From Mitsuaria chitosanitabida ATCC BAA-476 = NBRC 102408 (GTDB taxonomy: Bacteria > Pseudomonadota > Gammaproteobacteria > Burkholderiales > Burkholderiaceae_C): DNA of 64,000 bases. Below are positions 1 through 64,000 of this stretch, piece after piece. The position numbers and the translations under genes are program-made. The stretch spans positions 1 to 64,000 of the forward strand of contig NZ_BCYP01000026.1 in the NCBI RefSeq assembly GCF_001598255.1, in the 5' to 3' direction. Within the stretch, counting starts at the first letter, position 1, and every line of letters begins with the position of its first letter. Below the pieces are notes generated by a model that was given only the letters and a program-made list of their open reading frames with translations, did not search any database and had not been told where the DNA came from.

Positions 1-30
1 ATGTCTTGTATGAGTTTCTAAAAAGATATT

Positions 31-107
31 GCGGCTGTAGCTCAGTTGGATAGAGTACTTGGCTACGAACCAAGGGGTCGTGGGTTCGAATCCTGCCAGC
101 CGCACCA
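31..107 (+). tRNA. tRNA-Arg(ACG)
   Basis: A complete 77-nt cloverleaf is visible. The acceptor stem GCGGCTG (31-37) pairs with CAGCCGC (97-103), followed by discriminator A and an encoded CCA (105-107). The anticodon stem CTTGG/CCAAG encloses the loop CTACGAA, whose anticodon ACG is at 65-67, which makes this the arginine tRNA reading CGN codons after A34-to-inosine editing. The D-arm and the T-loop TTCGAAT are canonical. Confidence 0.97.
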
Positions 108-112
108 ATCAG

Positions 113-146
113 AGGCCAGTGTTTCACGACACTGGCCTTTTTCTTT
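113..146 (+). terminator. rho-independent terminator after tRNA-Arg
   Basis: A perfect 10-bp inverted repeat (113-122 with 129-138) has a 6-nt loop and runs directly into a T-rich tract. It starts 6 nt after the tRNA CCA end, so it should end the tRNA transcript. Confidence 0.88.
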
Positions 147-243
147 GCGCGCTCCTCGCGCGGGGGGTGTATGGACGTCGTCCGATGGGACTTCCATTCT
201 CCGCGGCGCCAAGTATCGGAGGGGTGTTCAGCCGAGTATGGTC

Positions 244-1332
244 TTACTCGGTGCGAATATCGTCCGCCAGTTCCCCGCGATTTCCTGCCGGCGTCGCCGG
301 CGTGCGCGACAACTTCGGCGCTGGCATCGCCCAGGCAACGCCGTCTCGCATGAAGAAGTTGCGCCGAGCCTGCTGCTGCGGATGTAGCGGTGCCTCGGCG
401 GCGGTCAGCACCGGCGTGACGCAGGCGTCGCTGCCCCCGAACACGAGCACCCACTCGGCCAGCGGCCGCTCCCGCAGGCGCGCCGCGACCCGGGCCCGCA
501 AGGCCGGCCATTGCGCCGGATCGTCCTGCGGCGGCACGGGCACGAATCCCAGCCGCGTCATCAGCTCGGCGTGGAACTGCGGTTCGATCGCGCCCAGCGA
601 CAGCCAGCGGCCGTCGGCGCATTCGAAGCAGTCGTAGTAGGGCGACTGATGCAGGAAGAAGTTGCGCGCCGGATCGTCGCTCCAGAGCCCGTCGGCGCGA
701 AGCGCCTGGATGAGCGAGCCCATGTAGCCGACCCCGTCGAGGATGGCCGCGTCGATCACCTGGCCCCGACCGGATCGGCGCGATTCCCACAGCGCGCACA
801 TCAGCCCGAACAGCATCGTCAGCGCGCCGCCGCCGATGTCGCCCAGCAGCGTGGCGGGCAATGCCGGGCCATGACCTTCACGCGCCGCGGCGGGCATCAG
901 GCCGGTGAGGGCGACGTAGTTGATGTCGTGGCCCGCGGTGCGCGCCAGCGGCCCGGTCTGTCCCCAGCCCGTGAGGCGGGCATAGACCAGCCGCGGATGC
1001 GCCGCGCACAGCGTGTCGGGACCCAGGCCCAGCCGCTCCATCACGCCGGGTCGGAAGCCTTCGATCAAGGCGTCTGCGCTGGCGACCTGGTCGCGCACCA
1101 GCGCCAGTCCCGCCGGCGTCTTGAGGTCGGCCCGCAGGACCCGCTTGCCGCGGTTCAGCGCCGACCCGCCGCCCAGCCGCGACTCGCCGCCGGGGCGTTC
1201 GATCACGGTGACCTCGGCGCCGAAGTCGGCCAGCACCATGCCCGCGAACGGCGCCGGGCCGATGCCGGCGAACTCCACGATCCGCAGTCCCGCCAGTGGT
1301 CCCGCGCGATGGGTCTCCATCCCTTCGTCCAT
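244..1332 (-). CDS. CaiB/BaiF family CoA-transferase, alpha-methylacyl-CoA racemase-like
   Basis: A 362-aa class III CoA-transferase-fold protein, probably epimerising the alpha-methyl centre of 2-methylacyl-CoA thioesters so that branched-chain acyl-CoAs can enter beta-oxidation. The N-terminus has the family's GLRIVEFAGIGPAPF segment. The racemase catalytic residues are all in place: His135 in GHDINY, Asp165 in GDIGGGA and Glu250 in AIE, matching His126/Asp156/Glu241 of the mycobacterial enzyme. That favours racemase over formyl- or succinyl-CoA transferase. The chosen ATG has GAGGG just upstream; a second ATG four codons on is possible. It stands alone between the tRNA and greB. The physiological substrate cannot be read from the sequence. 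Confidence 0.88.
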   Translation of the reverse strand: MDEGMETHRAGPLAGLRIVEFAGIGPAPFAGMVLADFGAEVTVIERPGGESRLGGGSALNRGKRVLRADLKTPAGLALVRDQVASADALIEGFRPGVMERLGLGPDTLCAAHPRLVYARLTGWGQTGPLARTAGHDINYVALTGLMPAAAREGHGPALPATLLGDIGGGALTMLFGLMCALWESRRSGRGQVIDAAILDGVGYMGSLIQALRADGLWSDDPARNFFLHQSPYYDCFECADGRWLSLGAIEPQFHAELMTRLGFVPVPPQDDPAQWPALRARVAARLRERPLAEWVLVFGGSDACVTPVLTAAEAPLHPQQQARRNFFMRDGVAWAMPAPKLSRTPATPAGNRGELADDIRTE

Positions 1333-1459
1333 GCCCTCGTCCCCAGTTGGCGCGCCCGGCGCGATCGGACCACGATAGCGCCTGGGCCACCGATCGCATC
1401 AGAGGGGGATCCTCATGGTGAGGCGGCCAGGGGCCGACGTTCTTGGTGACAATGCCGGG

Positions 1460-2029
1460 ATGAGCAAGGCCTTCACCAAGGAATCCGACGCCGCCGGCGA
1501 TGACGACGACGACAGCCCCTCGCTGCCCGCATTGCCCAAGGGCTCGCGCAACTACATGACGCCGCAGGGCTACGCCCGCTTGCGGGCGGAGTTCATGACC
1601 CTGCTGGACGACGAGCGTCCCAAGATCGTGGAGATCGTCTCCTGGGCCGCCAAGAACGGCGACCGCTCGGAGAACGGCGACTACCTGTACGGGAAGAAGC
1701 GGCTGCGCGAGATCGACCGCCGCCTGCGCTTCCTGACCAAGCGCCTGGACATCGCCGAGGTCGTCGACCCCAGCGCCCATCACGGCAGCGACCAGGTCTT
1801 CTTCGGCGCGACCGTGACCTACGCGAACGCGAAGGGGGAGGAGCGCACCATCACCATCAAGGGCATCGACGAATCGGACAGCCTGGCGGGCGAGGTCAGC
1901 TGGGTGTCGCCGATCGCGCGCACGCTGCTCAAGGCCAAGGAAGGGGACGAGCTGCAGCTGGTCACGCCGGTGGGCGTGGAGCTCATCGAGGTGGTCGAGG
2001 TGTCGTACCCGAAGCCGGCGGCTGTCTGA
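1460..2029 (+). CDS. greB: transcription elongation factor GreB
   Basis: This 189-aa protein rescues backtracked RNA polymerase by stimulating its intrinsic transcript cleavage. It has the N-terminal coiled coil with the Gre signature (KNGDRSENGDYLYGKKRLREID, positions about 70-90) that carries the acidic tip pair, followed by the C-terminal FKBP-like domain (VSWVSPIARTLLKAKEGDE). It is longer than E. coli GreB (158 aa) because of an acidic N-terminal extension with a DDDDD run. I start at MSKAFTKE, the usual family N-terminus. An in-frame ATG at 1415 has a better ribosome-binding site (GAGGGGG), so a 15-residue longer form is possible. It converges with spoT. Confidence 0.93.
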   Translation: MSKAFTKESDAAGDDDDDSPSLPALPKGSRNYMTPQGYARLRAEFMTLLDDERPKIVEIVSWAAKNGDRSENGDYLYGKKRLREIDRRLRFLTKRLDIAEVVDPSAHHGSDQVFFGATVTYANAKGEERTITIKGIDESDSLAGEVSWVSPIARTLLKAKEGDELQLVTPVGVELIEVVEVSYPKPAAV

Positions 2030-2086
2030 TCGACCGGATCGGCCCGAACGCCGCCGCGGCCCGGCACCCCGAATCGACGCGGCGCG

Positions 2087-4351
2087 TCAGGGCTTGACGC
2101 GCCAGACCCGCATCACCGCGCTGGAGCGCTTGAGCGTGCGCAGCGTGTCCGCCAGGTGCAGGCGGTCGCGCACCGCCAGCAGCAGCGACATCTCGGCCGT
2201 CTCGCGCTGCTGCGAGTCGTCGCTCATGGCGATGTGGGTGATGTCGGCCTCGGCGCTGCTGACGGCGGTCGCGATCTGCGCCAGCACGCCCTTGCCGTTG
2301 CGCATCAGCACGTTGACCTCGGCCTCGAAGCTGCGGGTCAGCTCCTCGGCCCAGCCGACGGCGATCCAGTGCTCGCTGTCGCGCTGGAAGAGGCGGCGGC
2401 CCACCGAGCACTCGGCCGTGTGGACCACCAGGCCCTCGCCGCGGCCCAGGTAGCCCTTGATGTCGTCGCCCGGGATGGGGCGGCAGCAGGTGGCCAGGCG
2501 CACCGACGCGCCTTCGCTGCCGTCCAGCAAGACCTGGCCCTGCGCGGGCGCGTCGTCGGTCGAGAAGCGGCCCATCGTCAGCAGCACCGCGTCGGGCCGC
2601 TGGCCCTGCTCGGACAGCGTGCGCGCCAGCTTCTTGGCGACGATGCTGGCGATCTTGCGGCCCAGGCCGATCTCCACCAGCAGCTCGTCCACGTTGCGGT
2701 TGCCGGCCCAGCGGGCCAGGTCCTGCCACAGCGCGGCGGCGGTCTCGTCGTCCTCGCGCAGGCTGGGCAGCGCCAGGCCTTCGGCGCGCAGCGCCTGGGC
2801 CAGCATCTTGTGACCCAGCTCCTGCGATTCCTCCTGCTCCAGGTTCTTCAGGAAGTGGCGGATCTTGGAGCGCGCCCGGCCGGTGCGCACGAAGCTCAGC
2901 CAGGCCGGATTGGGCCGCGCGCCGGCGGCGGTGACGATCTCGATCACGTCGCCGCTGCGCAGCTCGGTGCGCAGCGGGACGGGCTCGCCGTTGACCTTGG
3001 CCGCGACGCAATGGTCGCCCACGTCCGAGTGGATCGCGTAGGCGAAGTCCACCGGCGTCGCGCCCTTGGGCAGCGCCATGATCTTGGACTTCGGTGTGAA
3101 CACGTAGACCGCGTCGGGGAACAGGTCGATCTTGACGTGCTCCAGGAACTCGGTCGCGTCGCGGGTCTCGTCCTGGATGTCCAGCAGCGATTGCAGCCAG
3201 CGCGAGCCCAGCTGCTGCGCGCCCTTGGCGTCGCCCTTGCTCTTGTAGAGCCAGTGGGCCGCCACGCCTTTCTCCGCGACCATGTGCATGGCCTCGGTCC
3301 GCATCTGGAATTCCACCGGGGTGCCCAACGGGCTGACCAGCGTCGTGTGCAGCGACTGGTAGCCGTTGGGCTTCGGAATCGCGATGTAGTCCTTGAAGCG
3401 GCCCGGCTGCGGCTTGTAGATCTGGTGCAGCACGCCCAGCGACCAGTAGCACTGGGGGAGGTCCTGCACGATCACGCGGAAGCCGAAGATGTCGCTGACC
3501 TGGGCGAAGCTCAGGTGTTTCTCGCGCATCTTCTTGTAGATGCTGAACAGCGTCTTCTCGCGGCCCTGGATCTCCACGCGCAGGTTGGCCTCGGCGAAGG
3601 CCTTCTGCACGTCGCGCTCGATGCGCGAGACCAGGTCGCGGCGGTGCCCGCGGGCCTTGCCCACCGCCTTGGCCAGCGCGCCGTGCCGCCACGGGTGGAT
3701 GTACTGGAAGGAGAGCTCCTGCAGCTCGCGGTAGATCTCGTTCAGGCCGAGCCGATGGGCGATCGGGGCGTAGATGTCCAGGGTCTCGCGGGCGATGCGG
3801 CGGCGCTTGTCGAAGGCCATGTGCTGCATCGTGCGCATGTTGTGCAGCCGGTCCGCCAGCTTGATCAGGATGACGCGCACGTCGCGCGCCATCGCCAGCA
3901 GCATCTTGCGAAAGCTCTCCGCCTGCGATTCCTCGCGGGTCGAGAACTGCAGCTTGTCCAGCTTGGTCAGGCCGTCCACCAGCTCGGCCGTCGGGGCCTC
4001 GAAACGCTCGATCAGCTCGGTCTTGGTGACGCCGCAATCCTCCATCGCGTCGTGCATCAGCGCGGCCATGATGGCCTGCGCGTCCAGACGCCAGTCGGCG
4101 CACAGGCCGGCCACGGCGATGGGATGGGTGATGTAGGGCTCGCCGCTGGCGCGGAACTGGCCCAGGTGCGCCTCGTCGGCGAACTTGTAGGCCTCCCGAA
4201 TGCGCTTGATGTCCGCCTTGGGCAGGTAATGCAGCCGGGCGACGAGGGCGTCGAAGGAGGAGGCCTCGGAGGCCGTGTCGGGCACGGCCTTGGGGCCGGT
4301 CAGCCCTGTCAGGCCCGGAATGTGTGCGGTGGCGAAGGAGCGGAGACCCAT
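2087..4351 (-). CDS. spoT: bifunctional (p)ppGpp synthetase/hydrolase SpoT (RSH family)
   Basis: A 754-aa long RSH protein that makes and degrades the stringent-response alarmone (p)ppGpp. Visible in order are the HD hydrolase domain (His76, His100-Asp101 and Glu104-Asp105 in HDAMED, and the RLHNMRT motif), the synthetase domain (RFKDYIAIPKPNGYQSLHTT, about 340-360), a TGS domain (VYVFTPKSKIMALPKGATPVDFAY) and a C-terminal ACT domain. The intact HD residues separate it from RelA, whose hydrolase is dead. The usual upstream partner rpoZ is not present: the next gene upstream is unrelated and on the opposite strand. Confidence 0.96.
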   Translation of the reverse strand: MGLRSFATAHIPGLTGLTGPKAVPDTASEASSFDALVARLHYLPKADIKRIREAYKFADEAHLGQFRASGEPYITHPIAVAGLCADWRLDAQAIMAALMHDAMEDCGVTKTELIERFEAPTAELVDGLTKLDKLQFSTREESQAESFRKMLLAMARDVRVILIKLADRLHNMRTMQHMAFDKRRRIARETLDIYAPIAHRLGLNEIYRELQELSFQYIHPWRHGALAKAVGKARGHRRDLVSRIERDVQKAFAEANLRVEIQGREKTLFSIYKKMREKHLSFAQVSDIFGFRVIVQDLPQCYWSLGVLHQIYKPQPGRFKDYIAIPKPNGYQSLHTTLVSPLGTPVEFQMRTEAMHMVAEKGVAAHWLYKSKGDAKGAQQLGSRWLQSLLDIQDETRDATEFLEHVKIDLFPDAVYVFTPKSKIMALPKGATPVDFAYAIHSDVGDHCVAAKVNGEPVPLRTELRSGDVIEIVTAAGARPNPAWLSFVRTGRARSKIRHFLKNLEQEESQELGHKMLAQALRAEGLALPSLREDDETAAALWQDLARWAGNRNVDELLVEIGLGRKIASIVAKKLARTLSEQGQRPDAVLLTMGRFSTDDAPAQGQVLLDGSEGASVRLATCCRPIPGDDIKGYLGRGEGLVVHTAECSVGRRLFQRDSEHWIAVGWAEELTRSFEAEVNVLMRNGKGVLAQIATAVSSAEADITHIAMSDDSQQRETAEMSLLLAVRDRLHLADTLRTLKRSSAVMRVWRVKP

Positions 4352-4501
4352 GCGCTGGAATTTAACCGAAGGCGACAGGGGTTTCTCCCGCGTGGCTTCT
4401 GGCCCGTCGATGCGGTCGAATGCCGCACCGACGCGGGGCGGGGCGCTGGGAATCTAGGGTTTGTACCGATCAAGAATTTGCGATTGCCGCTCAAGTCGCC
4501 C

Positions 4502-4528
4502 TAAAGTCTCAAGGAATCGGGTCGAAAA
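4502..4528 (+). promoter_or_regulatory. candidate sigma-28 (FliA) flagellar-class promoter
   Basis: TAAAGTCT (4502-4509), an 11-bp spacer, then GTCGAAAA (4521-4528). This matches the FliA consensus TAAAGTTT-N11-GCCGATAA at 7/8 and 6/8 positions with the exact spacing. It would start transcription about 85 nt before the downstream gene, on the same strand. Inference from motif only. Confidence 0.5.
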
Positions 4529-4620
4529 AGCAGACATGCCCCGAAAGGCTTCTGGTCCGGCCATGCCCGGACCCGGCATCCGCTGGCCGGAATCCGCGGA
4601 AACCTCGTGGGAGGCTCGCC

Positions 4621-5229
4621 ATGATTGCTGCCCTGAACAACACAACGACAGTGAACGGTCCCGGTGCGACCACCGGGCAGCCGACCCGCGCGCGTGACTC
4701 GGATGCCGTGACGAACGACGGCGCCGAAGCGTCGGCCGTGGTGAGCGTGTCCGCCCAGGCCGTGAGCCTGGCCGCCGCCGACACCGGCGCCAGCAACGCC
4801 GCCCCGGCGCCCGCGCCGGCCCCCGATGCCGCCTCGCAATGGCAGGCCGCGCTCCCCGTTGTCGCCCCGCAGGTCCAGACCCAGGCCGCCGCGCCGGCGG
4901 CCGCCCCGGCCCCCGCCGCCGTGAGCGCCACTGCCTCGACCGGCACCGGCGTCGCCGCCGCCAGCACCACGACCAACGCCTCCACGACCGCCGCGCCCGC
5001 CGCCACCACCGCGTCGACCACGTCCACGCAGCAACCGATCACCCTGGTCCCCAACCTGATCTACGCGCCGGCCGACTCGGACCAGAATGGCGTCGTCTCG
5101 CCGGCCGAGCGCCGCGCCTACGACATCGTTCACCCCGAGCTGGGCGTCCGCCCGGCCGAGACCCCGCCACGCCGCGTCGTCGACGCCGAGCTGCGCGAGT
5201 ACACCAGCATCGCCAATACCCGCGGCTGA
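4621..5229 (+). CDS. Ala/Thr-rich protein with one EF-hand-like loop
   Basis: A 202-aa protein of unknown function. Residues about 50-140 are low-complexity Ala/Pro/Thr/Ser, likely disordered, with no signal peptide or membrane segment. Near the C-terminus DSDQNGVVSPAE fits the 12-residue EF-hand calcium loop at positions 1, 3, 5, 6, 8, 9 and 12, followed by a short tail. Only one such loop is present. The ATG is preceded by GGGAGG at good spacing, which decides the start over in-frame upstream codons. A candidate sigma-28 promoter lies upstream, so a link to motility or chemotaxis is possible but unproven. Confidence 0.7.
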   Translation: MIAALNNTTTVNGPGATTGQPTRARDSDAVTNDGAEASAVVSVSAQAVSLAAADTGASNAAPAPAPAPDAASQWQAALPVVAPQVQTQAAAPAAAPAPAAVSATASTGTGVAAASTTTNASTTAAPAATTASTTSTQQPITLVPNLIYAPADSDQNGVVSPAERRAYDIVHPELGVRPAETPPRRVVDAELREYTSIANTRG

Positions 5230-5519
5230 GCCCGCCGACGGCGGATCACCGGTCGCTGATCGCCCGCGCGGGCCGTGGGCGGGACGCTGGCGCGCGTCGT
5301 TTTCCCGATCCTTGAATGGCATTCGCCCGCGAGTCCCCCATCGGAGGGCCGAGGGCGGGTGGGCCCCCTTTGGAGGGCCCCCCTTGGTCGGCTACCCATC
5401 CTTGTCATCGCCGCGCACAGTTCGACTCCGCCGCGCCCGCCCTGGGCGCACCCGGCCGCCGGATGTCCCGGCCCCCGGGCCGCCCAGCCGCCTCGATGCG
5501 AGGCCCTCAGGAGTCAGCC

Positions 5520-5774
5520 ATGCATTTCGCCGAGATCGATACCGGGGACTACCGGATCTATGCGGGCGCCATCGAGCGTCCACGCCAGTTCGGCTATGTC
5601 GCGGCGGTGGTCGTGGTCCGGATGGACCAGGCGCTGTCCGTGCACAAGCGCGAGGCCTTCCGCGACGAGAACCTGGCCGGCGGCTACGGCTGGGCCACGC
5701 CGGCCGAGGCGCTGCGCTTCGCCATCAATGCCGGCAAGGAGGCCGTGATGTGCCGGATCGGGATGTATGCCTGA
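5520..5774 (+). CDS. small conserved-looking hypothetical protein (84 aa)
   Basis: An 84-aa protein beginning MHFAEIDTGDYRIYAG, with AGGAG 8 nt before the ATG. The sequence is soluble in character, has no low-complexity stretch, and carries a hydrophobic beta-like segment (YVAAVVVVRM). I do not recognise a family. Normal amino-acid composition and the Shine-Dalgarno sequence support it as a real gene. It precedes the two-component pair on the same strand with a 117-bp gap, so a functional link is not implied. The 290 bp before it contain a GC-rich direct repeat (gggccccctt, 5361 and 5375) and nothing else recognisable. Confidence 0.6.
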   Translation: MHFAEIDTGDYRIYAGAIERPRQFGYVAAVVVVRMDQALSVHKREAFRDENLAGGYGWATPAEALRFAINAGKEAVMCRIGMYA

Positions 5775-5891
5775 GCGCGCCCTGGGGCCCAGGCGCCCCT
5801 TCCCCGTGGCTCAAGGGGCCCATTCCGTGCTTCGTCGCCTGAGGCCCCGCGCGCGCTTGGATGCCGGCGGCCCGCCCGTTATCGTGCGGGC

Positions 5892-6977
5892 ATGTCGATC
5901 CCCGTCCCCGACGGCGCGCCCGCGCCGCAAGCCTGGCATGGCTTCGTCTCCTCGCTGACGCCGCAGCGCGTGCTGCTCGCGCTGGCGATGGCCACCGCGG
6001 CCGCGCTGGTGCTCGCCCCGATCTTCATCACCCCGTTCCCCGTCCTGCTGGGTCGCACGCTGTTCGTCGGCATGCTGGCCCTGCTGGCGTTCTCCGCCGC
6101 CGGCCAGTGGCCGCGGCGCCTGCCGCGCTGGTGGGCGCGCTGGCTGTTCCAGGTCGTGGTGGTCGCCGCGGCGGTGCCGGTGGCGACCCTGGCGGTCTAC
6201 CTGGTGGCCGTGGGTGGGGACCTGGCCAGCCTGGTCGAGTCCGAGGCCCGCGTGATGGGCTTCTTCTGGATCGCGGGCTCCGGCCTGGTGGTGGGGCCGC
6301 TGCTGGCGATGGGGGCGCTCTACCGCCAGCGCGACGCCGAGGCCCGCAACCAGGCGCTGAGCTTCGAGCTGGAGCGCAGCGAGCTCGAGCGCCAGGCCCT
6401 GGACGCCCGGTTGCGGCTGCTGCAGGCGCAGGTCGAGCCGCATTTCCTGTTCAACACCCTGGCCAACGTGCGGGCGCTGGTGGAGACGGGGTCCCCGCAG
6501 GCGGCGCCGGTGCTGCGCAGCCTGATCGCCTACCTGCGCGCCGCGATGCCGCGCCTGCAGGGCGAGAGCACCCGGCTGGCCGACGAGGCCGCCCTGGTGC
6601 GCGCCTACCTGGAGCTGATGCACCTGCGCATGCCGGACCGGCTGGCGTTCAGCGTCGAGCTGCCGCCGGAGCTGGACATCGTGCGCTTCCCGCCGATGGC
6701 GCTGCTGACGCTGGTCGAGAACGCGGTGCGGCACGGCATCGATCCGGGCGAGGAGGGCGGACGCATCGAGGTCGGCGGCGCGCTGGAGGCGGGCGGGCTG
6801 GTGCGGCTGTGGGTCAGCGACACCGGTGTCGGCATGACGCAGAGCATGGGGACCGGCACGGGGCTGCGCAATCTGCGCGAGCGCCTGACGCTGTTCTACG
6901 GCCTGAGCGCGACGCTGGAGCTCACCGAGAATCGCCCGCACGGTCTGCGCGCCGAGCTGCGTTTCACGCCGCATTGA
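5892..6977 (+). CDS. LytS/YehU-type sensor histidine kinase
   Basis: A 361-aa inner membrane kinase. Four hydrophobic segments (about 26-48, 51-70, 84-108, 122-144) are followed by a coiled-coil linker and a His_kinase domain of the LytS class. The phosphoacceptor is His184 in QVEPHFLFNTLANV. The ATPase domain has the N-box LVENAVRHGID (about 277-287) and the glycine motifs DTGVGM and GTGLRNLRERL. No separate sensor domain is visible, so the signal is probably sensed in the membrane. It is followed 103 bp later by its response regulator. A hairpin (GCCCGC 5870-5875 with GCGGGC 5886-5891) abuts the start codon. Confidence 0.93.
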   Translation: MSIPVPDGAPAPQAWHGFVSSLTPQRVLLALAMATAAALVLAPIFITPFPVLLGRTLFVGMLALLAFSAAGQWPRRLPRWWARWLFQVVVVAAAVPVATLAVYLVAVGGDLASLVESEARVMGFFWIAGSGLVVGPLLAMGALYRQRDAEARNQALSFELERSELERQALDARLRLLQAQVEPHFLFNTLANVRALVETGSPQAAPVLRSLIAYLRAAMPRLQGESTRLADEAALVRAYLELMHLRMPDRLAFSVELPPELDIVRFPPMALLTLVENAVRHGIDPGEEGGRIEVGGALEAGGLVRLWVSDTGVGMTQSMGTGTGLRNLRERLTLFYGLSATLELTENRPHGLRAELRFTPH

Positions 6978-7080
6978 CGTCCGGGTCGTTCCACCGCCGG
7001 TGGCGTCGCGACGACCTTCCGGCCCTCCGTTGACGCCGATCCCCTGGATCCCCACGATGTCCCCGACCTCCGTGACCGCC

Positions 7081-7956
7081 ATGTCCCCCACCGCCCTGAT
7101 CGCCGACGACGAACCGCTGCTGCGCGACAGCCTCCAGCGCAGCCTCGCGCAGGCCTGGCCCGAGCTCGAGGTCGTCGCCCAGGCGCGCAACGGCCGCGAG
7201 GCCGTCGAGCTGTTCGAGGCGCACCGGCCGCAGATCGTGTTCCTGGACGTCCACATGCCGGGCCTGAACGGGCTGGAGGCGGCGCGGCAGATCGCGCGTC
7301 AGGCGCAGGTGGTGTTCGTCACCGCCTACGAGGAATACGCGCTCCAGGCCTTCGAGCGCGGCGCGATCGACTACCTGGTCAAGCCGGTGGAGGAGGGGCG
7401 GCTCGCCGACACGGTCGGGCGGCTGAAGGAGCGGCTGGCCGAGCGCGCCGCCGCCACGCCACGGCCCGGCCCGGATGCGCATCAGCGCGCGCTGGAGGCC
7501 GTGATCGACGAGCTCGCGCGGCGCATGGCGAGACCGCCCGGCCTGTCCGGTCCGACGGGCTCATCCGCCACGCCGGGCGCGACCGGCGGCGCCGCGCCCA
7601 TCCCGGGCGCGGGCCTTGCGTCCGACACCGGTCCGCTGCAATGGATTCGCGCCTCGGTGGGGTCGACGCTGAAACTGATCCCGGTCGACGAGATCCTCTT
7701 CCTGCGCTCCGACGAGAAGTACACGCTGGTGGTCACCGGCGAAGGCGAGGCGCTGATCCGCACGCCGATCCGCGAGCTGATCGAGCGGCTCGATCCGCAG
7801 CGTTTCGTGCAGGTGCACCGGTCGGTGGTGGTGAATCTCCACGCGATCAGCCATGTGACGCGCGGCCCCAACGAGACCGCCGACCTGCACCTCAAGGCGC
7901 GGCCGGAGGTCCTGCCGGTCAGCCGCAGCTACCTGCACCTGTTCCGGCAGATGTGA
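7081..7956 (+). CDS. LytTR-family response regulator
   Basis: A 291-aa DNA-binding response regulator, the expected partner of the upstream LytS-type kinase. The receiver domain (about 1-120) has the acidic pocket ADDEP, the phosphoacceptor Asp in FLDVHMPG and the Lys in LVKPVEEG. A Pro/Gly/Ala linker leads to a C-terminal LytTR domain (WIRASVGSTLKLIPVDEI through VQVHRSVVVNL), which binds DNA with beta strands rather than a helix-turn-helix. Another ATG at 7057 would add eight residues; I chose 7081 because the receiver fold begins there. Neither start has a strong Shine-Dalgarno. The target genes are unknown. Confidence 0.92.
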   Translation: MSPTALIADDEPLLRDSLQRSLAQAWPELEVVAQARNGREAVELFEAHRPQIVFLDVHMPGLNGLEAARQIARQAQVVFVTAYEEYALQAFERGAIDYLVKPVEEGRLADTVGRLKERLAERAAATPRPGPDAHQRALEAVIDELARRMARPPGLSGPTGSSATPGATGGAAPIPGAGLASDTGPLQWIRASVGSTLKLIPVDEILFLRSDEKYTLVVTGEGEALIRTPIRELIERLDPQRFVQVHRSVVVNLHAISHVTRGPNETADLHLKARPEVLPVSRSYLHLFRQM

Positions 7957-8038
7957 CGCGCGACGCGGGCACCGGGGCGGGCGCGCGGCGCCGCCCACGG
8001 GCTCACGGCGGGCGCGCGCCGCGAGGGCTGCGGGGCCG

Positions 8039-8317
8039 TCAGCGGCCGGGTTGCGCGGACTCCAGCGGCTGCGGCGCGGCGGGCAGCGGAACGTTCTGCG
8101 ACTTGCCCTGGATCACGACCGGCTCCAGTTGCCACATCAGCGTGCCCACGCGCAGGGCCTGCACGACGGCCAGCACGGCCACCAGGATCACCGCCACCAT
8201 CAGCGCGCTGTGCAGCGCGCCATCGGAGAAGCGGTGCAGCGCGCGCTCCTCGTTGCCAACGGGCGGGGCGTGCGAACGGCCGCGCCCATGCAGGGCTTGC
8301 GAAAGCTTGATGTCCAT
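8039..8317 (-). CDS. small single-pass membrane protein, hypothetical
   Basis: A 92-aa protein beginning MDIKLSQALHGRG. A polar N-terminus of about 38 residues leads to one hydrophobic segment (ALMVAVILVAVLAVVQAL) and a Pro/Gln-rich tail, most simply an inner membrane protein with a periplasmic C-terminus. A textbook ribosome-binding site (AGAGGAGG, 6 nt before ATG) makes it a real gene. Function unknown. It converges with the response regulator gene and lies downstream of nothing obviously related. Confidence 0.72.
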   Translation of the reverse strand: MDIKLSQALHGRGRSHAPPVGNEERALHRFSDGALHSALMVAVILVAVLAVVQALRVGTLMWQLEPVVIQGKSQNVPLPAAPQPLESAQPGR

Positions 8318-8481
8318 GATCGCCTCCTCTGGCGTGCATCAGGCAGATCGCCTGAAGACAACTCTAGGCCGCGGGCTGGCGGCCTTCCAGGGAGGCCAGG
8401 CGTAAAGAATCGCGCTTCGGTCACGCATTCGGGGCGTTCGTCGCATCGGTCACGGAAGTGCCGGGCGCGCCCGCCCGAGGC

Positions 8482-10299
8482 TCAGCGCGCCAGCGCTTCG
8501 GTGCGCGTGTTCAGCCAGGCCAGCGCGTCGCCGTCGACCAGCGGCGCCAGGCGGCGGCGCACCTCGGCGTGATAGTCGTTCAGCCAGGCCAGTTCCTCGT
8601 CCGACAGCAGCCCCACCGCGATGCAGCGCGTGTCGATCGGGCACAGCGTCAGCGTCTCGAAGGCCAGCATCGCGCCGAACTGACCCTTCTCCGGCGTGTC
8701 GCGCTCGACGTTCAGCACCAGGTTTTCGATGCGCACGCCCCACTGGCCGGGCCGGTACAGGCCGGGCTCGATGGAGGTGATCATCCCCGGCTCCATCGCC
8801 ATGTTGGCGTCGGGCACGGCCTTGGAGATGCTCTGGGGGCCTTCGTGCACGTTCATGAAGTAGCCCACGCCGTGGCCGGTGCCGTGGCCGTAGTCCAGGC
8901 CGTGGGCCCACAGCGGGGCGCGCGCCAGCGCGTCCAGCATCGGGCTCAGCGTGCCGCGCGGGAAGACCGCGCGCGACAGCGCGATCGTGCCCTTGAGCAC
9001 CAGCGTGTAATCGCGGCGATGGTCGTCGGTGAGGGTGCCGATGGGCCAGACCCGGGTGATGTCGGTGGTGCCGCCCAGGTACTGCGCGCCCGAGTCGATC
9101 AGCAGCAGGCCGTCGCCCTGGATCTGCGCGAAGGACTCGGCGGTCGCGCGGTAATGCGGCATCGCGCCGTTGCCGTTGAAGCCGGCGATGGTCGGGAAGG
9201 ACAGGCCCACGAAGCCCGGACGCTTGGCGCGCTCGGCGCTCAGGCGCTCGTCGACGGTCAGCTCGGAGACCGCCTCGCCGCGCGCCAGCGCCGCCTCGAA
9301 CCAGGCGTAGAAGGCGCACATCGCGGCGCCGTCCTGCGCCATCGCGTCGCGGACGAACTCCGCCTCGGCGGCGTTCTTGCGGCTCTTGAGCAGCGTGCTC
9401 GGGTTGATGGCCTCGATCACCGCGGCCGTCGCGGGCAGCGCCTCGCGCAGGCCCAGGGTCACGCGGCGCGGATCGATCAGCACGCGGGCATCGGCCGGCA
9501 GCGCGCCCAGCGCGGCGCGCGTCTGGTCGTACGGGGCCAGCGCCACGCCGTCGGCGGCCAGGCGCTGCGTCAGCGCCGCATCGATCTTGCCGGGCTGCAC
9601 GAACAGCGTCGCGCCGTCCGGCGACAGCAGCAGATGGCCGACGAAGACCGGGTTGTAGGTCACGTCCGAGCCGCGCAGGTTGAGCAGCCAGGCCACGTCG
9701 TCGACGCTGGAGATCAGGTGGTGCGTCGCGCCGTGCTTGCCCATGGCCTCGCGCACCTGGGCCAGCTTGTCGGCGCGGGTCACCGTCGCCTGCGGGGCGG
9801 CGTGCTCGTAGATGGGGGCGTCGGGCAGGCCGGGGCGCTCGTCCCAGGCCTGGTCGATCAGGTCCAGGCCGGTGTCCATGCGGATGCCCTTGGCGCCGAG
9901 CGCCGCGCGCAGCTGCTGCGCCAGCGCCAGGCCCAGCACCTGGCCGTCGACGGCCAGGGTCTGGCCGGGCTGCAACTGCTCGGCGATCCAGCCGATGTGG
10001 TGCGTCGCGGCGCCGGTGGGGATCTTGAACAGGGTGATGCCGCTGCCCTCGAGTTCGCGCTCGGCCTGGGTCCAGTAGCGGCTGTCGGCGAAGAGGCGGG
10101 CATCGTCCAGCGTCACGACCAGCGTCGCCATCGAGCCGGTGAAGCCCGACAGCACCTCGCGGCCCTGCCAGCGGCCGGGCAGGTACTCGGACAGATGCGG
10201 GTCGGCCGAGGGCACCAGGATGGCGTGGGCGCCGGCGTTGCGCAGCGCGTCGCGCAGCTTGGCGATGCGCAGCTTGATCTGGGAGAGACGAGTGTCCAT
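8482..10299 (-). CDS. pepP: Xaa-Pro aminopeptidase (aminopeptidase P, M24B family)
   Basis: A 605-aa cytosolic metallopeptidase that removes an N-terminal residue preceding proline. The length fits the three-domain form typified by eukaryotic XPNPEP1 rather than the 440-aa E. coli PepP. The C-terminal pita-bread domain shows the dinuclear metal ligands: Asp in LIDSGAQY, Asp in GTTDITR, His in GHGTGHGVGYF, and Glu in SIEPGLY and in VRIENL. Two creatinase-like domains precede it. I start at MDTRLSQIKLRIAKLR, which has GAGG upstream; 31 further in-frame residues upstream are Ala/Pro-rich and not family-like. The symbol is by function, not strict orthology. Confidence 0.93.
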   Translation of the reverse strand: MDTRLSQIKLRIAKLRDALRNAGAHAILVPSADPHLSEYLPGRWQGREVLSGFTGSMATLVVTLDDARLFADSRYWTQAERELEGSGITLFKIPTGAATHHIGWIAEQLQPGQTLAVDGQVLGLALAQQLRAALGAKGIRMDTGLDLIDQAWDERPGLPDAPIYEHAAPQATVTRADKLAQVREAMGKHGATHHLISSVDDVAWLLNLRGSDVTYNPVFVGHLLLSPDGATLFVQPGKIDAALTQRLAADGVALAPYDQTRAALGALPADARVLIDPRRVTLGLREALPATAAVIEAINPSTLLKSRKNAAEAEFVRDAMAQDGAAMCAFYAWFEAALARGEAVSELTVDERLSAERAKRPGFVGLSFPTIAGFNGNGAMPHYRATAESFAQIQGDGLLLIDSGAQYLGGTTDITRVWPIGTLTDDHRRDYTLVLKGTIALSRAVFPRGTLSPMLDALARAPLWAHGLDYGHGTGHGVGYFMNVHEGPQSISKAVPDANMAMEPGMITSIEPGLYRPGQWGVRIENLVLNVERDTPEKGQFGAMLAFETLTLCPIDTRCIAVGLLSDEELAWLNDYHAEVRRRLAPLVDGDALAWLNTRTEALAR

Positions 10300-10473
10300 G
10301 GGGTGAGCCTCGGCGGGTTGGCGGGCAGGGCGCGGAGCAGCCGGATCAGCCGCGCGCGCGGAAGCTGGCGATTGTAGAAGTGACGCCCCCATGACTTCCT
10401 TCCGGATGGGCTTCCGGAGACGAGGGCGTGCGCTTCTTGGCTCGCGAAGGCGCTGCGGGGCGCCGTCCCGGCC

Positions 10474-11379
10474 TCAGAGCTCCGTGCGCAGCGCCCAGAG
10501 CTCGGGGAACAGGACGACGTCCAGCATCTTGCGCAGGTAGCTGACGCCCCCGGTGCCGCCGGTGCCGCGCTTGAAGCCGATGACGCGCTCCACCGTGGTC
10601 ACGTGGCGGAAGCGCCAGAGCCGGAACGCGTCCTCCAGGTCGACGAGCTCCTCGCCCATCTGGTACAGGTCCCAGTGGGCCTGCGGATCGCGATAGACCT
10701 GCAGCCACGCGTCCTTCACGCCGTCGTCGGCCGCGTAGGGCTTCGTCCAGTCGCGCGTCAGGTGCGAGGTCGGCACCGCGATGCCACGGCGCTGCATCAG
10801 GCGCAGCACCTCGTCGTAGAGCGAGGGCGCCTCGAAGGCCGACTGCACCTCGGCCAGCAGGTCGGGGCGGTGCGCGTGAGGCTTGAGCATCGCGGCGTTC
10901 TTGTTGCCGAGCATGAACTCGATGCGCCGGTACTGCGCGCTCTGGAAGCCGCTGCTGTTGGACAGATAGGGGCGGATGGCCGAGTACTCCGGCGGCGTCA
11001 TCGTGCCCAGCACGTCCCAGGCGTGGACCAGCTGCTCCATGATGCGCGACACCCGCGCCAGCTTCTTGAAGGCCTCGGGCAGGCGATCCTCGGCCACGTT
11101 GCCGACGGCGCCCTGCAGCTCGTGCAGCATCAGCTTCATCCACAGCTCCGAGGTCTGGTGCTGGACGATGAAGAGCATCTCGTTGTGATCGGGCGAGAGC
11201 GGGTGCTGCGCGCTCAGCACCTTGTCCAGGTGCAGGTAGTCGCCGTAGCTCATGTCCTTGGAGAAATCGAGCTGCGCGCCTTCCTCGCGGACGATGGCCT
11301 CGCCGCCCGCGCCCACGCTGGCACTCGCGTCCGTCTTGCCGGCGACGGGTCGGTCGCCATGTCCCATCGGGCAGCTCAT
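10474..11379 (-). CDS. kynA: tryptophan 2,3-dioxygenase KynA
   Basis: A 301-aa haem dioxygenase that opens the tryptophan indole ring to N-formylkynurenine, the first step of the kynurenine pathway. Visible are the substrate/haem-pocket segment [19 protein letters not shown] and the C-terminal region [24 protein letters not shown], which holds the haem-ligand His and the conserved glycine loop. Length is normal for bacterial KynA; the first about 38 residues are a variable extension. The start ATG overlaps the kynU stop by 4 bp (ATGA), so the two are translationally coupled. Last gene of kynB-kynU-kynA. Confidence 0.97.
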
Positions 11380-12680
11380 GTCACGGCCGCCTTCTTGTTG
11401 AAGCGCGCTTCGCGCCATTCGCCGGTGGCCAGCACCTGATGCAGGTGCTCGACCGCATCCCACGCGTCGGCGAAGCCGACATAGAGCGGCGTGAAGCCGA
11501 AGCGCAGGATGTGCGGCACCTGCGCGAGCCGCGTCGGATCGCCGGCGCGGTAGTCGCCGATCACGCCGCGCTCGATCAGCGCCTGCACGACCGCGTAGCT
11601 CGCGTCCTCCAGCGGCGCCTTCAGCGCCAGGCAGACCTGGCTGCCGCGCAGCGCGGGCTCGCGCGGCGACACGACGTAGACGCCCTGATCGCCGCAGCGT
11701 TCCTCGGCCAGCCGGGCGAAGCATTCGGTCAGCGCCAGCGACTTCTCGCGCAGCGCGGCCATGCCGCCGAAGGGCTCGGCCGCCAGCAGCGTGTCCACGC
11801 CGCATTCCAGCGCCGCCGTCGACAGGATGGCCGGCGTGCCGCAGATGTAGCGCTTGATGCCCGGCGCGGGCGCGTAGTTCGACGTGAACTGGAAGGGCGC
11901 CGCATGGCCCAGCCAGCCGGAGAGCGGCTGCCAGAAGCGGTCCGCGTGACGCGGGTTCGCCCACACGAAGGCCGGCGCGCCGGGGCCGCCGTTCAGGTAC
12001 TTGTAGCCGCAGCCGATGGCGAAGTCCGCGTTGGCGCCGTTCAGGTCGACGGGGATCGCGCCGGCCGAGTGCGCCAGGTCCCACACCGTCAGCGCGCCGG
12101 CCGCGTGGGCGGCGGCGGTGACCGCCTTCATGTCGTGCTTGCGGCCGGTCCGGTAGTTGACCTCGGTGAGCATCAGCACCGCGAGGCGCTCGTTGAGCAG
12201 TCCGGGGATCTCGTCGACGTGATCGACCAGGTGCAGCGTCATGCCGTGCTGCTCGGCCAGGCTCTCGGCGATGTAGAGGTCGGTGGGGAAGTTGCTGCGC
12301 TCGGACACGATGACCGTGCGGCGGCCCGAGGCGTCGTCGGCCTTGACGATGCGCAGGGCGGCGCTCAGCACCTTGAACAGGTTGAGCGAGGTCGAGTCCG
12401 CGACGATGGTCTCGCCCGGCCGGGCGCCGATCAGGCGGCCGATCTTGTCGCCGATGCGGCTGGGCAGGTCCATCCAGCCGGCGGTGTTCCAGCTCTTGAT
12501 CAGGTCGCGCCCCCATTCGTCGGCGATGACCTGCTGCACGCGGGTGGCGGTCGCCTTGGGCATCGCGCCCAGCGAGTTGCCGTCCAGATAGAGCGTGCCC
12601 GCGGGCAGCGAGAACAGGTCCTTGAGCGGCGCCAGCGGATCGGCGGCGTCCAGGGCCAGGCAGTCTTGTCTTGTCGTCAT
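11376..12680 (-). CDS. kynU: kynureninase KynU
   Basis: A 434-aa PLP enzyme that cleaves kynurenine to anthranilate and alanine. The PLP Schiff-base lysine is Lys227 in [12 protein letters not shown], and the phosphate/ring-binding Asp lies in [10 protein letters not shown]. The length agrees with Pseudomonas kynureninase (about 416 aa) plus a short C-terminal tail. The start [14 protein letters not shown] follows the usual family N-terminus. It lies 77 bp after kynB and overlaps kynA by 4 bp. Its product anthranilate is the substrate of the divergent operon to the right. Confidence 0.97.
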
Positions 12681-12757
12681 GAGCGTTCCAGACAGATCGA
12701 GAAGAAAGGGAAGGGCGATGAATCGCCGCGATGTCGAGCGGCGGCGCTCGTCGGGCG

Positions 12758-13405
12758 TCAGAGCGCGCGCAGCACCGCGCGCACCGGCGACGCGCAGGCC
12801 CCGGCCAGCTTGAGCGGCAGCGCGATCAGCTCGTAGTCGCCCGCGGGCACCTCGTCCAGCACGAGGTTCTCGAGCACGCGCAGGTTCAGTCGCAGCAACT
12901 GCTGATGGCTGTCCAGCGTCTTGCTCGTCGCGGGATCGACGCTGGGCGTGTCCAGGCCGATCAGCGTCACGCCACGCGCGGCCAGCCATTCGACGGCCTC
13001 CGGCGCGTAGGCGGTGAACTCGGGATTCCAGACCGTGTCGGCGCGCTCGTTGCAGCGCACCAGCACGCGGGGAGGGAGGTCGGCGGCGGCGTGCGCCAGA
13101 TGCTCGACACGGATCAGCGGCCCGCAACCGATCGCATGGATCACGCGGCAGGGACCGAGGTAAGGATCGAGGTCGACCTCGGCCGCGCTCGCGACGCCGT
13201 CGGCGTAGTGCAGCGGCGCGTCGGCATGCGCGCCCACATGCGGCGACATGGTGATCGCGCTCAGGTTCACCGGGCAATCCGGGGACAGGCGGGCGGTCCA
13301 CTTCAGCGCGTAAGGCTCGTCGCCGGGAAAGATCGGCGCGTCCGGCGCGACCACCGGCGAGATGTCCCACAGCGTTCGCGCGGGACTCGTTGACGTTGAC
13401 TTCAT
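12758..13405 (-). CDS. kynB: kynurenine formamidase KynB
   Basis: A 215-aa metal-dependent cyclase-family hydrolase that deformylates N-formylkynurenine. It begins with the family's [19 protein letters not shown] segment and has the metal-binding motif [14 protein letters not shown], containing the His/His/Asp ligands. The length matches bacterial KynB (about 210 aa). AGGAG sits 6 nt before the ATG. It is the promoter-proximal gene of kynB-kynU-kynA, divergent from the 2-aminobenzoyl-CoA operon across a 247-bp region. Confidence 0.97.
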
Positions 13406-13573
13406 CTGCTGCTCCTGCCGGCACTCGGCACGGCGGCGCGCACCTTAGCGTGGGGCCGCGGGTCGTGGTGTCGGTTAATTCCAACAAGTCGCCGTCGATC
13501 CTGCAAGCCTTCCGCCAGGGTGCCGCGACGGTCCGAGGGTTATCGCGAGGGCCTGCCGGATCCGATGCCCATT

Positions 13574-13605
13574 TAGTTGACACCTCAACTATCAATGCCT
13601 AAAGT
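13574..13605 (+). promoter_or_regulatory. sigma-70 promoter with overlapping palindromic (MarR-type) operator
   Basis: TTGACA (13577-13582), a 17-bp spacer and TAAAGT (13600-13605) form a good sigma-70 promoter reading into the 2-aminobenzoyl-CoA operon. A perfect inverted repeat TAGTTGA-CACC-TCAACTA (13574-13591) covers the -35 box. Size and symmetry fit a MarR dimer, and the operon encodes a MarR protein, so autorepression with a CoA-thioester inducer is the simplest reading. Motif is seen; the regulator assignment is inference. Confidence 0.7.
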
Positions 13606-13652
13606 GCTTCCGTCAAGCAGTCAACGCTTGCCGCGAGGCGAGCCCCAGCACC

Positions 13653-16001
13653 ATGCGCATCACCTGCATCGGCGGCGGTCCCGCCGGCCTGTACTTCGCG
13701 CTGCTCATGAAGCGGCAGGATCCCTCGCATCAGGTCACGGTGCTGGAGCGCAATCGCGCCGGCGACACCTTCGGCTGGGGCGTGGTCTTCTCGGACCAGA
13801 CGCTGGCCGCGCTGCGCGAGGCCGACCCGCACACCGCCGACGCGATCCTGCAGGCCTTCAACCATTGGGACGACATCGCCGTCCACATCGACGGCCGCAC
13901 GATGGTCTCCGGCGGCCACGGCTTCTGCGGCATCGGCCGGCGCCGGCTGCTGGACATCCTGCGCGAGCGTTGCGAGGAGCTGGGCGTCGAGATCCGCTAC
14001 GAGACCGAGGTCGGCGACGACGCCGACATCGACGCCGACCTGATCATCGCGGCCGACGGCCTCAACAGCCGGCTGCGCCAGAAGTACAGCGCGACCTACC
14101 AGCCCGACATCGACCTGCGCGACTGCCGCTTCGTCTGGCTCGGCACGACCAAGCTCTTCGACGCCTTCACCTTCGACTTCCAGAAGACCGAATGGGGCTG
14201 GTTCCAGGCGCATGCCTACCGCTTCGACGAGACGCATTCGACCTTCATCGTCGAGACGCCCGAGCACGTCTGGAAGGCCGCCGGCCTGGAGGACATGAGC
14301 AAGGAGGAGGGCATCGCCTTCTGCGAGCGGCTCTTCGCCAAGGTGCTGGACGGCCACCCGCTGATCTCCAACGCGGCGCATCTGCGCGGCTCGGCGCAGT
14401 GGATCCGCTTCCCGCGCGTGGTCTGCAGGCGCTGGGTGCATCACAACGGCCGCGCGCCGGTGGTGCTGATGGGCGACGCGGCGCACACCGCGCATTTCTC
14501 GATCGGCTCGGGCACCAAGCTCGCGCTCGAGGACGCGATCGCGCTGGCCAAGGACATTGCCCGCCACGGCGGCGGCGTCGAGAGCCTGTCCGCCGCGCTG
14601 GAGGAGTACGAGGCCACGCGTTCCATCGAGGTGCTGCGCATCCAGAACGCGGCCCGCAATTCCACCGAATGGTTCGAGAACGTCGAGCGCCATGCGCGGC
14701 TGGCGCCGGAGCAGTTCGCGTACTCGCTGCTGACGCGCTCGCAGCGCATCTCGCATGAGAACCTGCGGCTGCGCGATGCCGGCTATGTCGGCGACTACGA
14801 GGCCTGGCTGGCTAAGCGCGCGGGCCTGGACCGCGCCGCGCCGCCGATGTTCACGCCGTTCTCGCTGCGCGGCACGACGCTGAAGAACCGCGTGGTGGTC
14901 TCGCCGATGGCGCAGTACTCCTGCGTCGACGGGCAGCCGGCGGACTACCACCTGACCCACCTGGGCGCTCGCGCCATGGGCGGCGCGGGGCTGGTCTTCG
15001 TCGAGATGACCTGCGTGTCGCCCGATGCGCGCATCACGCCGGGATGCCCGGGGATCTGGAACGACGCGCAGCGCGACGGCTGGCAGCGCATCGTCGATCA
15101 CGTGCATGCGAGCTCGACCGCCAAGATCGCGCTGCAGCTGGGTCACGCGGGCGCGAAGGGCTCGACCCGCGTGGCCTGGGACGGCATCGACCAACCGCTG
15201 GAGGCGGGCAACTGGCCGCTGATCTCGGCCTCGCCGCAGCAGTACCTGGATGGCGTGAGCCAGTGGTCCCGCGCGATGACGCGCGAGGACATGGACCGCG
15301 TGCGCGACGACTTCGTCGACGCCACGCGCCGCGCCGCCGAGGCCGGCTTCGACTGGCTGGAGCTGCACTGCGCCCACGGCTATCTGCTGTCGAGCTTCCT
15401 GTCGCCGCTGACCAATCAGCGCGACGACGAGTACGGCGGCACGCTGGAGAACCGGTTGCGCTATCCGCTGGAGGTCTTCCTGGCCATGCGCGCGGTGTGG
15501 CCGCAGGACAAGCCGATGTCGGTGCGGATCTCCGCCAGCGACTGGGTGCCCGGCGGCACGACGACCGAGGACGCGGTCGCGATGGCCGCGGCCTTCAAGG
15601 CGGCGGGCGCCGACCTGATCGACGTGTCCTCGGGCCAGGTCAGCAAGCGAGAGAAGCCGGTCTACGGCCGCATGTGGCAGACGCCGTTCAGCGAGAGCGT
15701 GCGCAACCGCGCCGGCATCGCGACCATCGCGGTGGGCGCGATCTCGGAGGCGGACCACGTCAACAGCATCATCGCGGCCGGCCGCGCGGACCTGTGCGCG
15801 ATCGCTCGGCCGCATCTGGCCAATCCGGCCTGGACACTGACCGAGGCCGCGCGCATCGGCTATCTGTCCGGCCCGGGCCTGGATTGGCCCCGGCAGTACC
15901 AGTCCGGCAAGAGCCAGATGGAACGCGAGTTCGAGCGCCAGCGCGCCCTGAGCGGTGGCGCCGCCGCGCAGGAACAGGCCAACCGCGCGCTGGGCGTGTG
16001 A
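13653..16001 (+). CDS. 2-aminobenzoyl-CoA monooxygenase/reductase (flavin monooxygenase-OYE fusion)
   Basis: A 782-aa two-domain flavoenzyme. Residues 1 to about 390 are a FAD aromatic hydroxylase ([14 protein letters not shown] dinucleotide motif; [20 protein letters not shown]). Residues from about 400 are an Old Yellow Enzyme-type FMN reductase ([44 protein letters not shown]). This fusion is the hallmark of the Azoarcus evansii enzyme that hydroxylates and then reduces anthraniloyl-CoA to 2-amino-5-oxocyclohex-1-enecarboxyl-CoA. The related salicylyl-CoA 5-hydroxylase fusion is the alternative, but the flanking kyn genes and the aminobenzoate-CoA ligase favour anthraniloyl-CoA. First gene of the rightward operon, 48 bp after the -10 box. 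Confidence 0.92.
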
Positions 16002-16033
16002 GGGGCATCTCCGACTCGCTCGGGAGAAGAAAC

Positions 16034-16111
16034 ATGAACAGCAGCAACGGCAACGGCAGCAACAACGGCGGCGAAGGCCGCGGCAGGCGTTGCGGCAAGG
16101 AATCGACATGA
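16034..16111 (+). CDS. possible 25-aa Asn/Ser/Gly-rich peptide coupled to the SDR gene
   Basis: A 25-codon reading frame starts at an ATG with a strong Shine-Dalgarno (GGGAGAAG, 4 nt spacing) and ends in a TGA that overlaps the SDR start codon (ATGA). The peptide begins MNSSNGNGSNNGG and ends basic with one cysteine. Its function may be translational coupling of the SDR gene rather than the peptide itself. Low-complexity composition and small size keep confidence low. Confidence 0.35.
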   Translation: MNSSNGNGSNNGGEGRGRRCGKEST

Positions 16112-16896
16112 GCGACAAGTACCCGCTCGAGGGCCTGCACGCGGTGGTGACCGGCGGCGGTTCCGGCATCGGCGCGGCGATCGCGCAGGCGCTGATCGCC
16201 GACGGCGCGCGCGTCACGCTGATGGGCCGGCGCATCGACAAGCTGAAGGAACAGCGCGATCGGCTGAACGTCGACGGCGGTCCGTCGGTCGAGCTGCAGG
16301 TCTGCGACGTCGGCGACGAGGCCAGCGTGCGCGACGCCTTCGCGGCGGCGGCCCGGGCGGCCGGTCCGGTCGACCTGCTGATCAACAACGCCGGGCAGGT
16401 GGAGACGGCGCCGCTGGGCAAGACCTCGCTGGAGACCTGGCAGCGGCTGCTCAACGTGAACCTGACCGGCAGCTTCCTGTGCAGCCGCGAGGTGCTGCCC
16501 GCGATGACCGAGCGCCGCTTCGGCCGCATCGTCAACGTGGCGAGCACCGCGGCGCTCAAGGGCTACGCCTACGTGGCGGCCTACTGCGCGGCCAAGCACG
16601 GCGTGCTGGGCCTGACGCGCGCGCTGGCGCTGGAAACGGCGCGCAAGGGCGTGACGGTCAATGCGGTCTGCCCGGGCTACACCGAGACCGACATCGTGGC
16701 CGACGCCATCGACACCATCGTCGCCAAGACGGGACGCACGGCCGAGGCGGCGCGGGCCGAGCTGGCCGCCGTGAATCCGCAGGGGCGGCTGATTGACCCG
16801 GCGGAGGTGGCGGCCGCGGTGACCTGGCTGGCGCGCCGCGAGAGCGCGTCCATCACCGGACAGGCGATCGCCGTGGCCGGCGGGGAGGTGATGTGA
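16108..16896 (+). CDS. SDR family oxidoreductase (3-hydroxyacyl-CoA dehydrogenase-like)
   Basis: A 262-aa classical short-chain dehydrogenase with the NAD(P) motif TGGGSGIG (about 13-20), the NNAG motif, the Ser of NVASTAA and the catalytic YxxxK in YCAAKHG. In this operon it most likely oxidises or reduces a hydroxyl/oxo group on a ring-derived CoA intermediate of anthranilate breakdown; Azoarcus aminobenzoate clusters also contain an alcohol dehydrogenase of this kind. AAGGA lies 8 nt before the ATG. Its stop codon overlaps the marR start (TGATG). The exact substrate is not determinable. Confidence 0.88.
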
Positions 16897-17468
16897 TGCG
16901 TCAGATCGATCCGATCGGCAAGAACGCCGCGCGCGACGCTGGCGAGACCGGCGAGGCCATGGATGGCGCCGACGAGGGCGCCGGCCTGGCGCTGGACCTC
17001 GAGTCCCGCGCGCAGGATGGCGACCATCAGGCCTTGCGCGTCTGGCTGCGGCTGCTGGCCTGCACCACGCGCGTGGAGGACCAGATCCGCCAGCGCCTGC
17101 GCAACGAGTTCGGCACCACGCTGCCGCGCTTCGACCTGCTGGCGCAACTGGAGCGCAGTCCCGAGGGGCTCACCATGCGCGAGCTCTCGCAGCGGCTGAT
17201 GGTCACCGGCGGCAACGTCACCGGCATCGCCGATCAGCTGGAGTCCGAAGGCCTGGTCGTGCGCGAGCCTCATCCGTCGGACCGCCGCAGCGTGACCGTG
17301 CGGCTGACACCGGCCGGCCGCCGCAGCTTCAAGCGCATGGCCGCCACGCACGAGGGCTGGATCCTCGAGCTGCTGGGTGGCTGGTCCCCCGAGCAGATGA
17401 CCCAGGTGATGGGCTTGCTCGCCGGTCTGAAGGGCCATCTGGCGACGCTGGAGACCTCGCGCAAGTAG
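16896..17468 (+). CDS. MarR family transcriptional regulator
   Basis: A 190-aa winged helix-turn-helix regulator. After an acidic N-terminal extension of about 45 residues, the MarR fold shows a recognition helix region ([30 protein letters not shown]) and the wing ([16 protein letters not shown]). The start ATG overlaps the SDR stop by 1 bp (TGATG); a GTG one codon earlier is possible. Sitting within the 2-aminobenzoyl-CoA operon, it probably represses that operon at the palindrome at 13574-13591 and is relieved by an aromatic CoA thioester, as proposed for related regulators of aromatic-CoA pathways. Confidence 0.92.
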
Positions 17469-17476
17469 ACAGGGAC

Positions 17477-17506
17477 GCGCCACCCGGCCCCGGGGCCGGG
17501 TGGCGC
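17477..17506 (+). repeat. perfect 14-bp-arm stem-loop between marR and the crotonase gene
   Basis: Inverted repeat 17477-17490 with 17493-17506, all G-C rich and without mismatches, begins 8 nt after the marR stop. There is no T run after it, so it is not a clear intrinsic terminator. It could be a processing or stability hairpin lowering downstream expression, or a rho-assisted pause. Confidence 0.6.
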
Positions 17507-17575
17507 TCGACGAATCGCCCCCTCGCGCGCGTCGCGACCGGTGGGCAGGCAGATCAGGAACAAGGAGCTTCATCG

Positions 17576-18415
17576 ATGGACAGCCATCTCATCACCGGCA
17601 ACCAGCGCAGCCTGGCCGGCTTCGTGCCGACGCATTTCAGCTGGCGCCAGGAGGGCGCGGTCGGCGTGATCACGCTGAACCGTCCCGAGCGCAAGAACCC
17701 GCTGACCTTCGAGTCCTACGCCGAGCTGCGCGACCTGTTCCGCACCCTGGCCTACGTGGACGAGGTGAACGCGATCGTGGTGCAGGGCGCGGGCGGCAAC
17801 TTCTGTTCCGGGGGGGACGTGCACGAGATCATCGGCCCGCTGACGCGGATGTCCATGCCGGACCTGCTGGCCTTCACCCGCATGACCGGCGATCTGGTCA
17901 AGGCGATGCGGGCCTGCCCGCAGCCGGTGGTGGCCGCGATCGACGGCGTCTGCGCCGGCGCCGGCGCGATCATGGCCATGGCCTCCGACCTGCGTCTGGG
18001 CACCGCCCGCAGCAAGACCGCCTTCCTGTTCACCCGCGTCGGCCTGGCCGGCTGCGACATGGGCGCCTGCGCGCTGCTGCCGCGCATCGTGGGCCAGGGC
18101 CGCGCGTCGGACCTGCTCTACACCGGCCGCAGCCTGGGCGGCGAGGAAGCGCACCAGTGGGGCTTCCTCAACCGCATCGCCGAGCCGGACGCGCTGGAAT
18201 CGCAGGCCGTGGCCTGGGCCGCGGAGATCGCCGCCGGCCCCAACTTCGCGCATGCGATGACCAAGCGGATGCTGCATCAGGAGTGGACCATGGGCGTGGA
18301 CGAGGCCATCGAGGCCGAGGCGCAGGCGCAGGCCATCTGCATGATGACGCAGGACTTCCACCGGGCGTATCACGCCTTCGTCGCGAAGCAGCGTCCTGAA
18401 TTCAAGGGCGATTGA
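17576..18415 (+). CDS. crotonase-fold (enoyl-CoA hydratase family) protein, atypical active site
   Basis: A 279-aa crotonase-superfamily protein with the oxyanion segment [11 protein letters not shown] (about 71-81) and the second glycine segment [10 protein letters not shown]. Both catalytic glutamates of true hydratases are missing: the GGGCE position is Ile131 and the PE position is Thr153/Arg154. Instead Asp161 (GLAGCDMGA) aligns by eye with the catalytic Asp of MenB/BadI-type enzymes. This suggests carbon-carbon chemistry such as hydrolytic ring cleavage of a 2-oxocyclohexane-CoA rather than simple hydration (inference). AAGGAG precedes the ATG, and the gene ends 8 bp before the acyl-CoA dehydrogenase start. 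Confidence 0.85.
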
Positions 18416-18423
18416 GGCCAGCC

Positions 18424-19575
18424 ATGAATCATCTGAAACACCTGGACTGGCCCTTCTTCGACGACAAGCACCGCGTGCTCGCCCGCGAGCTCGACGCCTG
18501 GTGCGCGAAGCATCTGGCACCGGGCGCGGTCGACCACGAGGACGTGGACGCGAGCTGCAAGGCGCTGGTCAAGGCGCTCGGCGAGGGCGGCTGGCTCACG
18601 CACGCGGTGGCGGGCGAGGGCGAGGGCATCGACACCCGCGCCATCTGCCTGTTGCGCGAGACCCTGGCGCGACATGACGGGCTGGCCGACTTCGCCTTCG
18701 CGATGCAGGGCCTGGGGTCGGGCGCGATCTCGCTGATGGGCACGGCCGCGCAGCGCGAGGCCTACCTGCCGCGCGTCGCGCGCGGCGAGGCGCTGGCGGC
18801 CTTCGCGCTGTCCGAGCCGGACGCGGGTTCCGATGTCGCCGCGATGCAGTGTGCCGCCCGACGCGACGGCGATCACTACGTGCTCGACGGGCAGAAGACC
18901 TGGATCTCCAACGGCGGTATCGCTGATTTCTACGTGGTCTTCGCGCGGACCGGCGAGGCGCCCGGCTCGCGCGGGATCAGCGCGTTCATCGTGGATGCGG
19001 GCATTCCGGGGTTCGAGATCGCCGAGCGCATCGACGTGATCGCGCCGCATCCGCTGGCGACGCTGCGCTTCACGAATTGCCGCGTGCCGATCTCGGCCAT
19101 GGTCGGCGCGCCGGGCGAGGGCTTCAAGGTGGCGATGCGGACGCTGGACGTCTTCCGCACCTCGGTCGCCGCGGCGGCCCAGGGCTTCGCCCGTCGCGCG
19201 CTGGAGGAAGGCCTGAGCCAGGCCAAGGCCCGCGCCATGTTCGGCGCGACGCTGGCCGACCTGCCGCTGACGCAGGCCAAGCTGGCCGACATGGCCTGCA
19301 CCGTGGACAGCAGCGCGCTGCTGGTCTATCGCGCGGCCTGGGAGCGCGATCAGGGTCGCACGATCACGCGCGAGGCCGCGATGGCCAAGCTGATGGCGAC
19401 CGAGGGCGCCCAGCGCGTCATTGACGCGGCGGTGCAGCTCCACGGTGGTCGCGGCGTGCGACGCGGCGAGATCGTCGAGTCGCTGTACCGCGAGATCCGC
19501 GCGCTGCGCATCTACGAGGGCGCCAGCGAGGTCCAGCAGTTGATCATCGGACGAGATCTCTTGAAGAACGGTTGA
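18424..19575 (+). CDS. acyl-CoA dehydrogenase
   Basis: A 383-aa FAD acyl-CoA dehydrogenase. Visible are the FAD/substrate motif [11 protein letters not shown], the KTWISNG segment and, near the C-terminus, the catalytic base region [10 protein letters not shown], where the Glu abstracts the alpha-proton. In this operon it probably oxidises an alicyclic or ring-opened acyl-CoA formed from anthraniloyl-CoA. The hydratase-family gene upstream ends 8 bp before the ATG. The stop codon lies inside an 11-bp tandem repeat, so slippage there would alter the C-terminus. Confidence 0.92.
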
Positions 19576-19593
19576 AGAACGGTTGAAGAACGG
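19561..19593 (+). repeat. three perfect tandem copies of an 11-bp unit at a stop codon
   Basis: TTGAAGAACGG occurs three times without mismatch (19561-19571, 19572-19582, 19583-19593). The first copy encodes the last residues of the acyl-CoA dehydrogenase (LKNG), and the TGA stop is in the second copy. Each copy can supply the same stop, so copy-number change would mainly alter the 5' UTR of the next gene. Confidence 0.9.
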
Positions 19594-19608
19594 ACAAGGA
19601 CGCCCCCC

Positions 19609-21246
19609 ATGCACCGCACCGCGCATCTGGATACCTTCGCTCGTGACAAGCTCCCGCCGCGGGACCAGTGGCCCGAGCTCATCTTCGAGTTGCCCGAGCT
19701 GCAGTTCCCCGAGCGCCTGAACTGCGCGCACGAGCTGCTGGACCGCTGGGTGGCCGAGGGCCATGGCGACCGGCCCTGCGTGGTCGGCGGCGACGGCCGC
19801 GGCGGGGAGATCCGCTGGACCTATTCGGAGCTGCAGGCGCAGGCCAACCGCATCGCCCACGTGCTGGTGAACGAGATGGGCGTGGTGCCCGGCAATCGGG
19901 TGCTGCTGCGCGGCGCCAACACGCCGCAGCTGGCGGCCTGCTGGTTCGCGGTGATGAAGGCCGGCGCGATCGCGGTGGCGACCATGCCGCTGCTGCGCGC
20001 CAAGGAGCTGGGGCAGATCATCGACAAGGCGCAGATCACGCATGCGCTGTGCGACGCGGCCTTGGCCGACGAGCTGGAAACGGCGCGGACGCAGCATCCG
20101 GTGCTCGATCGCGTGTGCCTGTTCCGCAGCCAGGCGGCCGACGGGCTGGAGGCGCTGGCCGAGCGCCAGTCGCCTCGGTTCGACAACCTGGACACCGCGG
20201 CCGACGACTGCGCGCTGATCGCGTTCACGTCCGGGACCACCGGTCAGCCCAAGGGCACGATGCACTTCCATCAGGACGTGATCGCGATCTGCCGCTGCTG
20301 GCCGCGATCCTGCCTGAAGGCGACGTCGGACGACGTCTTCATCGGCAGTCCGCCGCTGGCCTTCACCTTCGGGCTGGGGGGGCTGCTGCTGTTCCCGCTG
20401 AGCGTGGGCGCGACGGCGGTGCTGCTGGAGAAGGCCTCGCCCGAGATGCTGCTGCCCGCGATCGCGCGCCATCGCGCCAGCGTGTGCTTCACCGCGCCGA
20501 CCTCCTATCGCGCGATGGCCGCGATGCTGGCGCAGCCGGGCGCGTCCTTCGACCTGAGCTCGCTGCGCAAGTGCGTCAGCGCCGGCGAGGCGCTGCCCGC
20601 CGCGACGCGCCAGCTGTGGAAGGACGCCACCGGCATCGAGATGATCGACGGCATCGGCGCGACCGAGATGCTGCACATCTTCATCTCCCACACCGAGGCC
20701 ACGGCCCGTCCCGGCGCGACCGGCGTCGCGGTGCCGGGCTACCGCGCCTGCGTGGTCGACGACGAGGGCCGCGCGCTGCCCGCGGGCAGCGTCGGCAAGC
20801 TGGCGGTGAAGGGGCCGACGGGCTGCCGCTATCTGGAGGACGACCGCCAGGGCAAGTACGTCAGGAACGGCTGGAACCTCACCGGCGACGCGTACCTGGT
20901 CGATGCCGACGGCTACTTCGTCTATCAGGCGCGCACCGACGACATGATCATCTCCGGCGGCTACAACATCGCCGGACCGGAGGTGGAGTCCGCGCTGATG
21001 GCGCATCCGGCGGTCGCCGAGTGCGCGGTGATCGGCGTGCCGGACGAGGAGCGCGGCCAGCTGGTGAAGGCCTTCGTCGTGCTCAAGCCCGGACACGCGG
21101 GCGACGCGGCGCAGGTCAAGGCGATGCAGGACTTCGTCAAGGCGACGGTGGCCCCGTACAAGTACCCCCGTGCGATAGAGTTCCGCGCCAGCCTGCCGCG
21201 CACCGAGACCGGCAAGCTGCAACGCTTCCGGCTGCGCGAGCAGTGA
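19609..21246 (+). CDS. 2-aminobenzoate-CoA ligase
   Basis: A 545-aa adenylate-forming enzyme that activates anthranilate to 2-aminobenzoyl-CoA with ATP. It has the AMP-binding P-loop motif LIAFTSGTTGQPKGT, the A5-type region IDGIGATEMLHIF and the C-terminal hinge/catalytic end PRTETGKLQRF. The N-terminus (HLDTFARDKLPP) and overall length match the benzoate/aminobenzoate-CoA ligase subfamily. Because kynureninase upstream makes anthranilate and the monooxygenase/reductase uses its CoA ester, anthranilate is the most likely substrate; benzoate activation as a side activity cannot be excluded. AAGGA precedes the ATG. Confidence 0.9.
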   Translation: MHRTAHLDTFARDKLPPRDQWPELIFELPELQFPERLNCAHELLDRWVAEGHGDRPCVVGGDGRGGEIRWTYSELQAQANRIAHVLVNEMGVVPGNRVLLRGANTPQLAACWFAVMKAGAIAVATMPLLRAKELGQIIDKAQITHALCDAALADELETARTQHPVLDRVCLFRSQAADGLEALAERQSPRFDNLDTAADDCALIAFTSGTTGQPKGTMHFHQDVIAICRCWPRSCLKATSDDVFIGSPPLAFTFGLGGLLLFPLSVGATAVLLEKASPEMLLPAIARHRASVCFTAPTSYRAMAAMLAQPGASFDLSSLRKCVSAGEALPAATRQLWKDATGIEMIDGIGATEMLHIFISHTEATARPGATGVAVPGYRACVVDDEGRALPAGSVGKLAVKGPTGCRYLEDDRQGKYVRNGWNLTGDAYLVDADGYFVYQARTDDMIISGGYNIAGPEVESALMAHPAVAECAVIGVPDEERGQLVKAFVVLKPGHAGDAAQVKAMQDFVKATVAPYKYPRAIEFRASLPRTETGKLQRFRLREQ

Positions 21247-21284
21247 TGTCCTCCGGAAGCCCGAGTCCGACAGGAGAGGGACCC

Positions 21285-21719
21285 ATGACGTCGACCTTCG
21301 AGCGCGAGGTGCTGGTGCGCTTCGGCCATTGCGATCCCGCGGGGATCGTGTTCTTCCCGCGCTACTACGAGCTGCTCAACGCCTTCGTCGAGGACTGGTT
21401 CTACGACGGCCTGGGCATCGACTACGCGACCCTGATCGGCGCGCGCCGCGTGGGCCTGCCGACCGTGCAGCTGCAGACCAGCTTCGAGCGCATCAGCCGC
21501 ATCGGCGACCGGCTCATGCAACGGCTGTGGATCGAGCGCGTGGGCCGCAGCTCCCTGACCCTGCGGGTGAGCTTCGACGGCGCCGACGGCACGCGGGTCA
21601 GCTTCGGCCAGGTGCTGGTGTGCACCTCGCTGGACACGCATCAATCGCAACCCTTCCCGGACGACGTCCGCGCCGCGCTGGTGCGGGCCGTCCAGCAACA
21701 GCAATCGTCCGAGCAGTAG
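21285..21719 (+). CDS. 4-hydroxybenzoyl-CoA thioesterase-family protein
   Basis: A 144-aa hot-dog-fold acyl-CoA thioesterase. The catalytic Asp region FGHCDPAGIVFFPRYYEL is identical in pattern to Pseudomonas 4-hydroxybenzoyl-CoA thioesterase. In aromatic-CoA clusters such enzymes are thought to recycle CoA from dead-end thioesters; that role is inference here. CAGGAGAGGG just before the ATG at 21285 supports this start over an upstream ATG at 21246. Confidence 0.9.
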   Translation: MTSTFEREVLVRFGHCDPAGIVFFPRYYELLNAFVEDWFYDGLGIDYATLIGARRVGLPTVQLQTSFERISRIGDRLMQRLWIERVGRSSLTLRVSFDGADGTRVSFGQVLVCTSLDTHQSQPFPDDVRAALVRAVQQQQSSEQ

Positions 21720-21732
21720 AGGAGTCCCGACG

Positions 21733-22200
21733 ATGACGAGCAACACGCATGCCACGAGCGCGCACGGCGACGCGGCGATCCACGCGGCCGCCTCGCACAA
21801 GCAGGTGCTGCAGCCCGAGGGCTGGGCGGCACCGCGCGGCTACGCCAACGGCGTGAGCGCGGTGGGCCGGCAGGTCTACGTGGCCGGCCAGATCGGCTGG
21901 AACGCGCAATGCGCCTTCGAGAGCGACGATTTCATCGCGCAGGTGCGGCAGGCGCTGGCCAACATCAAGACGGTGCTGGCCGAGGCCGACGCGGGTCCGG
22001 AACACATCGTGCGGATGACCTGGTACGTGCTGGACAAGCGCGAGTACGTCGCGCGCGGCCGCGAGGTCGGCCAGGCCTACCGCGAGGTGCTGGGCCGCGA
22101 GTACGGCATCGCGATGACCGCGGTGCAGGTCTCGGGGCTGATCGAGGACCGTGCGAAGGTTGAAATCGAGGTGACAGCGGTGGTGCCCCCGCGGGGCTAG
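21733..22200 (+). CDS. RidA (YjgF/YER057c/UK114) family protein
   Basis: A 155-aa protein of the enamine/imine deaminase superfamily, with a non-conserved N-terminal tail of about 30 residues before the fold begins (VLQPEGWAAPRGYANGVSAVGRQVYVAGQIGW). Canonical RidA hydrolyses reactive enamine/imine intermediates and releases ammonia. The predicted product of the monooxygenase/reductase is a 2-amino-cyclohexenyl (enamine) CoA ester, so this member may remove its amino group (inference). The canonical RidA arginine near the C-terminus is not evident in VQVSGLIEDRAKVEIEV, which favours a divergent subgroup. It starts 14 bp after the thioesterase stop, with GAGGAG before the ATG. Confidence 0.85.
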   Translation: MTSNTHATSAHGDAAIHAAASHKQVLQPEGWAAPRGYANGVSAVGRQVYVAGQIGWNAQCAFESDDFIAQVRQALANIKTVLAEADAGPEHIVRMTWYVLDKREYVARGREVGQAYREVLGREYGIAMTAVQVSGLIEDRAKVEIEVTAVVPPRG

Positions 22201-22302
22201 GATCGATTCGGTCGCCGCGCCGCCCGACCGGCGGTCCTCGCGCCGAGGCCCCCGCGGGCCGGGCGCGCCAGATTCAGAGACACGAGACAAGCGAGACACA
22301 TC

Positions 22303-23484
22303 ATGAGCAAAGCCAAGGCCTCCTTCCACTGGGACGATCCGCTGCTGCTGGACCAGCAGCTGACCGACGACGAGCGCGCCGTGCGCGACGCCGCGCGCGC
22401 CTACTGCCAGGACCGCCTGCAGCCGCGCGTGCTGGAGGCCTTCCGGCACGAGAAGACCGATGCGGCGATCTTCCGCGAGATGGGCGAGCTGGGACTGCTC
22501 GGCGCGACGATTCCGGAGGCGTACGGCGGCGCCGGCCTCAACTACGTCTGCTACGGCCTGGTCGCCCGCGAGGTCGAGCGCGTGGACAGCGGCTACCGCT
22601 CGATGATGAGCGTGCAGAGCTCGCTGGTCATGGTGCCGATCAACGAGTTCGGCAACGAGGCGACCAAGCGCAAGTACCTGCCCAAGCTGGCCAGCGGCGA
22701 GTGGATCGGCTGCTTCGGCCTGACCGAGCCGAACCACGGCTCGGACCCGGGGGCGATGATCACGCGGGCGCGCAAGGTCGACGGTGGTTATGCGATCACC
22801 GGCAGCAAGATGTGGATCACCAACAGCCCGATCGCCGATGTCTTCGTCGTCTGGGCCAAGGACGACGGTGGCCAGATCCGCGGCTTCGTGCTGGAGAAGG
22901 GCTGGAAGGGCCTGAGCGCCCCGGCCATCCATGGGAAGGTGGGACTGCGGGCGTCGATCACCGGCGAGATCGTGATGGACGAGGTCTTCTGCCCCGAGGA
23001 GAACGCCTTCCCGGACGTGCGCGGTCTGAAGGGCCCGTTCACCTGCCTGAACAGCGCGCGCTACGGCATCGCGTGGGGCGCGCTGGGCGCGGCGGAGGCC
23101 TGCTGGCACACGGCGCGGCAGTACACGATGGACCGTCAGCAATTCGGCAAGCCGCTGGCGGCCAACCAGCTGATCCAGAAGAAGCTGGCCGACATGCAGA
23201 CCGAGATCACGCTGGGCCTGCAAGGCTGCCTGCGGCTGGGCCGCATGAAGGACGAGGGGACCGCGTCGGTGGAGATCACGTCCATCATGAAGCGCAACAG
23301 CTGCGGCAAGGCGCTGGACATCGCGCGCATGGCGCGGGACATGCTGGGCGGCAACGGCATCAGCGACGAGTTCGGCATCGCGCGCCACCTGGTCAACCTC
23401 GAGGTGGTCAACACCTACGAGGGCACGCACGACATCCACGCGCTGATCCTGGGGCGCGCGCAGACCGGCATCGCCGCCTTCTGA
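22303..23484 (+). CDS. gcdH: glutaryl-CoA dehydrogenase
   Basis: A 393-aa FAD enzyme that oxidises and decarboxylates glutaryl-CoA to crotonyl-CoA. It shows [14 protein letters not shown], the [18 protein letters not shown] segment typical of GcdH, the [17 protein letters not shown] loop and the C-terminal catalytic Glu in [20 protein letters not shown]. Length and pattern are standard. It follows RidA by 102 bp and is followed by a strong terminator, so it likely closes the operon. Its presence here fits a pathway in which the anthranilate-derived chain is shortened to glutaryl-CoA. Confidence 0.96.
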
Positions 23485-23522
23485 CCGCGGCCGTGGAGGC
23501 CTCCGGGAGGCCTCGACATGAC

Positions 23523-23548
23523 AAGGGGCGCCGTGGGCGCCCCTTTCC
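23523..23548 (+). terminator. rho-independent terminator after gcdH
   Basis: A perfect 10-bp inverted repeat (AAGGGGCGCC at 23523-23532 with GGCGCCCCTT at 23536-23545) with a 3-nt loop lies 39 nt after the gcdH stop. The following T tract is short, but stem strength makes a terminator likely. Confidence 0.7.
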
Positions 23549-23991
23549 CATTTCCTACGCAGAAGCCTGCAGACCCGCAGGTTTCTGCAGACGGATCGGG
23601 CGCCGCAGAAGCGGTCATGAGCCCCTCGAAGAGGGGAGATGGGGAGATTCGAATCCCCCATCGATCACAGGAACGAGTCATTGCTGACGCGCTGCAGCGA
23701 TGCAAAGCTCGCGGCTCTCCGTCCCTGACGTGTCGCCGATGTGGTCGCCACGGCAGGCATTCCAACGGCCGATCACTCCCCACGCGACACTGACGCCATG
23801 ACGACCTCGCCCGCTCGCAAGTACATCTCCGTCCACACGATCCGGCGTGCCAACAGTCGCCTGATGACGCGTGACCGGAACCACGAGGCATCGCCCGCGG
23901 TCCGCGCTGCGATGCCTTGCCGGGAGGTCATCGTCAGAGCCGCGAACAACGCGCTGGGGCGATGGTTGGCGAAAGCCAAGGTCATCGCTTG
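23549..23991. other. gene-poor stretch with paired hairpins and lower GC
   Basis: No convincing gene is seen. Two adjacent perfect hairpins occur: CCCCTC-GAA-GAGGGG (23622-23636) and a 7-bp stem GATGGGG (23638-23644) with CCCCATC (23656-23662), whose loop contains the palindrome GATTCGAATC. The second resembles a tRNA/tmRNA T-arm, but its stem does not pair correctly around a TTCGAAT loop. A 64-codon frame (23798-23992) ends in TGATG overlapping the next gene but lacks a Shine-Dalgarno. Confidence 0.5.
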
Positions 23992-24411
23992 ATGCTGCAT
24001 CAGACCTATCAGTCCTTTGTCCAGGATCGCCGTGATCTGGCGGGGCTTCTCGCCTACGCGCTGTACAAGGCGGACAAGGTCGAGTTCATGAAGGCGCATC
24101 CGGATGCGGATGTGCTCGGCTTCGTGCTGGGCAGCAACCTTCGGTCGCAGATCGATACCTACCGCATGCGAGCCGAGGTCATGCTTGAGGACATGGCCGA
24201 GGAGTCGCTCTCCGACGCCTTGGCCGAGGCCGAAGCCCATCACCTGCGTCGACTGCGGCGACTGGAGCGGACCCTGAGCTTCTGGTCCGGCGTGTGGTCC
24301 AACGTGATCGCCAACCTGGTGACGGCCGGCATCTCGATCCTCTTGGTGGTTCTGGTCTTGGGCAGCAAGCTGAACTTCTGGTCGAGTCTCCTGAAATACC
24401 TTGGCGAATGA
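23992..24411 (+). CDS. hypothetical protein with C-terminal membrane anchor
   Basis: A 139-aa protein. The N-terminal part (YQSFVQDRRDLAGLLAYALYKADKVEFM) leads to a charged, probably helical middle (about 55-95, rich in Ala/Glu/Arg/Leu), then FWSGVWSNVIANLVTAGISILLVVLVLGS, one transmembrane segment near the C-terminus. From memory this pattern recurs in small uncharacterised bacterial membrane proteins, but I cannot name a family. Base composition is lower in GC than the flanks, hinting at separate ancestry. The start could be the ATG at 23962, which has GGGGCG upstream and adds ten residues. Confidence 0.65.
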   Translation: MLHQTYQSFVQDRRDLAGLLAYALYKADKVEFMKAHPDADVLGFVLGSNLRSQIDTYRMRAEVMLEDMAEESLSDALAEAEAHHLRRLRRLERTLSFWSGVWSNVIANLVTAGISILLVVLVLGSKLNFWSSLLKYLGE

Positions 24412-24534
24412 AAGTCCGGGTCGCCCGGAGATGTTCCGTGCTCCTGTCCTCCACGCGACAGCCTCCAGCCCACTCCCGGCGGAGGATCCGCCGCGATCGA
24501 GCCCGATCGAGGCTCGCGCGAATGGAGACGCCCC

Positions 24535-25305
24535 ATGGACATCACCGCTCAGATTCCCTCGCTCAAGGGCAAGGTCAGCGACGCCGAATGGCAGCTGCGC
24601 GTGGACCTCGCCGCCTGCTATCGCCTCGTGGCCCGTCACGGCTGGAGCGATCTGATCTTCACCCACATCAGCGCCCGGCTGCCCGGTGACTCGCACGAGT
24701 TCCTGATCAATCCCTACGGACTCATGTTCGAGGAGATCACCGCGTCCAGCCTCATCAAGGTCGACGCGCAAGGCAACAAGCTGCAGGACACACCGTTCCC
24801 CGTCAACCAGGCCGGTTTCATCATCCACTCGGCCATCCACGCGGCCCGACCCGACGTCGCCTGCGTGCTGCATACCCACACCCGCGCGGGCGTCGCCGTG
24901 TCGGCGCAGAAGGACGGGGTGCTCCCGATCTCGCAGCAATCGACCTTCGTGCTGGCCTCGCTCGCGTACCACGACTACGAGGGCGTCGCCATCCGGCCCG
25001 AGGAGCAGCCCCGGCTGCAGCACGACCTGGGCGAGAAGATCTTCTACTGCCTGCGCAACCACGGTCTGCTGACCGTGGGCCGGAGCGTCGCGGACGCCTT
25101 CCTCTCCATGTACACCTTCGAGAGCGCCTGCCAGATCCAGATCGCCGCGCAGGCGGGTGGCGGGGCGCTGACGCCGGTCGACGAGGCCATCATCCGCGGC
25201 ACCGCGGAGTCCATGCGCGTCCAGACCGGCGGATTGGGCGGCGCCTTCGTGTGGCCGGCGCTGCTGCGCAAGGCCGCCCGGGAGTGCCCCGGCTTCGACG
25301 CCTGA
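24535..25305 (+). CDS. class II aldolase/adducin family protein
   Basis: A 256-aa protein of the fuculose/ribulose-phosphate aldolase fold. It has the HGWSDLIFTHISARLPG segment and the zinc-binding HTHTRAG motif, with a further His in NHGLLTVG. These residues suggest a metal-dependent retro-aldol, epimerase or decarboxylase reaction. Many members of this bacterial subgroup have no proven substrate. GGAGA lies upstream of the ATG. It stands alone; the Bug protein gene downstream is separated by a small membrane-protein gene, so a shared pathway is only a guess. Confidence 0.87.
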   Translation: MDITAQIPSLKGKVSDAEWQLRVDLAACYRLVARHGWSDLIFTHISARLPGDSHEFLINPYGLMFEEITASSLIKVDAQGNKLQDTPFPVNQAGFIIHSAIHAARPDVACVLHTHTRAGVAVSAQKDGVLPISQQSTFVLASLAYHDYEGVAIRPEEQPRLQHDLGEKIFYCLRNHGLLTVGRSVADAFLSMYTFESACQIQIAAQAGGGALTPVDEAIIRGTAESMRVQTGGLGGAFVWPALLRKAARECPGFDA

Positions 25306-25409
25306 TTCCGGTCATCGCCCACGATCCGGCGGTCCTCCCACCAACCGAGGGGGCGCGGCGTCGCGGCCCGCCGTTACAGTCGCGACACAAAACAAGACTG
25401 GGGTGGGAT

Positions 25410-25592
25410 ATGCGTTGGGGTCTGGCGTCCGCCGCCGCCGTGTTCGGCGGGACGGCGGCATGGACGATGTGGTTCGCGGTGCAGGCCGTGGAAACCGACC
25501 TGGAGGGCGCGCTCGGGAACGGCGCGATGGCGTTGTTCACGGCGGGGTTGGCGGTCGCCTTCGCGCGCCGTGCCCGATCGACGCGGTCGTGA
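25410..25592 (+). CDS. small two-helix membrane protein, hypothetical
   Basis: A 60-aa protein with two hydrophobic stretches (GLASAAAVFGGTAAWTMWFAV and MALFTAGLAVAFA) separated by an acidic loop and ending in a basic tail. GGGGTGGG just before the ATG is a plausible ribosome-binding site. Small size and no recognisable family keep this tentative. Confidence 0.45.
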   Translation: MRWGLASAAAVFGGTAAWTMWFAVQAVETDLEGALGNGAMALFTAGLAVAFARRARSTRS

Positions 25593-25730
25593 TCGACCCG
25601 TGAGTTCACAGTGAAACGATCCTTAACTTGCAGGAACGAAAGAATGATCCTGCGCTGAATTCTGATCCGCTGTCTCCCGCCTAGCATCGAGGCGACCCCG
25701 GCGAACGACCGGGGCTTCACAGGAGACAAG

Positions 25731-26693
25731 ATGATTCGCAGAACCCTGATCGCCGCGCTGGCGACGGCCACGGTGTCGGCCTCGGCGCTGGCCCAAGGCT
25801 ATCCCGACCACCCCGTGCGGCTGATCGTGCCCTACGCCCCCGGCGGCAGCGCCGACATCGTCGCGCGGCTGATCTCGGACGAATGGGGCAAGGCGCTCGG
25901 CAAGCCGCTGGTCGTCGAGAACAAGGCGGGCGCCGGCGGCAACCTCGGGGTCGCCGAAGTGGCCAAGGCCGCGGGTGACGGCTACACCGTCGGCCTGCAG
26001 ACCGTGTCGCTGGCGATCAATCCGGCGCTCACGCCCAGGATGCCCTACGACACGCTGAAGGACCTGGCGCCCGTCGGCATGGTCGCCAGCTCCCAGCACG
26101 TGCTGGTCGTCAACGAGAACGTGCCGGCCAAGACGGTCAAGGACCTGGTGGCGCTGGCCAAGCGCCAGCCGGGCAAGCTCTCCTACGCGTCGGCGGGCAC
26201 GGGCAGCACCTTCCACATGGCGGCCGAGCTCTTCAAGGCCGTCGCCGGCGTCAGCATCGTCCATATCCCGTATCGCGGCGGCGGTCCCGCGCTGAGCGAC
26301 ACCATCGGCGGGCAGACCGAGATGGCCTTCCCCGTGCTGTCGGCGGCGCAAGGGCATGTGCAGTCGGGCCGGCTCCGCGCGCTGGGCGTCACCGGACCCA
26401 GGCGCTCGCCGCTGATGCCCAACGTGCCGACCATCGCCGAGGCCGGCGTGCCGGGCTATTCATTCGAAACCTGGTTCATGGTCTTCGTGCCGTCCGGCAC
26501 GCCCAAGCCCGTCGTCGACAAGCTGAACGCGACGCTCAACGCCGTGCTGGCGACGCCGACGGTCAAGGACCGCATGGCCAAGGAGGGCTTCGACGCGAGC
26601 CCGTCGACGCCGGCCGCGGCGCGGGCCCGGTTGGAGAAGGAGTTGCCGCAGTGGGCCAAGCTCGTGAAGGAGCGGGGCATCACGGCGGATTGA
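25731..26693 (+). CDS. Bug-family (TctC-like) periplasmic substrate-binding protein
   Basis: A 320-aa exported protein. A signal peptide (IAALATATVSASALAQ, cleavage after ALA) is followed by the family's opening YPDHPVRLIVPYAPGGSADIVARL and the segment LSYASAGTGSTFHMAAELF. Bug proteins bind carboxylates for tripartite tricarboxylate transporters; they are greatly amplified in Burkholderiales, and most are not next to a transporter, as here. The ligand is unknown. CAGGAGACAAG before the ATG is an excellent ribosome-binding site. It converges with the next gene. Confidence 0.93.
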   Translation: MIRRTLIAALATATVSASALAQGYPDHPVRLIVPYAPGGSADIVARLISDEWGKALGKPLVVENKAGAGGNLGVAEVAKAAGDGYTVGLQTVSLAINPALTPRMPYDTLKDLAPVGMVASSQHVLVVNENVPAKTVKDLVALAKRQPGKLSYASAGTGSTFHMAAELFKAVAGVSIVHIPYRGGGPALSDTIGGQTEMAFPVLSAAQGHVQSGRLRALGVTGPRRSPLMPNVPTIAEAGVPGYSFETWFMVFVPSGTPKPVVDKLNATLNAVLATPTVKDRMAKEGFDASPSTPAAARARLEKELPQWAKLVKERGITAD

Positions 26694-26730
26694 GCGGAGG
26701 CCGTGCGGCGGCCTGCCGCGACGACCGCGC

Positions 26731-27204
26731 TCAGCGTTCCTCGCTGGCGAGCAGCCCGATGGCCTGGGCGCGCTCGCCGACCTGACCGCGGGCGCGGTCC
26801 GAGCGATCCCACACGTCGTCGCTGAGGCCGCGCTCGACCACGCCCAGCGAGCCCAGCGCCTGCCGCAGCAGGTCATGCGTGGCGGCGATCAGCGCGCCGC
26901 AGTCGCAGGCGGCGGTCTCGCGCTCGCGATCCGCGGAGAGCCGCAGGATCGCGGTCGCGTCCTTCACGCAGCGCTGCGCGGTGGCCAGCGCGTCGCCGAC
27001 CGTGAGGTCGTTGCGCAGACGGAGCGCGTCGGTGCCGACGCGGGGCCGGCCCGGGCCCTCCAGCGTCATGCCCCAGCCGCCCTGCAGCCGCAGCAGCGTC
27101 GCGTCGTCGCAGATGTCCAGCGGCCGCCGCTGTCGGACGGGCTCGTCGCGGTCGTCGCCGCTCCAGAGGTGATGCGGGGGATGGTCGCGGAAGTGCACGG
27201 ACAT
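26731..27204 (-). CDS. hypothetical protein (157 aa)
   Basis: A soluble 157-aa protein beginning MSVHFRDHPPHHLWSGDDRD and rich in Arg, Asp and Leu, without signal peptide or membrane segment. The C-terminal two thirds look helical and carry a CDCGAL segment. I do not recognise a family. The frame is uninterrupted with good amino-acid composition, but the Shine-Dalgarno is weak, and the opposite strand also holds long open frames, as usual at this GC. Confidence 0.55.
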   Translation of the reverse strand: MSVHFRDHPPHHLWSGDDRDEPVRQRRPLDICDDATLLRLQGGWGMTLEGPGRPRVGTDALRLRNDLTVGDALATAQRCVKDATAILRLSADRERETAACDCGALIAATHDLLRQALGSLGVVERGLSDDVWDRSDRARGQVGERAQAIGLLASEER

Positions 27205-27322
27205 AGGGGGCTCGTCGATCGAGTCGTGGTGGGACGATGGACGGGCGCGCCGCGAGGACCGGATGCGCCCGAATGACGGGCCGCATCCTCCCGCCACGGG
27301 GGCGGGGTGTCTCTGCGAAAAA

Positions 27323-28210
27323 TCAAGCCGGTGGGGAGGGCGCACGTTCCGCGCCCTCGACCACGCACGCCAGCATCGCCTCGATCAGGCTCGCGCCCTT
27401 GCGCTCCTGGAGGCAGTAGAGGTACTCGCGCACCAGCGGCATGTCCTCCTCGAAGGGCAGGGCGATCAGCTCCGGATGCCGGCCCGTCTCGTGGGCCGCG
27501 AAGATGCTCACGCCCAGCCCGCGCACCACGGCTTCCCGCAACGCCTCGCGGCTGGCGATCTCCATCTGGTCCCGGGGCCTCACGCCGGCGCGCTCCAGCG
27601 CCTGCTCGCTCAGCGCGCGCGTCATCGACCCCCGTTCGCGCGCCAGCAGCGTCTCGCCCGCCAACGCCGCCAGGGGCACCGCGCCACGCCGCGCCAGCGC
27701 GTGACCGCGCGGCACCAGCAGCACCAGCGGATCGCTGCCCAGCGCCACCCGATGCAGCCGCGGATCGTCCTCCAGATGACTGGAGGTCGCGAGGTCCACC
27801 TGGTAGGCGAGCAGCGCGTCCACCATCTGCCGCGAGTTGCCCGCCGACACGCTCAAGGCCACCCGCGGATGCCGCGCGCGGAAGCGCTGCGCCAGGGTCA
27901 GCGTGTAGTAGGGCGCCGTCGCGCCCAGCCGCAGCGTCCCGCCTTGCAGCTCGGCCGAGTTCCTCAGCGCGAATTCGATGTCCAGCTCCTGCTGCAGCAG
28001 CGCGTCCACGCGGGGGAGCAGACGCCGGCCGGCGTCGCTCAGCGTCAGCCGGCCGCCGCCGCGGTGGAAGAGCTCCACCTCGTACTGCTCCTCCAGCGCC
28101 CGGACCTGCGTCGTGACCGTGGGCTGCGACAGGCCCAGCTGCTTGGCCGCGAGCGTGATGGACCCCAGCCGCGCCACCGCGAAGAAGGCCTTGAGCTGGT
28201 TCACCAGCAT
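27323..28210 (-). CDS. LysR family regulator, aminoethylphosphonate-catabolism type
   Basis: A 295-aa LysR-type regulator. The N-terminal helix-turn-helix is clear (FFAVARLGSITLAAKQLGLSQPTVTTQVRALEEQ), followed by a periplasmic-binding-like effector domain. It is divergent from genes that match the putative 2-aminoethylphosphonate transporter set, and LysR regulators of this kind are regularly found with that set, so it probably activates the transporter when the phosphonate is present (inference from context). GGAG precedes the ATG. Confidence 0.9.
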   Translation of the reverse strand: MLVNQLKAFFAVARLGSITLAAKQLGLSQPTVTTQVRALEEQYEVELFHRGGGRLTLSDAGRRLLPRVDALLQQELDIEFALRNSAELQGGTLRLGATAPYYTLTLAQRFRARHPRVALSVSAGNSRQMVDALLAYQVDLATSSHLEDDPRLHRVALGSDPLVLLVPRGHALARRGAVPLAALAGETLLARERGSMTRALSEQALERAGVRPRDQMEIASREALREAVVRGLGVSIFAAHETGRHPELIALPFEEDMPLVREYLYCLQERKGASLIEAMLACVVEGAERAPSPPA

Positions 28211-28275
28211 GCGCCGCTCCGTGAAGACGCCGTGAAGGCGTCGGAGACCGACGCCTCGAGGGGACCGCGAGGTGT

Positions 28276-28368
28276 CGGCATTGCCGCCACAACTCGGGGG
28301 CGTCCCAAATCCGCCAATGCCGGGTTTCGGGAAGTTGGGGCGTTTGACGCGCAGATGACATATGCCAT
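28276..28368. promoter_or_regulatory. candidate LysR operator region between lysR and the ABC operon
   Basis: The 250-bp divergent gap holds the near-palindrome ATGACATATGCCAT (28355-28368), with the T-N11-A character of LysR boxes, and an inverted repeat CGGCATTG (28276-28283) / CAATGCCG (28315-28322) spaced by 31 bp. Either could be the regulator binding site. No well-spaced sigma-70 promoter is obvious, as is common for LysR-activated promoters. Confidence 0.45.
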
Positions 28369-28460
28369 TCCTACAGTGTCGTCCATCGATCGTGACAGCT
28401 CGTCGCCCCGTCGGCGGCCCCGCGATTCCGGCTTCCCCCATGACCCTCGATGGAGCGCCC

Positions 28461-29510
28461 ATGCGTCTCAAGTCCCTCTCGACCGTCTTCCACCTCGCCG
28501 CCTTCGCGGCCCTGTCCGCGATCACCGCGCTGACCAGCCCCGAGGCCCATGCCCAGGGCAAGACCGAACTGCTGGTCTACAGCGCGCTCGAGGCCGACCA
28601 GATCAAGGCCTACAAGACCGCCTTCGAGCAGGACCACCCCGGCATCGAGCTCAAGTTCGTGCGCGAGTCCACCGGCATCGTCACCGCCCGCCTGCTGGCC
28701 GAGAAGGCCAACCCGCAGGCCGACGTGGTCTGGGGCCTGGCCGCCACCTCGCTGATGCTGCTGGACAAGGAGGGCATGCTCGCCCCCTATGCGCCCAAGG
28801 GCCTCGACCAGGTGCGTCCCAACATGCGCGACCCGCGCGCCCAGCCGACCTGGGTGGGCATGGACCTGTGGTCCTCGGCCGTGTGCTTCAACACCGTCGA
28901 GGCCGGCAAGCGCAACCTGCCCAAGCCCGGCTCCTGGAACGACCTGACCCAGCCGGTCTACAAGGGCCTGCTGACCATGCCGCATCCGGCGTCCAGCGGC
29001 ACCGGCTACCTGATGGTCTCCGCCTGGCTGCAGATGATGGGCGAGGCCAAGGGCTGGGCCTTCATGGACGCGCTGCACCAGAACATCGGCGTCTATACCC
29101 ACTCGGGCTCCAAGCCCTGCAAGCAGGCCGGCGCCGGCGAGTTCCCCATCGGTCTGTCCTTCGAGTACCGCGCCAACAAGACCAAGAAGGAGGGCGCGCC
29201 CATCGACATCGTCTTCCCGAAGGAAGGCCTGGGCTGGGACGTCGAGGCCACCGGCATCATGAAGACCACGAAGAAGCTGGAGGCCGCCAAGGCCCTGGCC
29301 GACTGGTCCGTGACCCGCAAGGCCAACGAGCTCTACGCCAAGAACTTCGCCGTGCTGGCGCTGCCGTCGGTGCAGGAACAGCTGGAGTTCGTCCCGTCCG
29401 ACCTGGACAAGCTGCTGGCCAAGAACGACTTCACCTGGGCCGCCGCCAACCGCGACCGCATCCTGGCCGAGTGGTCGCGCCGCTACGAAGCCAAGGCCGA
29501 GAAGAAGTAA
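28461..29510 (+). CDS. ABC transporter substrate-binding protein, 2-aminoethylphosphonate type
   Basis: A 349-aa periplasmic protein with a signal peptide ending ALTSPEAHAQ and an iron(III)/phosphonate-type binding fold (ELLVYSALEADQIKAYKTAF; VVWGLAATSLMLLDKEGML). It resembles the putative phosphonate binding proteins encoded with the ATPase and fused permease that follow. The start with GGAG six bases upstream is preferred over an ATG seven codons earlier. Ligand assignment to 2-aminoethylphosphonate rests on subfamily resemblance and the neighbouring LysR and FAD oxidoreductase genes; an iron-type ligand is the alternative. Confidence 0.82.
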   Translation: MRLKSLSTVFHLAAFAALSAITALTSPEAHAQGKTELLVYSALEADQIKAYKTAFEQDHPGIELKFVRESTGIVTARLLAEKANPQADVVWGLAATSLMLLDKEGMLAPYAPKGLDQVRPNMRDPRAQPTWVGMDLWSSAVCFNTVEAGKRNLPKPGSWNDLTQPVYKGLLTMPHPASSGTGYLMVSAWLQMMGEAKGWAFMDALHQNIGVYTHSGSKPCKQAGAGEFPIGLSFEYRANKTKKEGAPIDIVFPKEGLGWDVEATGIMKTTKKLEAAKALADWSVTRKANELYAKNFAVLALPSVQEQLEFVPSDLDKLLAKNDFTWAAANRDRILAEWSRRYEAKAEKK

Positions 29511-29528
29511 GCGAGCCGGCGGCGTCCC

Positions 29529-30587
29529 ATGATCCATCTGCGTCAGATCACCAAGCGCTTCGGTCCGCAGACCGTGCTGCAGGGCATCGACCTCGACCTG
29601 CGGCCGGGTGAGTTCGTCTCGCTGCTCGGGCCCTCGGGCTGCGGCAAGACCACGCTGCTGCGCATCGTCTGCGGCATCGAGCAGGCCGACCTCGGCCAGG
29701 TGCTGATGCAGGGGCAGGACATCACGCGCTGGCCCGCCTCGCAGCGGCGCTTCGGCGTGGTGTTCCAGTCCTACGCGCTGTTCCCCAACATGACGGCGCT
29801 GCAGAACGTCGGCTACGGCCTGACCGAGCTGCCGCGGCGCGAGGCCACGGCCCGCGCCGAGGAGATGCTCGCCCTGGTCGGCCTGGCCGACCAGCAGCAC
29901 AAATTCCCGGCGCAGCTCTCCGGCGGACAGCAGCAGCGCGTGGCCCTGGCCCGCGCGCTGGCGCCGCGACCGCGCCTGCTGCTGCTGGACGAGCCGCTGT
30001 CGGCGCTGGACGCCCAGGTGCGCCACGAGATGCGCACCGAGATCCGCGCGCTGCAGCAGCGGCTGGGCATCACCACGCTGATGGTGACGCACGACCAGGA
30101 CGAGGCGCTGGCCATGTCCGACCGCGTGGTGCTGCTGGCCAAGGGCCAGATCGCGCAGCAGGGCGCGCCGCGCCAGCTCTACGAGCAGCCCGCCAGCGCG
30201 CTGGTGGCCGGCTTCGTCGGCCGCATGAACTGGCTGGACGGCCAGGTGGTGGCCGAGGGCCGCGTGCGCATCGGCACCGCGCTGCTGGACTGCGACACCA
30301 GCGCCTACAAGACCGGCAGCGTGGTCCGCCTGGGCGTCCGGCCCGAGTCGCTGCGGCTGCTGGACGGGGAGGGCGCGATGATCCGCGCCCGCATCGACGC
30401 GCTGCAGTTCCACGGCGCGGTGACCCAGGTGCTGATGCGCTGCGACGCGCTGGGCTCGGCGCTGCTGCTGGAGCTCCCGAGCGGGGAGGCCTCGGGCTTG
30501 ACCGAGGGCGAGATGCGCGGCCTGCGTCTGCCGGCGCGCGCACTGCAGCTCTTCGACGCGCCGACCTCGATGCGGAGGGCCGCGTGA
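29529..30587 (+). CDS. ABC transporter ATP-binding protein, 2-aminoethylphosphonate type
   Basis: A 352-aa ATPase powering the importer. It shows Walker A (GPSGCGKTT), the Q-loop, the signature LSGGQQQR, Walker B (LLLLDEPLSALD) and the H-loop (MVTHDQDEAL), followed by a C-terminal TOBE-like regulatory domain (from about 240). It lies 18 bp after the binding-protein gene, and its stop overlaps the permease GTG start by 4 bp, indicating a single operon. Confidence 0.92.
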   Translation: MIHLRQITKRFGPQTVLQGIDLDLRPGEFVSLLGPSGCGKTTLLRIVCGIEQADLGQVLMQGQDITRWPASQRRFGVVFQSYALFPNMTALQNVGYGLTELPRREATARAEEMLALVGLADQQHKFPAQLSGGQQQRVALARALAPRPRLLLLDEPLSALDAQVRHEMRTEIRALQQRLGITTLMVTHDQDEALAMSDRVVLLAKGQIAQQGAPRQLYEQPASALVAGFVGRMNWLDGQVVAEGRVRIGTALLDCDTSAYKTGSVVRLGVRPESLRLLDGEGAMIRARIDALQFHGAVTQVLMRCDALGSALLLELPSGEASGLTEGEMRGLRLPARALQLFDAPTSMRRAA

Positions 30588-32299
30588 GTCTGGTGCTCGA
30601 TCAGGCGCCGGCGCCCGCCGCGCCCTCGCGTCCGCGCCGCCATGCCGAGGCCTGGGCGTTGCGGGGCCTGCTGGCCGCCGCGCTGCTGACGCTGGTCGTG
30701 ATCATCCTGCTGCCGCTGGTCTCGCTGCTGGCGCAGAGCGTGCTGGACGGGCAGGGCCGCTTCGTCGGCGCCGCGCACTTCAGCGCCTACTTCGCGACGG
30801 GCCGCTGGAGCGCGCTGGCCAACAGCGTGTCGCTGTCGGCCCTGTCCGCGGTGATCTGCGTCGCGCTGGCCTACGGCTACGCCTGGGCGCTGACGCACAC
30901 CGCGCTGCCCGCCAAGGGCCTGTGGCGGGGGCTGGCGCTGCTGCCGCTGCTCGCGCCCTCGCTGCTCGCCGCCATCGGCCTGGTCTACGCCTTCGGCAAC
31001 CAGGGCCTGCTCAAGGGCGCGATGCAGGCGATCGGCATCGAGAGCATCTATGGGCCAGCGGGCATCGTCGCCGGCTCGGTGCTGTGGACCTTCCCGCATG
31101 CGCTGCTCATCCTCGTCACCACGCTGTCGACCAGCGACGCTCGCCTCATCGAGGCCGCGCGCTGCCTGGGCGCCGACGGCTGGCGCGTGTTCCGCACGGT
31201 GACGCTGCCGGCCAGCCGCTACGGGCTGCTGATCTCGCTGGTGGTGGTGTTCGTGCTGGTGCTGACCGACTTCGGCGTCCCCAAGGTCGTCGGCGGTCAG
31301 ACCGCGATGCTGGCCACCGACATCTACAAGGAGGTCGTCGGGCAGCAGCGGCTGGACCGGGGAGCGGTCGTCGCGCTGCTGCTGCTGATCCCGGCGCTGG
31401 GCGCCTTCGTGCTGGAGCAGCGCCTGCGCGCCCGCCAGCGCGCGGTGCTGAGCCTGCGCGCCGTGCCGCATCAGCCGCGGCCCCAGGCGGCGGTCGACCT
31501 GCCGGCGCTGCTGTACTGCGCGCTGGTGGCGACGGCGCTGGTCGGCGTCTTCGGCATCGCGGTGTACGCGTCCTTCGCGCAGTACTGGCCGTACCAGCTC
31601 ACGCCGACGCTGTCGCACTACCAGTTCGACATGAGCGACGGCGGCGGATGGGCCAGCTACGGGAACTCGCTGCGCATGGCCGGGTGGACGGCGCTGGTGG
31701 GGACCGTGCTGAGCTTCCTGCTGGCCTGGCTGGTCGACAAGCCGCGTGACCTGCGCGCCGCGCGCGGGGTACTCAATGCGCTGGCGACGCTGCCGATGGC
31801 GGTGCCGGGTCTTGCGCTGGGCCTGGGCTACATCCTGTTCTTCAACGCGCCGTGGAATCCGCTGCGCGGCTGGTACGGCGGGCTGGGCATCCTGGTGCTG
31901 TGCACGGTGGCGCACTACTACTCGGTCGCGCACCTGACCCAGTTGGGCGCGCTGCGCCAGCTGGATCCGGAGTACGAGCGGGTGGCCGAGTCGCTGGGAC
32001 TGCCGTTCTGGCGCCACCTGTGGCGGGTGCACCTGCCCATCGCGGTGCCGACGCTGGTGCAGGTGGCGGGCTACTTCTTCGTCAGCGCGCTGACGACGGT
32101 GTCGGCGGTGGTGTTCCTGTACTCGCCCGACACCACGCTGGCCGCGATCGCGGTGCTGGCCATGGATGACGCCGGGGACACGGCGCCGGCGGCGGCGATG
32201 GCCACGCTGCTCTTCGTGACGGCGGCGGCGGGGCGTGGCGTCATCGGGGTGATCGGGCATCTGCTGGTGCAGCGCACGCAGCGGTGGCGGGCGAGGTAG
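30584..32299 (+). CDS. fused double ABC permease, 2-aminoethylphosphonate type
   Basis: A 571-aa inner membrane protein with two tandem permease halves of about six helices each. Each half has an EAA-type loop for the ATPase: EAARCLGADGWRVFRTVTLP in the first and RVAESLGLPFWRHLWRVHLP in the second. Fused permeases of this length characterise the iron/phosphonate FbpB-like group, so no second permease gene is needed. The GTG start overlaps the ATPase stop (GTGA). The TAG stop is the first base-pair of a 49-bp terminal inverted repeat. Confidence 0.92.
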   Translation: MSLVLDQAPAPAAPSRPRRHAEAWALRGLLAAALLTLVVIILLPLVSLLAQSVLDGQGRFVGAAHFSAYFATGRWSALANSVSLSALSAVICVALAYGYAWALTHTALPAKGLWRGLALLPLLAPSLLAAIGLVYAFGNQGLLKGAMQAIGIESIYGPAGIVAGSVLWTFPHALLILVTTLSTSDARLIEAARCLGADGWRVFRTVTLPASRYGLLISLVVVFVLVLTDFGVPKVVGGQTAMLATDIYKEVVGQQRLDRGAVVALLLLIPALGAFVLEQRLRARQRAVLSLRAVPHQPRPQAAVDLPALLYCALVATALVGVFGIAVYASFAQYWPYQLTPTLSHYQFDMSDGGGWASYGNSLRMAGWTALVGTVLSFLLAWLVDKPRDLRAARGVLNALATLPMAVPGLALGLGYILFFNAPWNPLRGWYGGLGILVLCTVAHYYSVAHLTQLGALRQLDPEYERVAESLGLPFWRHLWRVHLPIAVPTLVQVAGYFFVSALTTVSAVVFLYSPDTTLAAIAVLAMDDAGDTAPAAAMATLLFVTAAAGRGVIGVIGHLLVQRTQRWRAR

Positions 32300-32660
32300 C
32301 CCGAAGACCCTCACCCCCACCCTCTCCCGCAAGCGGGAGAGGGAGCCATACGGGCTCGCTGACTTCGACGGCCCTCACCCCAAACCCCTCTCCCGCGCAG
32401 CGGGCGAGGGGCCACACGCCGCCAGTCATGTCTCAACAAGGCCAAGTCTTGCTTGTCATTTCCGCCACCCAGACACCCGCCCATGCCCGCTACCCAGACG
32501 CCCTCCATGTCTGACACCCAGACACCCGCCCATGTCCGCCACCCAGACGCCCTCCATGTCTGACACCCAGGTGCCCGACCATGTCCGCCACCCAGACGCC
32601 TGAGCACGGTCGGCTCCCTCTCCCGCTTGCGGGAGAGGGTGGGGGTGAGGGTCTTCGGGC
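32299..32660. repeat. 362-bp element bounded by perfect 49-bp inverted repeats, with internal tandem array
   Basis: The 49 bp at 32299-32347 recur as an exact reverse complement at 32612-32660. Each arm itself contains the palindrome CCCTCTCCCGCAAGCGGGAG. A third, diverged palindrome lies at 32372-32412. Between them, 32461-32605 holds six contiguous 24-25-bp units (core ACCCAGACGCCC..CCATGT) alternating two variants. No transposase or ORF with coding character is seen. This explains the whole 399-bp gap between the permease and oxidoreductase genes. Confidence 0.9.
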
Positions 32661-32698
32661 TCCCCCTCCCCACTCATCCTCTCAATCCATTCCTTCCC

Positions 32699-33811
32699 AT
32701 GACCCATGACCTCCTGGTGGTCGGTGCCGGCATCGTCGGCCTGGCCCATGCCTGGGCCGGCGCCAAGCGCGGCTGGCGCGTCGTCGTCGTCGAGCGCGAC
32801 GCCGCCTGCATCGGCGCCTCCATCCGCAACTTCGGCTTCGTGACCGTGACCGGGCAGCAGCGCGGCGCGCATTGGCGCCGGGCGCGACGCTCGCGTGACC
32901 TGTGGGCCGAGCTCGCCCCGCGGGCCGGACTGCGCGTGGAGCACGCCGGCCTGCTGATGGCCGCGCGCTGCGTCGAGTCCGAAGCCCTGCTGGACGCCTT
33001 CCTCGCCACCGAGATGGGCGAGGGCTGCGAGCGTCTGAACGCCGCGCAGGCCGCGACTCGCCAGCCGGGACTGCGCGCGGAGGGCCTGCTCGGCGGGCTC
33101 TACAGCCCGCATGAACTGCGCGTGGAATCGCGCGAGGTGATTCCGCGCATCGCGGCCTGGCTCGCGGAGCATCACGGCGTGGAGTTCCACTTCGGCGAGT
33201 CGGTGCTCGAGGTCGAGGCGCCGCGGGTGCGCACCTCGCGGGCCACCTACCAGGCCGAGCGCGTCGCCGTCTGCTCCGGCGCGGAGCTGCACGGCCTCTT
33301 CGCCGGCCGGCTCGCGCCGCACGCGCTGTCGCTGTGCCAGCTGCAGATGCTGCGCGTGCGCCCGCCAGCGGGCTTCCGCCTGAACGCCGCGCTGATGGCC
33401 GACCTCAGCCTGGTCCGCTACGAGGGCTACGCCGCGCTGCCCGAGGCGCAGCCGCTGCTCAAGCGGCTCTCGGCCGAGCGCCACGACGCGCTCGCGCATG
33501 GCATCCACCTGATCGCGGTGCAGAGCGCCGACGGCACGCTGGTGGTCGGGGACTCGCACCACTACGGGCCGGTGCTGCCGCCGTTCGCGAGCGACGCCGT
33601 GGATCGGCTGATCCTGGAGGAGCTCAAGCGCCAGCTGCCGCTGGCCTCGATGGAGGTCGTCGAGCGCTGGACCGGCGTCTATCCGGTCAGCGCCGAGGTG
33701 CCCTGCCTGGTCGACGCGCCGGACGAGCGCACGCGGCTGGCCGTGGTCACCGGTGGCACCGGCGCCAGCACCGCGTTCGGGCTGGCGGAGGAAGTGCTGG
33801 CGGCCTGGTGA
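32699..33811 (+). CDS. FAD-dependent oxidoreductase, phosphonate-associated (TIGR03364-like)
   Basis: A 370-aa DAO/glycine-oxidase-fold flavoprotein. The FAD dinucleotide motif is at the N-terminus (LLVVGAGIVGLAHAWAGAKRG) with the ERD acidic end, and the C-terminal FAD loop is VTGGTGASTAFGLAEE. Enzymes of this type accompany aminoethylphosphonate transport genes and have been proposed to oxidise the amino group of the phosphonate or an N-methyl derivative; I recall this rather than read it from the sequence. It is separated from the transporter by the inverted-repeat element and has no clear Shine-Dalgarno. It converges with the glucokinase fusion. Confidence 0.85.
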   Translation: MTHDLLVVGAGIVGLAHAWAGAKRGWRVVVVERDAACIGASIRNFGFVTVTGQQRGAHWRRARRSRDLWAELAPRAGLRVEHAGLLMAARCVESEALLDAFLATEMGEGCERLNAAQAATRQPGLRAEGLLGGLYSPHELRVESREVIPRIAAWLAEHHGVEFHFGESVLEVEAPRVRTSRATYQAERVAVCSGAELHGLFAGRLAPHALSLCQLQMLRVRPPAGFRLNAALMADLSLVRYEGYAALPEAQPLLKRLSAERHDALAHGIHLIAVQSADGTLVVGDSHHYGPVLPPFASDAVDRLILEELKRQLPLASMEVVERWTGVYPVSAEVPCLVDAPDERTRLAVVTGGTGASTAFGLAEEVLAAW

Positions 33812-33856
33812 TTCCCCCCGGGACGATGGGCCCGTGGCCCGTGGCCGCGGTCCTGC

Positions 33857-35761
33857 TCAGCGGCTGTGCGCGGTCAGCTTCGCCAGCGGCGAGGCCAGGC
33901 TGATGCCCGGCGCCGCGCGGCGCGCGCTGGGGCGGCCATCCTCGTCCCGCTCGTCGAGCTCGGGCTGCGTCGCGCGCAGCGCCGGCGCCTCCGGATCGCG
34001 GCGCATCGCCACGCCCACCGCCAGCATGTCGATGACCAGCAGGTGCAGGATGCGGCTGATCATGGGGAGGTGGGTGGCGACATCCTCGACGTGATCGACG
34101 ATCAGCGCCGCGTCGGCCTTCTTGGCCAGGGGCGACTGGCTGGCCGTGATGGCCAGCACGTGCGCGCCGCGCTCGCGCGCCGTGTCGGCGACGGCGATCA
34201 GCTCGGGCAGCTTTCCGCTGCTGCTGATCAGCACGGCCACATCGCCCGCCTTGAGCGTCTGCGCCGCCAGCAGCTGCAGGCGGGGCTCGGTGTAGGCGTT
34301 GCAGGCCACGCCCAGGCGCAGGAACTTGAACTGCGCGTCCTGCGCCACCACGCCGTAATGGCCGATGGCGAAGAACTCGATGCGCGAGGCGCCCAGCAGC
34401 AGCTCGATGCTGCGGTCGATCATGTCGCGGTTGAGCTGGCTGCGGACCTGCAGGATGGCGGACGCGGTGTTGCCCAGCACCTTCTCGCCCAGCTCGACCA
34501 TGGAGTCGTCCTGCGTCACCTGCGTGTGGCTGACGGGCACCGTGCCGGTCAGGCCCGAGGCCAGCCGCAGCTTGAAATCGGACAGGCCCTCGCAACCCAG
34601 CGAGCGGCAGAAGCGGATCACCGTCGGCTGGCTGACGCTGGCCGCCTTGGCGATCTCCGCGATCGGGTCGTTGAGCACCTTGCGCGAATGCGCCAGCACG
34701 TGATCCGCCACGCGCTGCTCGGCCGGCGACAGGCTGTCGCGCGCGCGCCGGATCTGGCCCACGATGGCGGACGAGCCGCCGCTGGCCTGCAGGCTGCGCA
34801 ACTGCGCCTCCAGGATCGCGGACGCGCCCTTGAAGGTCGCGTGCTCGGCGGTGATGACGAAGGTCGGGATGGCGGCGACGTACTGCGAGAAGCGGCCCTT
34901 GTCCTCGAAACGCGCGCGGAAGCGCGAGCGGTCGAAGTACTCGCCCAGCCGCGGCACGATGCCGCCGCCGATGTAGATGCCGCCCAGCGCGCCCAGCGTC
35001 ACCGCCAGGTTCGCGGCGGCCGTGCCCAGCAGCGTGCAGAACAGCTCCAGCGTCTCCTCGCAGACCGGGTCCGCGGCCTCGAGCGCGCGGGCGGTGATCT
35101 CGGGCGCGCTCAGCGCTTCGGACGGACGCTTCAGGTAGTCGGCCATCGCACGGTGCATCAGTTCCAGGCCGGGGCCGGAGAGCAGGCGCTCGAAGGAGAC
35201 GTGCTCGTACTCGTTCCAGGCGAAGCGCAGCAGCGCGATCTCGCGCTCGTCGCGCGGCGCGAAGTTGGTGTGCCCGCCTTCCGAGCCCAGCGAGATCCAG
35301 CCCTCGCCGGCCGGGATCAGGCCCGACACGCCCAGGCCGGAGCCCGAGCCCAGCAGGCCGATCACGCTGTCGGGGCGGGCCTCGCCGCCGCCGACCTGGC
35401 GGATCTCGCTGCCGCGCAGCCGGGGCAGGGCCATGGCCAGCGCGGTGAAGTCGTTCACCACCACCAGCGTGTCCAGGCCGAGGCGCTGACGCGCTTCCTC
35501 GATCGAGAACTGCCAGTGGTAGTTGGTCATGCGCACCAGGTCGCCCTCGACCGGGTTGGCGATGGCGATCGCCGCGTGCGCCACGTGCAGATGGCGCGGG
35601 AGGCGGTCGATGTAGGAGCGCACGGCGGCGTGGAAGTCCGGATGCTCGGCGCAGCGCAGCAGCGCGATGTGCTCGAACTCCCCGGGGGCGGTCTCCAGGG
35701 CGAAGCGGGCGAAGGTGCCGCCGATGTCGGCGATCAGCCGGGGACTGTCGAAATCTCGCAT
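33857..35761 (-). CDS. glk: bifunctional glucokinase/RpiR (HexR-like) transcriptional regulator
   Basis: A 634-aa fusion typical of Burkholderiales. Residues 1 to about 330 are a ROK-unrelated bacterial glucokinase (LIADIGGTFARFAL phosphate motif; LLGSGSGLGVSGLIP; GSEGGHTNFAP; GGIYIGGGIVPRLG). From about 345 follow an RpiR-type helix-turn-helix (IAEIAKAASVSQPTVIRFCRSLGCEG) and a SIS sugar-phosphate-binding domain (EFFAIGHYGVVAQDAQFKFLR; LISSSGKLPELIAVADTA). It phosphorylates glucose and probably controls hexose genes in response to a phosphorylated intermediate such as KDPG. A HexR-like palindrome lies 237 bp upstream, suggesting autoregulation. Confidence 0.95.
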   Translation of the reverse strand: MRDFDSPRLIADIGGTFARFALETAPGEFEHIALLRCAEHPDFHAAVRSYIDRLPRHLHVAHAAIAIANPVEGDLVRMTNYHWQFSIEEARQRLGLDTLVVVNDFTALAMALPRLRGSEIRQVGGGEARPDSVIGLLGSGSGLGVSGLIPAGEGWISLGSEGGHTNFAPRDEREIALLRFAWNEYEHVSFERLLSGPGLELMHRAMADYLKRPSEALSAPEITARALEAADPVCEETLELFCTLLGTAAANLAVTLGALGGIYIGGGIVPRLGEYFDRSRFRARFEDKGRFSQYVAAIPTFVITAEHATFKGASAILEAQLRSLQASGGSSAIVGQIRRARDSLSPAEQRVADHVLAHSRKVLNDPIAEIAKAASVSQPTVIRFCRSLGCEGLSDFKLRLASGLTGTVPVSHTQVTQDDSMVELGEKVLGNTASAILQVRSQLNRDMIDRSIELLLGASRIEFFAIGHYGVVAQDAQFKFLRLGVACNAYTEPRLQLLAAQTLKAGDVAVLISSSGKLPELIAVADTARERGAHVLAITASQSPLAKKADAALIVDHVEDVATHLPMISRILHLLVIDMLAVGVAMRRDPEAPALRATQPELDERDEDGRPSARRAAPGISLASPLAKLTAHSR

Positions 35762-35997
35762 GAATCAGGTCGGATGCGCCCGCGACGGCACCGGTTGGGG
35801 ACCGGTTGGCGCCGGATCGAGACGGAGGCTCGACATCGGCGGGGCGGCCCTTCGGGGCCGGAGGCGATTATGGCCCGCCACCCCGGGGGCACCGAAAGGG
35901 TTCGCCCTAGCGATGCCCGGGGGCCGGTGGCGCGGGCCTGGCCCCGCGGGAAGGCATGCCGATTGCCGCCCTGGCTCGCCCCTTGGGGGTGTTTGGT

Positions 35998-36012
35998 TGT
36001 AGTGCGACTACA
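35998..36012. promoter_or_regulatory. HexR-like operator, exact consensus
   Basis: TGTAGTGCGACTACA is a perfect palindrome matching the HexR/RpiR consensus TGTARTNNNAYTACA. It lies upstream of the glucokinase-RpiR fusion and could also act on the divergent glucokinase. Confidence 0.75.
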
Positions 36013-36153
36013 GCCGACTTGACGGCGACAAGGCGTCTGCGATGGAATGGAAATTCCATAGAAAACAATCATTTGCAGCCGATTGATGACGACGCCTCGA
36101 TCCAGGTGTTGGCGATCGGATGGCGGGCAGGGAGACTGCCCTTGTGCGAATGA

Positions 36154-36168
36154 TGTAGTTTTGCTACC
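36154..36168. promoter_or_regulatory. HexR-like operator, two mismatches
   Basis: TGTAGTTTTGCTACC keeps one full half-site and 4/6 of the other, 51 bp before the second glucokinase start. Its position suits direct control of that gene. Confidence 0.5.
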
Positions 36169-36218
36169 TTGCGTGGATCCGCCGGATCGGCGGCCCTCAG
36201 AACCTCAGGACAAGAACA

Positions 36219-37253
36219 GTGCAAGCAGAACAGGGTGTGGCCGCGGGCCGGAACGAGACGACCGGACGCGCGCAGGACAGGGGCTACCCATGGCTGGTGG
36301 CCGACATCGGCGGCAGCAATGCCCGCTTCGCCTGGGTCGACGGCCCGGGCCAGCCGGTGCAGCACGTGCGCAAGCTGCCGGTGGCGCAGTACGAGTCCCT
36401 CAGCGCGGCCGCGCAGGCCTATCTGAAGGAACTGGCCGGGCTGGGGCTGGCGGCGCGTCCGCGCCGGGCCTCGCTGGCGCTGGCCACGGCCATCGACGGC
36501 GATCGCGTCGAGCTGACCAACAGCCACTGGACCTTCTCCCGTAGCCAGCTGCAGGCCGACCTGGGCCTGGACGAGCTGCGCCTGCTCAACGACTTCGAGG
36601 CGCTGGCGCTGTCGCTGCCGGGTCTGCGGCCCGACCAGGTCGCCGCCGTGCCGGGACCGGCGCGCAGCGCGCCGAGCGGCACGCTGGCGGTGATCGGCCC
36701 GGGCACCGGCCTGGGCGTGGGCGGCGTGGTCGAGACCTCCGGCGGCTGGGTCGCGTTGCCGGGCGAGGGCGGGCACATGACGCTGGCCCCGGCCAACGAC
36801 TACGAGAGCGAACTGCTGTCCGTCGCGCGCCGCGAGTTCCCCCATGTCTCCGCCGAGCGCTTCCTGTCCGGCATCGGTCTGCCGACGCTGCATGCGGCCG
36901 TCGCGACGGTGGCGGGCCAGCCCGACGCGCCGCGCCTGACGGCCGAGCAGATCGTCGAGCGCGCCCTGGGCGGCGACGCGCTCTGCGGCAAGACCATGGA
37001 CCAGTTCTGCGCCTTCCTGGGCGGCTTCGCCGGCAGCGTCGCGCTGACGCTGGGCGCGCGGGGCGGCGTCTACATCGGCGGCGGCATCGTGCCGCGCCTG
37101 GGCGCGCGCTTCTTCGCGTCCGAGTTCCGGGCCCGCTTCGAGGCCAAGGGACGTTTCGCCAGCTATCTGGCCGGCGTCCCGTGCGTGCTGATCACCGACA
37201 CGCTGACCGCCTTGGACGGCGCGGCCTTCGCGCTGGAGCAGTCGGTGCGTTGA
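36219..37253 (+). CDS. glk: glucokinase (second copy, stand-alone)
   Basis: A 344-aa cytosolic glucokinase of the E. coli Glk family, without a regulatory domain. Visible are VADIGGSNARFAWVD, the catalytic-base Asp in LRLLNDFEALALSL, GPGTGLGVGGVVE, LPGEGGHMTLAP and GGVYIGGGIVPRLG. The N-terminal about 24 residues are an extension. The GTG start has AGGAC upstream and is the only usable initiation codon ahead of the fold. It is divergent from the fused glucokinase, and HexR-like sites sit on both sides of it. Confidence 0.93.
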   Translation: MQAEQGVAAGRNETTGRAQDRGYPWLVADIGGSNARFAWVDGPGQPVQHVRKLPVAQYESLSAAAQAYLKELAGLGLAARPRRASLALATAIDGDRVELTNSHWTFSRSQLQADLGLDELRLLNDFEALALSLPGLRPDQVAAVPGPARSAPSGTLAVIGPGTGLGVGGVVETSGGWVALPGEGGHMTLAPANDYESELLSVARREFPHVSAERFLSGIGLPTLHAAVATVAGQPDAPRLTAEQIVERALGGDALCGKTMDQFCAFLGGFAGSVALTLGARGGVYIGGGIVPRLGARFFASEFRARFEAKGRFASYLAGVPCVLITDTLTALDGAAFALEQSVR

Positions 37254-37255
37254 CC

Positions 37256-37270
37256 TGTAGTCGAGCTACA
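37256..37270. promoter_or_regulatory. HexR-like operator, one mismatch
   Basis: TGTAGTCGAGCTACA starts 3 nt after the second glucokinase stop and matches TGTARTNNNAYTACA except at one base. It lies upstream of the glk terminator, 234 bp before the TonB-dependent receptor. A further half site TGTAGT is at 37417-37422. Confidence 0.55.
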
Positions 37271-37281
37271 TTCCTCTGCTG

Positions 37282-37316
37282 AAAACGGCGGCCCTCGAGG
37301 CCGCCGTTTTGCTTTT
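37282..37316 (+). terminator. rho-independent terminator after the second glucokinase
   Basis: A perfect 12-bp stem (37282-37293 with 37299-37310) with loop CTCGA is flanked by an A run on one side and TTTTGCTTTT on the other. It ends the glucokinase transcript, so the receptor gene must have its own promoter. Confidence 0.9.
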
Positions 37317-37390
37317 CGTGTCGTGAAAATGGCTTGATCTATCGGTTTTTCGGTAGAAACCCTAGGTAACTCGCCGTCTTGATCCGTCGT

Positions 37391-37468
37391 TTTTGTACAA
37401 AACACCGGCTCATTTGTGTAGTTCCGGGTTTGCGAGGGCTTGGTTCGATATCTAGTTTTAGTACAGAA
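37391..37468 (+). promoter_or_regulatory. A/T-rich leader of the TonB-dependent receptor with two similar palindromic boxes
   Basis: The perfect palindrome TTTTGTACAAAA (37391-37402) and a related box TTTTAGTACAGAA (37456-37468) share the pattern TTTTNGTACANAA and lie 65 bp apart. They are in the only strongly A/T-rich stretch before the receptor and may be paired operators or overlap its promoter. The regulator is unknown. Confidence 0.4.
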
Positions 37469-37503
37469 TTCTTTCGCACCCCAAGAGCGACAGGAGACAA
37501 GAA

Positions 37504-40311
37504 ATGAAGACCACGCCCGCTTCCCGTGAGCTGTTCCGTGTCCAGCCGGTGGCCGCCGGCTGCCTGGTGACCCTGGCCCTGATGGCCGGCGGCGCCCACG
37601 CGCAGCAAGCCCAGACCGAACCCGAGCGTCAGGCCGCCGAGAAGGCCGCCACCGACAAGACGCTGGAAACCGTCACCGTCACCGGCATCCGCCGTGGCAT
37701 CGAGGCGGCGATCTCGGTCAAGAAGAATTCCGACTCCATCGTCGAGGCCATCTCGGCCGAGGACATCGGCAAGTTGCCCGACGTCTCGATCGCCGAATCG
37801 ATCGCCCGCCTGCCGGGCCTGTCGGCCCAGCGCGTGGCCGGCCGTGCCCAGGTCATCTCGGTGCGCGGTCTGTCGCCCGACTTCGCCACCACGCTGCTCA
37901 ACGGCCGCGAGCTGGTCTCCACCGGCGACAACCGCAGCGTCGAGTTCGACCAGTACCCGTCCGAGCTGCTCAGCGGCGTGACCATCTACAAGACGCCCGA
38001 CGCGGGCCTGGTCGGCCAGGGCCTGTCCGGCACCATCGACCTGCTGACCGTGCGTCCGCTCAACTTCAGCAACCGCGTGGTGACGCTGAACGCGCGCGGC
38101 CAGCACAACTCGCTGGGCAAGGCCGCCGACTCCAGCGCCAACGGCAACCGCCTGAGCGCCAGCTACATCGACCAATTCGCCGACCGCACCATCGGGGTGT
38201 CGCTGGGCGTCGCGCACCAGGAGACCCCGGTGCAGGAAGACCAGGTCGGCCTGTACGAACCCTGGGCCGTGAACGCCCGGCCGGGCGTGCCCACCGGCAC
38301 CTTCGTCTCCGACGGCATCAAGGCGCTGCGCCGCACCGGCAAGAGCACGCGCGACGCGGTGATGGGCACGGTCGAGTTCCGCCCGACCAAGAACTGGACC
38401 AGCGTCATCGACGGCTTCTGGACCAAGGCCAAGCAGGAAGACACGGCCAACCAGTTCGAGATGAACCTCCAGTACAACGGCAACTCGCCGTGCAGCCCCG
38501 CCTGCAACTGGACCTCGACGACGGTCAACGACAACCAGACCCAGACCGGCGGCACGATCACCAACGTGGTCCCGCTGATCCGCGGCATGTACAACAAGCG
38601 CGAGGACAAGATCGTCGCGACCGGTTGGAACAACAAGCTCAAGTTCGACAACGGCATCTCGGTGATGGCCGACGTCAACTACTCGCGCGCCACGCGCAAC
38701 GAGCTGAACCTGGAGAACAACACCCAGCTGACCGCCTCGCAGAACCTGCTGGACACGGCCAAGCTGGCGTTCGCGAGCGGCGGCTTCTCGCAGATCACGC
38801 CGACGCTGGACTACTCCAACCCGGCCAACCTGTTCCTGCGCGGCACGGTCTACGGCTCGGGCTACGGCAAGGTGCCCAGCGTCAAGGACGAGCTGACCGG
38901 CTTCAAGCTGGTGACCAACATCCCGTCGCCGGCGATGACCTCGGCGCTGTTCTCGGACTTCGACATCGGCCTCAACTACGCCGACCGTTCCAAGAAGAAG
39001 CGCCAGCCCGAAGGCAACATCGACGTGGGCGCGCAGGGCGCGACCACCATCGCCTCGGACCTGCAGTACAGCCCGGTCAACCTGGGCTTCGCCGGCCTGG
39101 GCACGATCCCGGCGTGGAACGTGCCGGCGGCCGTCGCGCGCTACATGGTGTTCAACCCCAGCGACACGGCCAACTACCTGATCTCCAAGGCCTGGGATGT
39201 CGAGGAGAAGACCACCACGGCCTTCTTCAAGGGCAACATCGACACGACGACCTTCGGCATCCCGATGCGCGGCAACGTGGGCCTGCAGGTCGTCAGCGTC
39301 AAGCAGTCGTCCCACTCGAACTACTACGACGGCACCGCCCCGGCGGGCCAGCAGGTCAAGCCGATCGACGACGGCAAGACGGTCACCGACTTCCTGCCCA
39401 GCCTGAACCTGGCCTGGTCGCTGGGCAACGACCAGACCGTGCGCCTGGGCCTGGCCAAGCAGGTCGCGCGTCCGAAGGTGGACCAGCTGCGCTCGGCGCT
39501 GGACTTCGGCGTCGACAACGCCACCGGCAAGCCCGGCGCCAGCGGCGGCAACGCCAAGCTGGACCCGTGGCGCGCCAACGCGCTGGACCTGTCCTACGAG
39601 AAGTACTTCGGCAACAAGGCTTACGTCTCGGCGGCCGGCTACTACAAGGACCTGCGCAGCTACATCTACACGCAGTCCTTCGACAGCTACGACTTCTCGA
39701 AGTTCGTCGCCGGCTACGTCCCGCCCAAGACCTGCGGCGTCGGCGGCGCCTCGCAGTGCCCGCCGGTGCTGACCACCGGCACCTACTCCGCGCCGTACAA
39801 CGGCTCGGGCGGCAAGCTGCAGGGTCTGGAGCTGACGGCCTCGCTGCCGCTGAACCTGATCACGCCGGCGCTGAACGGCTTCGGCATCATCGCCAGCGCC
39901 AGCTTCAACCACAGCAACATCTCGGTGAAGGATCCGGAAAGCGCGAGCAGCGTGGGCTCGGGCAACATCGCGCTGCCGGGTCTGTCCAAGCAGGTCTACA
40001 ACCTGACCGCGTACTACGAGCGCGACGGTTTCGAGGCCCGCATCAGCCAGCGCAAGCGCTCGGACTTCATCGGCGAGATCGGCAACTTCAACGGCGCGCG
40101 CACGCTGCGCTACGTGGTGGGCGAGAGCATCGTCGACGCGCAGATCGGCTACAACTTCACCGAAGGCTCGCTGAAGGGGCTGGGTCTGCTGGCGCAGGTC
40201 AACAACCTGACCAACGAGGCCTATCGCACCTACGCGGTGACCAAGGACCGCCCGCTGGAGTACATCAAGTGGGGCCGCACCTTCCTGATCGGCGCGACCT
40301 ACAAGTTCTGA
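37504..40311 (+). CDS. TonB-dependent receptor, carbohydrate (Xanthomonas/Caulobacter) type
   Basis: A 935-aa outer membrane receptor importing a ligand with TonB energy. A signal peptide ends at GGAHA, and a TonB-box-like ETVTVTGIRRG (about 59-69) follows. The plug domain (KLPDVSIAESIARLPGLSAQR; ISVRGLSPDFATTLLNGR) precedes a 22-strand barrel ending in the outer-membrane signature TYKF. Subfamily resemblance and its location between glucokinase and maltodextrin genes suggest a gluco-oligosaccharide ligand (inference). GACAGGAGACAAG before the ATG is an excellent ribosome-binding site. Confidence 0.93.
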   Translation: MKTTPASRELFRVQPVAAGCLVTLALMAGGAHAQQAQTEPERQAAEKAATDKTLETVTVTGIRRGIEAAISVKKNSDSIVEAISAEDIGKLPDVSIAESIARLPGLSAQRVAGRAQVISVRGLSPDFATTLLNGRELVSTGDNRSVEFDQYPSELLSGVTIYKTPDAGLVGQGLSGTIDLLTVRPLNFSNRVVTLNARGQHNSLGKAADSSANGNRLSASYIDQFADRTIGVSLGVAHQETPVQEDQVGLYEPWAVNARPGVPTGTFVSDGIKALRRTGKSTRDAVMGTVEFRPTKNWTSVIDGFWTKAKQEDTANQFEMNLQYNGNSPCSPACNWTSTTVNDNQTQTGGTITNVVPLIRGMYNKREDKIVATGWNNKLKFDNGISVMADVNYSRATRNELNLENNTQLTASQNLLDTAKLAFASGGFSQITPTLDYSNPANLFLRGTVYGSGYGKVPSVKDELTGFKLVTNIPSPAMTSALFSDFDIGLNYADRSKKKRQPEGNIDVGAQGATTIASDLQYSPVNLGFAGLGTIPAWNVPAAVARYMVFNPSDTANYLISKAWDVEEKTTTAFFKGNIDTTTFGIPMRGNVGLQVVSVKQSSHSNYYDGTAPAGQQVKPIDDGKTVTDFLPSLNLAWSLGNDQTVRLGLAKQVARPKVDQLRSALDFGVDNATGKPGASGGNAKLDPWRANALDLSYEKYFGNKAYVSAAGYYKDLRSYIYTQSFDSYDFSKFVAGYVPPKTCGVGGASQCPPVLTTGTYSAPYNGSGGKLQGLELTASLPLNLITPALNGFGIIASASFNHSNISVKDPESASSVGSGNIALPGLSKQVYNLTAYYERDGFEARISQRKRSDFIGEIGNFNGARTLRYVVGESIVDAQIGYNFTEGSLKGLGLLAQVNNLTNEAYRTYAVTKDRPLEYIKWGRTFLIGATYKF

Positions 40312-40322
40312 TGCGTTGAAGC

Positions 40323-40362
40323 GCTGACGCGCTGACGCGCTGACGCGCTGACGCGCTGACGC
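40323..40362 (+). repeat. five tandem copies of GCTGACGC
   Basis: A perfect 8-bp simple repeat starting 11 nt after the receptor stop codon. It is noncoding, and copy number could vary by slippage. It lies between the stop and the terminator. Confidence 0.9.
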
Positions 40363-40402
40363 GCCGGGCCTTGGCGGCCGAGCGCCGCCGACCTGTCAAC
40401 AC

Positions 40403-40437
40403 AAAGCCCCGTCCGGCGAGAGCCGGCGGGGCTTTGT
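40403..40437. terminator. bidirectional terminator between the receptor and the convergent oxygenase
   Basis: AAAGCCCCG (40403-40411) pairs with CGGGGCTTT (40427-40435), with a nested CCGGC/GCCGG stem inside. A and T runs on both sides allow it to serve both converging genes. Confidence 0.85.
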
Positions 40438-40470
40438 TCATGGGGTCAGGCCTTGAGGCTCCCGCCTCGA

Positions 40471-41385
40471 TCACGCGCTGACGAAGGGCCGCTCCCGCAT
40501 CCACTTCGTCGCGACCCATTTCTCGCCCTGCGTGACCGCGCCGCTGGCGTGCAGCGAGGCGTGGTCCAACTCGCCCTGTCCGTTGGCGTACTCGAAGTAG
40601 ACCGCGTGGCCGCGCTGCGGAGACACCGCCCAGCCGGCCGCCGGGAAGACGGTTTCGCCGCCGGCGGGAACGTCGTTCAGGTAGGTCACCAGCGTGCTGA
40701 CCCGCTGCCCGCTGCGCGCGATCGACGCCTGGTTGGCCGGGTTGGACGGCACCAGGAAGTCGTAGTGCGGCGCGCTGCCCGCGCCCTCGGGGTAGTGGAG
40801 GATCTGCAGCCCCTCGCCGTGCGAAACCGGCAGATTCATGATCTCGGCGATGCGGCGATCCAGGCGCGCGATCAGAGGGGTTTCCGCGGGGCGGAAGAAC
40901 ATGCCGTGGCTGGCGCGCAGGCCGCTCACGACGTCGAGTCCCGTCGTCGGATCGACGAGCGTCGACGGCCGCAGGCGGCCACGCGCGAGCGCGATCAGCG
41001 CCTCGCATTCATCGGCGCTGAACACGCCGTTGAGCACGGCCAGCATCGGGCGCGCCGCGCGCGCGGCCACGCCCACCACGCGGTCGTTCGTCGCGATCGA
41101 GGTCCCGGGCCGCAGGCGCGGCGTCTCGTGGCGATAGGGCGGGGCGCCGATCGGGTCGGCGGACGCCGCGGGCGCGATCGGGTCCGGCAGCGCCACGTGA
41201 TCGACCGGCATCGGCGCCTGGCCGAGCCGCGCGCGCACGAAGGCGTCGACGATGGCTTGGGCGGCCTCGGCGGCGATGGCGCGCTCGCGCAGCGCCTGCC
41301 GGAGTTCGGCGGGCGCGACGCCCTCGTCCAGGTGGCCGCGCACCCAGTCGCCCAGCGCCGGCGGGAAGCGGACGATCGTGCTCAT
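40471..41385 (-). CDS. prolyl 4-hydroxylase-like Fe(II)/2-oxoglutarate oxygenase
   Basis: A 304-aa protein whose C-terminal about 190 residues are a P4H-type double-stranded beta helix. The iron ligands are His207 and Asp209 (PHYDFLV) and His279 (LHASGAV), and the 2-oxoglutarate-binding Lys is Lys289 in GEKWVATKW. The N-terminal about 100 residues form a helical region with a Pro/Ala-rich linker, as in other bacterial members. The target is unknown; bacterial P4H-like enzymes can hydroxylate proline in proteins such as EF-Tu. It lies 13 bp after the lipoprotein gene, so the two may be co-transcribed. Confidence 0.9.
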   Translation of the reverse strand: MSTIVRFPPALGDWVRGHLDEGVAPAELRQALRERAIAAEAAQAIVDAFVRARLGQAPMPVDHVALPDPIAPAASADPIGAPPYRHETPRLRPGTSIATNDRVVGVAARAARPMLAVLNGVFSADECEALIALARGRLRPSTLVDPTTGLDVVSGLRASHGMFFRPAETPLIARLDRRIAEIMNLPVSHGEGLQILHYPEGAGSAPHYDFLVPSNPANQASIARSGQRVSTLVTYLNDVPAGGETVFPAAGWAVSPQRGHAVYFEYANGQGELDHASLHASGAVTQGEKWVATKWMRERPFVSA

Positions 41386-41398
41386 CGCGGGCCGCCGC

Positions 41399-42058
41399 TC
41401 ACAGCAGGTCGACGGCGACCCAGCCGGTCTCCGTCTGCCGGAAGCGCTCCTGCAACTGCGCGCTGCCCGCGCCCTGGATCACGTTCGCGACCACGGGAAA
41501 GACCTTGCGCAGCTCGGCGTCGGCGGTCCACGGCGCGGCCTGGACCTGGTAGGTGTAGCTCACCACCGCGACGCGGTCCTTGCCGGTGCCCGTCAGGTCC
41601 CAGCGCACCACCTTGTCCAGGCTGAGCTTGGCGGCGCAGAAGTCGCCCCGCCGCTCCTTGCCGCCATCCGGGCGCGGCTGCTCGCGCGTGATGAAGAACT
41701 GCCTGCCGCTGTCCGTCAGCGCGTAGCGACGGACCTTCATGTGATGCGGGACCTCCTGGTCGTCCTTGACGTCGACCTCGGCGACGGTGGAGCTCACCAG
41801 CCGCAGCCGCTCCAGCACGGGCAACTGCAGCGCGTTGCGGGCGCCGCTGTCGATCTCGTGCTGGGTCAGGTCGATGGGCCAGTCGGTCTTGGCCAGGCAG
41901 AGGTCGCCGCGCTGGGCGAGGTAGGCCGTCAGGCCGGCGGCGAACTGGTCGGCGGTGGGCTCGCTCGAGCGCGCGCAGCCGACCAGCGCGATCACGGCGA
42001 GCAGGCTCGCGACGAGGCCCGGGGACACGGCGGAGCGAGGCGAAGGAGCGGCGGTCAT
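41399..42058 (-). CDS. putative lipoprotein of unknown function
   Basis: A 219-aa protein with a lipoprotein signal peptide (lipobox LVGC after a hydrophobic stretch, LVASLLAVIALVGC), so it is probably anchored in the inner or outer membrane facing the periplasm. The mature part is a mixed alpha/beta sequence with pairs of basic and acidic residues, ending TETGWVAVDLL. I recognise no family. A second start six codons upstream (42076) is possible; neither has a good Shine-Dalgarno. The gene is followed 13 bp later by the oxygenase. Confidence 0.7.
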   Translation of the reverse strand: MTAAPSPRSAVSPGLVASLLAVIALVGCARSSEPTADQFAAGLTAYLAQRGDLCLAKTDWPIDLTQHEIDSGARNALQLPVLERLRLVSSTVAEVDVKDDQEVPHHMKVRRYALTDSGRQFFITREQPRPDGGKERRGDFCAAKLSLDKVVRWDLTGTGKDRVAVVSYTYQVQAAPWTADAELRKVFPVVANVIQGAGSAQLQERFRQTETGWVAVDLL

Positions 42059-42084
42059 GTGGAGGCGGGAGGACATGCGAGAAA

Positions 42085-42116
42085 CGATTCGGAAAGCGAT
42101 TCGGAAAGCGATTCGG
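42085..42116. repeat. short tandem repeat CGATTCGGAAAG (about 2.7 copies)
   Basis: Two full copies and a partial copy of a 12-bp unit lie upstream of the lipoprotein gene, between it and the cytochrome peroxidase stop. It is short but exact. Confidence 0.8.
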
Positions 42117-42165
42117 GGAGCGGTGCGGGAGGCCGCGTGGGTGGCGGCGCGGGACACGGAGCGCC

Positions 42166-43545
42166 TCACGACGTGCAGGCGCCCGGCTTGGGCGCTTGCG
42201 CCGGCTGGGTGTCCTTGTCGTTGAGCGTGTTGAGGAAGCAGATCAGGTCGGCGATGTCCTGCTCCGACATCGGCGGCTTGCTGTGCGGCGCCCGGCCGTC
42301 CAGCGGCATCTGCGTGTCGATGTTGCCGGTGAAGCCGGCCGGCAGGTCGTCGTACTTGCGGACCTTGCCACCGACGTATTGCGTGGTGATCAGGCCGTAG
42401 GTCGGGAAGTCGGGATCCGGCTTGTCCTTGGCCTTGCCGCCGACCGTCGGGTACCAGATCTCCGGCATCGTGTCGCGCGTGTTGTAGAAGCGGATGGTCT
42501 GCTCCAGCGTGTGGAAGATGCCGTTGTGGAAGAAGCTGCGGCGCGTGGCCACGTTGCGCAGCGTCGGCGACTTGAACATGCCGCAGAAGGTGTTGCCCTT
42601 GACCGGGGCGTGGTCCGTGCGCATCGGACCGCACAGGCCGAGGTCGTTGTAGGCGGGGTCCGCGTTGGCCGGGATGGCGGCGTTGCGCGGCACGCCGATG
42701 GCCTCGTAGGAGAAGTCCGTGAAGATCGCGGTGCTCCCATTGAGGCCGGCGCCCTGGTAGTGGCAGGACGCGCAGTTGCCGCCGTTCGGGTCGGCGAAGA
42801 CCTTCAGGCCGCGCGCCTCGGCCGGCGTCAGCACGCCGCCGATCTTGTTGCCGATGTAGAGGTCGAACTTGCTCGAGTAGGGATGGAAGCTGACGTCTTC
42901 CAGCTGGAAGGCCTGCAGCGCCTTGCCGGCCGCGGCGAAGGCCTGGCCCGCGTCGTCGAGGACCGTCGCGCCGAAGGCCTGCTTGAAGAGGGCGGCGTAG
43001 GGGCTGGCCTTGATCTTGGCGACGACGTCGGCGGGACTGGCGTTGGCCATCTCGTGCGGATCGAGCAGCGGCAGGCCGGCCTGATCGGCGAGCGTCGCGG
43101 CGCGGCCGTCCCAGGCGAAGCCGCCGCCCGGGCCGGGGACGCTGACGCCGTCGGGGTTGTCGAGCAGGTCGGCGTAGGGCGGCGTGGCGTCCTTGTAGCG
43201 CAGCGAGGGCACGGCGCGCGCGCCGGCGTCCTTCAGATCGGGTCCGCCGAGCTGCACCGAGAGATCGTTCGGCGGGCCGTAGGCGTTCTTGGGGTCGTGG
43301 CAGCTGGCGCAGGACATGCGGCCGGAGCCCGACAGCGTCACGTCGAAGAACATCTTCTGGCCGACCTGCGCGGAAAGGCTCAGCGCGGTGACTGGATTCA
43401 GCGCGGTGCCGACGCTGTCGCTGGCGGCGGCGGCAGTTGAGGCCGCGTCGGCCGCCACGGACCTGGCGCCGGGACCGCAGGCCGAGAGCAGCGCGGACAG
43501 ACCGGCACACAGCAGGACGCGGGCGGGGGAGAAGACGTGACGCAT
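42166..43545 (-). CDS. di-haem cytochrome c peroxidase/MauG-family lipoprotein
   Basis: A 459-aa exported protein with lipobox LLSAC at residue 23 and two haem-attachment motifs, CASCH at 79-83 and at 258-262, the hallmark of the bacterial CcpA/MauG family. The family reduces hydrogen peroxide or oxidises protein side chains in the periplasm. Typical segments are MFFDVTLSGSGRMSCASCHDP and SPTLRNVATRRSFFHNG. It is longer than CcpA (about 340 aa). It lies just downstream of a phosphoesterase lipoprotein on the same strand. The substrate is not known. Confidence 0.9.
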   Translation of the reverse strand: MRHVFSPARVLLCAGLSALLSACGPGARSVAADAASTAAAASDSVGTALNPVTALSLSAQVGQKMFFDVTLSGSGRMSCASCHDPKNAYGPPNDLSVQLGGPDLKDAGARAVPSLRYKDATPPYADLLDNPDGVSVPGPGGGFAWDGRAATLADQAGLPLLDPHEMANASPADVVAKIKASPYAALFKQAFGATVLDDAGQAFAAAGKALQAFQLEDVSFHPYSSKFDLYIGNKIGGVLTPAEARGLKVFADPNGGNCASCHYQGAGLNGSTAIFTDFSYEAIGVPRNAAIPANADPAYNDLGLCGPMRTDHAPVKGNTFCGMFKSPTLRNVATRRSFFHNGIFHTLEQTIRFYNTRDTMPEIWYPTVGGKAKDKPDPDFPTYGLITTQYVGGKVRKYDDLPAGFTGNIDTQMPLDGRAPHSKPPMSEQDIADLICFLNTLNDKDTQPAQAPKPGACTS

Positions 43546-43648
43546 GGCAAGCGGGGAGAGAAAGACCAGGGCCGGCGGCACCGTGGCGCCGCCGGCTTCG
43601 CGCGCGTCCTTCAAGGCTGAAGGGACGCGCCGTGATCGCGCGAGGCGA

Positions 43649-45946
43649 TTACTTCTTCAGCGCCCAGACGTTGGTCTGGACCGCGTCGGGGCCGATCTGC
43701 GCGCCGGTGTTCACGTCGGCCGACTGCTTCTGCGTGTAGCCGGACGGGGCGACCCAGGCGTGGTTGATCGCGCGCACCGAATCGAAGTGGGTGTCGGCGC
43801 TGCCGGCGTACTCGGGCAGGTTCAGGATGTTGGCGGCGATGAACTTCTCGGTGTACTTCGAGCGGTTCATGTAGGACGCGTCCACGGCCGGGTCGGCCAG
43901 CTGGAACATGTCCTGCAGCGTGCGCACGAACGAGAAGTGGCTGTAGGCGTCGCCGTCCGACACGCCCTTGGGCGCGCCGGCCTGGTTGGTGAGGATGCCG
44001 AAGATGCTCTGGCCGTGGCCGCGGTTGCCCTTGGTGTAGTTGTTGACGCTGCTGTCGACGGTCACCGCGCCGGTCTTCGCGTCGACGGTCACCGGCTTGG
44101 AGACCGCGCTGTTGGACACGTTCCAGCCGCAGCAGGAGTTGAAGCCCGAGGTCGCATTGCCTTCGTCGAACATCAGCACGATGGCGACGCGCTTGGCCGG
44201 GTTCTTCCACAGCGGCGAGGCCTGGATCTTCTTCACCAGCGCGTCGACGTAGTTGTCGCCGCGCGTGATGATGTTGGCCGCCGAGGTCGGGGCCACGTTG
44301 TTGGCCACGCTGCCGCAGTCGCTGGCCGTGGCCGTGCCGCCGCCCGCGAGCTTGCCGATGACGCTGATGCCGTGCATGTCGTCGCACTGGTCGGGCACCA
44401 GGAAGTTCAGCTGACCGACCTTGCCGCTGGCCAGGTCGGTGCCGAGCTGGTCGACGTCGTAGTTGGCCGGAACCGCGTAGGCGGTGCCGTTCTTGAGGGT
44501 GGCGTCCCACTGGCCGCCGCCCATGGTGCGGTTGCTGTACTTGAACTCCGGCGCGCTGCGCACGTTCTGGTAGGCCATGCCCGGGTGGTGCTTGGTCTTG
44601 TAGAGGCCCGCGGGCATGGGCAGCGTCAGGGCGGCGTTGCCCACGGCGGTGGTGTTGCCGTTGAGCGTGCCGGGCGCGTACACGTTGTCCGTGGCGGTGA
44701 CGGCGGCATCCGCGACGGAGTCGGTGCGGAAGTCCTGGCCCGGGTTCATGGACTCGCTGTAGGTGCGCCACGTCATGCCGGCGGCCGTGATCGCGTTGAA
44801 CAGGTTGGGCTTGCCGGCGATGTTGTGGTTGACCGCGGCGGTCTGCGTGCAGCTGGCGTTGAAGGGCGAGCTGGCCAGGCCGGGCTGGGTCTTGTCGGGC
44901 AGGGGCAGGTCCTGCACGGCATTGGCGCCGGTGGCGTCGCAGTTCCACTGGCTGTCGTCGGTGATGCCGAAGTCGTCGGCGCCGCCCAGCGCGGTGTAGT
45001 TGGGCTCGGACGGGTTGCCGGTGGCGTAGTAGCTGGTCAGCTGGTTGCCGCTGGCCAGCAGCGCGTTGATCTTGGGCGCCCAGGGCGAGCCCTTGATCGA
45101 CAGCGTGGCCTTGTTCTCCAGCATCACGATGAAGATGTGGTCGTAGCGCGGCACGCCTTCGATGTTGAAGGCGGCCTGCTGGGCCTGGGTGAAGTTGATC
45201 TTGGTGCGGGCGTCGGCGCCGGTGGGCGCGGTGGCGGTGCTCACGTTGGCGGCACCGGCCAGGCGCGGGTCGCCGCCGGGCGCGGCCAGCGCGTCGGGGA
45301 ACAGGTCGCCGCGATCCAGCTTGGTGATCGCGTAGGTGAAGCGGTTGTCCAGGGCCTTGGACTCGGCCAGCATGGCGGCCTGGTCGGCGCCGGTGACGGT
45401 GTTGACGTCGGCCAGCACGTTGGCCAGGGACACGCCGATGCGGGTGGCGACGGTCTGCTTCTCGACGGCGTAGCTGCTGCCGTTGGCCTCGACCAGGCGC
45501 TGCACCTCGGAGGACAGCGGGCTGATGACGATGTTGCCCCCTTGATCCAGCACCTGGTCCAGCGAGGCGCGCAGCACGTCGCGGCTGGCGACCTTGGCGC
45601 CGGTGGCGGAGTTGGTCGCGTCGGTGCCGATGTCGGCGATCAGCGTGGCGTTGGCCGGCAGGGTGATGCTGAAGTGGCCCTTGGCGTCGGTGAGGACGGG
45701 GGCTTCGCTGGCGTCGCAGACGCCGTTGCCGTCGGCGTCGACGCAGACCTTGGCGCCGACGTAGTAGGCGGGGGCGATCGTGGGATCGGCGGCGCTGCCG
45801 GCGGTGAAGCTGGTGGCGGTGACCACGCCGGTGATGGTGACGCTGGGGATGGTGGGGTCGTCGCTGGACGAGCCGCAGGCCGCGAGGATGGCGGCGGCGA
45901 CGAGGGTGAGCGAGGCGTTCAGCGCGGTGGAGGTGCGGGGTCGCAT
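43649..45946 (-). CDS. phosphoesterase (PF04185-like) lipoprotein
   Basis: A 765-aa secreted protein with lipobox LAAC near residue 24 followed by a Gly/Ser spacer. The N-terminal about 250 residues are a Thr/Ala-rich region resembling a carboxypeptidase-regulatory or calcium-like domain (CVDADGNGVCDASEAPVL). From about 270 the phosphoesterase domain begins (YDHIFIVMLENKA), with later motifs PDQCDDMHG and VAIVLMFDEGNATSG. Related enzymes are acid phosphatases and phospholipase C; the substrate here is open. It is followed on the same strand by the di-haem peroxidase, so the pair may act together outside the cytoplasm. Confidence 0.88.
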   Translation of the reverse strand: MRPRTSTALNASLTLVAAAILAACGSSSDDPTIPSVTITGVVTATSFTAGSAADPTIAPAYYVGAKVCVDADGNGVCDASEAPVLTDAKGHFSITLPANATLIADIGTDATNSATGAKVASRDVLRASLDQVLDQGGNIVISPLSSEVQRLVEANGSSYAVEKQTVATRIGVSLANVLADVNTVTGADQAAMLAESKALDNRFTYAITKLDRGDLFPDALAAPGGDPRLAGAANVSTATAPTGADARTKINFTQAQQAAFNIEGVPRYDHIFIVMLENKATLSIKGSPWAPKINALLASGNQLTSYYATGNPSEPNYTALGGADDFGITDDSQWNCDATGANAVQDLPLPDKTQPGLASSPFNASCTQTAAVNHNIAGKPNLFNAITAAGMTWRTYSESMNPGQDFRTDSVADAAVTATDNVYAPGTLNGNTTAVGNAALTLPMPAGLYKTKHHPGMAYQNVRSAPEFKYSNRTMGGGQWDATLKNGTAYAVPANYDVDQLGTDLASGKVGQLNFLVPDQCDDMHGISVIGKLAGGGTATASDCGSVANNVAPTSAANIITRGDNYVDALVKKIQASPLWKNPAKRVAIVLMFDEGNATSGFNSCCGWNVSNSAVSKPVTVDAKTGAVTVDSSVNNYTKGNRGHGQSIFGILTNQAGAPKGVSDGDAYSHFSFVRTLQDMFQLADPAVDASYMNRSKYTEKFIAANILNLPEYAGSADTHFDSVRAINHAWVAPSGYTQKQSADVNTGAQIGPDAVQTNVWALKK

Positions 45947-46197
45947 GGGGATCCTGGAGTGGTGGCGGAGGGCTGTGTCCGGGCCTCGCGGAGGGGGCCT
46001 CGGAAAACGCCGCGCACTCTAGAAATCACGCATGACGGATCCGTGTCACTCGGGACATGAATCCGGTGCCAGGCCTTGCCCTGCGGGGATCGGGCGCTTT
46101 CGCAAAGTTAGGTGAAGACGCGCGCGCAACGGATTTGGGTTGAGGGGCGCACGGGGGTTGATGAAGAGGTAACGGGGCTGGGCTGCTCCGTGGACCT
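45947..46197. other. intergenic stretch upstream of the phosphoesterase gene
   Basis: No gene is seen. It should contain the leftward promoter of the phosphoesterase gene, whose AGGAT ribosome-binding site is just outside the ATG, but no convincing -35/-10 pair stands out. Confidence 0.4.
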
Positions 46198-46411
46198 CGA
46201 AGACCCTCACCCCCACCCTCTCCCGCAAGCGGGCGAGGGAGCCGCCAGCGCACATGCAGTCGCGATGCAGGGCCGACTGCAACCCCGAGCGTCGAGACCG
46301 GGGCTATTGATTGATATCTGCCAGCCCTCGTGCTCCCTCTCCCGCTTGCCGGAGAGCGAGCCCTCTTGCTCCCTCTCCCGCTTGCGGGAGAGGGCGGGGT
46401 GAGGGTCTTCG
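46198..46411. repeat. paired palindromic repeat element, second copy
   Basis: An arm at 46198-46243 and its near-exact inverse at 46368-46411 belong to the same sequence family as the arms at 32299-32347 and 32612-32660 (shared CCCTCTCCCGCAAGCGGG core and flanking GAAGACCCTCACCC). A third partial copy is at 46330-46352. The enclosed about 120 bp are unique and noncoding. It lies between the phosphoesterase promoter region and the malG stop. Confidence 0.88.
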
Positions 46412-46461
46412 GGGTTCTTGGAGGTAAGACCCGCGTCCCCGCTCTCACTCCTTCACCCGCC

Positions 46462-47352
46462 TCAGCCCTTCACCCCACCCGCCGTCAGCCCCGAGACGAT
46501 CCAGCGCTGCGCGAGCAGGAACACCGCGGTGATCGGCAACCCCGACAGCACCGCCGCGGCGGCGAAGTCGCCCCACAGGAAGCGCTGGTCGTGCAGGTAG
46601 TACTTGGAGCCCACCGCCAGCGTCAGGTGAGACTCCTCGCGCAGCAGCACCGAGGCGACCGGGTACTCGATGATGCAGCCGATGAAGGCCAGCACGAACA
46701 CCACCATCAGGATGGGCACCGCCATCGGCAGCAGCACCAGGCGGAAGGCCTGCCAGTGCGAGGCCCCGTCCACCTTGGCGTTCTCCTCGATCTCCACCGG
46801 GATGGTCTCGAAGTAGCCCTTGATGGTCCAGATGTGCGTCGCCACGCCGCCCAGGTAGGCCACGATCACGCCCGCATGCGTCTCGATGCCCAGCCAGGGC
46901 ACGAAGGTCCCGATGGTCTCGAAGATCGCGTAGATCGCCACCAGCGCCAGCACCGGCGGGAACATCTGCAGCAGCAGCATCCCGTTCAGGATCCCGCCCT
47001 TGAAGGGGAAGCGCAGCCGCGCGAAGCCGTAGGCCGCCGTCGTCGAGAACGCCACGATCAGCAGCGCCGAGATCGTCGCCACCTTGATCGAGTTCCACAG
47101 CCAGGTCAGCACCGGGAAGGGCGGCTGCACCAGCGAGCCGTCCGCCGCCTGGTACGGGATGCCCAGCGCGAGCTGCCAGTGCTCCAGGCTGATGGTGGTC
47201 GGGATCAGGCTGCCCGTGGCGAAGTTGCCCGGCCGCAGCGAGATCGACACCACCGCCAGCAGTGGGAACAGCGTGATCGCCAAAAAGCCCCACAGCAGCG
47301 CATGCGCCGCGAAGACACGCCAGCGCGCCTGCTTGCCTCGAACGATGGCCAT
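46462..47352 (-). CDS. malG: maltose/maltodextrin ABC permease MalG
   Basis: A 296-aa inner membrane permease, exactly the length of E. coli MalG, with six predicted helices. The cytoplasmic EAA loop is [21 protein letters not shown], which docks on MalK. The periplasmic region [14 protein letters not shown] and the C-terminus [13 protein letters not shown] are MalG-like. AAGGAC precedes the ATG. It is the last gene of malK-malE-malF-malG, 13 bp after malF. Confidence 0.95.
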
Positions 47353-47365
47353 GGTCCGGGCGTCC

Positions 47366-49126
47366 TTATTGGTTGGCTTTGCGCATCAGGCGCAGGTTCA
47401 GCAGCGACATCGCCGCGACGAGGACGAAGATCAGCGTCGAGATCGCCGCCGCCAGTCCGAAGTCCGTGCCCGAGTCGCGGAAGGCGATGCGGTAGGTGTA
47501 GCTGACCAGGATGTCGGTCTGCCCCGCCGGGATCTTGGTCGACAGGTAATCCGGTCGCCCGTCCGTCAGCAACGCGATCAGCACGAAGTTGTTGAAGTTG
47601 AACGCGAAGGCCGACACCAGCAGCGGCGACAGCGGCTTGATGATCAGCGGCACCGTGATCTTGAAGAAGTTGGTCAGCGGGCCCGCGCCCACGATGGCCG
47701 AGGCCTCGTACAGGTCGGATGGGATGGCCTTCAGCAGCCCCGTGCACAAGATCATGATGTACGGATAGCCCAGCCACACGTTGACGATGAGCAGCATGGT
47801 CCGCGCCAGCGCCGGGTCCGCGAACCAGGCCGGCCGCACGCCGAAGAGCGCGTCCAGGATGGCGTTGATCTCGCCGAAGTTCTGGTTGAACAGGCCCTTG
47901 AACACCAGGATCGAGATGAAGCCCGGCACCGCGTAGGGCAGGAAGAGCAGCGTGCGGTAGGTCGTGCGGAAACGCAGGTCCTCCCAGTTCAGCAGCACCG
48001 CCAGCGTCATGCCGATCGCCGTGGCGCACAGCACCGTCAGCAGCGAGAACATCACGGTCCAGCCGAAGATCGACAGGAAGGGACCGCGGAACTCCGGGTC
48101 CAGGATCATGCGGGCGTAGTTGTGGCCGCCCACCATCACCTTGTAGCCCGGCGCCAGATGCGTGCCGGCCGCCGCGCCCTGGCCCTCGTAGTAGCCGGTC
48201 GCCTCGTCGGGCTTGAACAGCGCGCCGTCCTTCAGCCGCTTCATCGCGCCGTCGGGCTGCTCCTCGTAGTGCGGCCGGATCGGACCGAACTCGCGCAGGC
48301 CGAGGTAGTGGAGGGAGGTGTCGGTCGAGCCCGTGCCCGCGAGGTGGCCCGCCGTGCCCGTCGAGGCGTCGGCCGGAGGCGATGTCGAGGCGGACGTCGC
48401 GGCCGAGGCCGGCAGGTGCAGCCGCAGCTGCGCCAGCGCGCCGCGGTGCGCGATCAGCTCGCGCAGGCTCAGCGCGGGACCCCAGGGCGTGTCGGTCGCC
48501 GCGGGCGTCGCGCTCGACGACGCGGCCGCCGTCGGCGCGATGCGCGCGTCGGCCGGTGTCTGCATCGTCACGTTCAGCGGCGCCCGCGCGTCGCGCAGAC
48601 CCAGCGCGGGCGAGACGAACTGCAGCGCGCCGGTCGCCGGATCGCGCAGCGCGAGGCGGAACTCGCGGCCGTCGGCATGGACGCTGAACTCGCGCACCTC
48701 GTCGAGCACCGCGTCATGCTGCTCGAGCAGGAACTCCCGCACCCGCTCCTGGCTCAGCAGGTGGGCCGACGAGTAGTTCGTGAAGCCGATCTGCGTGGTG
48801 TAGGCCAGCGGGAAGGCGATGAACAGCAGCATCCCGGCCACGCCGGGGAAGAGGTAGCGGTAGGCGAAGCCGGCCTTGGACAGGTAGATCGCGAAGCCCG
48901 AGCCGAACAGCGCCAGCGCCCCCACGGCCCACCAGGTTTGCCCCGCCACGTAGAGCGTGAAGACCAGGTACAGCGCGGCGACGGCGATCAGCGCGACCAC
49001 CGGCCAGTACAGCCACCGGGCCAGCCTCTCCAGCGCGCCGGGCGCCTGCTGGGAGTAGGCCTCGGCCAGCGGGGAGCCGGGCAGGGAGGCGGCGAGCGCC
49101 GAGGTCGATGCGGTGGTGGCGTTCAT
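47366..49126 (-). CDS. malF: maltose/maltodextrin ABC permease MalF
   Basis: A 586-aa inner membrane permease (E. coli MalF: 514 aa). N-terminal helices are followed by a large periplasmic P2-type loop after [18 protein letters not shown], then the permease core with EAA loop [22 protein letters not shown]. The excess length is mostly an Ala/Ser/Thr-rich insert in the periplasmic loop (about residues 240-305). The start ATG overlaps the malE stop by 4 bp. Confidence 0.94.
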
Positions 49127-50402
49127 TGCTTGAGCAGCATCCGGGCGGCGGCGCCGTCGAGCGCGTCCTTCGGGCTTTGCAGGCCGTTGGTGATGGCCTC
49201 CAGCGCCGCGTCCATCGCGGTCCAGAAGCGCCCCACCTCGGGGATGTTGGGAATGGCCTCGCCGGCGCGCGCGTTCTCCATGCTGGCGCGGATCAGCGGA
49301 TTCACGGACAGCTCGGCGTAGAAGGCCTTGTTGGCCGGCACGCCGATGGGCACGTCGGCGTCCAGCACCTTCAGCGAGGCGGGGCGCATCAGGTGGCGCT
49401 CGATGAACTCGCGCGCGATGTCCTTGTTCCGGGACGGGGCCGAGATCATGCAGCCCAGCACGCCCACGAAGGGCTTGGACGGCTTGCCCGGGATCACCGC
49501 CGGGATCGGTGCGACGCCGATGTCGATGCCCGCCTTGCGCGCGTTGTCCCAGGCCCAGGGGCCGGAGATCATCATCGCGATCTCGCCGCGGGCGAAGGAG
49601 GACTCCATCTCCGAATAGCGCGCCCCGCGCGGCATCACGCCGTCCTTGATCAGGCGCTCGAGCAGACGGCCCGAGGCCAGCGCGCCCGCGTTGTTCACCG
49701 CGACCTGGCGCGGATCGAAGTCGCCCTGCGCGTCGCGGCCGAAGATCACGCCGCCGGCCCCGGCGAACATCGGCCAGGTGAAGAAGCTCTTGTTGTAGTC
49801 CCAGAGCACGGCGTGCTTGCCGCCCTTGCTCAAGTCCTTGTCCAGCGCGATCACGTCGTCCCAGGTCGCGGGCGGCTTGGCCACCAGCGCCTTGTTGTAG
49901 ATCAGGCCGGTGGTCTCGATCGCGATCGGGTAGCCCCAGTAGCGGCCCTGGTAGCGGAAGGCCTCCCAGGTCGCGGGCTCGAGCTCGTCGAACAGCGCCT
50001 TGCGCGGCTGCACCGGCGTCAGCAGGCCGGCCTTGGCCCATTCGCCGGCGCGGTCATGCGGCCAGCAGAAGATGTCCGGGCCCTTGCCCGCGCCGGCCGC
50101 CTGCGTGAACTTCTCGGGCGCGTCGACCGGATGCTCGACCACGACCTTCACGCCGGACTCGCGTTCGAAGGCGTCGCCGACCTTCTGCAGCCCGTTGTAG
50201 GCCTTGTCGCCGTTGATCCAGACCAGCAGCTTGGGCGCGGTCTGCGCCGCCGCCGGCCCGCAGGCCGTCAGCAGGCCCAGTGCCGTGAGCAGGGCGCTCA
50301 GCGCGGCGGCGGCGCCGGCCGGACGTCGCGCGTCGCCGATGCCGGTGCCAATGCCGGTGCCGTGGCGCGGCCCCTGGCCGGCGCGATCCTCGATGCCACC
50401 GC

Positions 50403-50406
<4 letters not shown>
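49123..50406 (-). CDS. malE: maltose/maltodextrin-binding protein MalE
   Basis: A 427-aa periplasmic binding protein. After an unusual hydrophilic N-terminal stretch of about 28 residues comes a hydrophobic signal with an LLTACG lipobox-like end, so it may be a lipoprotein. The mature fold is typical: LLVWINGDKAYNGLQKVGDAFE, PDIFCWPHDRAGEWAKAGLL and MISGPWAWDNARKAG, all close to E. coli MalE. Both ends overlap neighbours by 4 bp (malK stop, malF start), giving tight translational coupling. A shorter start cannot be excluded. Confidence 0.94.
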
Positions 50407-51503
<1,097 letters not shown>

Positions 51504-51619
51504 TTGGGTACCTCCGCGCACGCCTGCAGAAGGCGCCGCCTGTCTCGCTCGTTGCTGTCGATCGGCCGCCCGGCCGCGCGACGCGAAAGTCCGCGTGCCG
51601 TCGGGCGATGTTTGTAGAG

Positions 51620-51648
51620 AATATACATGTCTGATTGGCGATTCACAA
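51620..51648 (-). promoter_or_regulatory. candidate sigma-70 promoter of the mal operon
   Basis: Read leftward: TTGTGA at 51643-51648, a 17-bp spacer, and TATATT at 51620-51625. These match 4/6 and 5/6 of the consensus. Transcription would begin about 105 nt before the malK GTG. Confidence 0.55.
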
Positions 51649-51679
51649 CGCTGTCACACCCGAATTCGCCCGTTTGAAT

Positions 51680-51695
51680 CCATTGAAATCAATGG
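51680..51695. promoter_or_regulatory. perfect palindrome CCATTGA-AA-TCAATGG in the malK-glgP divergent region
   Basis: A 16-bp inverted repeat without mismatch; another related half (ACATTGATT) follows at 51699-51707. It lies between the two divergent promoters and likely binds a dimeric regulator of maltodextrin genes. No such regulator gene is in the window besides the RpiR fusion, whose consensus differs. Confidence 0.55.
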
Positions 51696-51722
51696 CTTAA
51701 CATTGATTCGGGGATAACCCGA

Positions 51723-51737
51723 TGTAGTGAAACTACA
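51723..51737. promoter_or_regulatory. HexR-like operator, exact consensus, before glgP
   Basis: TGTAGTGAAACTACA matches TGTARTNNNAYTACA at every defined position, 33 bp before the glgP start codon. The position suits repression by road-block or by overlap with the start site. Confidence 0.75.
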
Positions 51738-51770
51738 GAAATTCAGGTCGCTTGATGGATACTTCGCTCC

Positions 51771-54269
51771 ATGACGACCGCCCCCATCGACCTGAGCGCC
51801 GCCTTCACCGAGGCGCTGCGCCGCGAGCTTGCGCTCGCCGGCGCCCCCGCCACATCCGCGAGCGCCGCCGGCGCCGACGTCCAGGCTTCGGTCGATCCGG
51901 CCGCCGCGCGCCGCGCGCTGATGCGCGCCGCCGCGCAAGCTTGCCGCGAGCCGCTGGGTCTTCGCTGGGCCGAGACGCAAGCCGCCGACGCGGCGCGCGG
52001 TGCGGACGCCGAGGTGCGTCGCGTGCATTACCTGTCGATGGAGTTCCTGATGGGCCGGGCTCTGGGCAATGCGCTGGCCGCGCTGAAGCTGGACGACACC
52101 CTGCGCGTCGCCTTCGACGCCCAGGGTCAGGCCTTGCCCGACGTGCTGGAGCGCGAGAACGACGCGGCGCTGGGCAACGGCGGGCTGGGCCGATTGGCCG
52201 CCTGCTTCCTGGACTCCTTCGCGGAGCTGGGCCTGCCGTCCTTTGGCTACGGGCTGCGCTACCAATATGGGATGTTCGCGCAAGGCATCCAGGACGGCCG
52301 CCAGGTCGAGGTCCCGGACGACTGGATGGCGCTGGGCAATCCCTGGGAGACGGCACGACCGGAGCTGCGCTACGCGGTGGGCTTCGGCGGGCACGTCGAG
52401 GTGGGCGCCGACGGCGCGCGCCGCTGGGTCCCGGCCGAGCGCCTGATCGCGCAGGCCTATGACTTCATCGTCCCGGCGCATCACAGCCAGCGCGTCTCCA
52501 CGCTGCGCCAATGGCACGCGCGGGCCGAGGCGCCGATCGACTTCGCCGCCTTCTGCCGTGGCGACCACCACGGCGCCGCCGCGCACCGCGTGGCGGCCGA
52601 TGCGATCAACTGGGTGCTCTATCCCGACGACAGCACCGAGTCCGGGCGCGTGCTGCGCCTGAAGCAGGAAGCCTTCCTGGTCAGCGCCTCGCTGCAGGAC
52701 CTGATCGCCCGCCACCTGCGCGAAGGTCGCGCGCTGGCCGACCTGGGGCGCGACAACGCCATCCACCTGAACGACACGCACCCGGCGCTGGCGCCGGCCG
52801 AGCTGATGCGCCTGCTGCTCGACGAGCACGGCCTGGGCTGGGACGCGGCCTGGGCGATCACGCGCCAGGCGGTCAGCTACACCAACCACACGCTGATGCC
52901 CGAGGCGCTGGAGACCTGGCCGGTGCGGCTCTTCGAGCAGCTGCTGCCGCGCCACCTCGAGGTCGTCTACGAGATCAACCATCGCTTCCTCGAGGAGGTG
53001 AAAGCGCGCTTCCCCGGCGACGACGCGTTGCTGCGACGCGTGTCGCTGATCGACGAGGGCGGTGAACACGGCCTCGGCGAGCGCCGCGTGCGCATGGCCG
53101 CGCTGAGCATCGTGGCCTCGCACCGCGTCAATGGCGTGGCGGCGCTGCACTCGGAGCTGATGGTGCAGACCATCTTCGCGGACTACGCCCGGATCTTCCC
53201 GGACCGCTTCCACAACGTCACCAATGGCGTGACGCCGCGCCGCTGGCTGCAGCAGGCCAACCCCGGGCTCTCCTCGCTGCTGGACGAGCGCATCGGCGCG
53301 GGCTGGCGCCAGGACCTGGGCGAGCTGTCCAGGCTCCGGCCGCTGGCCGGCGACGTCGCGCTGGGCGAGCGCCTGCGCGCCGTCAAGCGCGAGAACAAGC
53401 AGCGCCTGGCCGCGCGCATCCAGCGCGACCTGGGCCTGACGGTGAACGTCGACAGCCTCTTCGATGTCCAGATCAAGCGCATCCACGAGTACAAGCGGCA
53501 GCTGCTCAACGTGCTGCACGTCATCGCGCGTTATCAGGCCATCGTCGCGAACCCGCGGGCGGACTGGGTGCCGCGCACCGTGGTGATCGCGGGCAAGGCG
53601 GCGTCGGCCTATGTGGCGGCCAAGTCCGTCATCCAGCTGGCGCATGACGTGGGCTGCGTGATCAACAGCGATCCACGCGTGGGCGACAAGCTCAAGCTGG
53701 CCTTCCTGCCCAACTACGGCGTGTCGCTGGCGGAGGTCATCATCCCGGCGGCCGACCTGTCGGAGCAGATCTCCACCGCGGGCACCGAGGCCTCGGGCAC
53801 CGGCAACATGAAGTTCGCGCTCAACGGCGCGCTGACCATCGGTACCTGGGACGGCGCCAACATCGAGATGGCGCAGGCCTTCGGCGAGGACAACATGTTC
53901 AGCTTCGGTCTGAAGACCGACGAGGTGGAGGCGCTCAAGCGCCAGGGCTACGATGCCCGCGCCGCGGTGGCGGGCAACGCGCGACTGCGCGCCGTCGTCG
54001 AGGCGATCGCGCGCGGCGACTTCTCTCAGGGCGACGCGGGCCGCTACCGCGCGCTGGTCGACAAGCTGCTGGGCGACGACGTCTACCTGCTGACCGCCGA
54101 CTTCGACGACTACCTGCGCGCGCAGGAGCGCGTCGACGCGCTGTTCCGCGATCCCCGGGCCTGGGCGGAGCGCGTGGTCCTGAACATCGCCGGCATGGGC
54201 ATGTTCTCGTCGGACCGTACCATCGCCGAGTACGTCGACCGCGTCTGGTCGGCGAAGAGCCTGGGCTGA
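51771..54269 (+). CDS. glgP: glycogen/maltodextrin phosphorylase
   Basis: An 832-aa GT35 phosphorylase releasing glucose-1-phosphate from alpha-1,4-glucans. Conserved parts include HYLSMEFLMGRALGNAL, GNGGLGRLAACFLDS, GYGLRYQYGMF and the PLP-lysine region TEASGTGNMKFALNGALTIGTWDGAN. The N-terminus has an about 30-residue Ala-rich extension. Allosteric sites of animal enzymes are not expected. It is the first gene of glgP-glgB-glgX-malQ, divergent from malK, with a HexR-like site in its leader. Confidence 0.96.
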   Translation: MTTAPIDLSAAFTEALRRELALAGAPATSASAAGADVQASVDPAAARRALMRAAAQACREPLGLRWAETQAADAARGADAEVRRVHYLSMEFLMGRALGNALAALKLDDTLRVAFDAQGQALPDVLERENDAALGNGGLGRLAACFLDSFAELGLPSFGYGLRYQYGMFAQGIQDGRQVEVPDDWMALGNPWETARPELRYAVGFGGHVEVGADGARRWVPAERLIAQAYDFIVPAHHSQRVSTLRQWHARAEAPIDFAAFCRGDHHGAAAHRVAADAINWVLYPDDSTESGRVLRLKQEAFLVSASLQDLIARHLREGRALADLGRDNAIHLNDTHPALAPAELMRLLLDEHGLGWDAAWAITRQAVSYTNHTLMPEALETWPVRLFEQLLPRHLEVVYEINHRFLEEVKARFPGDDALLRRVSLIDEGGEHGLGERRVRMAALSIVASHRVNGVAALHSELMVQTIFADYARIFPDRFHNVTNGVTPRRWLQQANPGLSSLLDERIGAGWRQDLGELSRLRPLAGDVALGERLRAVKRENKQRLAARIQRDLGLTVNVDSLFDVQIKRIHEYKRQLLNVLHVIARYQAIVANPRADWVPRTVVIAGKAASAYVAAKSVIQLAHDVGCVINSDPRVGDKLKLAFLPNYGVSLAEVIIPAADLSEQISTAGTEASGTGNMKFALNGALTIGTWDGANIEMAQAFGEDNMFSFGLKTDEVEALKRQGYDARAAVAGNARLRAVVEAIARGDFSQGDAGRYRALVDKLLGDDVYLLTADFDDYLRAQERVDALFRDPRAWAERVVLNIAGMGMFSSDRTIAEYVDRVWSAKSLG

Positions 54270-54346
54270 CCGGATCGCCGTCGCCATCGGCCTTCCGTGA
54301 CGTCCAGCTCGCCGCGCCATCGCGCCTTCACGATCCGCTGCCAGGC

Positions 54347-56335
54347 ATGACCGCCACGCCGCTGCTGCCCGATGCCGACCTCGCGCTGCTCGCGCGGGGC
54401 GAGCATCCGCGCCCGTGGCTGTGGCTGGGCGCGCATCCGATGGTCTCGGGATCGGCGCGAGGCCGAGTCCCAGCCTCAGCGCCAGCCCCAGGCGCCGCGC
54501 GGCGTGAGCGGCAGGAAGGGCACGACCGGCATGGCCAGGTCGACGGCGTGCGCTTCGCCGTCTGGGCGCCATCGGCGTCGCGGGTCGCGGTGGTCGGCGA
54601 CTTCAACGGCTGGAACGGCGCCGCGCATCCGATGCGCCGACGCGATGAGCACGACGCCGGCATCTGGGAGCTCTTCGTTCCCGGCGCCGCGCGCGGCCAG
54701 TTCTACAAGTACGAGATCACCGCCGCCGACGGCGCGGTGCTCCCGTTGAAGGCCGACCCCTACGCCTTCCGCGGCCAGCTGCGGCCGGACAACGCCAGCG
54801 TCATCGACGCGCTGCCCGAGCCCATGCCGCTGCCGGCGAGCCGCGCGGCGCTCAACCGCCGCGACGCGCCGCTCAGCATCTACGAGGTCCATCCGACCTC
54901 GTGGCGACGACCCGGCGACGGCCATGCCTTCCCGACCTGGGACCAGCTCGCCCATGAGCTGCCGACCTACGCCGCCGGCCTGGGCTTCACGCACGTGGAG
55001 CTGATGCCCGTCAGCGAATACCCCTTCGACGGCTCCTGGGGCTATCAGACCCTGGGCCTGCACGCCCCCACCGCCCGTCTGGGCGACGCCGACGGCCTGC
55101 GCCGCTTCGTGCGCGCCTGCCATGCGCAGGGCCTGGGCGTGCTGCTGGACTTCGTGCCGGCGCATTTCCCCGCCGATCCGCATGGCCTGGCGCGGTTCGA
55201 CGGCACGTCGCTCTACGAGTACGCCGATCCGCGCGAGGGCTTCCATCGCGACTGGCACACGCTGATCTACGACTTCGGCAAGCCGCAGGTGCGACAGTTC
55301 CTGTGCGGCGCCGCGCTGTACTGGGCCGAGCGGCATGGCGTCGACGGTCTGCGCGTGGACGCCGTCGCGTCCATGCTCTATCGCGACTACTCGCGGCCCG
55401 AGGGCGAATGGATCCCCAACGTGGACGGCGGGCGCGAGAACCTCGAGGCCATCGCGCTGCTGCGCCGCATGAACGAGCTGCTGGGCCGCGAGGCGCCCGG
55501 CGTGATCACGATCGCCGAGGAGTCGACCGCCTTTCCGCTGGTGTCCGCGCCGACCCATGACGGCGGCCTGGGCTTCCACTACAAGTGGAACATGGGCTGG
55601 ATGAACGACACGCTCGGCTACATGCGCGAGCAACCCGTGCACCGCGCCTGGCATCACGAAAAGATGAGCTTCGGCCTGGTCTACGCGTTCAGCGAGAACT
55701 TCCTGCTGCCGCTGTCGCATGACGAGGTCGTTCACGCCAAGGGCTCGATGCTGGGCAAGATGCCGGGCGAGGACCACGATCCCGCGGACTGGCAGCGCTT
55801 CGCCAGCCTGCGCGCGTACTACGGCTTCATGTGGGCGCACCCGGGCAAGAAGCTGCTGTTCATGGGGCAGGAATTCGCGCAGCGCTCCGAGTGGGACTTC
55901 GAGCGCGCGCTGCCGTGGGCGCTGCTCGAGGATCCGCGCCATGCCGGCGTGCAGCGCCTGGTCGGCGATCTGAACCGCCTGTACCGGGCGCGGCCCGCGC
56001 TGCATCGCAAGGACGGCGACGCCGACGGCTTCGAATGGATCACCGAGGCGGACCACGCGCGTTCGGTCTTCGCCTGGACGCGGCACGACGGGGAGGGCGG
56101 CAGCGTCGTCGCCGTCTGCAACTTCACCGCGCTGCCGCATCACGACTACGCGCTGCGTCTGCCGCATGGGGGCGAGTGGCGCGAGGTCCTCAACACCGAC
56201 GCGGCCGTCTACGGCGGCAGCGGCGTTCACAGCGGGGCGCAAGACGCCGCGCATCCCGTGTTCGCCGCGGCGGAAACGCCGATGATCACGATCACCTTGC
56301 CGCCGATGGCGACGATCTACCTCGTGCCGGTCTGA
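54347..56335 (+). CDS. glgB: 1,4-alpha-glucan branching enzyme
   Basis: A 662-aa GH13 enzyme forming alpha-1,6 branches. A short conserved N-terminal piece (LARGEHPRPWLWLGAHPM) and an Ala/Pro/Arg-rich spacer lead to a CBM48 domain (VDGVRFAVWAPSASRVAVVGDFNGWNG). The catalytic barrel has the nucleophile Asp in VDGLRVDAVASMLYRDYSR, the acid Glu in TIAEESTAFP and LSHDEVVH. It is shorter than E. coli GlgB (728 aa), apparently because the N1 domain is reduced. It follows glgP by 77 bp. No glgC or glgA is present in the window. Confidence 0.95.
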   Translation: MTATPLLPDADLALLARGEHPRPWLWLGAHPMVSGSARGRVPASAPAPGAARRERQEGHDRHGQVDGVRFAVWAPSASRVAVVGDFNGWNGAAHPMRRRDEHDAGIWELFVPGAARGQFYKYEITAADGAVLPLKADPYAFRGQLRPDNASVIDALPEPMPLPASRAALNRRDAPLSIYEVHPTSWRRPGDGHAFPTWDQLAHELPTYAAGLGFTHVELMPVSEYPFDGSWGYQTLGLHAPTARLGDADGLRRFVRACHAQGLGVLLDFVPAHFPADPHGLARFDGTSLYEYADPREGFHRDWHTLIYDFGKPQVRQFLCGAALYWAERHGVDGLRVDAVASMLYRDYSRPEGEWIPNVDGGRENLEAIALLRRMNELLGREAPGVITIAEESTAFPLVSAPTHDGGLGFHYKWNMGWMNDTLGYMREQPVHRAWHHEKMSFGLVYAFSENFLLPLSHDEVVHAKGSMLGKMPGEDHDPADWQRFASLRAYYGFMWAHPGKKLLFMGQEFAQRSEWDFERALPWALLEDPRHAGVQRLVGDLNRLYRARPALHRKDGDADGFEWITEADHARSVFAWTRHDGEGGSVVAVCNFTALPHHDYALRLPHGGEWREVLNTDAAVYGGSGVHSGAQDAAHPVFAAAETPMITITLPPMATIYLVPV

Positions 56336-56375
56336 TCGGCGCCGCCACCGCTCCCCCGCATTCCCCGCATTGACG

Positions 56376-58553
<2,178 letters not shown>

Positions 58554-58656
58554 GAATCCGGCAACGCCCGTCGACCGATCCCGCCCCCCATCCACGATCC
58601 CAGATCCCCACGATCACCGATTCCACCGACCTCACCGATCACTTCGAGCGACCCCC

Positions 58657-60180
58657 ATGACGATCGATCTCAACAAGCGCCAATCCGGTGTGCTGCTGCA
58701 CATCACCTCGCTGCCCGGCCCGCACGGCATGGGCGATTTCGGCCCCGAGGCCTATCACTTCGTCGACTGGCTGCAGTCCTCGGGCCAGGCCATCTGGCAG
58801 TGGCTGCCCAGCACCCCGATCGGCCCGGGCGAGAGCCCCTATCAGGGCGTGTCGGCCTTCGCGGGCAGCCAGTGGATGGTGGCGCTGGAGCCGCTGGTGG
58901 CCAAGGGCTGGCTCGCGCAGCCGGTGACGCCGGCCGGTGGCTTCGACGCGGCCGACGTGGACTTCGCCCAGGTCCTGCCCTGGCGCGAGCAGCAACTGCG
59001 CGCCGCCGCGGCCGGCTTCTTCGCCCAGGCCCCCGCGCAGGAACGCGCCGCCTACGAGCTGTGGTGCGAGTCCCAGAAGGACTGGTTGCCCGACTACGCG
59101 CTGTTCATGGCGATCCGCTCGCCGCGCAACGGCCAGCCCTGGTGGGAATGGCCGCGCGACCTGGCCGCCCGCGAGCCGCAGGCCCTGGCGACCGCGCGTG
59201 CGCAGTACGCCGACGAGGTCGCGTTCTGGCAGTTCGTGCAGTGGTGCTTCGACGTGCAGGTCGGTGCGCTGAAGGCCTACGCCAACGAGCGCGGCGTCCA
59301 CATCATGGGCGACCTGCCCATCTTCGTCGCCCACGACAGCGCCGACTGCTGGGCCCGCCCGGACCTGTACGAGCTCGACGAGCAGTTCCGCACCACGGTG
59401 GTCGCGGGCGTGCCGCCGGACGCGCTGTCGGCGACCGGCCAGCGCTGGGGCAATCCGCTGTACCGCTGGGACAAGATGGCCCACGAGCACTTCGCCTGGT
59501 GGACGGCGCGCGTCAAGCGCATGCTGAGCTCGGCCGACGTGTTCCGCATCGACCATTTCCGCGGTTTCGCGGCCTATTACGAGATCCCCGGCGACAGCCC
59601 CGACGCGACGCGCGGCCAGTGGAAGACCGGCCCGGGCAAGGCCTTGTTCGACGCCATCGCCAAGTCCCTGGGCGAGTTGCCCATCGTGGCCGAGGACCTG
59701 GGCTTCATCACGCCCGACGTGCACGAGCTGCGCGACGCGCTGGACTACCCCGGCATGAAGATCCTGCAGTTCGGCTTCGGCGGCGACGGCGGCCACGAGT
59801 TCCTGCCCCACAACTGGCCGCGCGCCGCGGTGGCCTACACCGGCACGCACGACAACGACACGGTGCGCGGCTGGTGGGACCACGCCAGCGCCCACGAGCG
59901 CGCCTATGTCGGCAGCTATCTGGCCTGCGGCGACCACGACATCCACTGGGCCATGATCCGCGCCTGCGCCAACTCGGTGGCCAACCTGTCGGTCTATCCG
60001 ATGCAGGACGTGCTGGGCCTGGGCAGCGCCCACCGCATGAACGTGCCGGGCGTGCTGGGTGGCAACTGGGGCTGGCGCTTCACCTGGGACCAGGTCGGCG
60101 CCGAGCCGGGCCGCGTGCTGGGCCTGATCGCCGCCACCAGCGGGAGAGCCCCTATTGCCCTGGCGAAGCTGCCGGAGTGA
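58657..60180 (+). CDS. malQ: 4-alpha-glucanotransferase (amylomaltase) MalQ
   Basis: A 507-aa GH77 enzyme that moves maltodextrin chains, releasing glucose and lengthening dextrins for the phosphorylase. Diagnostic parts are SGVLLHITSLPGPHGMGDFG, GESPYQGVSAFAG, the nucleophile Asp in ADVFRIDHFRGFAAYYEIP, the Glu of PIVAEDLGFITPDV and the conserved YTGTHDNDTVRGWW. It is the compact amylomaltase length, not the longer E. coli MalQ (694 aa). Last gene of the glg-mal operon; it ends 5 bp before a LacI-type palindrome. Confidence 0.96.
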   Translation: MTIDLNKRQSGVLLHITSLPGPHGMGDFGPEAYHFVDWLQSSGQAIWQWLPSTPIGPGESPYQGVSAFAGSQWMVALEPLVAKGWLAQPVTPAGGFDAADVDFAQVLPWREQQLRAAAAGFFAQAPAQERAAYELWCESQKDWLPDYALFMAIRSPRNGQPWWEWPRDLAAREPQALATARAQYADEVAFWQFVQWCFDVQVGALKAYANERGVHIMGDLPIFVAHDSADCWARPDLYELDEQFRTTVVAGVPPDALSATGQRWGNPLYRWDKMAHEHFAWWTARVKRMLSSADVFRIDHFRGFAAYYEIPGDSPDATRGQWKTGPGKALFDAIAKSLGELPIVAEDLGFITPDVHELRDALDYPGMKILQFGFGGDGGHEFLPHNWPRAAVAYTGTHDNDTVRGWWDHASAHERAYVGSYLACGDHDIHWAMIRACANSVANLSVYPMQDVLGLGSAHRMNVPGVLGGNWGWRFTWDQVGAEPGRVLGLIAATSGRAPIALAKLPE

Positions 60181-60184
60181 AATG

Positions 60185-60204
60185 CTATGAAACCGCTTTC
60201 ATAG
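60185..60204. promoter_or_regulatory. LacI-family-like operator after malQ
   Basis: CTATGAAACCGCTTTCATAG is a 20-bp palindrome with 8-bp perfect arms, fitting the LacI/CcpA-type TGAAANCGNTTTCA. It lies 145 bp before the antiporter start, just after the malQ stop. The regulator is not in the window. Confidence 0.6.
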
Positions 60205-60329
60205 GGTAAGCGAGAGCGGCGATCGTGGGGGCTTCTCCCCACAATCCGAACCCTGGGAGACAACGTTGTCATCGACGGGCTCGAGCGCGAGCGCGCCGGG
60301 GCGGATGACGACGCCCGAAGGAGCCGCCG

Positions 60330-61532
60330 ATGAGCACGACCGAGATCTTCCTGATCGCGATGGCGATCGTCTTCACCGTCCCCTACCTGGTGTGGCGGCT
60401 GGGCGGCACCGATTACTTCGCGCCGCTGGTGGTCGTGCAGATCATCACCGGCATCCTGCTGGGCCCGGGCGTGCTGGGCCGCGCCTTCCCCGAGTACTAC
60501 GGCTTCGTCTTCAACCCGGCGGTGGTGCAGTCGCTCAACGGCGTGGCCTGGTGGGCGGTGATGCTGTTCGTCTGGATCGCCGGCATCGAGCTCGATCTGA
60601 AGAAGGCCTGGGTGCATCGCGTCGAGAGCGGCATCACCGCGGGCCTCGCGCTGGGCGTGCCGATGGCGCTGGGCTCGGCGGCGGCGGTCGTGCTGCTGGG
60701 CCTGGGACCGCAGTGGATGGGCGCCCAGGCACAGACCTGGCAGTTCATCGTCGGCGTCGGCATGTCCTGCGCGGTGACCGCGCTGCCCATCCTCATCCTG
60801 CTGATGGAAAAGCTGGAGATCCTGCGCCAGCCCATCGGCCAGCGCATCCTGCGCTACGCCAGCCTGGACGACATCGCGATCTGGGGCGTGCTGGCGGTGA
60901 TCCTGATGGACTGGTCGCGGGTGGGCAAGCAGGTGCTGTTCCTGGCGGCCTTCGCGTTGGCGACGATGCTGCTGCGCCGCCTGATGCGGGCGGTGCCGGC
61001 GCGCGACCGCTGGTACCTGGGTCTGATCTGGCTGGCGGTCTGCGCCTTCGGCGCGGACTGGTCGGGCCTGCACTACATGGTGGGCGCCTTCCTCGCCGGG
61101 GTGGTGATGGACGCGGAGTGGTTTGAGCAGCAGCAGCTGGACGCCCTGCGGCATCACGTGCTGCTGGTGGTGATGCCGGTCTTCTTCCTGAGCACCGGTC
61201 TGCGCACCCAATGGGGCCTGCAGGGCGGCGTGGTCTTCGCCGCGGCGGGCCTGCTGCTGGCGGCCTCGATCGGGGGCAAGCTGCTCGGCACCCATCTGGC
61301 CGGCCGCCTGCTGCGCTGGGGCCCGGGCGAGGCCGGCATCATCGGCTGGCTGCTGCAGACCAAGGCGCTGATCATGATCATCTTCGCCAACGTGCTGCTG
61401 GACAAACAGATCATCACCAGCGAGACCTTCACCGCGTTGCTGCTGATGGCCGTCGGATCGACCATGCTCACGGTGCCCGTCGTGGCGCCGCGGCTGGCGA
61501 GGATCCGGGAGCTGGTGTTCCGGGCAAGCTGA
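60330..61532 (+). CDS. cation:proton antiporter, CPA2/Kef-like
   Basis: A 400-aa inner membrane protein with about 12 hydrophobic segments and no cytoplasmic nucleotide-binding domain. The antiporter core is recognisable (ITGILLGPGVLGRAFPEYYGF; ASLDDIAIWGVLAVILMDW; GAFLAGVVMD), and the DD pair is at the position expected for ion-binding acidic residues. It probably exchanges sodium or potassium for protons; ion and role are not determinable. AAGGAG before the ATG fixes the start. A LacI-type operator upstream is unexpected for a housekeeping antiporter. Confidence 0.88.
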   Translation: MSTTEIFLIAMAIVFTVPYLVWRLGGTDYFAPLVVVQIITGILLGPGVLGRAFPEYYGFVFNPAVVQSLNGVAWWAVMLFVWIAGIELDLKKAWVHRVESGITAGLALGVPMALGSAAAVVLLGLGPQWMGAQAQTWQFIVGVGMSCAVTALPILILLMEKLEILRQPIGQRILRYASLDDIAIWGVLAVILMDWSRVGKQVLFLAAFALATMLLRRLMRAVPARDRWYLGLIWLAVCAFGADWSGLHYMVGAFLAGVVMDAEWFEQQQLDALRHHVLLVVMPVFFLSTGLRTQWGLQGGVVFAAAGLLLAASIGGKLLGTHLAGRLLRWGPGEAGIIGWLLQTKALIMIIFANVLLDKQIITSETFTALLLMAVGSTMLTVPVVAPRLARIRELVFRAS

Positions 61533-61712
61533 GGGCCCGCGACCCTTCGATCTCGGGTTTTCTCGCCCCCGCGAATGCGGGTTTCGGGCGCCTGTCGCCC
61601 GATTCGAAACGCGCTCCGGCTGGCGAGCCCGTGTCCCCTGATGGATAGTCCGTTCTCTTAACAAAGAGAAACAAAGCGACGTGAAGCGGCGCGGGACGAC
61701 GAGGGGAATCAC

Positions 61713-62513
61713 ATGCAATCGAATCGGGCGCGCGGGTGGGGCGCGGCCTTGCTGTTGCTGGCCGTGGCGCTGGCCCTGCTGATCGGCACCTACCTGGTCC
61801 GGACGCGCAGCGACGAGTACCGACTGGCCGAGCGCTTCGTCCGGCAGGATCGGCGGATCGCCTCGGTGCTGGGGGAGGTGCATGAGGCGGGCTTCCGCTT
61901 CTGGCGCGGGCTGGCGCCGTCGGCCACGCGCGTGCGCGCCGTCGACGGGGAGGGCGCGTCCGCCTCCTTCGCGTTCGACGTGGACGCGGCCAAGGGCGAT
62001 TACGTCGTGGAGGTGTGGCTGCGTCGCGGGGCGTCGGGCGACTGGGAGGTGGCCCGGGCCGATCTGCGCGGTGAGGACGGGATGCAGAACTTCCTGTTCG
62101 CGGCGGGCGCCGTCACACTGCCCCCGCCGCCGTTCTGCGACTTCTCCTATCCCCCCGAGCGCAGCGACGAGTTCCAGCAGGCGCCGCGCCTGAGCGGCTT
62201 CGTCGAGGTGCCCCACGCGGACCGTCGTGCCGCGCTCGAGCGGTTGGCCAGCGCGCGGGTGCTGCCGGTCGACCGCGAGGACTTCCGGCGTTTCGCCGGC
62301 CACGACCAGACGCGAAAGAACGGGTATCTGCTGCGCACGGTGCGCTACGCGCAGCTCGACGGCGGGCGCTACCAGGTCTTCAAGCTGGGGCGGCAGGTCT
62401 ACGTGTCCTACGGCGTCAGGGGCGAGGCGCGGCCCTGCGAGGAGTCGGTGATCGCCCTGGAGACGGATGAACCGATCACCACGGCCTTCGCGGCGGCGGG
62501 CAGCGCGAGCTGA
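61713..62513 (+). CDS. hypothetical membrane-anchored protein
   Basis: A 266-aa protein with one N-terminal transmembrane segment (GAALLLLAVALALLIGTYLV) and a periplasmic alpha/beta remainder. The first half (RFVRQDRRIASVLGEVHEAGFRF) is reminiscent of small Coa1/Tim21-like domains, but I cannot confirm that. It contains two single cysteines in the C-terminal half. GAGGGGA precedes the ATG. A 7-bp inverted repeat TTCTCTT/AAGAGAA (61653-61670) lies just upstream and could be a regulatory site. Function unknown. Confidence 0.75.
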   Translation: MQSNRARGWGAALLLLAVALALLIGTYLVRTRSDEYRLAERFVRQDRRIASVLGEVHEAGFRFWRGLAPSATRVRAVDGEGASASFAFDVDAAKGDYVVEVWLRRGASGDWEVARADLRGEDGMQNFLFAAGAVTLPPPPFCDFSYPPERSDEFQQAPRLSGFVEVPHADRRAALERLASARVLPVDREDFRRFAGHDQTRKNGYLLRTVRYAQLDGGRYQVFKLGRQVYVSYGVRGEARPCEESVIALETDEPITTAFAAAGSAS

Positions 62514-62550
62514 CGGGGGCAGAATCGGCGCTTCCTTCCGGGAGCCCGCC

Positions 62551-62946
62551 TTGATCGATCACCTCGACCACCTGGTCCTCACCACCGCCCATGAGGCGGA
62601 CTGCATCCGCTTCTACACCGAGGTCCTCGGCATGACGCTGGAGCGCTTCGTCGGCGGCACGCCGCCGGTCGCGCGCCAGGCCTTCAAGTTCGGCGCGCAG
62701 AAGATCAACCTGCATGTGAAGGGGCGCGAGTTCGAGCCCAAGGCCCACACGCCCGTCCCGGGCGCGCTGGACCTATGCTTCATCGCCTCGGTGCCGCTGG
62801 ACGAGGTCATCCGCCGGCTGGGCGCGCTGCAGGTGCCCATCGTCGAGGGCCCGGTGATGCGCACCGGCGCGACGGGCAAGATCCGCTCGGTCTACCTGCG
62901 CGATCCCGACCTCAACCTGATCGAGATCTCCGAGCCGGTGGTCTGA
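62551..62946 (+). CDS. VOC superfamily (glyoxalase/dioxygenase fold) protein
   Basis: A 131-aa single-domain vicinal-oxygen-chelate protein. The first metal-ligand His is in HLDHLVLT, a second in KINLHVKG and the Glu in DLNLIEIS near the C-terminus; the pattern resembles lactoylglutathione lyase and fosfomycin-resistance relatives. Such proteins act on small electrophiles or catechols; the substrate is unknown. The TTG start at 62551 is chosen because GGGAG lies 7 nt upstream and the fold begins at IDHLDHLV; an upstream ATG would add 28 Arg-rich residues. Confidence 0.82.
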   Translation: MIDHLDHLVLTTAHEADCIRFYTEVLGMTLERFVGGTPPVARQAFKFGAQKINLHVKGREFEPKAHTPVPGALDLCFIASVPLDEVIRRLGALQVPIVEGPVMRTGATGKIRSVYLRDPDLNLIEISEPVV

Positions 62947-63016
62947 TCCGGCCGCCGGAATCGACCGCCCGACCGAGTCGCGCGAACCGGTCGATCGAGC
63001 GGTCCGCCGGGTCGCT

Positions 63017-63556
63017 TCAGCGCAGCCGGACGGTCGCCTGCGCGTGCGCCGCGGCGTGGGCCTGCGCCAGCAGCGTGCCCGAGGACATCGCCGAGGCCGG
63101 TGTCAGCATGGCGGCCTGGGTCGCCGCGCTGACGACCATCGCCGCCGTCGCGGTCCAGGGCAGGCCGACGCGAGCTTCCGCCAGCAGCCGCGCGGGGATG
63201 GGCTCCTCGTGGACGTGAGGGAGGATGGTCAGGTACTCGTCCGCGCGGGCGAGCTCGATGTCCTCCTCCGCCATGCCGACGAACACGTGCGCGAAGCCGC
63301 GCTCGATCGCGTCCAGCGCCGCCTCGGTCGCGCGGCGCCAGCGCTTGACGGCCGCCACCTCGGACCGCGACGCGGTGTCGGGCACCGGCCAGCGCGGGTC
63401 GCCCCCGGTCACCGCCAGGCAGGCCTGGAAGGACTCGACCACGCCTTGCGGCCCGCCCAGCCGGGCGTCCAGCACCTGGGTCGCGATCGTCCGCGCCAGA
63501 TCGTGCTGGTGATACGGGACCATGACCCGTTCAAGAATGACTTCGTAGCGTCGCAT
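63017..63556 (-). CDS. uncharacterised protein under a LexA-type operator
   Basis: A 179-aa protein beginning MRRYEVILERVMVPYHQHD. It has no signal peptide; a helical, charged first half (about 45-110) and an Ala-rich hydrophobic C-terminal region (WTATAAMVVSAATQAAM) that may be a membrane or packing segment. I recognise no family. AAGGAAGG before the ATG supports the start. The promoter spacer contains an almost ideal SOS box, so the gene should be induced by DNA damage. Known SOS functions cannot be assigned from the sequence. Downstream end converges with the VOC gene. Confidence 0.7.
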   Translation of the reverse strand: MRRYEVILERVMVPYHQHDLARTIATQVLDARLGGPQGVVESFQACLAVTGGDPRWPVPDTASRSEVAAVKRWRRATEAALDAIERGFAHVFVGMAEEDIELARADEYLTILPHVHEEPIPARLLAEARVGLPWTATAAMVVSAATQAAMLTPASAMSSGTLLAQAHAAAHAQATVRLR

Positions 63557-63620
63557 GACGGTTCCTTCCTTGGCGTCGCTGCCTCGAGCGCCGCCTGTCG
63601 TTGTGGCTGGGGGAGGAAGG

Positions 63621-63649
63621 AGAATACTGTACGAACATACAGTATTCAA
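63621..63649 (-). promoter_or_regulatory. LexA (SOS) box lying inside a sigma-70 promoter
   Basis: TACTGTACGAACATACAGTA (63625-63644) fits the SOS box CTG-N10-CAG, and the palindrome extends to 9-bp perfect arms (63622-63630 with 63639-63647). Read leftward, TTGAAT (63644-63649) and TATTCT (63621-63626) are exactly 17 bp apart, so the box fills the spacer between -35 and -10. Confidence 0.85.
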
Positions 63650-63810
63650 TCCGTCGCGTGTCCCGCGAAGGGGCAAGCTGCCATGGCCTGTCAGCAGGGC
63701 GGACACCGAGGGACAGGGACGCGCCGAGAGGCCCTTCAAGGGGCTGGCGGCGGTGGTCCCCGGCCGGCCGTCGGTACGCCCGCCGATCGCTGTCCTGACG
63801 ACGGGACCGT

Positions 63811-64000
63811 TCAGTCCGCCGGGACGCGCAGGGCGCGTTCGCGTTCCTTGGCGATGCGCGCCGCGAAGGCCGCCGAGGTCCCGCCGGTCGGCAGGTTGCT
63901 GACCTCCAGGATGCGGGCGCGGATCTCGGGCTGGCGCAGCGCCTCGTTGACCAGGGCGTTGATCAGCCGCAGCCGTTCCGGCGGGACGCCGCGTGGGGCG
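63811..64000 (-). CDS. Bug-family (TctC-like) substrate-binding protein, 3' end only
   Basis: The window ends inside this leftward gene; only the last about 62 codons are seen, with stop TGA at 63811-63813. The fragment PERLRLINALVNEALRQPEI followed by LPTGGTSAAFAARIAKERER matches the C-terminal helix and the PxGGTPxEFAxxxxxE motif of tripartite tricarboxylate binding proteins. The N-terminus, signal peptide and ligand cannot be assessed. Confidence 0.75.
   Translation of the reverse strand, partial: APRGVPPERLRLINALVNEALRQPEIRARILEVSNLPTGGTSAAFAARIAKERERALRVPAD

What the first reader, a model, noticed from the sequence alone, without database searches (positions are those of the whole stretch)
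63017..63649. Unknown gene with an almost ideal LexA box inside its promoter
The SOS palindrome has 9-bp perfect arms and exactly fills the 17-bp spacer between plausible -35 and -10 elements. The 179-aa product resembles nothing I recognise, so it is a candidate new DNA-damage response protein.
Basis: partly seen in the sequence, partly recalled or inferred. Interest (0 to 1): 0.7.

Follow-up and report, generated by a model that had tools for sequence, protein, structure and literature searches.

The report
Orphan SOS gene with conserved LexA box
A bacterial gene of unknown function carries a textbook DNA-damage switch in its promoter, and switch and protein are kept across the related genomes examined, so it is very probably a genuine but undescribed DNA-damage response gene.

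Summary
On the minus strand a 179-codon gene (63556-63017) is preceded by a LexA box (63644-63625, no mismatch to TACTGT-N8-ACAGTA; arms 10 bp, not 9) that fills the 17-bp spacer between TTGAAT and TATTCT. Chance gives about 0.0002 exact boxes per window. The genome has one lexA, and LexA-type boxes at lexA, recA, imuA, a PA0069-type radical-SAM gene, a 36-aa membrane peptide and a paralogue.

All 16 genomes of the genus (Roseateles) have the orthologue and a CTGK-N8-MCAG box at the same place; only 5 of 16 have both perfect half-sites. The gene is under purifying selection.

The protein matches no Pfam, NCBIfam, PHROG or PADLOC family. Its core is predicted confidently (pLDDT 93) and Foldseek finds no solved counterpart. 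It is a distant member of an unnamed ~100-aa family of Burkholderiaceae; in the loci read, LexA boxes mark only this branch.

New here: a second palindrome, CTGMCA-N5-TGGCAGC, 41-54 bp upstream of the box in 15 of 16 orthologues, recurs at uvrA, egtB and ada-type loci.

Verdict: almost certainly a LexA-repressed SOS gene. What the protein does is not shown; I favour a small partner-binding effector with a labile tail.

The parts
63017..63556 (-). CDS, 179 aa, ATG start at 63556, stop 63017-63019; LexA-boxed gene of an unnamed family
   Evidence: orthologues in 16 of 16 genus genomes; median dN/dS 0.215 in the core over 15 of the 16 orthologues
63215..63556 (-). codons 1-114: folded core, two strands around five helices, conserved through the wider family
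   Evidence: AlphaFold2 pLDDT 93.0, pTM 0.84 for residues 1-118; profile-profile match to the wider family, 94% probability
63020..63214 (-). codons 115-179: low-confidence Ala-rich tail with a conserved GLPWxATAA segment
   Evidence: pLDDT about 46-76 per block of 10; alignment A1; KD19 maximum 1.19 in the window protein, 1.09-2.17 over 15 orthologues
63625..63644 (-). LexA box TACTGTATGTTCGTACAGTA (full palindrome 63622-63647, 10-bp arms)
   Evidence: LexA-type box at this position in 16 of 16 orthologues
63644..63649 (-). putative -35 element TTGAAT
   Evidence: read from sequence; inferred, no transcript data
63621..63626 (-). putative -10 element TATTCT, 17-bp spacer
   Evidence: read from sequence; TATTCT in 14 of 16 orthologues
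63562..63571 (-). Shine-Dalgarno-like AAGGAAGGAA
   Evidence: read from sequence; AGGA just before the start in 16 of 16 orthologues
63677..63694 (-). second conserved palindrome CTGACA-N5-TGGCAGC upstream of the -35; site of an unidentified regulator (inferred)
   Evidence: 15 of 16 orthologue promoters, 41.5-53.5 bp from the LexA-box centre; 3 exact sites in the whole genome, control 0

Best explanation
This is a LexA-repressed SOS gene. A LexA dimer bound to the box occupies the spacer between -35 and -10 and keeps RNA polymerase off; when RecA filaments on damaged DNA trigger LexA self-cleavage, the promoter opens and a burst of the 179-aa protein is made (inferred from the anatomy and from the established LexA mechanism). 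The protein is most likely a small soluble effector that works by binding a partner (a replication, repair or division protein; no partner is indicated) through its conserved helical core, with an Ala-rich C-terminal tail that may make it short-lived or tether it. A second conserved palindrome upstream of -35 suggests that another regulator acts on the same promoter. Shown: gene, box, conservation, purifying selection, family, confident predicted core. Inferred: repression, induction, partner binding, role of the tail, second regulator. My estimate for the LexA part is about 0.9; for 'partner-binding effector' about 0.4; for any one named partner under 0.15. The confidence given is for the LexA-repressed SOS gene.
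For: Perfect box in the spacer. A lexA in 16 of 16 genus genomes, its own operator CTGTATAAAAATCCAG or CTGGATAAAAATACAG; recA boxes in 16 of 16; exact or near-exact boxes in the own genome at imuA, a PA0069-type radical-SAM gene and recA. recA, lexA and imuA belong to the published beta-proteobacterial SOS core (PMC3323433, passages only); whether the radical-SAM gene is that paper's splB was not checked. A matrix built only from 7 distinct lexA and recA sites picks the box as the single best window in each of 16 loci (11.1-34.4 bits; random 20-mers reach 10 bits about 17 per million). dN/dS median 0.215 core, 0.398 tail. Core model pLDDT 93.0, pTM 0.84. On a tree of 36 rows (8 of the 16 orthologues in it), 11 of 12 rows on this side of a 99/97 branch are boxed and 24 of 24 on the other side are not.
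Against: No expression or binding data. 4 of 16 orthologues (G004, G009, G010, G015) have CTGG-N8-CCAG, both half-sites off consensus; two of these (G009, G010) and G012 (CTGG/ACAG) score under 14 bits, so LexA control may be weak there or another protein may read the palindrome. At up to 2 mismatches box counts in the genome are below the control. No functional hint for the protein from family, fold or neighbours: within 1.5 kb no neighbour is shared by more than 8 of 16 loci (a VOC/glyoxalase-like gene, name by eye), and the wider family is not boxed. The tail of the window's own protein is not hydrophobic enough to be called a membrane anchor.
Confidence: 0.85

Rival explanations
1. SOS cell-division inhibitor: the core and the Ala-rich or hydrophobic tail hold a division protein at the membrane until repair is done, as SidA, DidA, YneA or SulA do elsewhere.
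For: In 5 of 15 orthologues the tail reaches KD19 of 1.5 or more. Division inhibitors are a common kind of lineage-specific damage gene (recalled; PMC4211646 on DidA, and PMC6051672, seen as search listings with the start of the abstract only). Whether the genome has another division inhibitor such as SulA was not searched.
Against: The window's own tail is at 1.19 and modelled with low confidence; the divergent orthologue in G008 has no such tail; a 36-aa one-helix peptide behind a LexA box in the same genomes looks the better candidate for this role.
Confidence: 0.2
2. The palindrome is read mainly by another regulator (one that prefers CTGG-N8-CCAG), and LexA is secondary or irrelevant.
For: 4 of 16 orthologues have symmetric CTGG/CCAG arms, both sides changed together.
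Against: The window's own box is perfect for LexA; lexA's own operator has one CTGG half-site in 16 of 16 genomes; the box of the 36-aa gene is CTGT/CCAG in G009, G012 and G015 (boxes of the same sequence exist in G004 and G010, but the peptide was not checked there). The shift looks like a clade-wide LexA drift.
Confidence: 0.08
3. Degenerate mobile-element or prophage cargo that carried its SOS box with it, now of no use to the host.
For: Boxed relatives sit as second gene in two-gene cassettes (L018, L019, L042/L050); near L019 there is an ORF that looks like a recombinase by eye, not tested.
Against: The gene itself is in 16 of 16 genomes and under purifying selection; no relative was found in the phage, plasmid and viral collections.
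Confidence: 0.05

Closest known systems
LexA/SOS regulon of beta-proteobacteria (CTGT-N8-ACAG; lexA, recA, imuA-imuB-dnaE2, uvrA, an inducible polymerase, also splB, hypA and hypB; PMC3323433, passages read)
   Same: Same operator and same promoter overlap; recA, lexA and imuA carry such boxes in this genome
   Different: This gene is not among the named core. Whether it equals their hypA or hypB could not be checked (locus tags are in a supplement not read); hypA is said there to have no homologues outside beta-proteobacteria with multiple chromosomes and hypB to be exclusive to Burkholderia
Unnamed ~100-aa family of Burkholderiaceae (MSYTLxLY...FGPHRYMGDAxYEI), found here
   Same: Homologous core: hhalign 94% probability, 27% identity over 83 columns
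   Different: No LexA-type box within 400 bp upstream in 24 of the 25 loci read, out of 72 matches outside the genus; no Ala-rich tail in those aligned; function unknown
SidA / DidA / YneA / SulA damage-induced division inhibitors (recalled)
   Same: Would work at the same step of the response, if the first rival reading is right
   Different: The protein matches no Pfam or NCBIfam model and has a folded core of about 114 residues

Membership tests
LexA (SOS) regulon | LexA-type operator overlapping the promoter | tested here: met
   0 mismatches, fills the 17-bp spacer of a predicted promoter
LexA (SOS) regulon | a cognate LexA and RecA in the genome, with the same operator type at their own genes | tested here: met
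LexA (SOS) regulon | operator conserved upstream of orthologues | tested here: met
   CTGK-N8-MCAG in 16 of 16; strict CTGT-N8-ACAG in 5 of 16; CTGG/CCAG on both sides in 4 of 16
LexA (SOS) regulon | recA-dependent induction by DNA damage; LexA binding | not testable with these tools
   needs RT-qPCR and gel shift
Unnamed Burkholderiaceae ~100-aa family | homologous core domain | tested here: met
Any named SOS effector family held in Pfam or NCBIfam | match to the family model | tested here: not met
   no Pfam or NCBIfam model at E up to 10
Damage-induced division inhibitors of the SidA/YneA type | membrane-spanning helix | tested here: inconclusive
   KD19 1.19 in the window protein, 1.09-2.17 over 15 orthologues
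Damage-induced division inhibitors of the SidA/YneA type | blocks division when made | not testable with these tools
   needs overexpression

The most novel reading that the evidence does not exclude
The gene is the LexA-controlled branch of an undescribed protein family with a fold not seen in solved structures, a lineage-specific DNA-damage effector, and its promoter is read by two systems: LexA, and a second, unidentified regulator at CTGMCA-N5-TGGCAGC that also marks uvrA and ada/alkA-type loci and so may run a parallel DNA-damage regulon in Roseateles.
Probability: 0.2. Interest if true: 0.75.

Novelty: new member of a known kind. Interest (0 to 1): 0.5.

Why it matters
Lineage-specific SOS genes hold much of the undescribed biology of the bacterial DNA-damage response. 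This one is present in every genome of the genus searched, has a confident model for which no solved counterpart was found, and stands beside a second conserved promoter element, so both its function and a possible second regulator can be tested in an environmental bacterium. The evidence makes it a good candidate, not the discovery of a new mechanism.

Tried and rejected
Family searches with the protein and its relatives gave nothing of use: Pfam, NCBIfam, PHROGs, PADLOC (scattered matches, best E 0.00059, to one or at most five members). PDB by sequence: best E 0.51, glutathione S-transferase, taken as chance. Fold searches: no match with E up to 0.001 in PDB or BFVD; one uncharacterised Caudovirales protein, A0A6J5P539 (E 0.14, prob 0.92), is too weak to use. 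Phages, plasmids, viral contigs: no relative.

In-frame stops noted in 8 of 16 orthologues were checked: the open frame runs from the start to one stop at the C-terminus, the alignment having run past it; no broken gene.

Neighbours (1.5 kb on each side): no constant partner; the wider family sits near rnd-like and DUF6172-like genes (names by eye or recalled) in a minority of loci.

For the second palindrome I looked up the DriD and Cada2 motifs (PMC12340889, PMC10957082, passages): no fit in what I saw. Near its other sites no LexA-type box lies within 400 bp in the loci scanned (8, a ninth, L146, off-centre there; 10, L146 included), except one relaxed CTGG/CCAG match at L165.

Paper searches for Roseateles with SOS response, and Mitsuaria with LexA, gave 0 and 1 paper, the one not on point; others. 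PMC7739468 was seen in passages and not used.

Limits: one search scored only 9 candidates per genome, so 64 of 399 is a lower bound, and its weakest rows (E near 1e-4) may be chance. The tree has long branches. The matrix rests on 7 distinct sites. Four of the ten own-genome sites, all with two mismatches, were not examined.

Full report
What is there. The window is 70% GC and lies in a 5.8-Mb genome. On the minus strand an ATG at 63556 opens a 179-codon frame that ends at 63017, with AAGGAAGGAA in front. Further upstream the minus strand reads TTGAAT, 17 bases, TATTCT. The 17 bases are the inner part of a perfect palindrome, GAATACTGTA-N6-TACAGTATTC.

Is it chance? The core TACTGT-N8-ACAGTA is expected 0.00023 times per window and 0.021 times per genome at this composition. 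The genome has four exact sites: at imuA (ImuA model passed), at this gene, in front of a 36-aa ORF after a fur-like gene, and in front of a two-gene unit whose second gene is a paralogue of this one. One site with one mismatch lies at a PA0069-type radical-SAM gene and one with two mismatches at recA. Four more two-mismatch sites were not examined. At up to two mismatches the count (10) is below that of the reversed control (26), so weak sites mean nothing on their own. lexA has CTGTATAAAAATCCAG.

Conservation. All 16 genus genomes searched have the gene. I read the promoters of all 16. Each has CTGK-N8-MCAG, its centre 45-79 bp before the start codon in 15; in the divergent G008 copy the 20-mer starts 83 bp before it. 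Five have CTGT/ACAG, five CTGT/CCAG, two CTGG/ACAG, four CTGG/CCAG. A matrix from the 7 distinct lexA and recA sites of the genus, without this gene, finds this place as the single best window in each locus of about 3.5 kb, 16 of 16, with 11.1 to 34.4 bits. Against the reading: of the four CTGG/CCAG sites and G012, three score only 11-14 bits. For the reading: the lexA operator has one CTGG half-site in 16 of 16 genomes, and the box of the 36-aa gene is CTGT/CCAG in three of the nine genomes in which I saw it, which looks like a change of LexA preference and not loss.

The protein. No named family. Fifteen orthologues (the divergent G008 copy left out) give a median dN/dS of 0.215 for codons 1-114, 0.398 for the rest, 0.212 for residues 124-150 with the GLPW segment. 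AlphaFold2 gives two strands around five helices (one of four residues) for residues 1-118, pLDDT 93.0 and pTM 0.84 with 36 sequences; the tail is uncertain. Foldseek finds no PDB entry with E up to 0.001.

Relatives. A first profile search gave 5 of 250 genomes; a second, with distant rows added, 64 of 399 genomes and 31 of 141 genera, only 9 candidates per genome being scored. Profile-profile comparison of alignment A1 (17 rows, one of them the paralogue) with A4 (23 rows of the wider family) gives 94% probability. Of 72 matches outside the genus I read 25 loci, L050-L074: one (L050) has a LexA box, 331 bp upstream and in front of a short first gene; the other 24 have none within 400 bp (L073 has a relaxed match at -466). 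On a tree of 36 rows, with 8 of the 16 orthologues, one branch with 99/97 support separates 12 rows (11 boxed; the exception, L020, lacks a readable start) from 24 unboxed rows. Long branches make the finer order unsure. So in the loci read, LexA control is a trait of this branch: the Roseateles gene, its paralogue in two-gene cassettes (L018, L019) and the L050 copy.

A second element. In 15 of 16 orthologue promoters (not G008) CTGMCA-N5-TGGCAGC lies upstream of the -35, its centre 41.5 (9 loci), 42.5 (2), 51.5 (3) or 53.5 bp (1) from the centre of the LexA box. The distances cluster about one helical turn apart, which suits a protein that touches RNA polymerase from one face; but the longer spacings may stem from only two or three events. 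The own genome has 3 exact sites, control 0. The 16 genomes give 48 table entries, that is 42 distinct places since six symmetric sites count twice; 15 are this promoter and 27 lie elsewhere; the control gives 5. Of the 31 loci fetched, 12 are this promoter. The other 19 fall into groups: four between uvrA and a GGDEF/EAL gene (models matched in L142), four at egtB (matched in L139), four between an EmrB-like exporter (matched in L137) and a fimbria-like gene (by eye), three at an unidentified gene, two entries of one site at an NRPS-like gene (by eye), one beside a DUF72 gene and one beside an Ada/AlkA-type gene. So only a minority are repair genes. In 9 of the 15 promoters the left arm keeps an A that breaks the pairing, and no T-run follows, so an RNA hairpin or terminator is unlikely (inference). 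The regulator is unknown.

How it probably works. By the established LexA mechanism (PMC3323433, background passage), a dimer in the spacer hinders RNA polymerase; activated RecA leads to LexA cleavage and the gene is expressed. What the product then does is not shown. A small, strongly conserved helical core without a recognised enzyme family, and a faster-changing Ala-rich tail, fit best with a protein that binds a partner and is then removed; a division inhibitor is the main rival (0.2).

Comparison. It meets the sequence features of an SOS gene; induction is untested. It belongs to no named protein family in the libraries searched. The published beta-proteobacterial set has two hypothetical genes, hypA and hypB; identity with either could not be checked.

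Noticed in passing
own genome C1:174798-174971 (L021); L096, L098, L100, L103, L106, L107, L108, L109: A 36-aa one-helix peptide (MQVLKQ..WSSLNNADAWVLCIGILSCLGLATGVLG; KD19 2.18) behind a LexA box set between TTGAAT or TTGACT and a -10-like element; found in 9 of the 16 box loci read, in the own genome next to a fur-like gene. In the family sample of 200 only the own genome matched. A candidate tiny SOS membrane protein, SidA- or TisB-like in size (recalled).
   Followed up: partly
window 63677-63694 and L137-L167: Palindrome CTGMCA-N5-TGGCAGC upstream of this gene in 15 of 16 orthologues and at uvrA, egtB, exporter and ada/alkA-type loci; possible second regulon.
   Followed up: partly
L018 1444-2231 (own C45), L019, L042/L050, L101: Two-gene LexA-boxed cassettes: a variable first gene and a relative of this protein as second gene; L101 has a box and a first gene like that of L050 (by eye) but another second gene.
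   Followed up: partly
G004, G009, G010, G012, G015 (L012-L016, L083-L087): One group of genomes shows CTGG half-sites in several LexA boxes and has FRSANAAEEHL where the window's group has FKSANAAEEHL in LexA (some other genomes share FRS): possible drift of LexA preference.
   Followed up: no
L090-L094 (G015, G010, G014, G012, G009): Short stand-alone frames of 78-113 codons with a LexA-type DNA-binding domain only, in 5 of 16 genomes; possible competitors or regulators.
   Followed up: no
L095 (G004): A second, diverged LexA-like protein with its own box TACTGTACAACCGTACAGTA.
   Followed up: no
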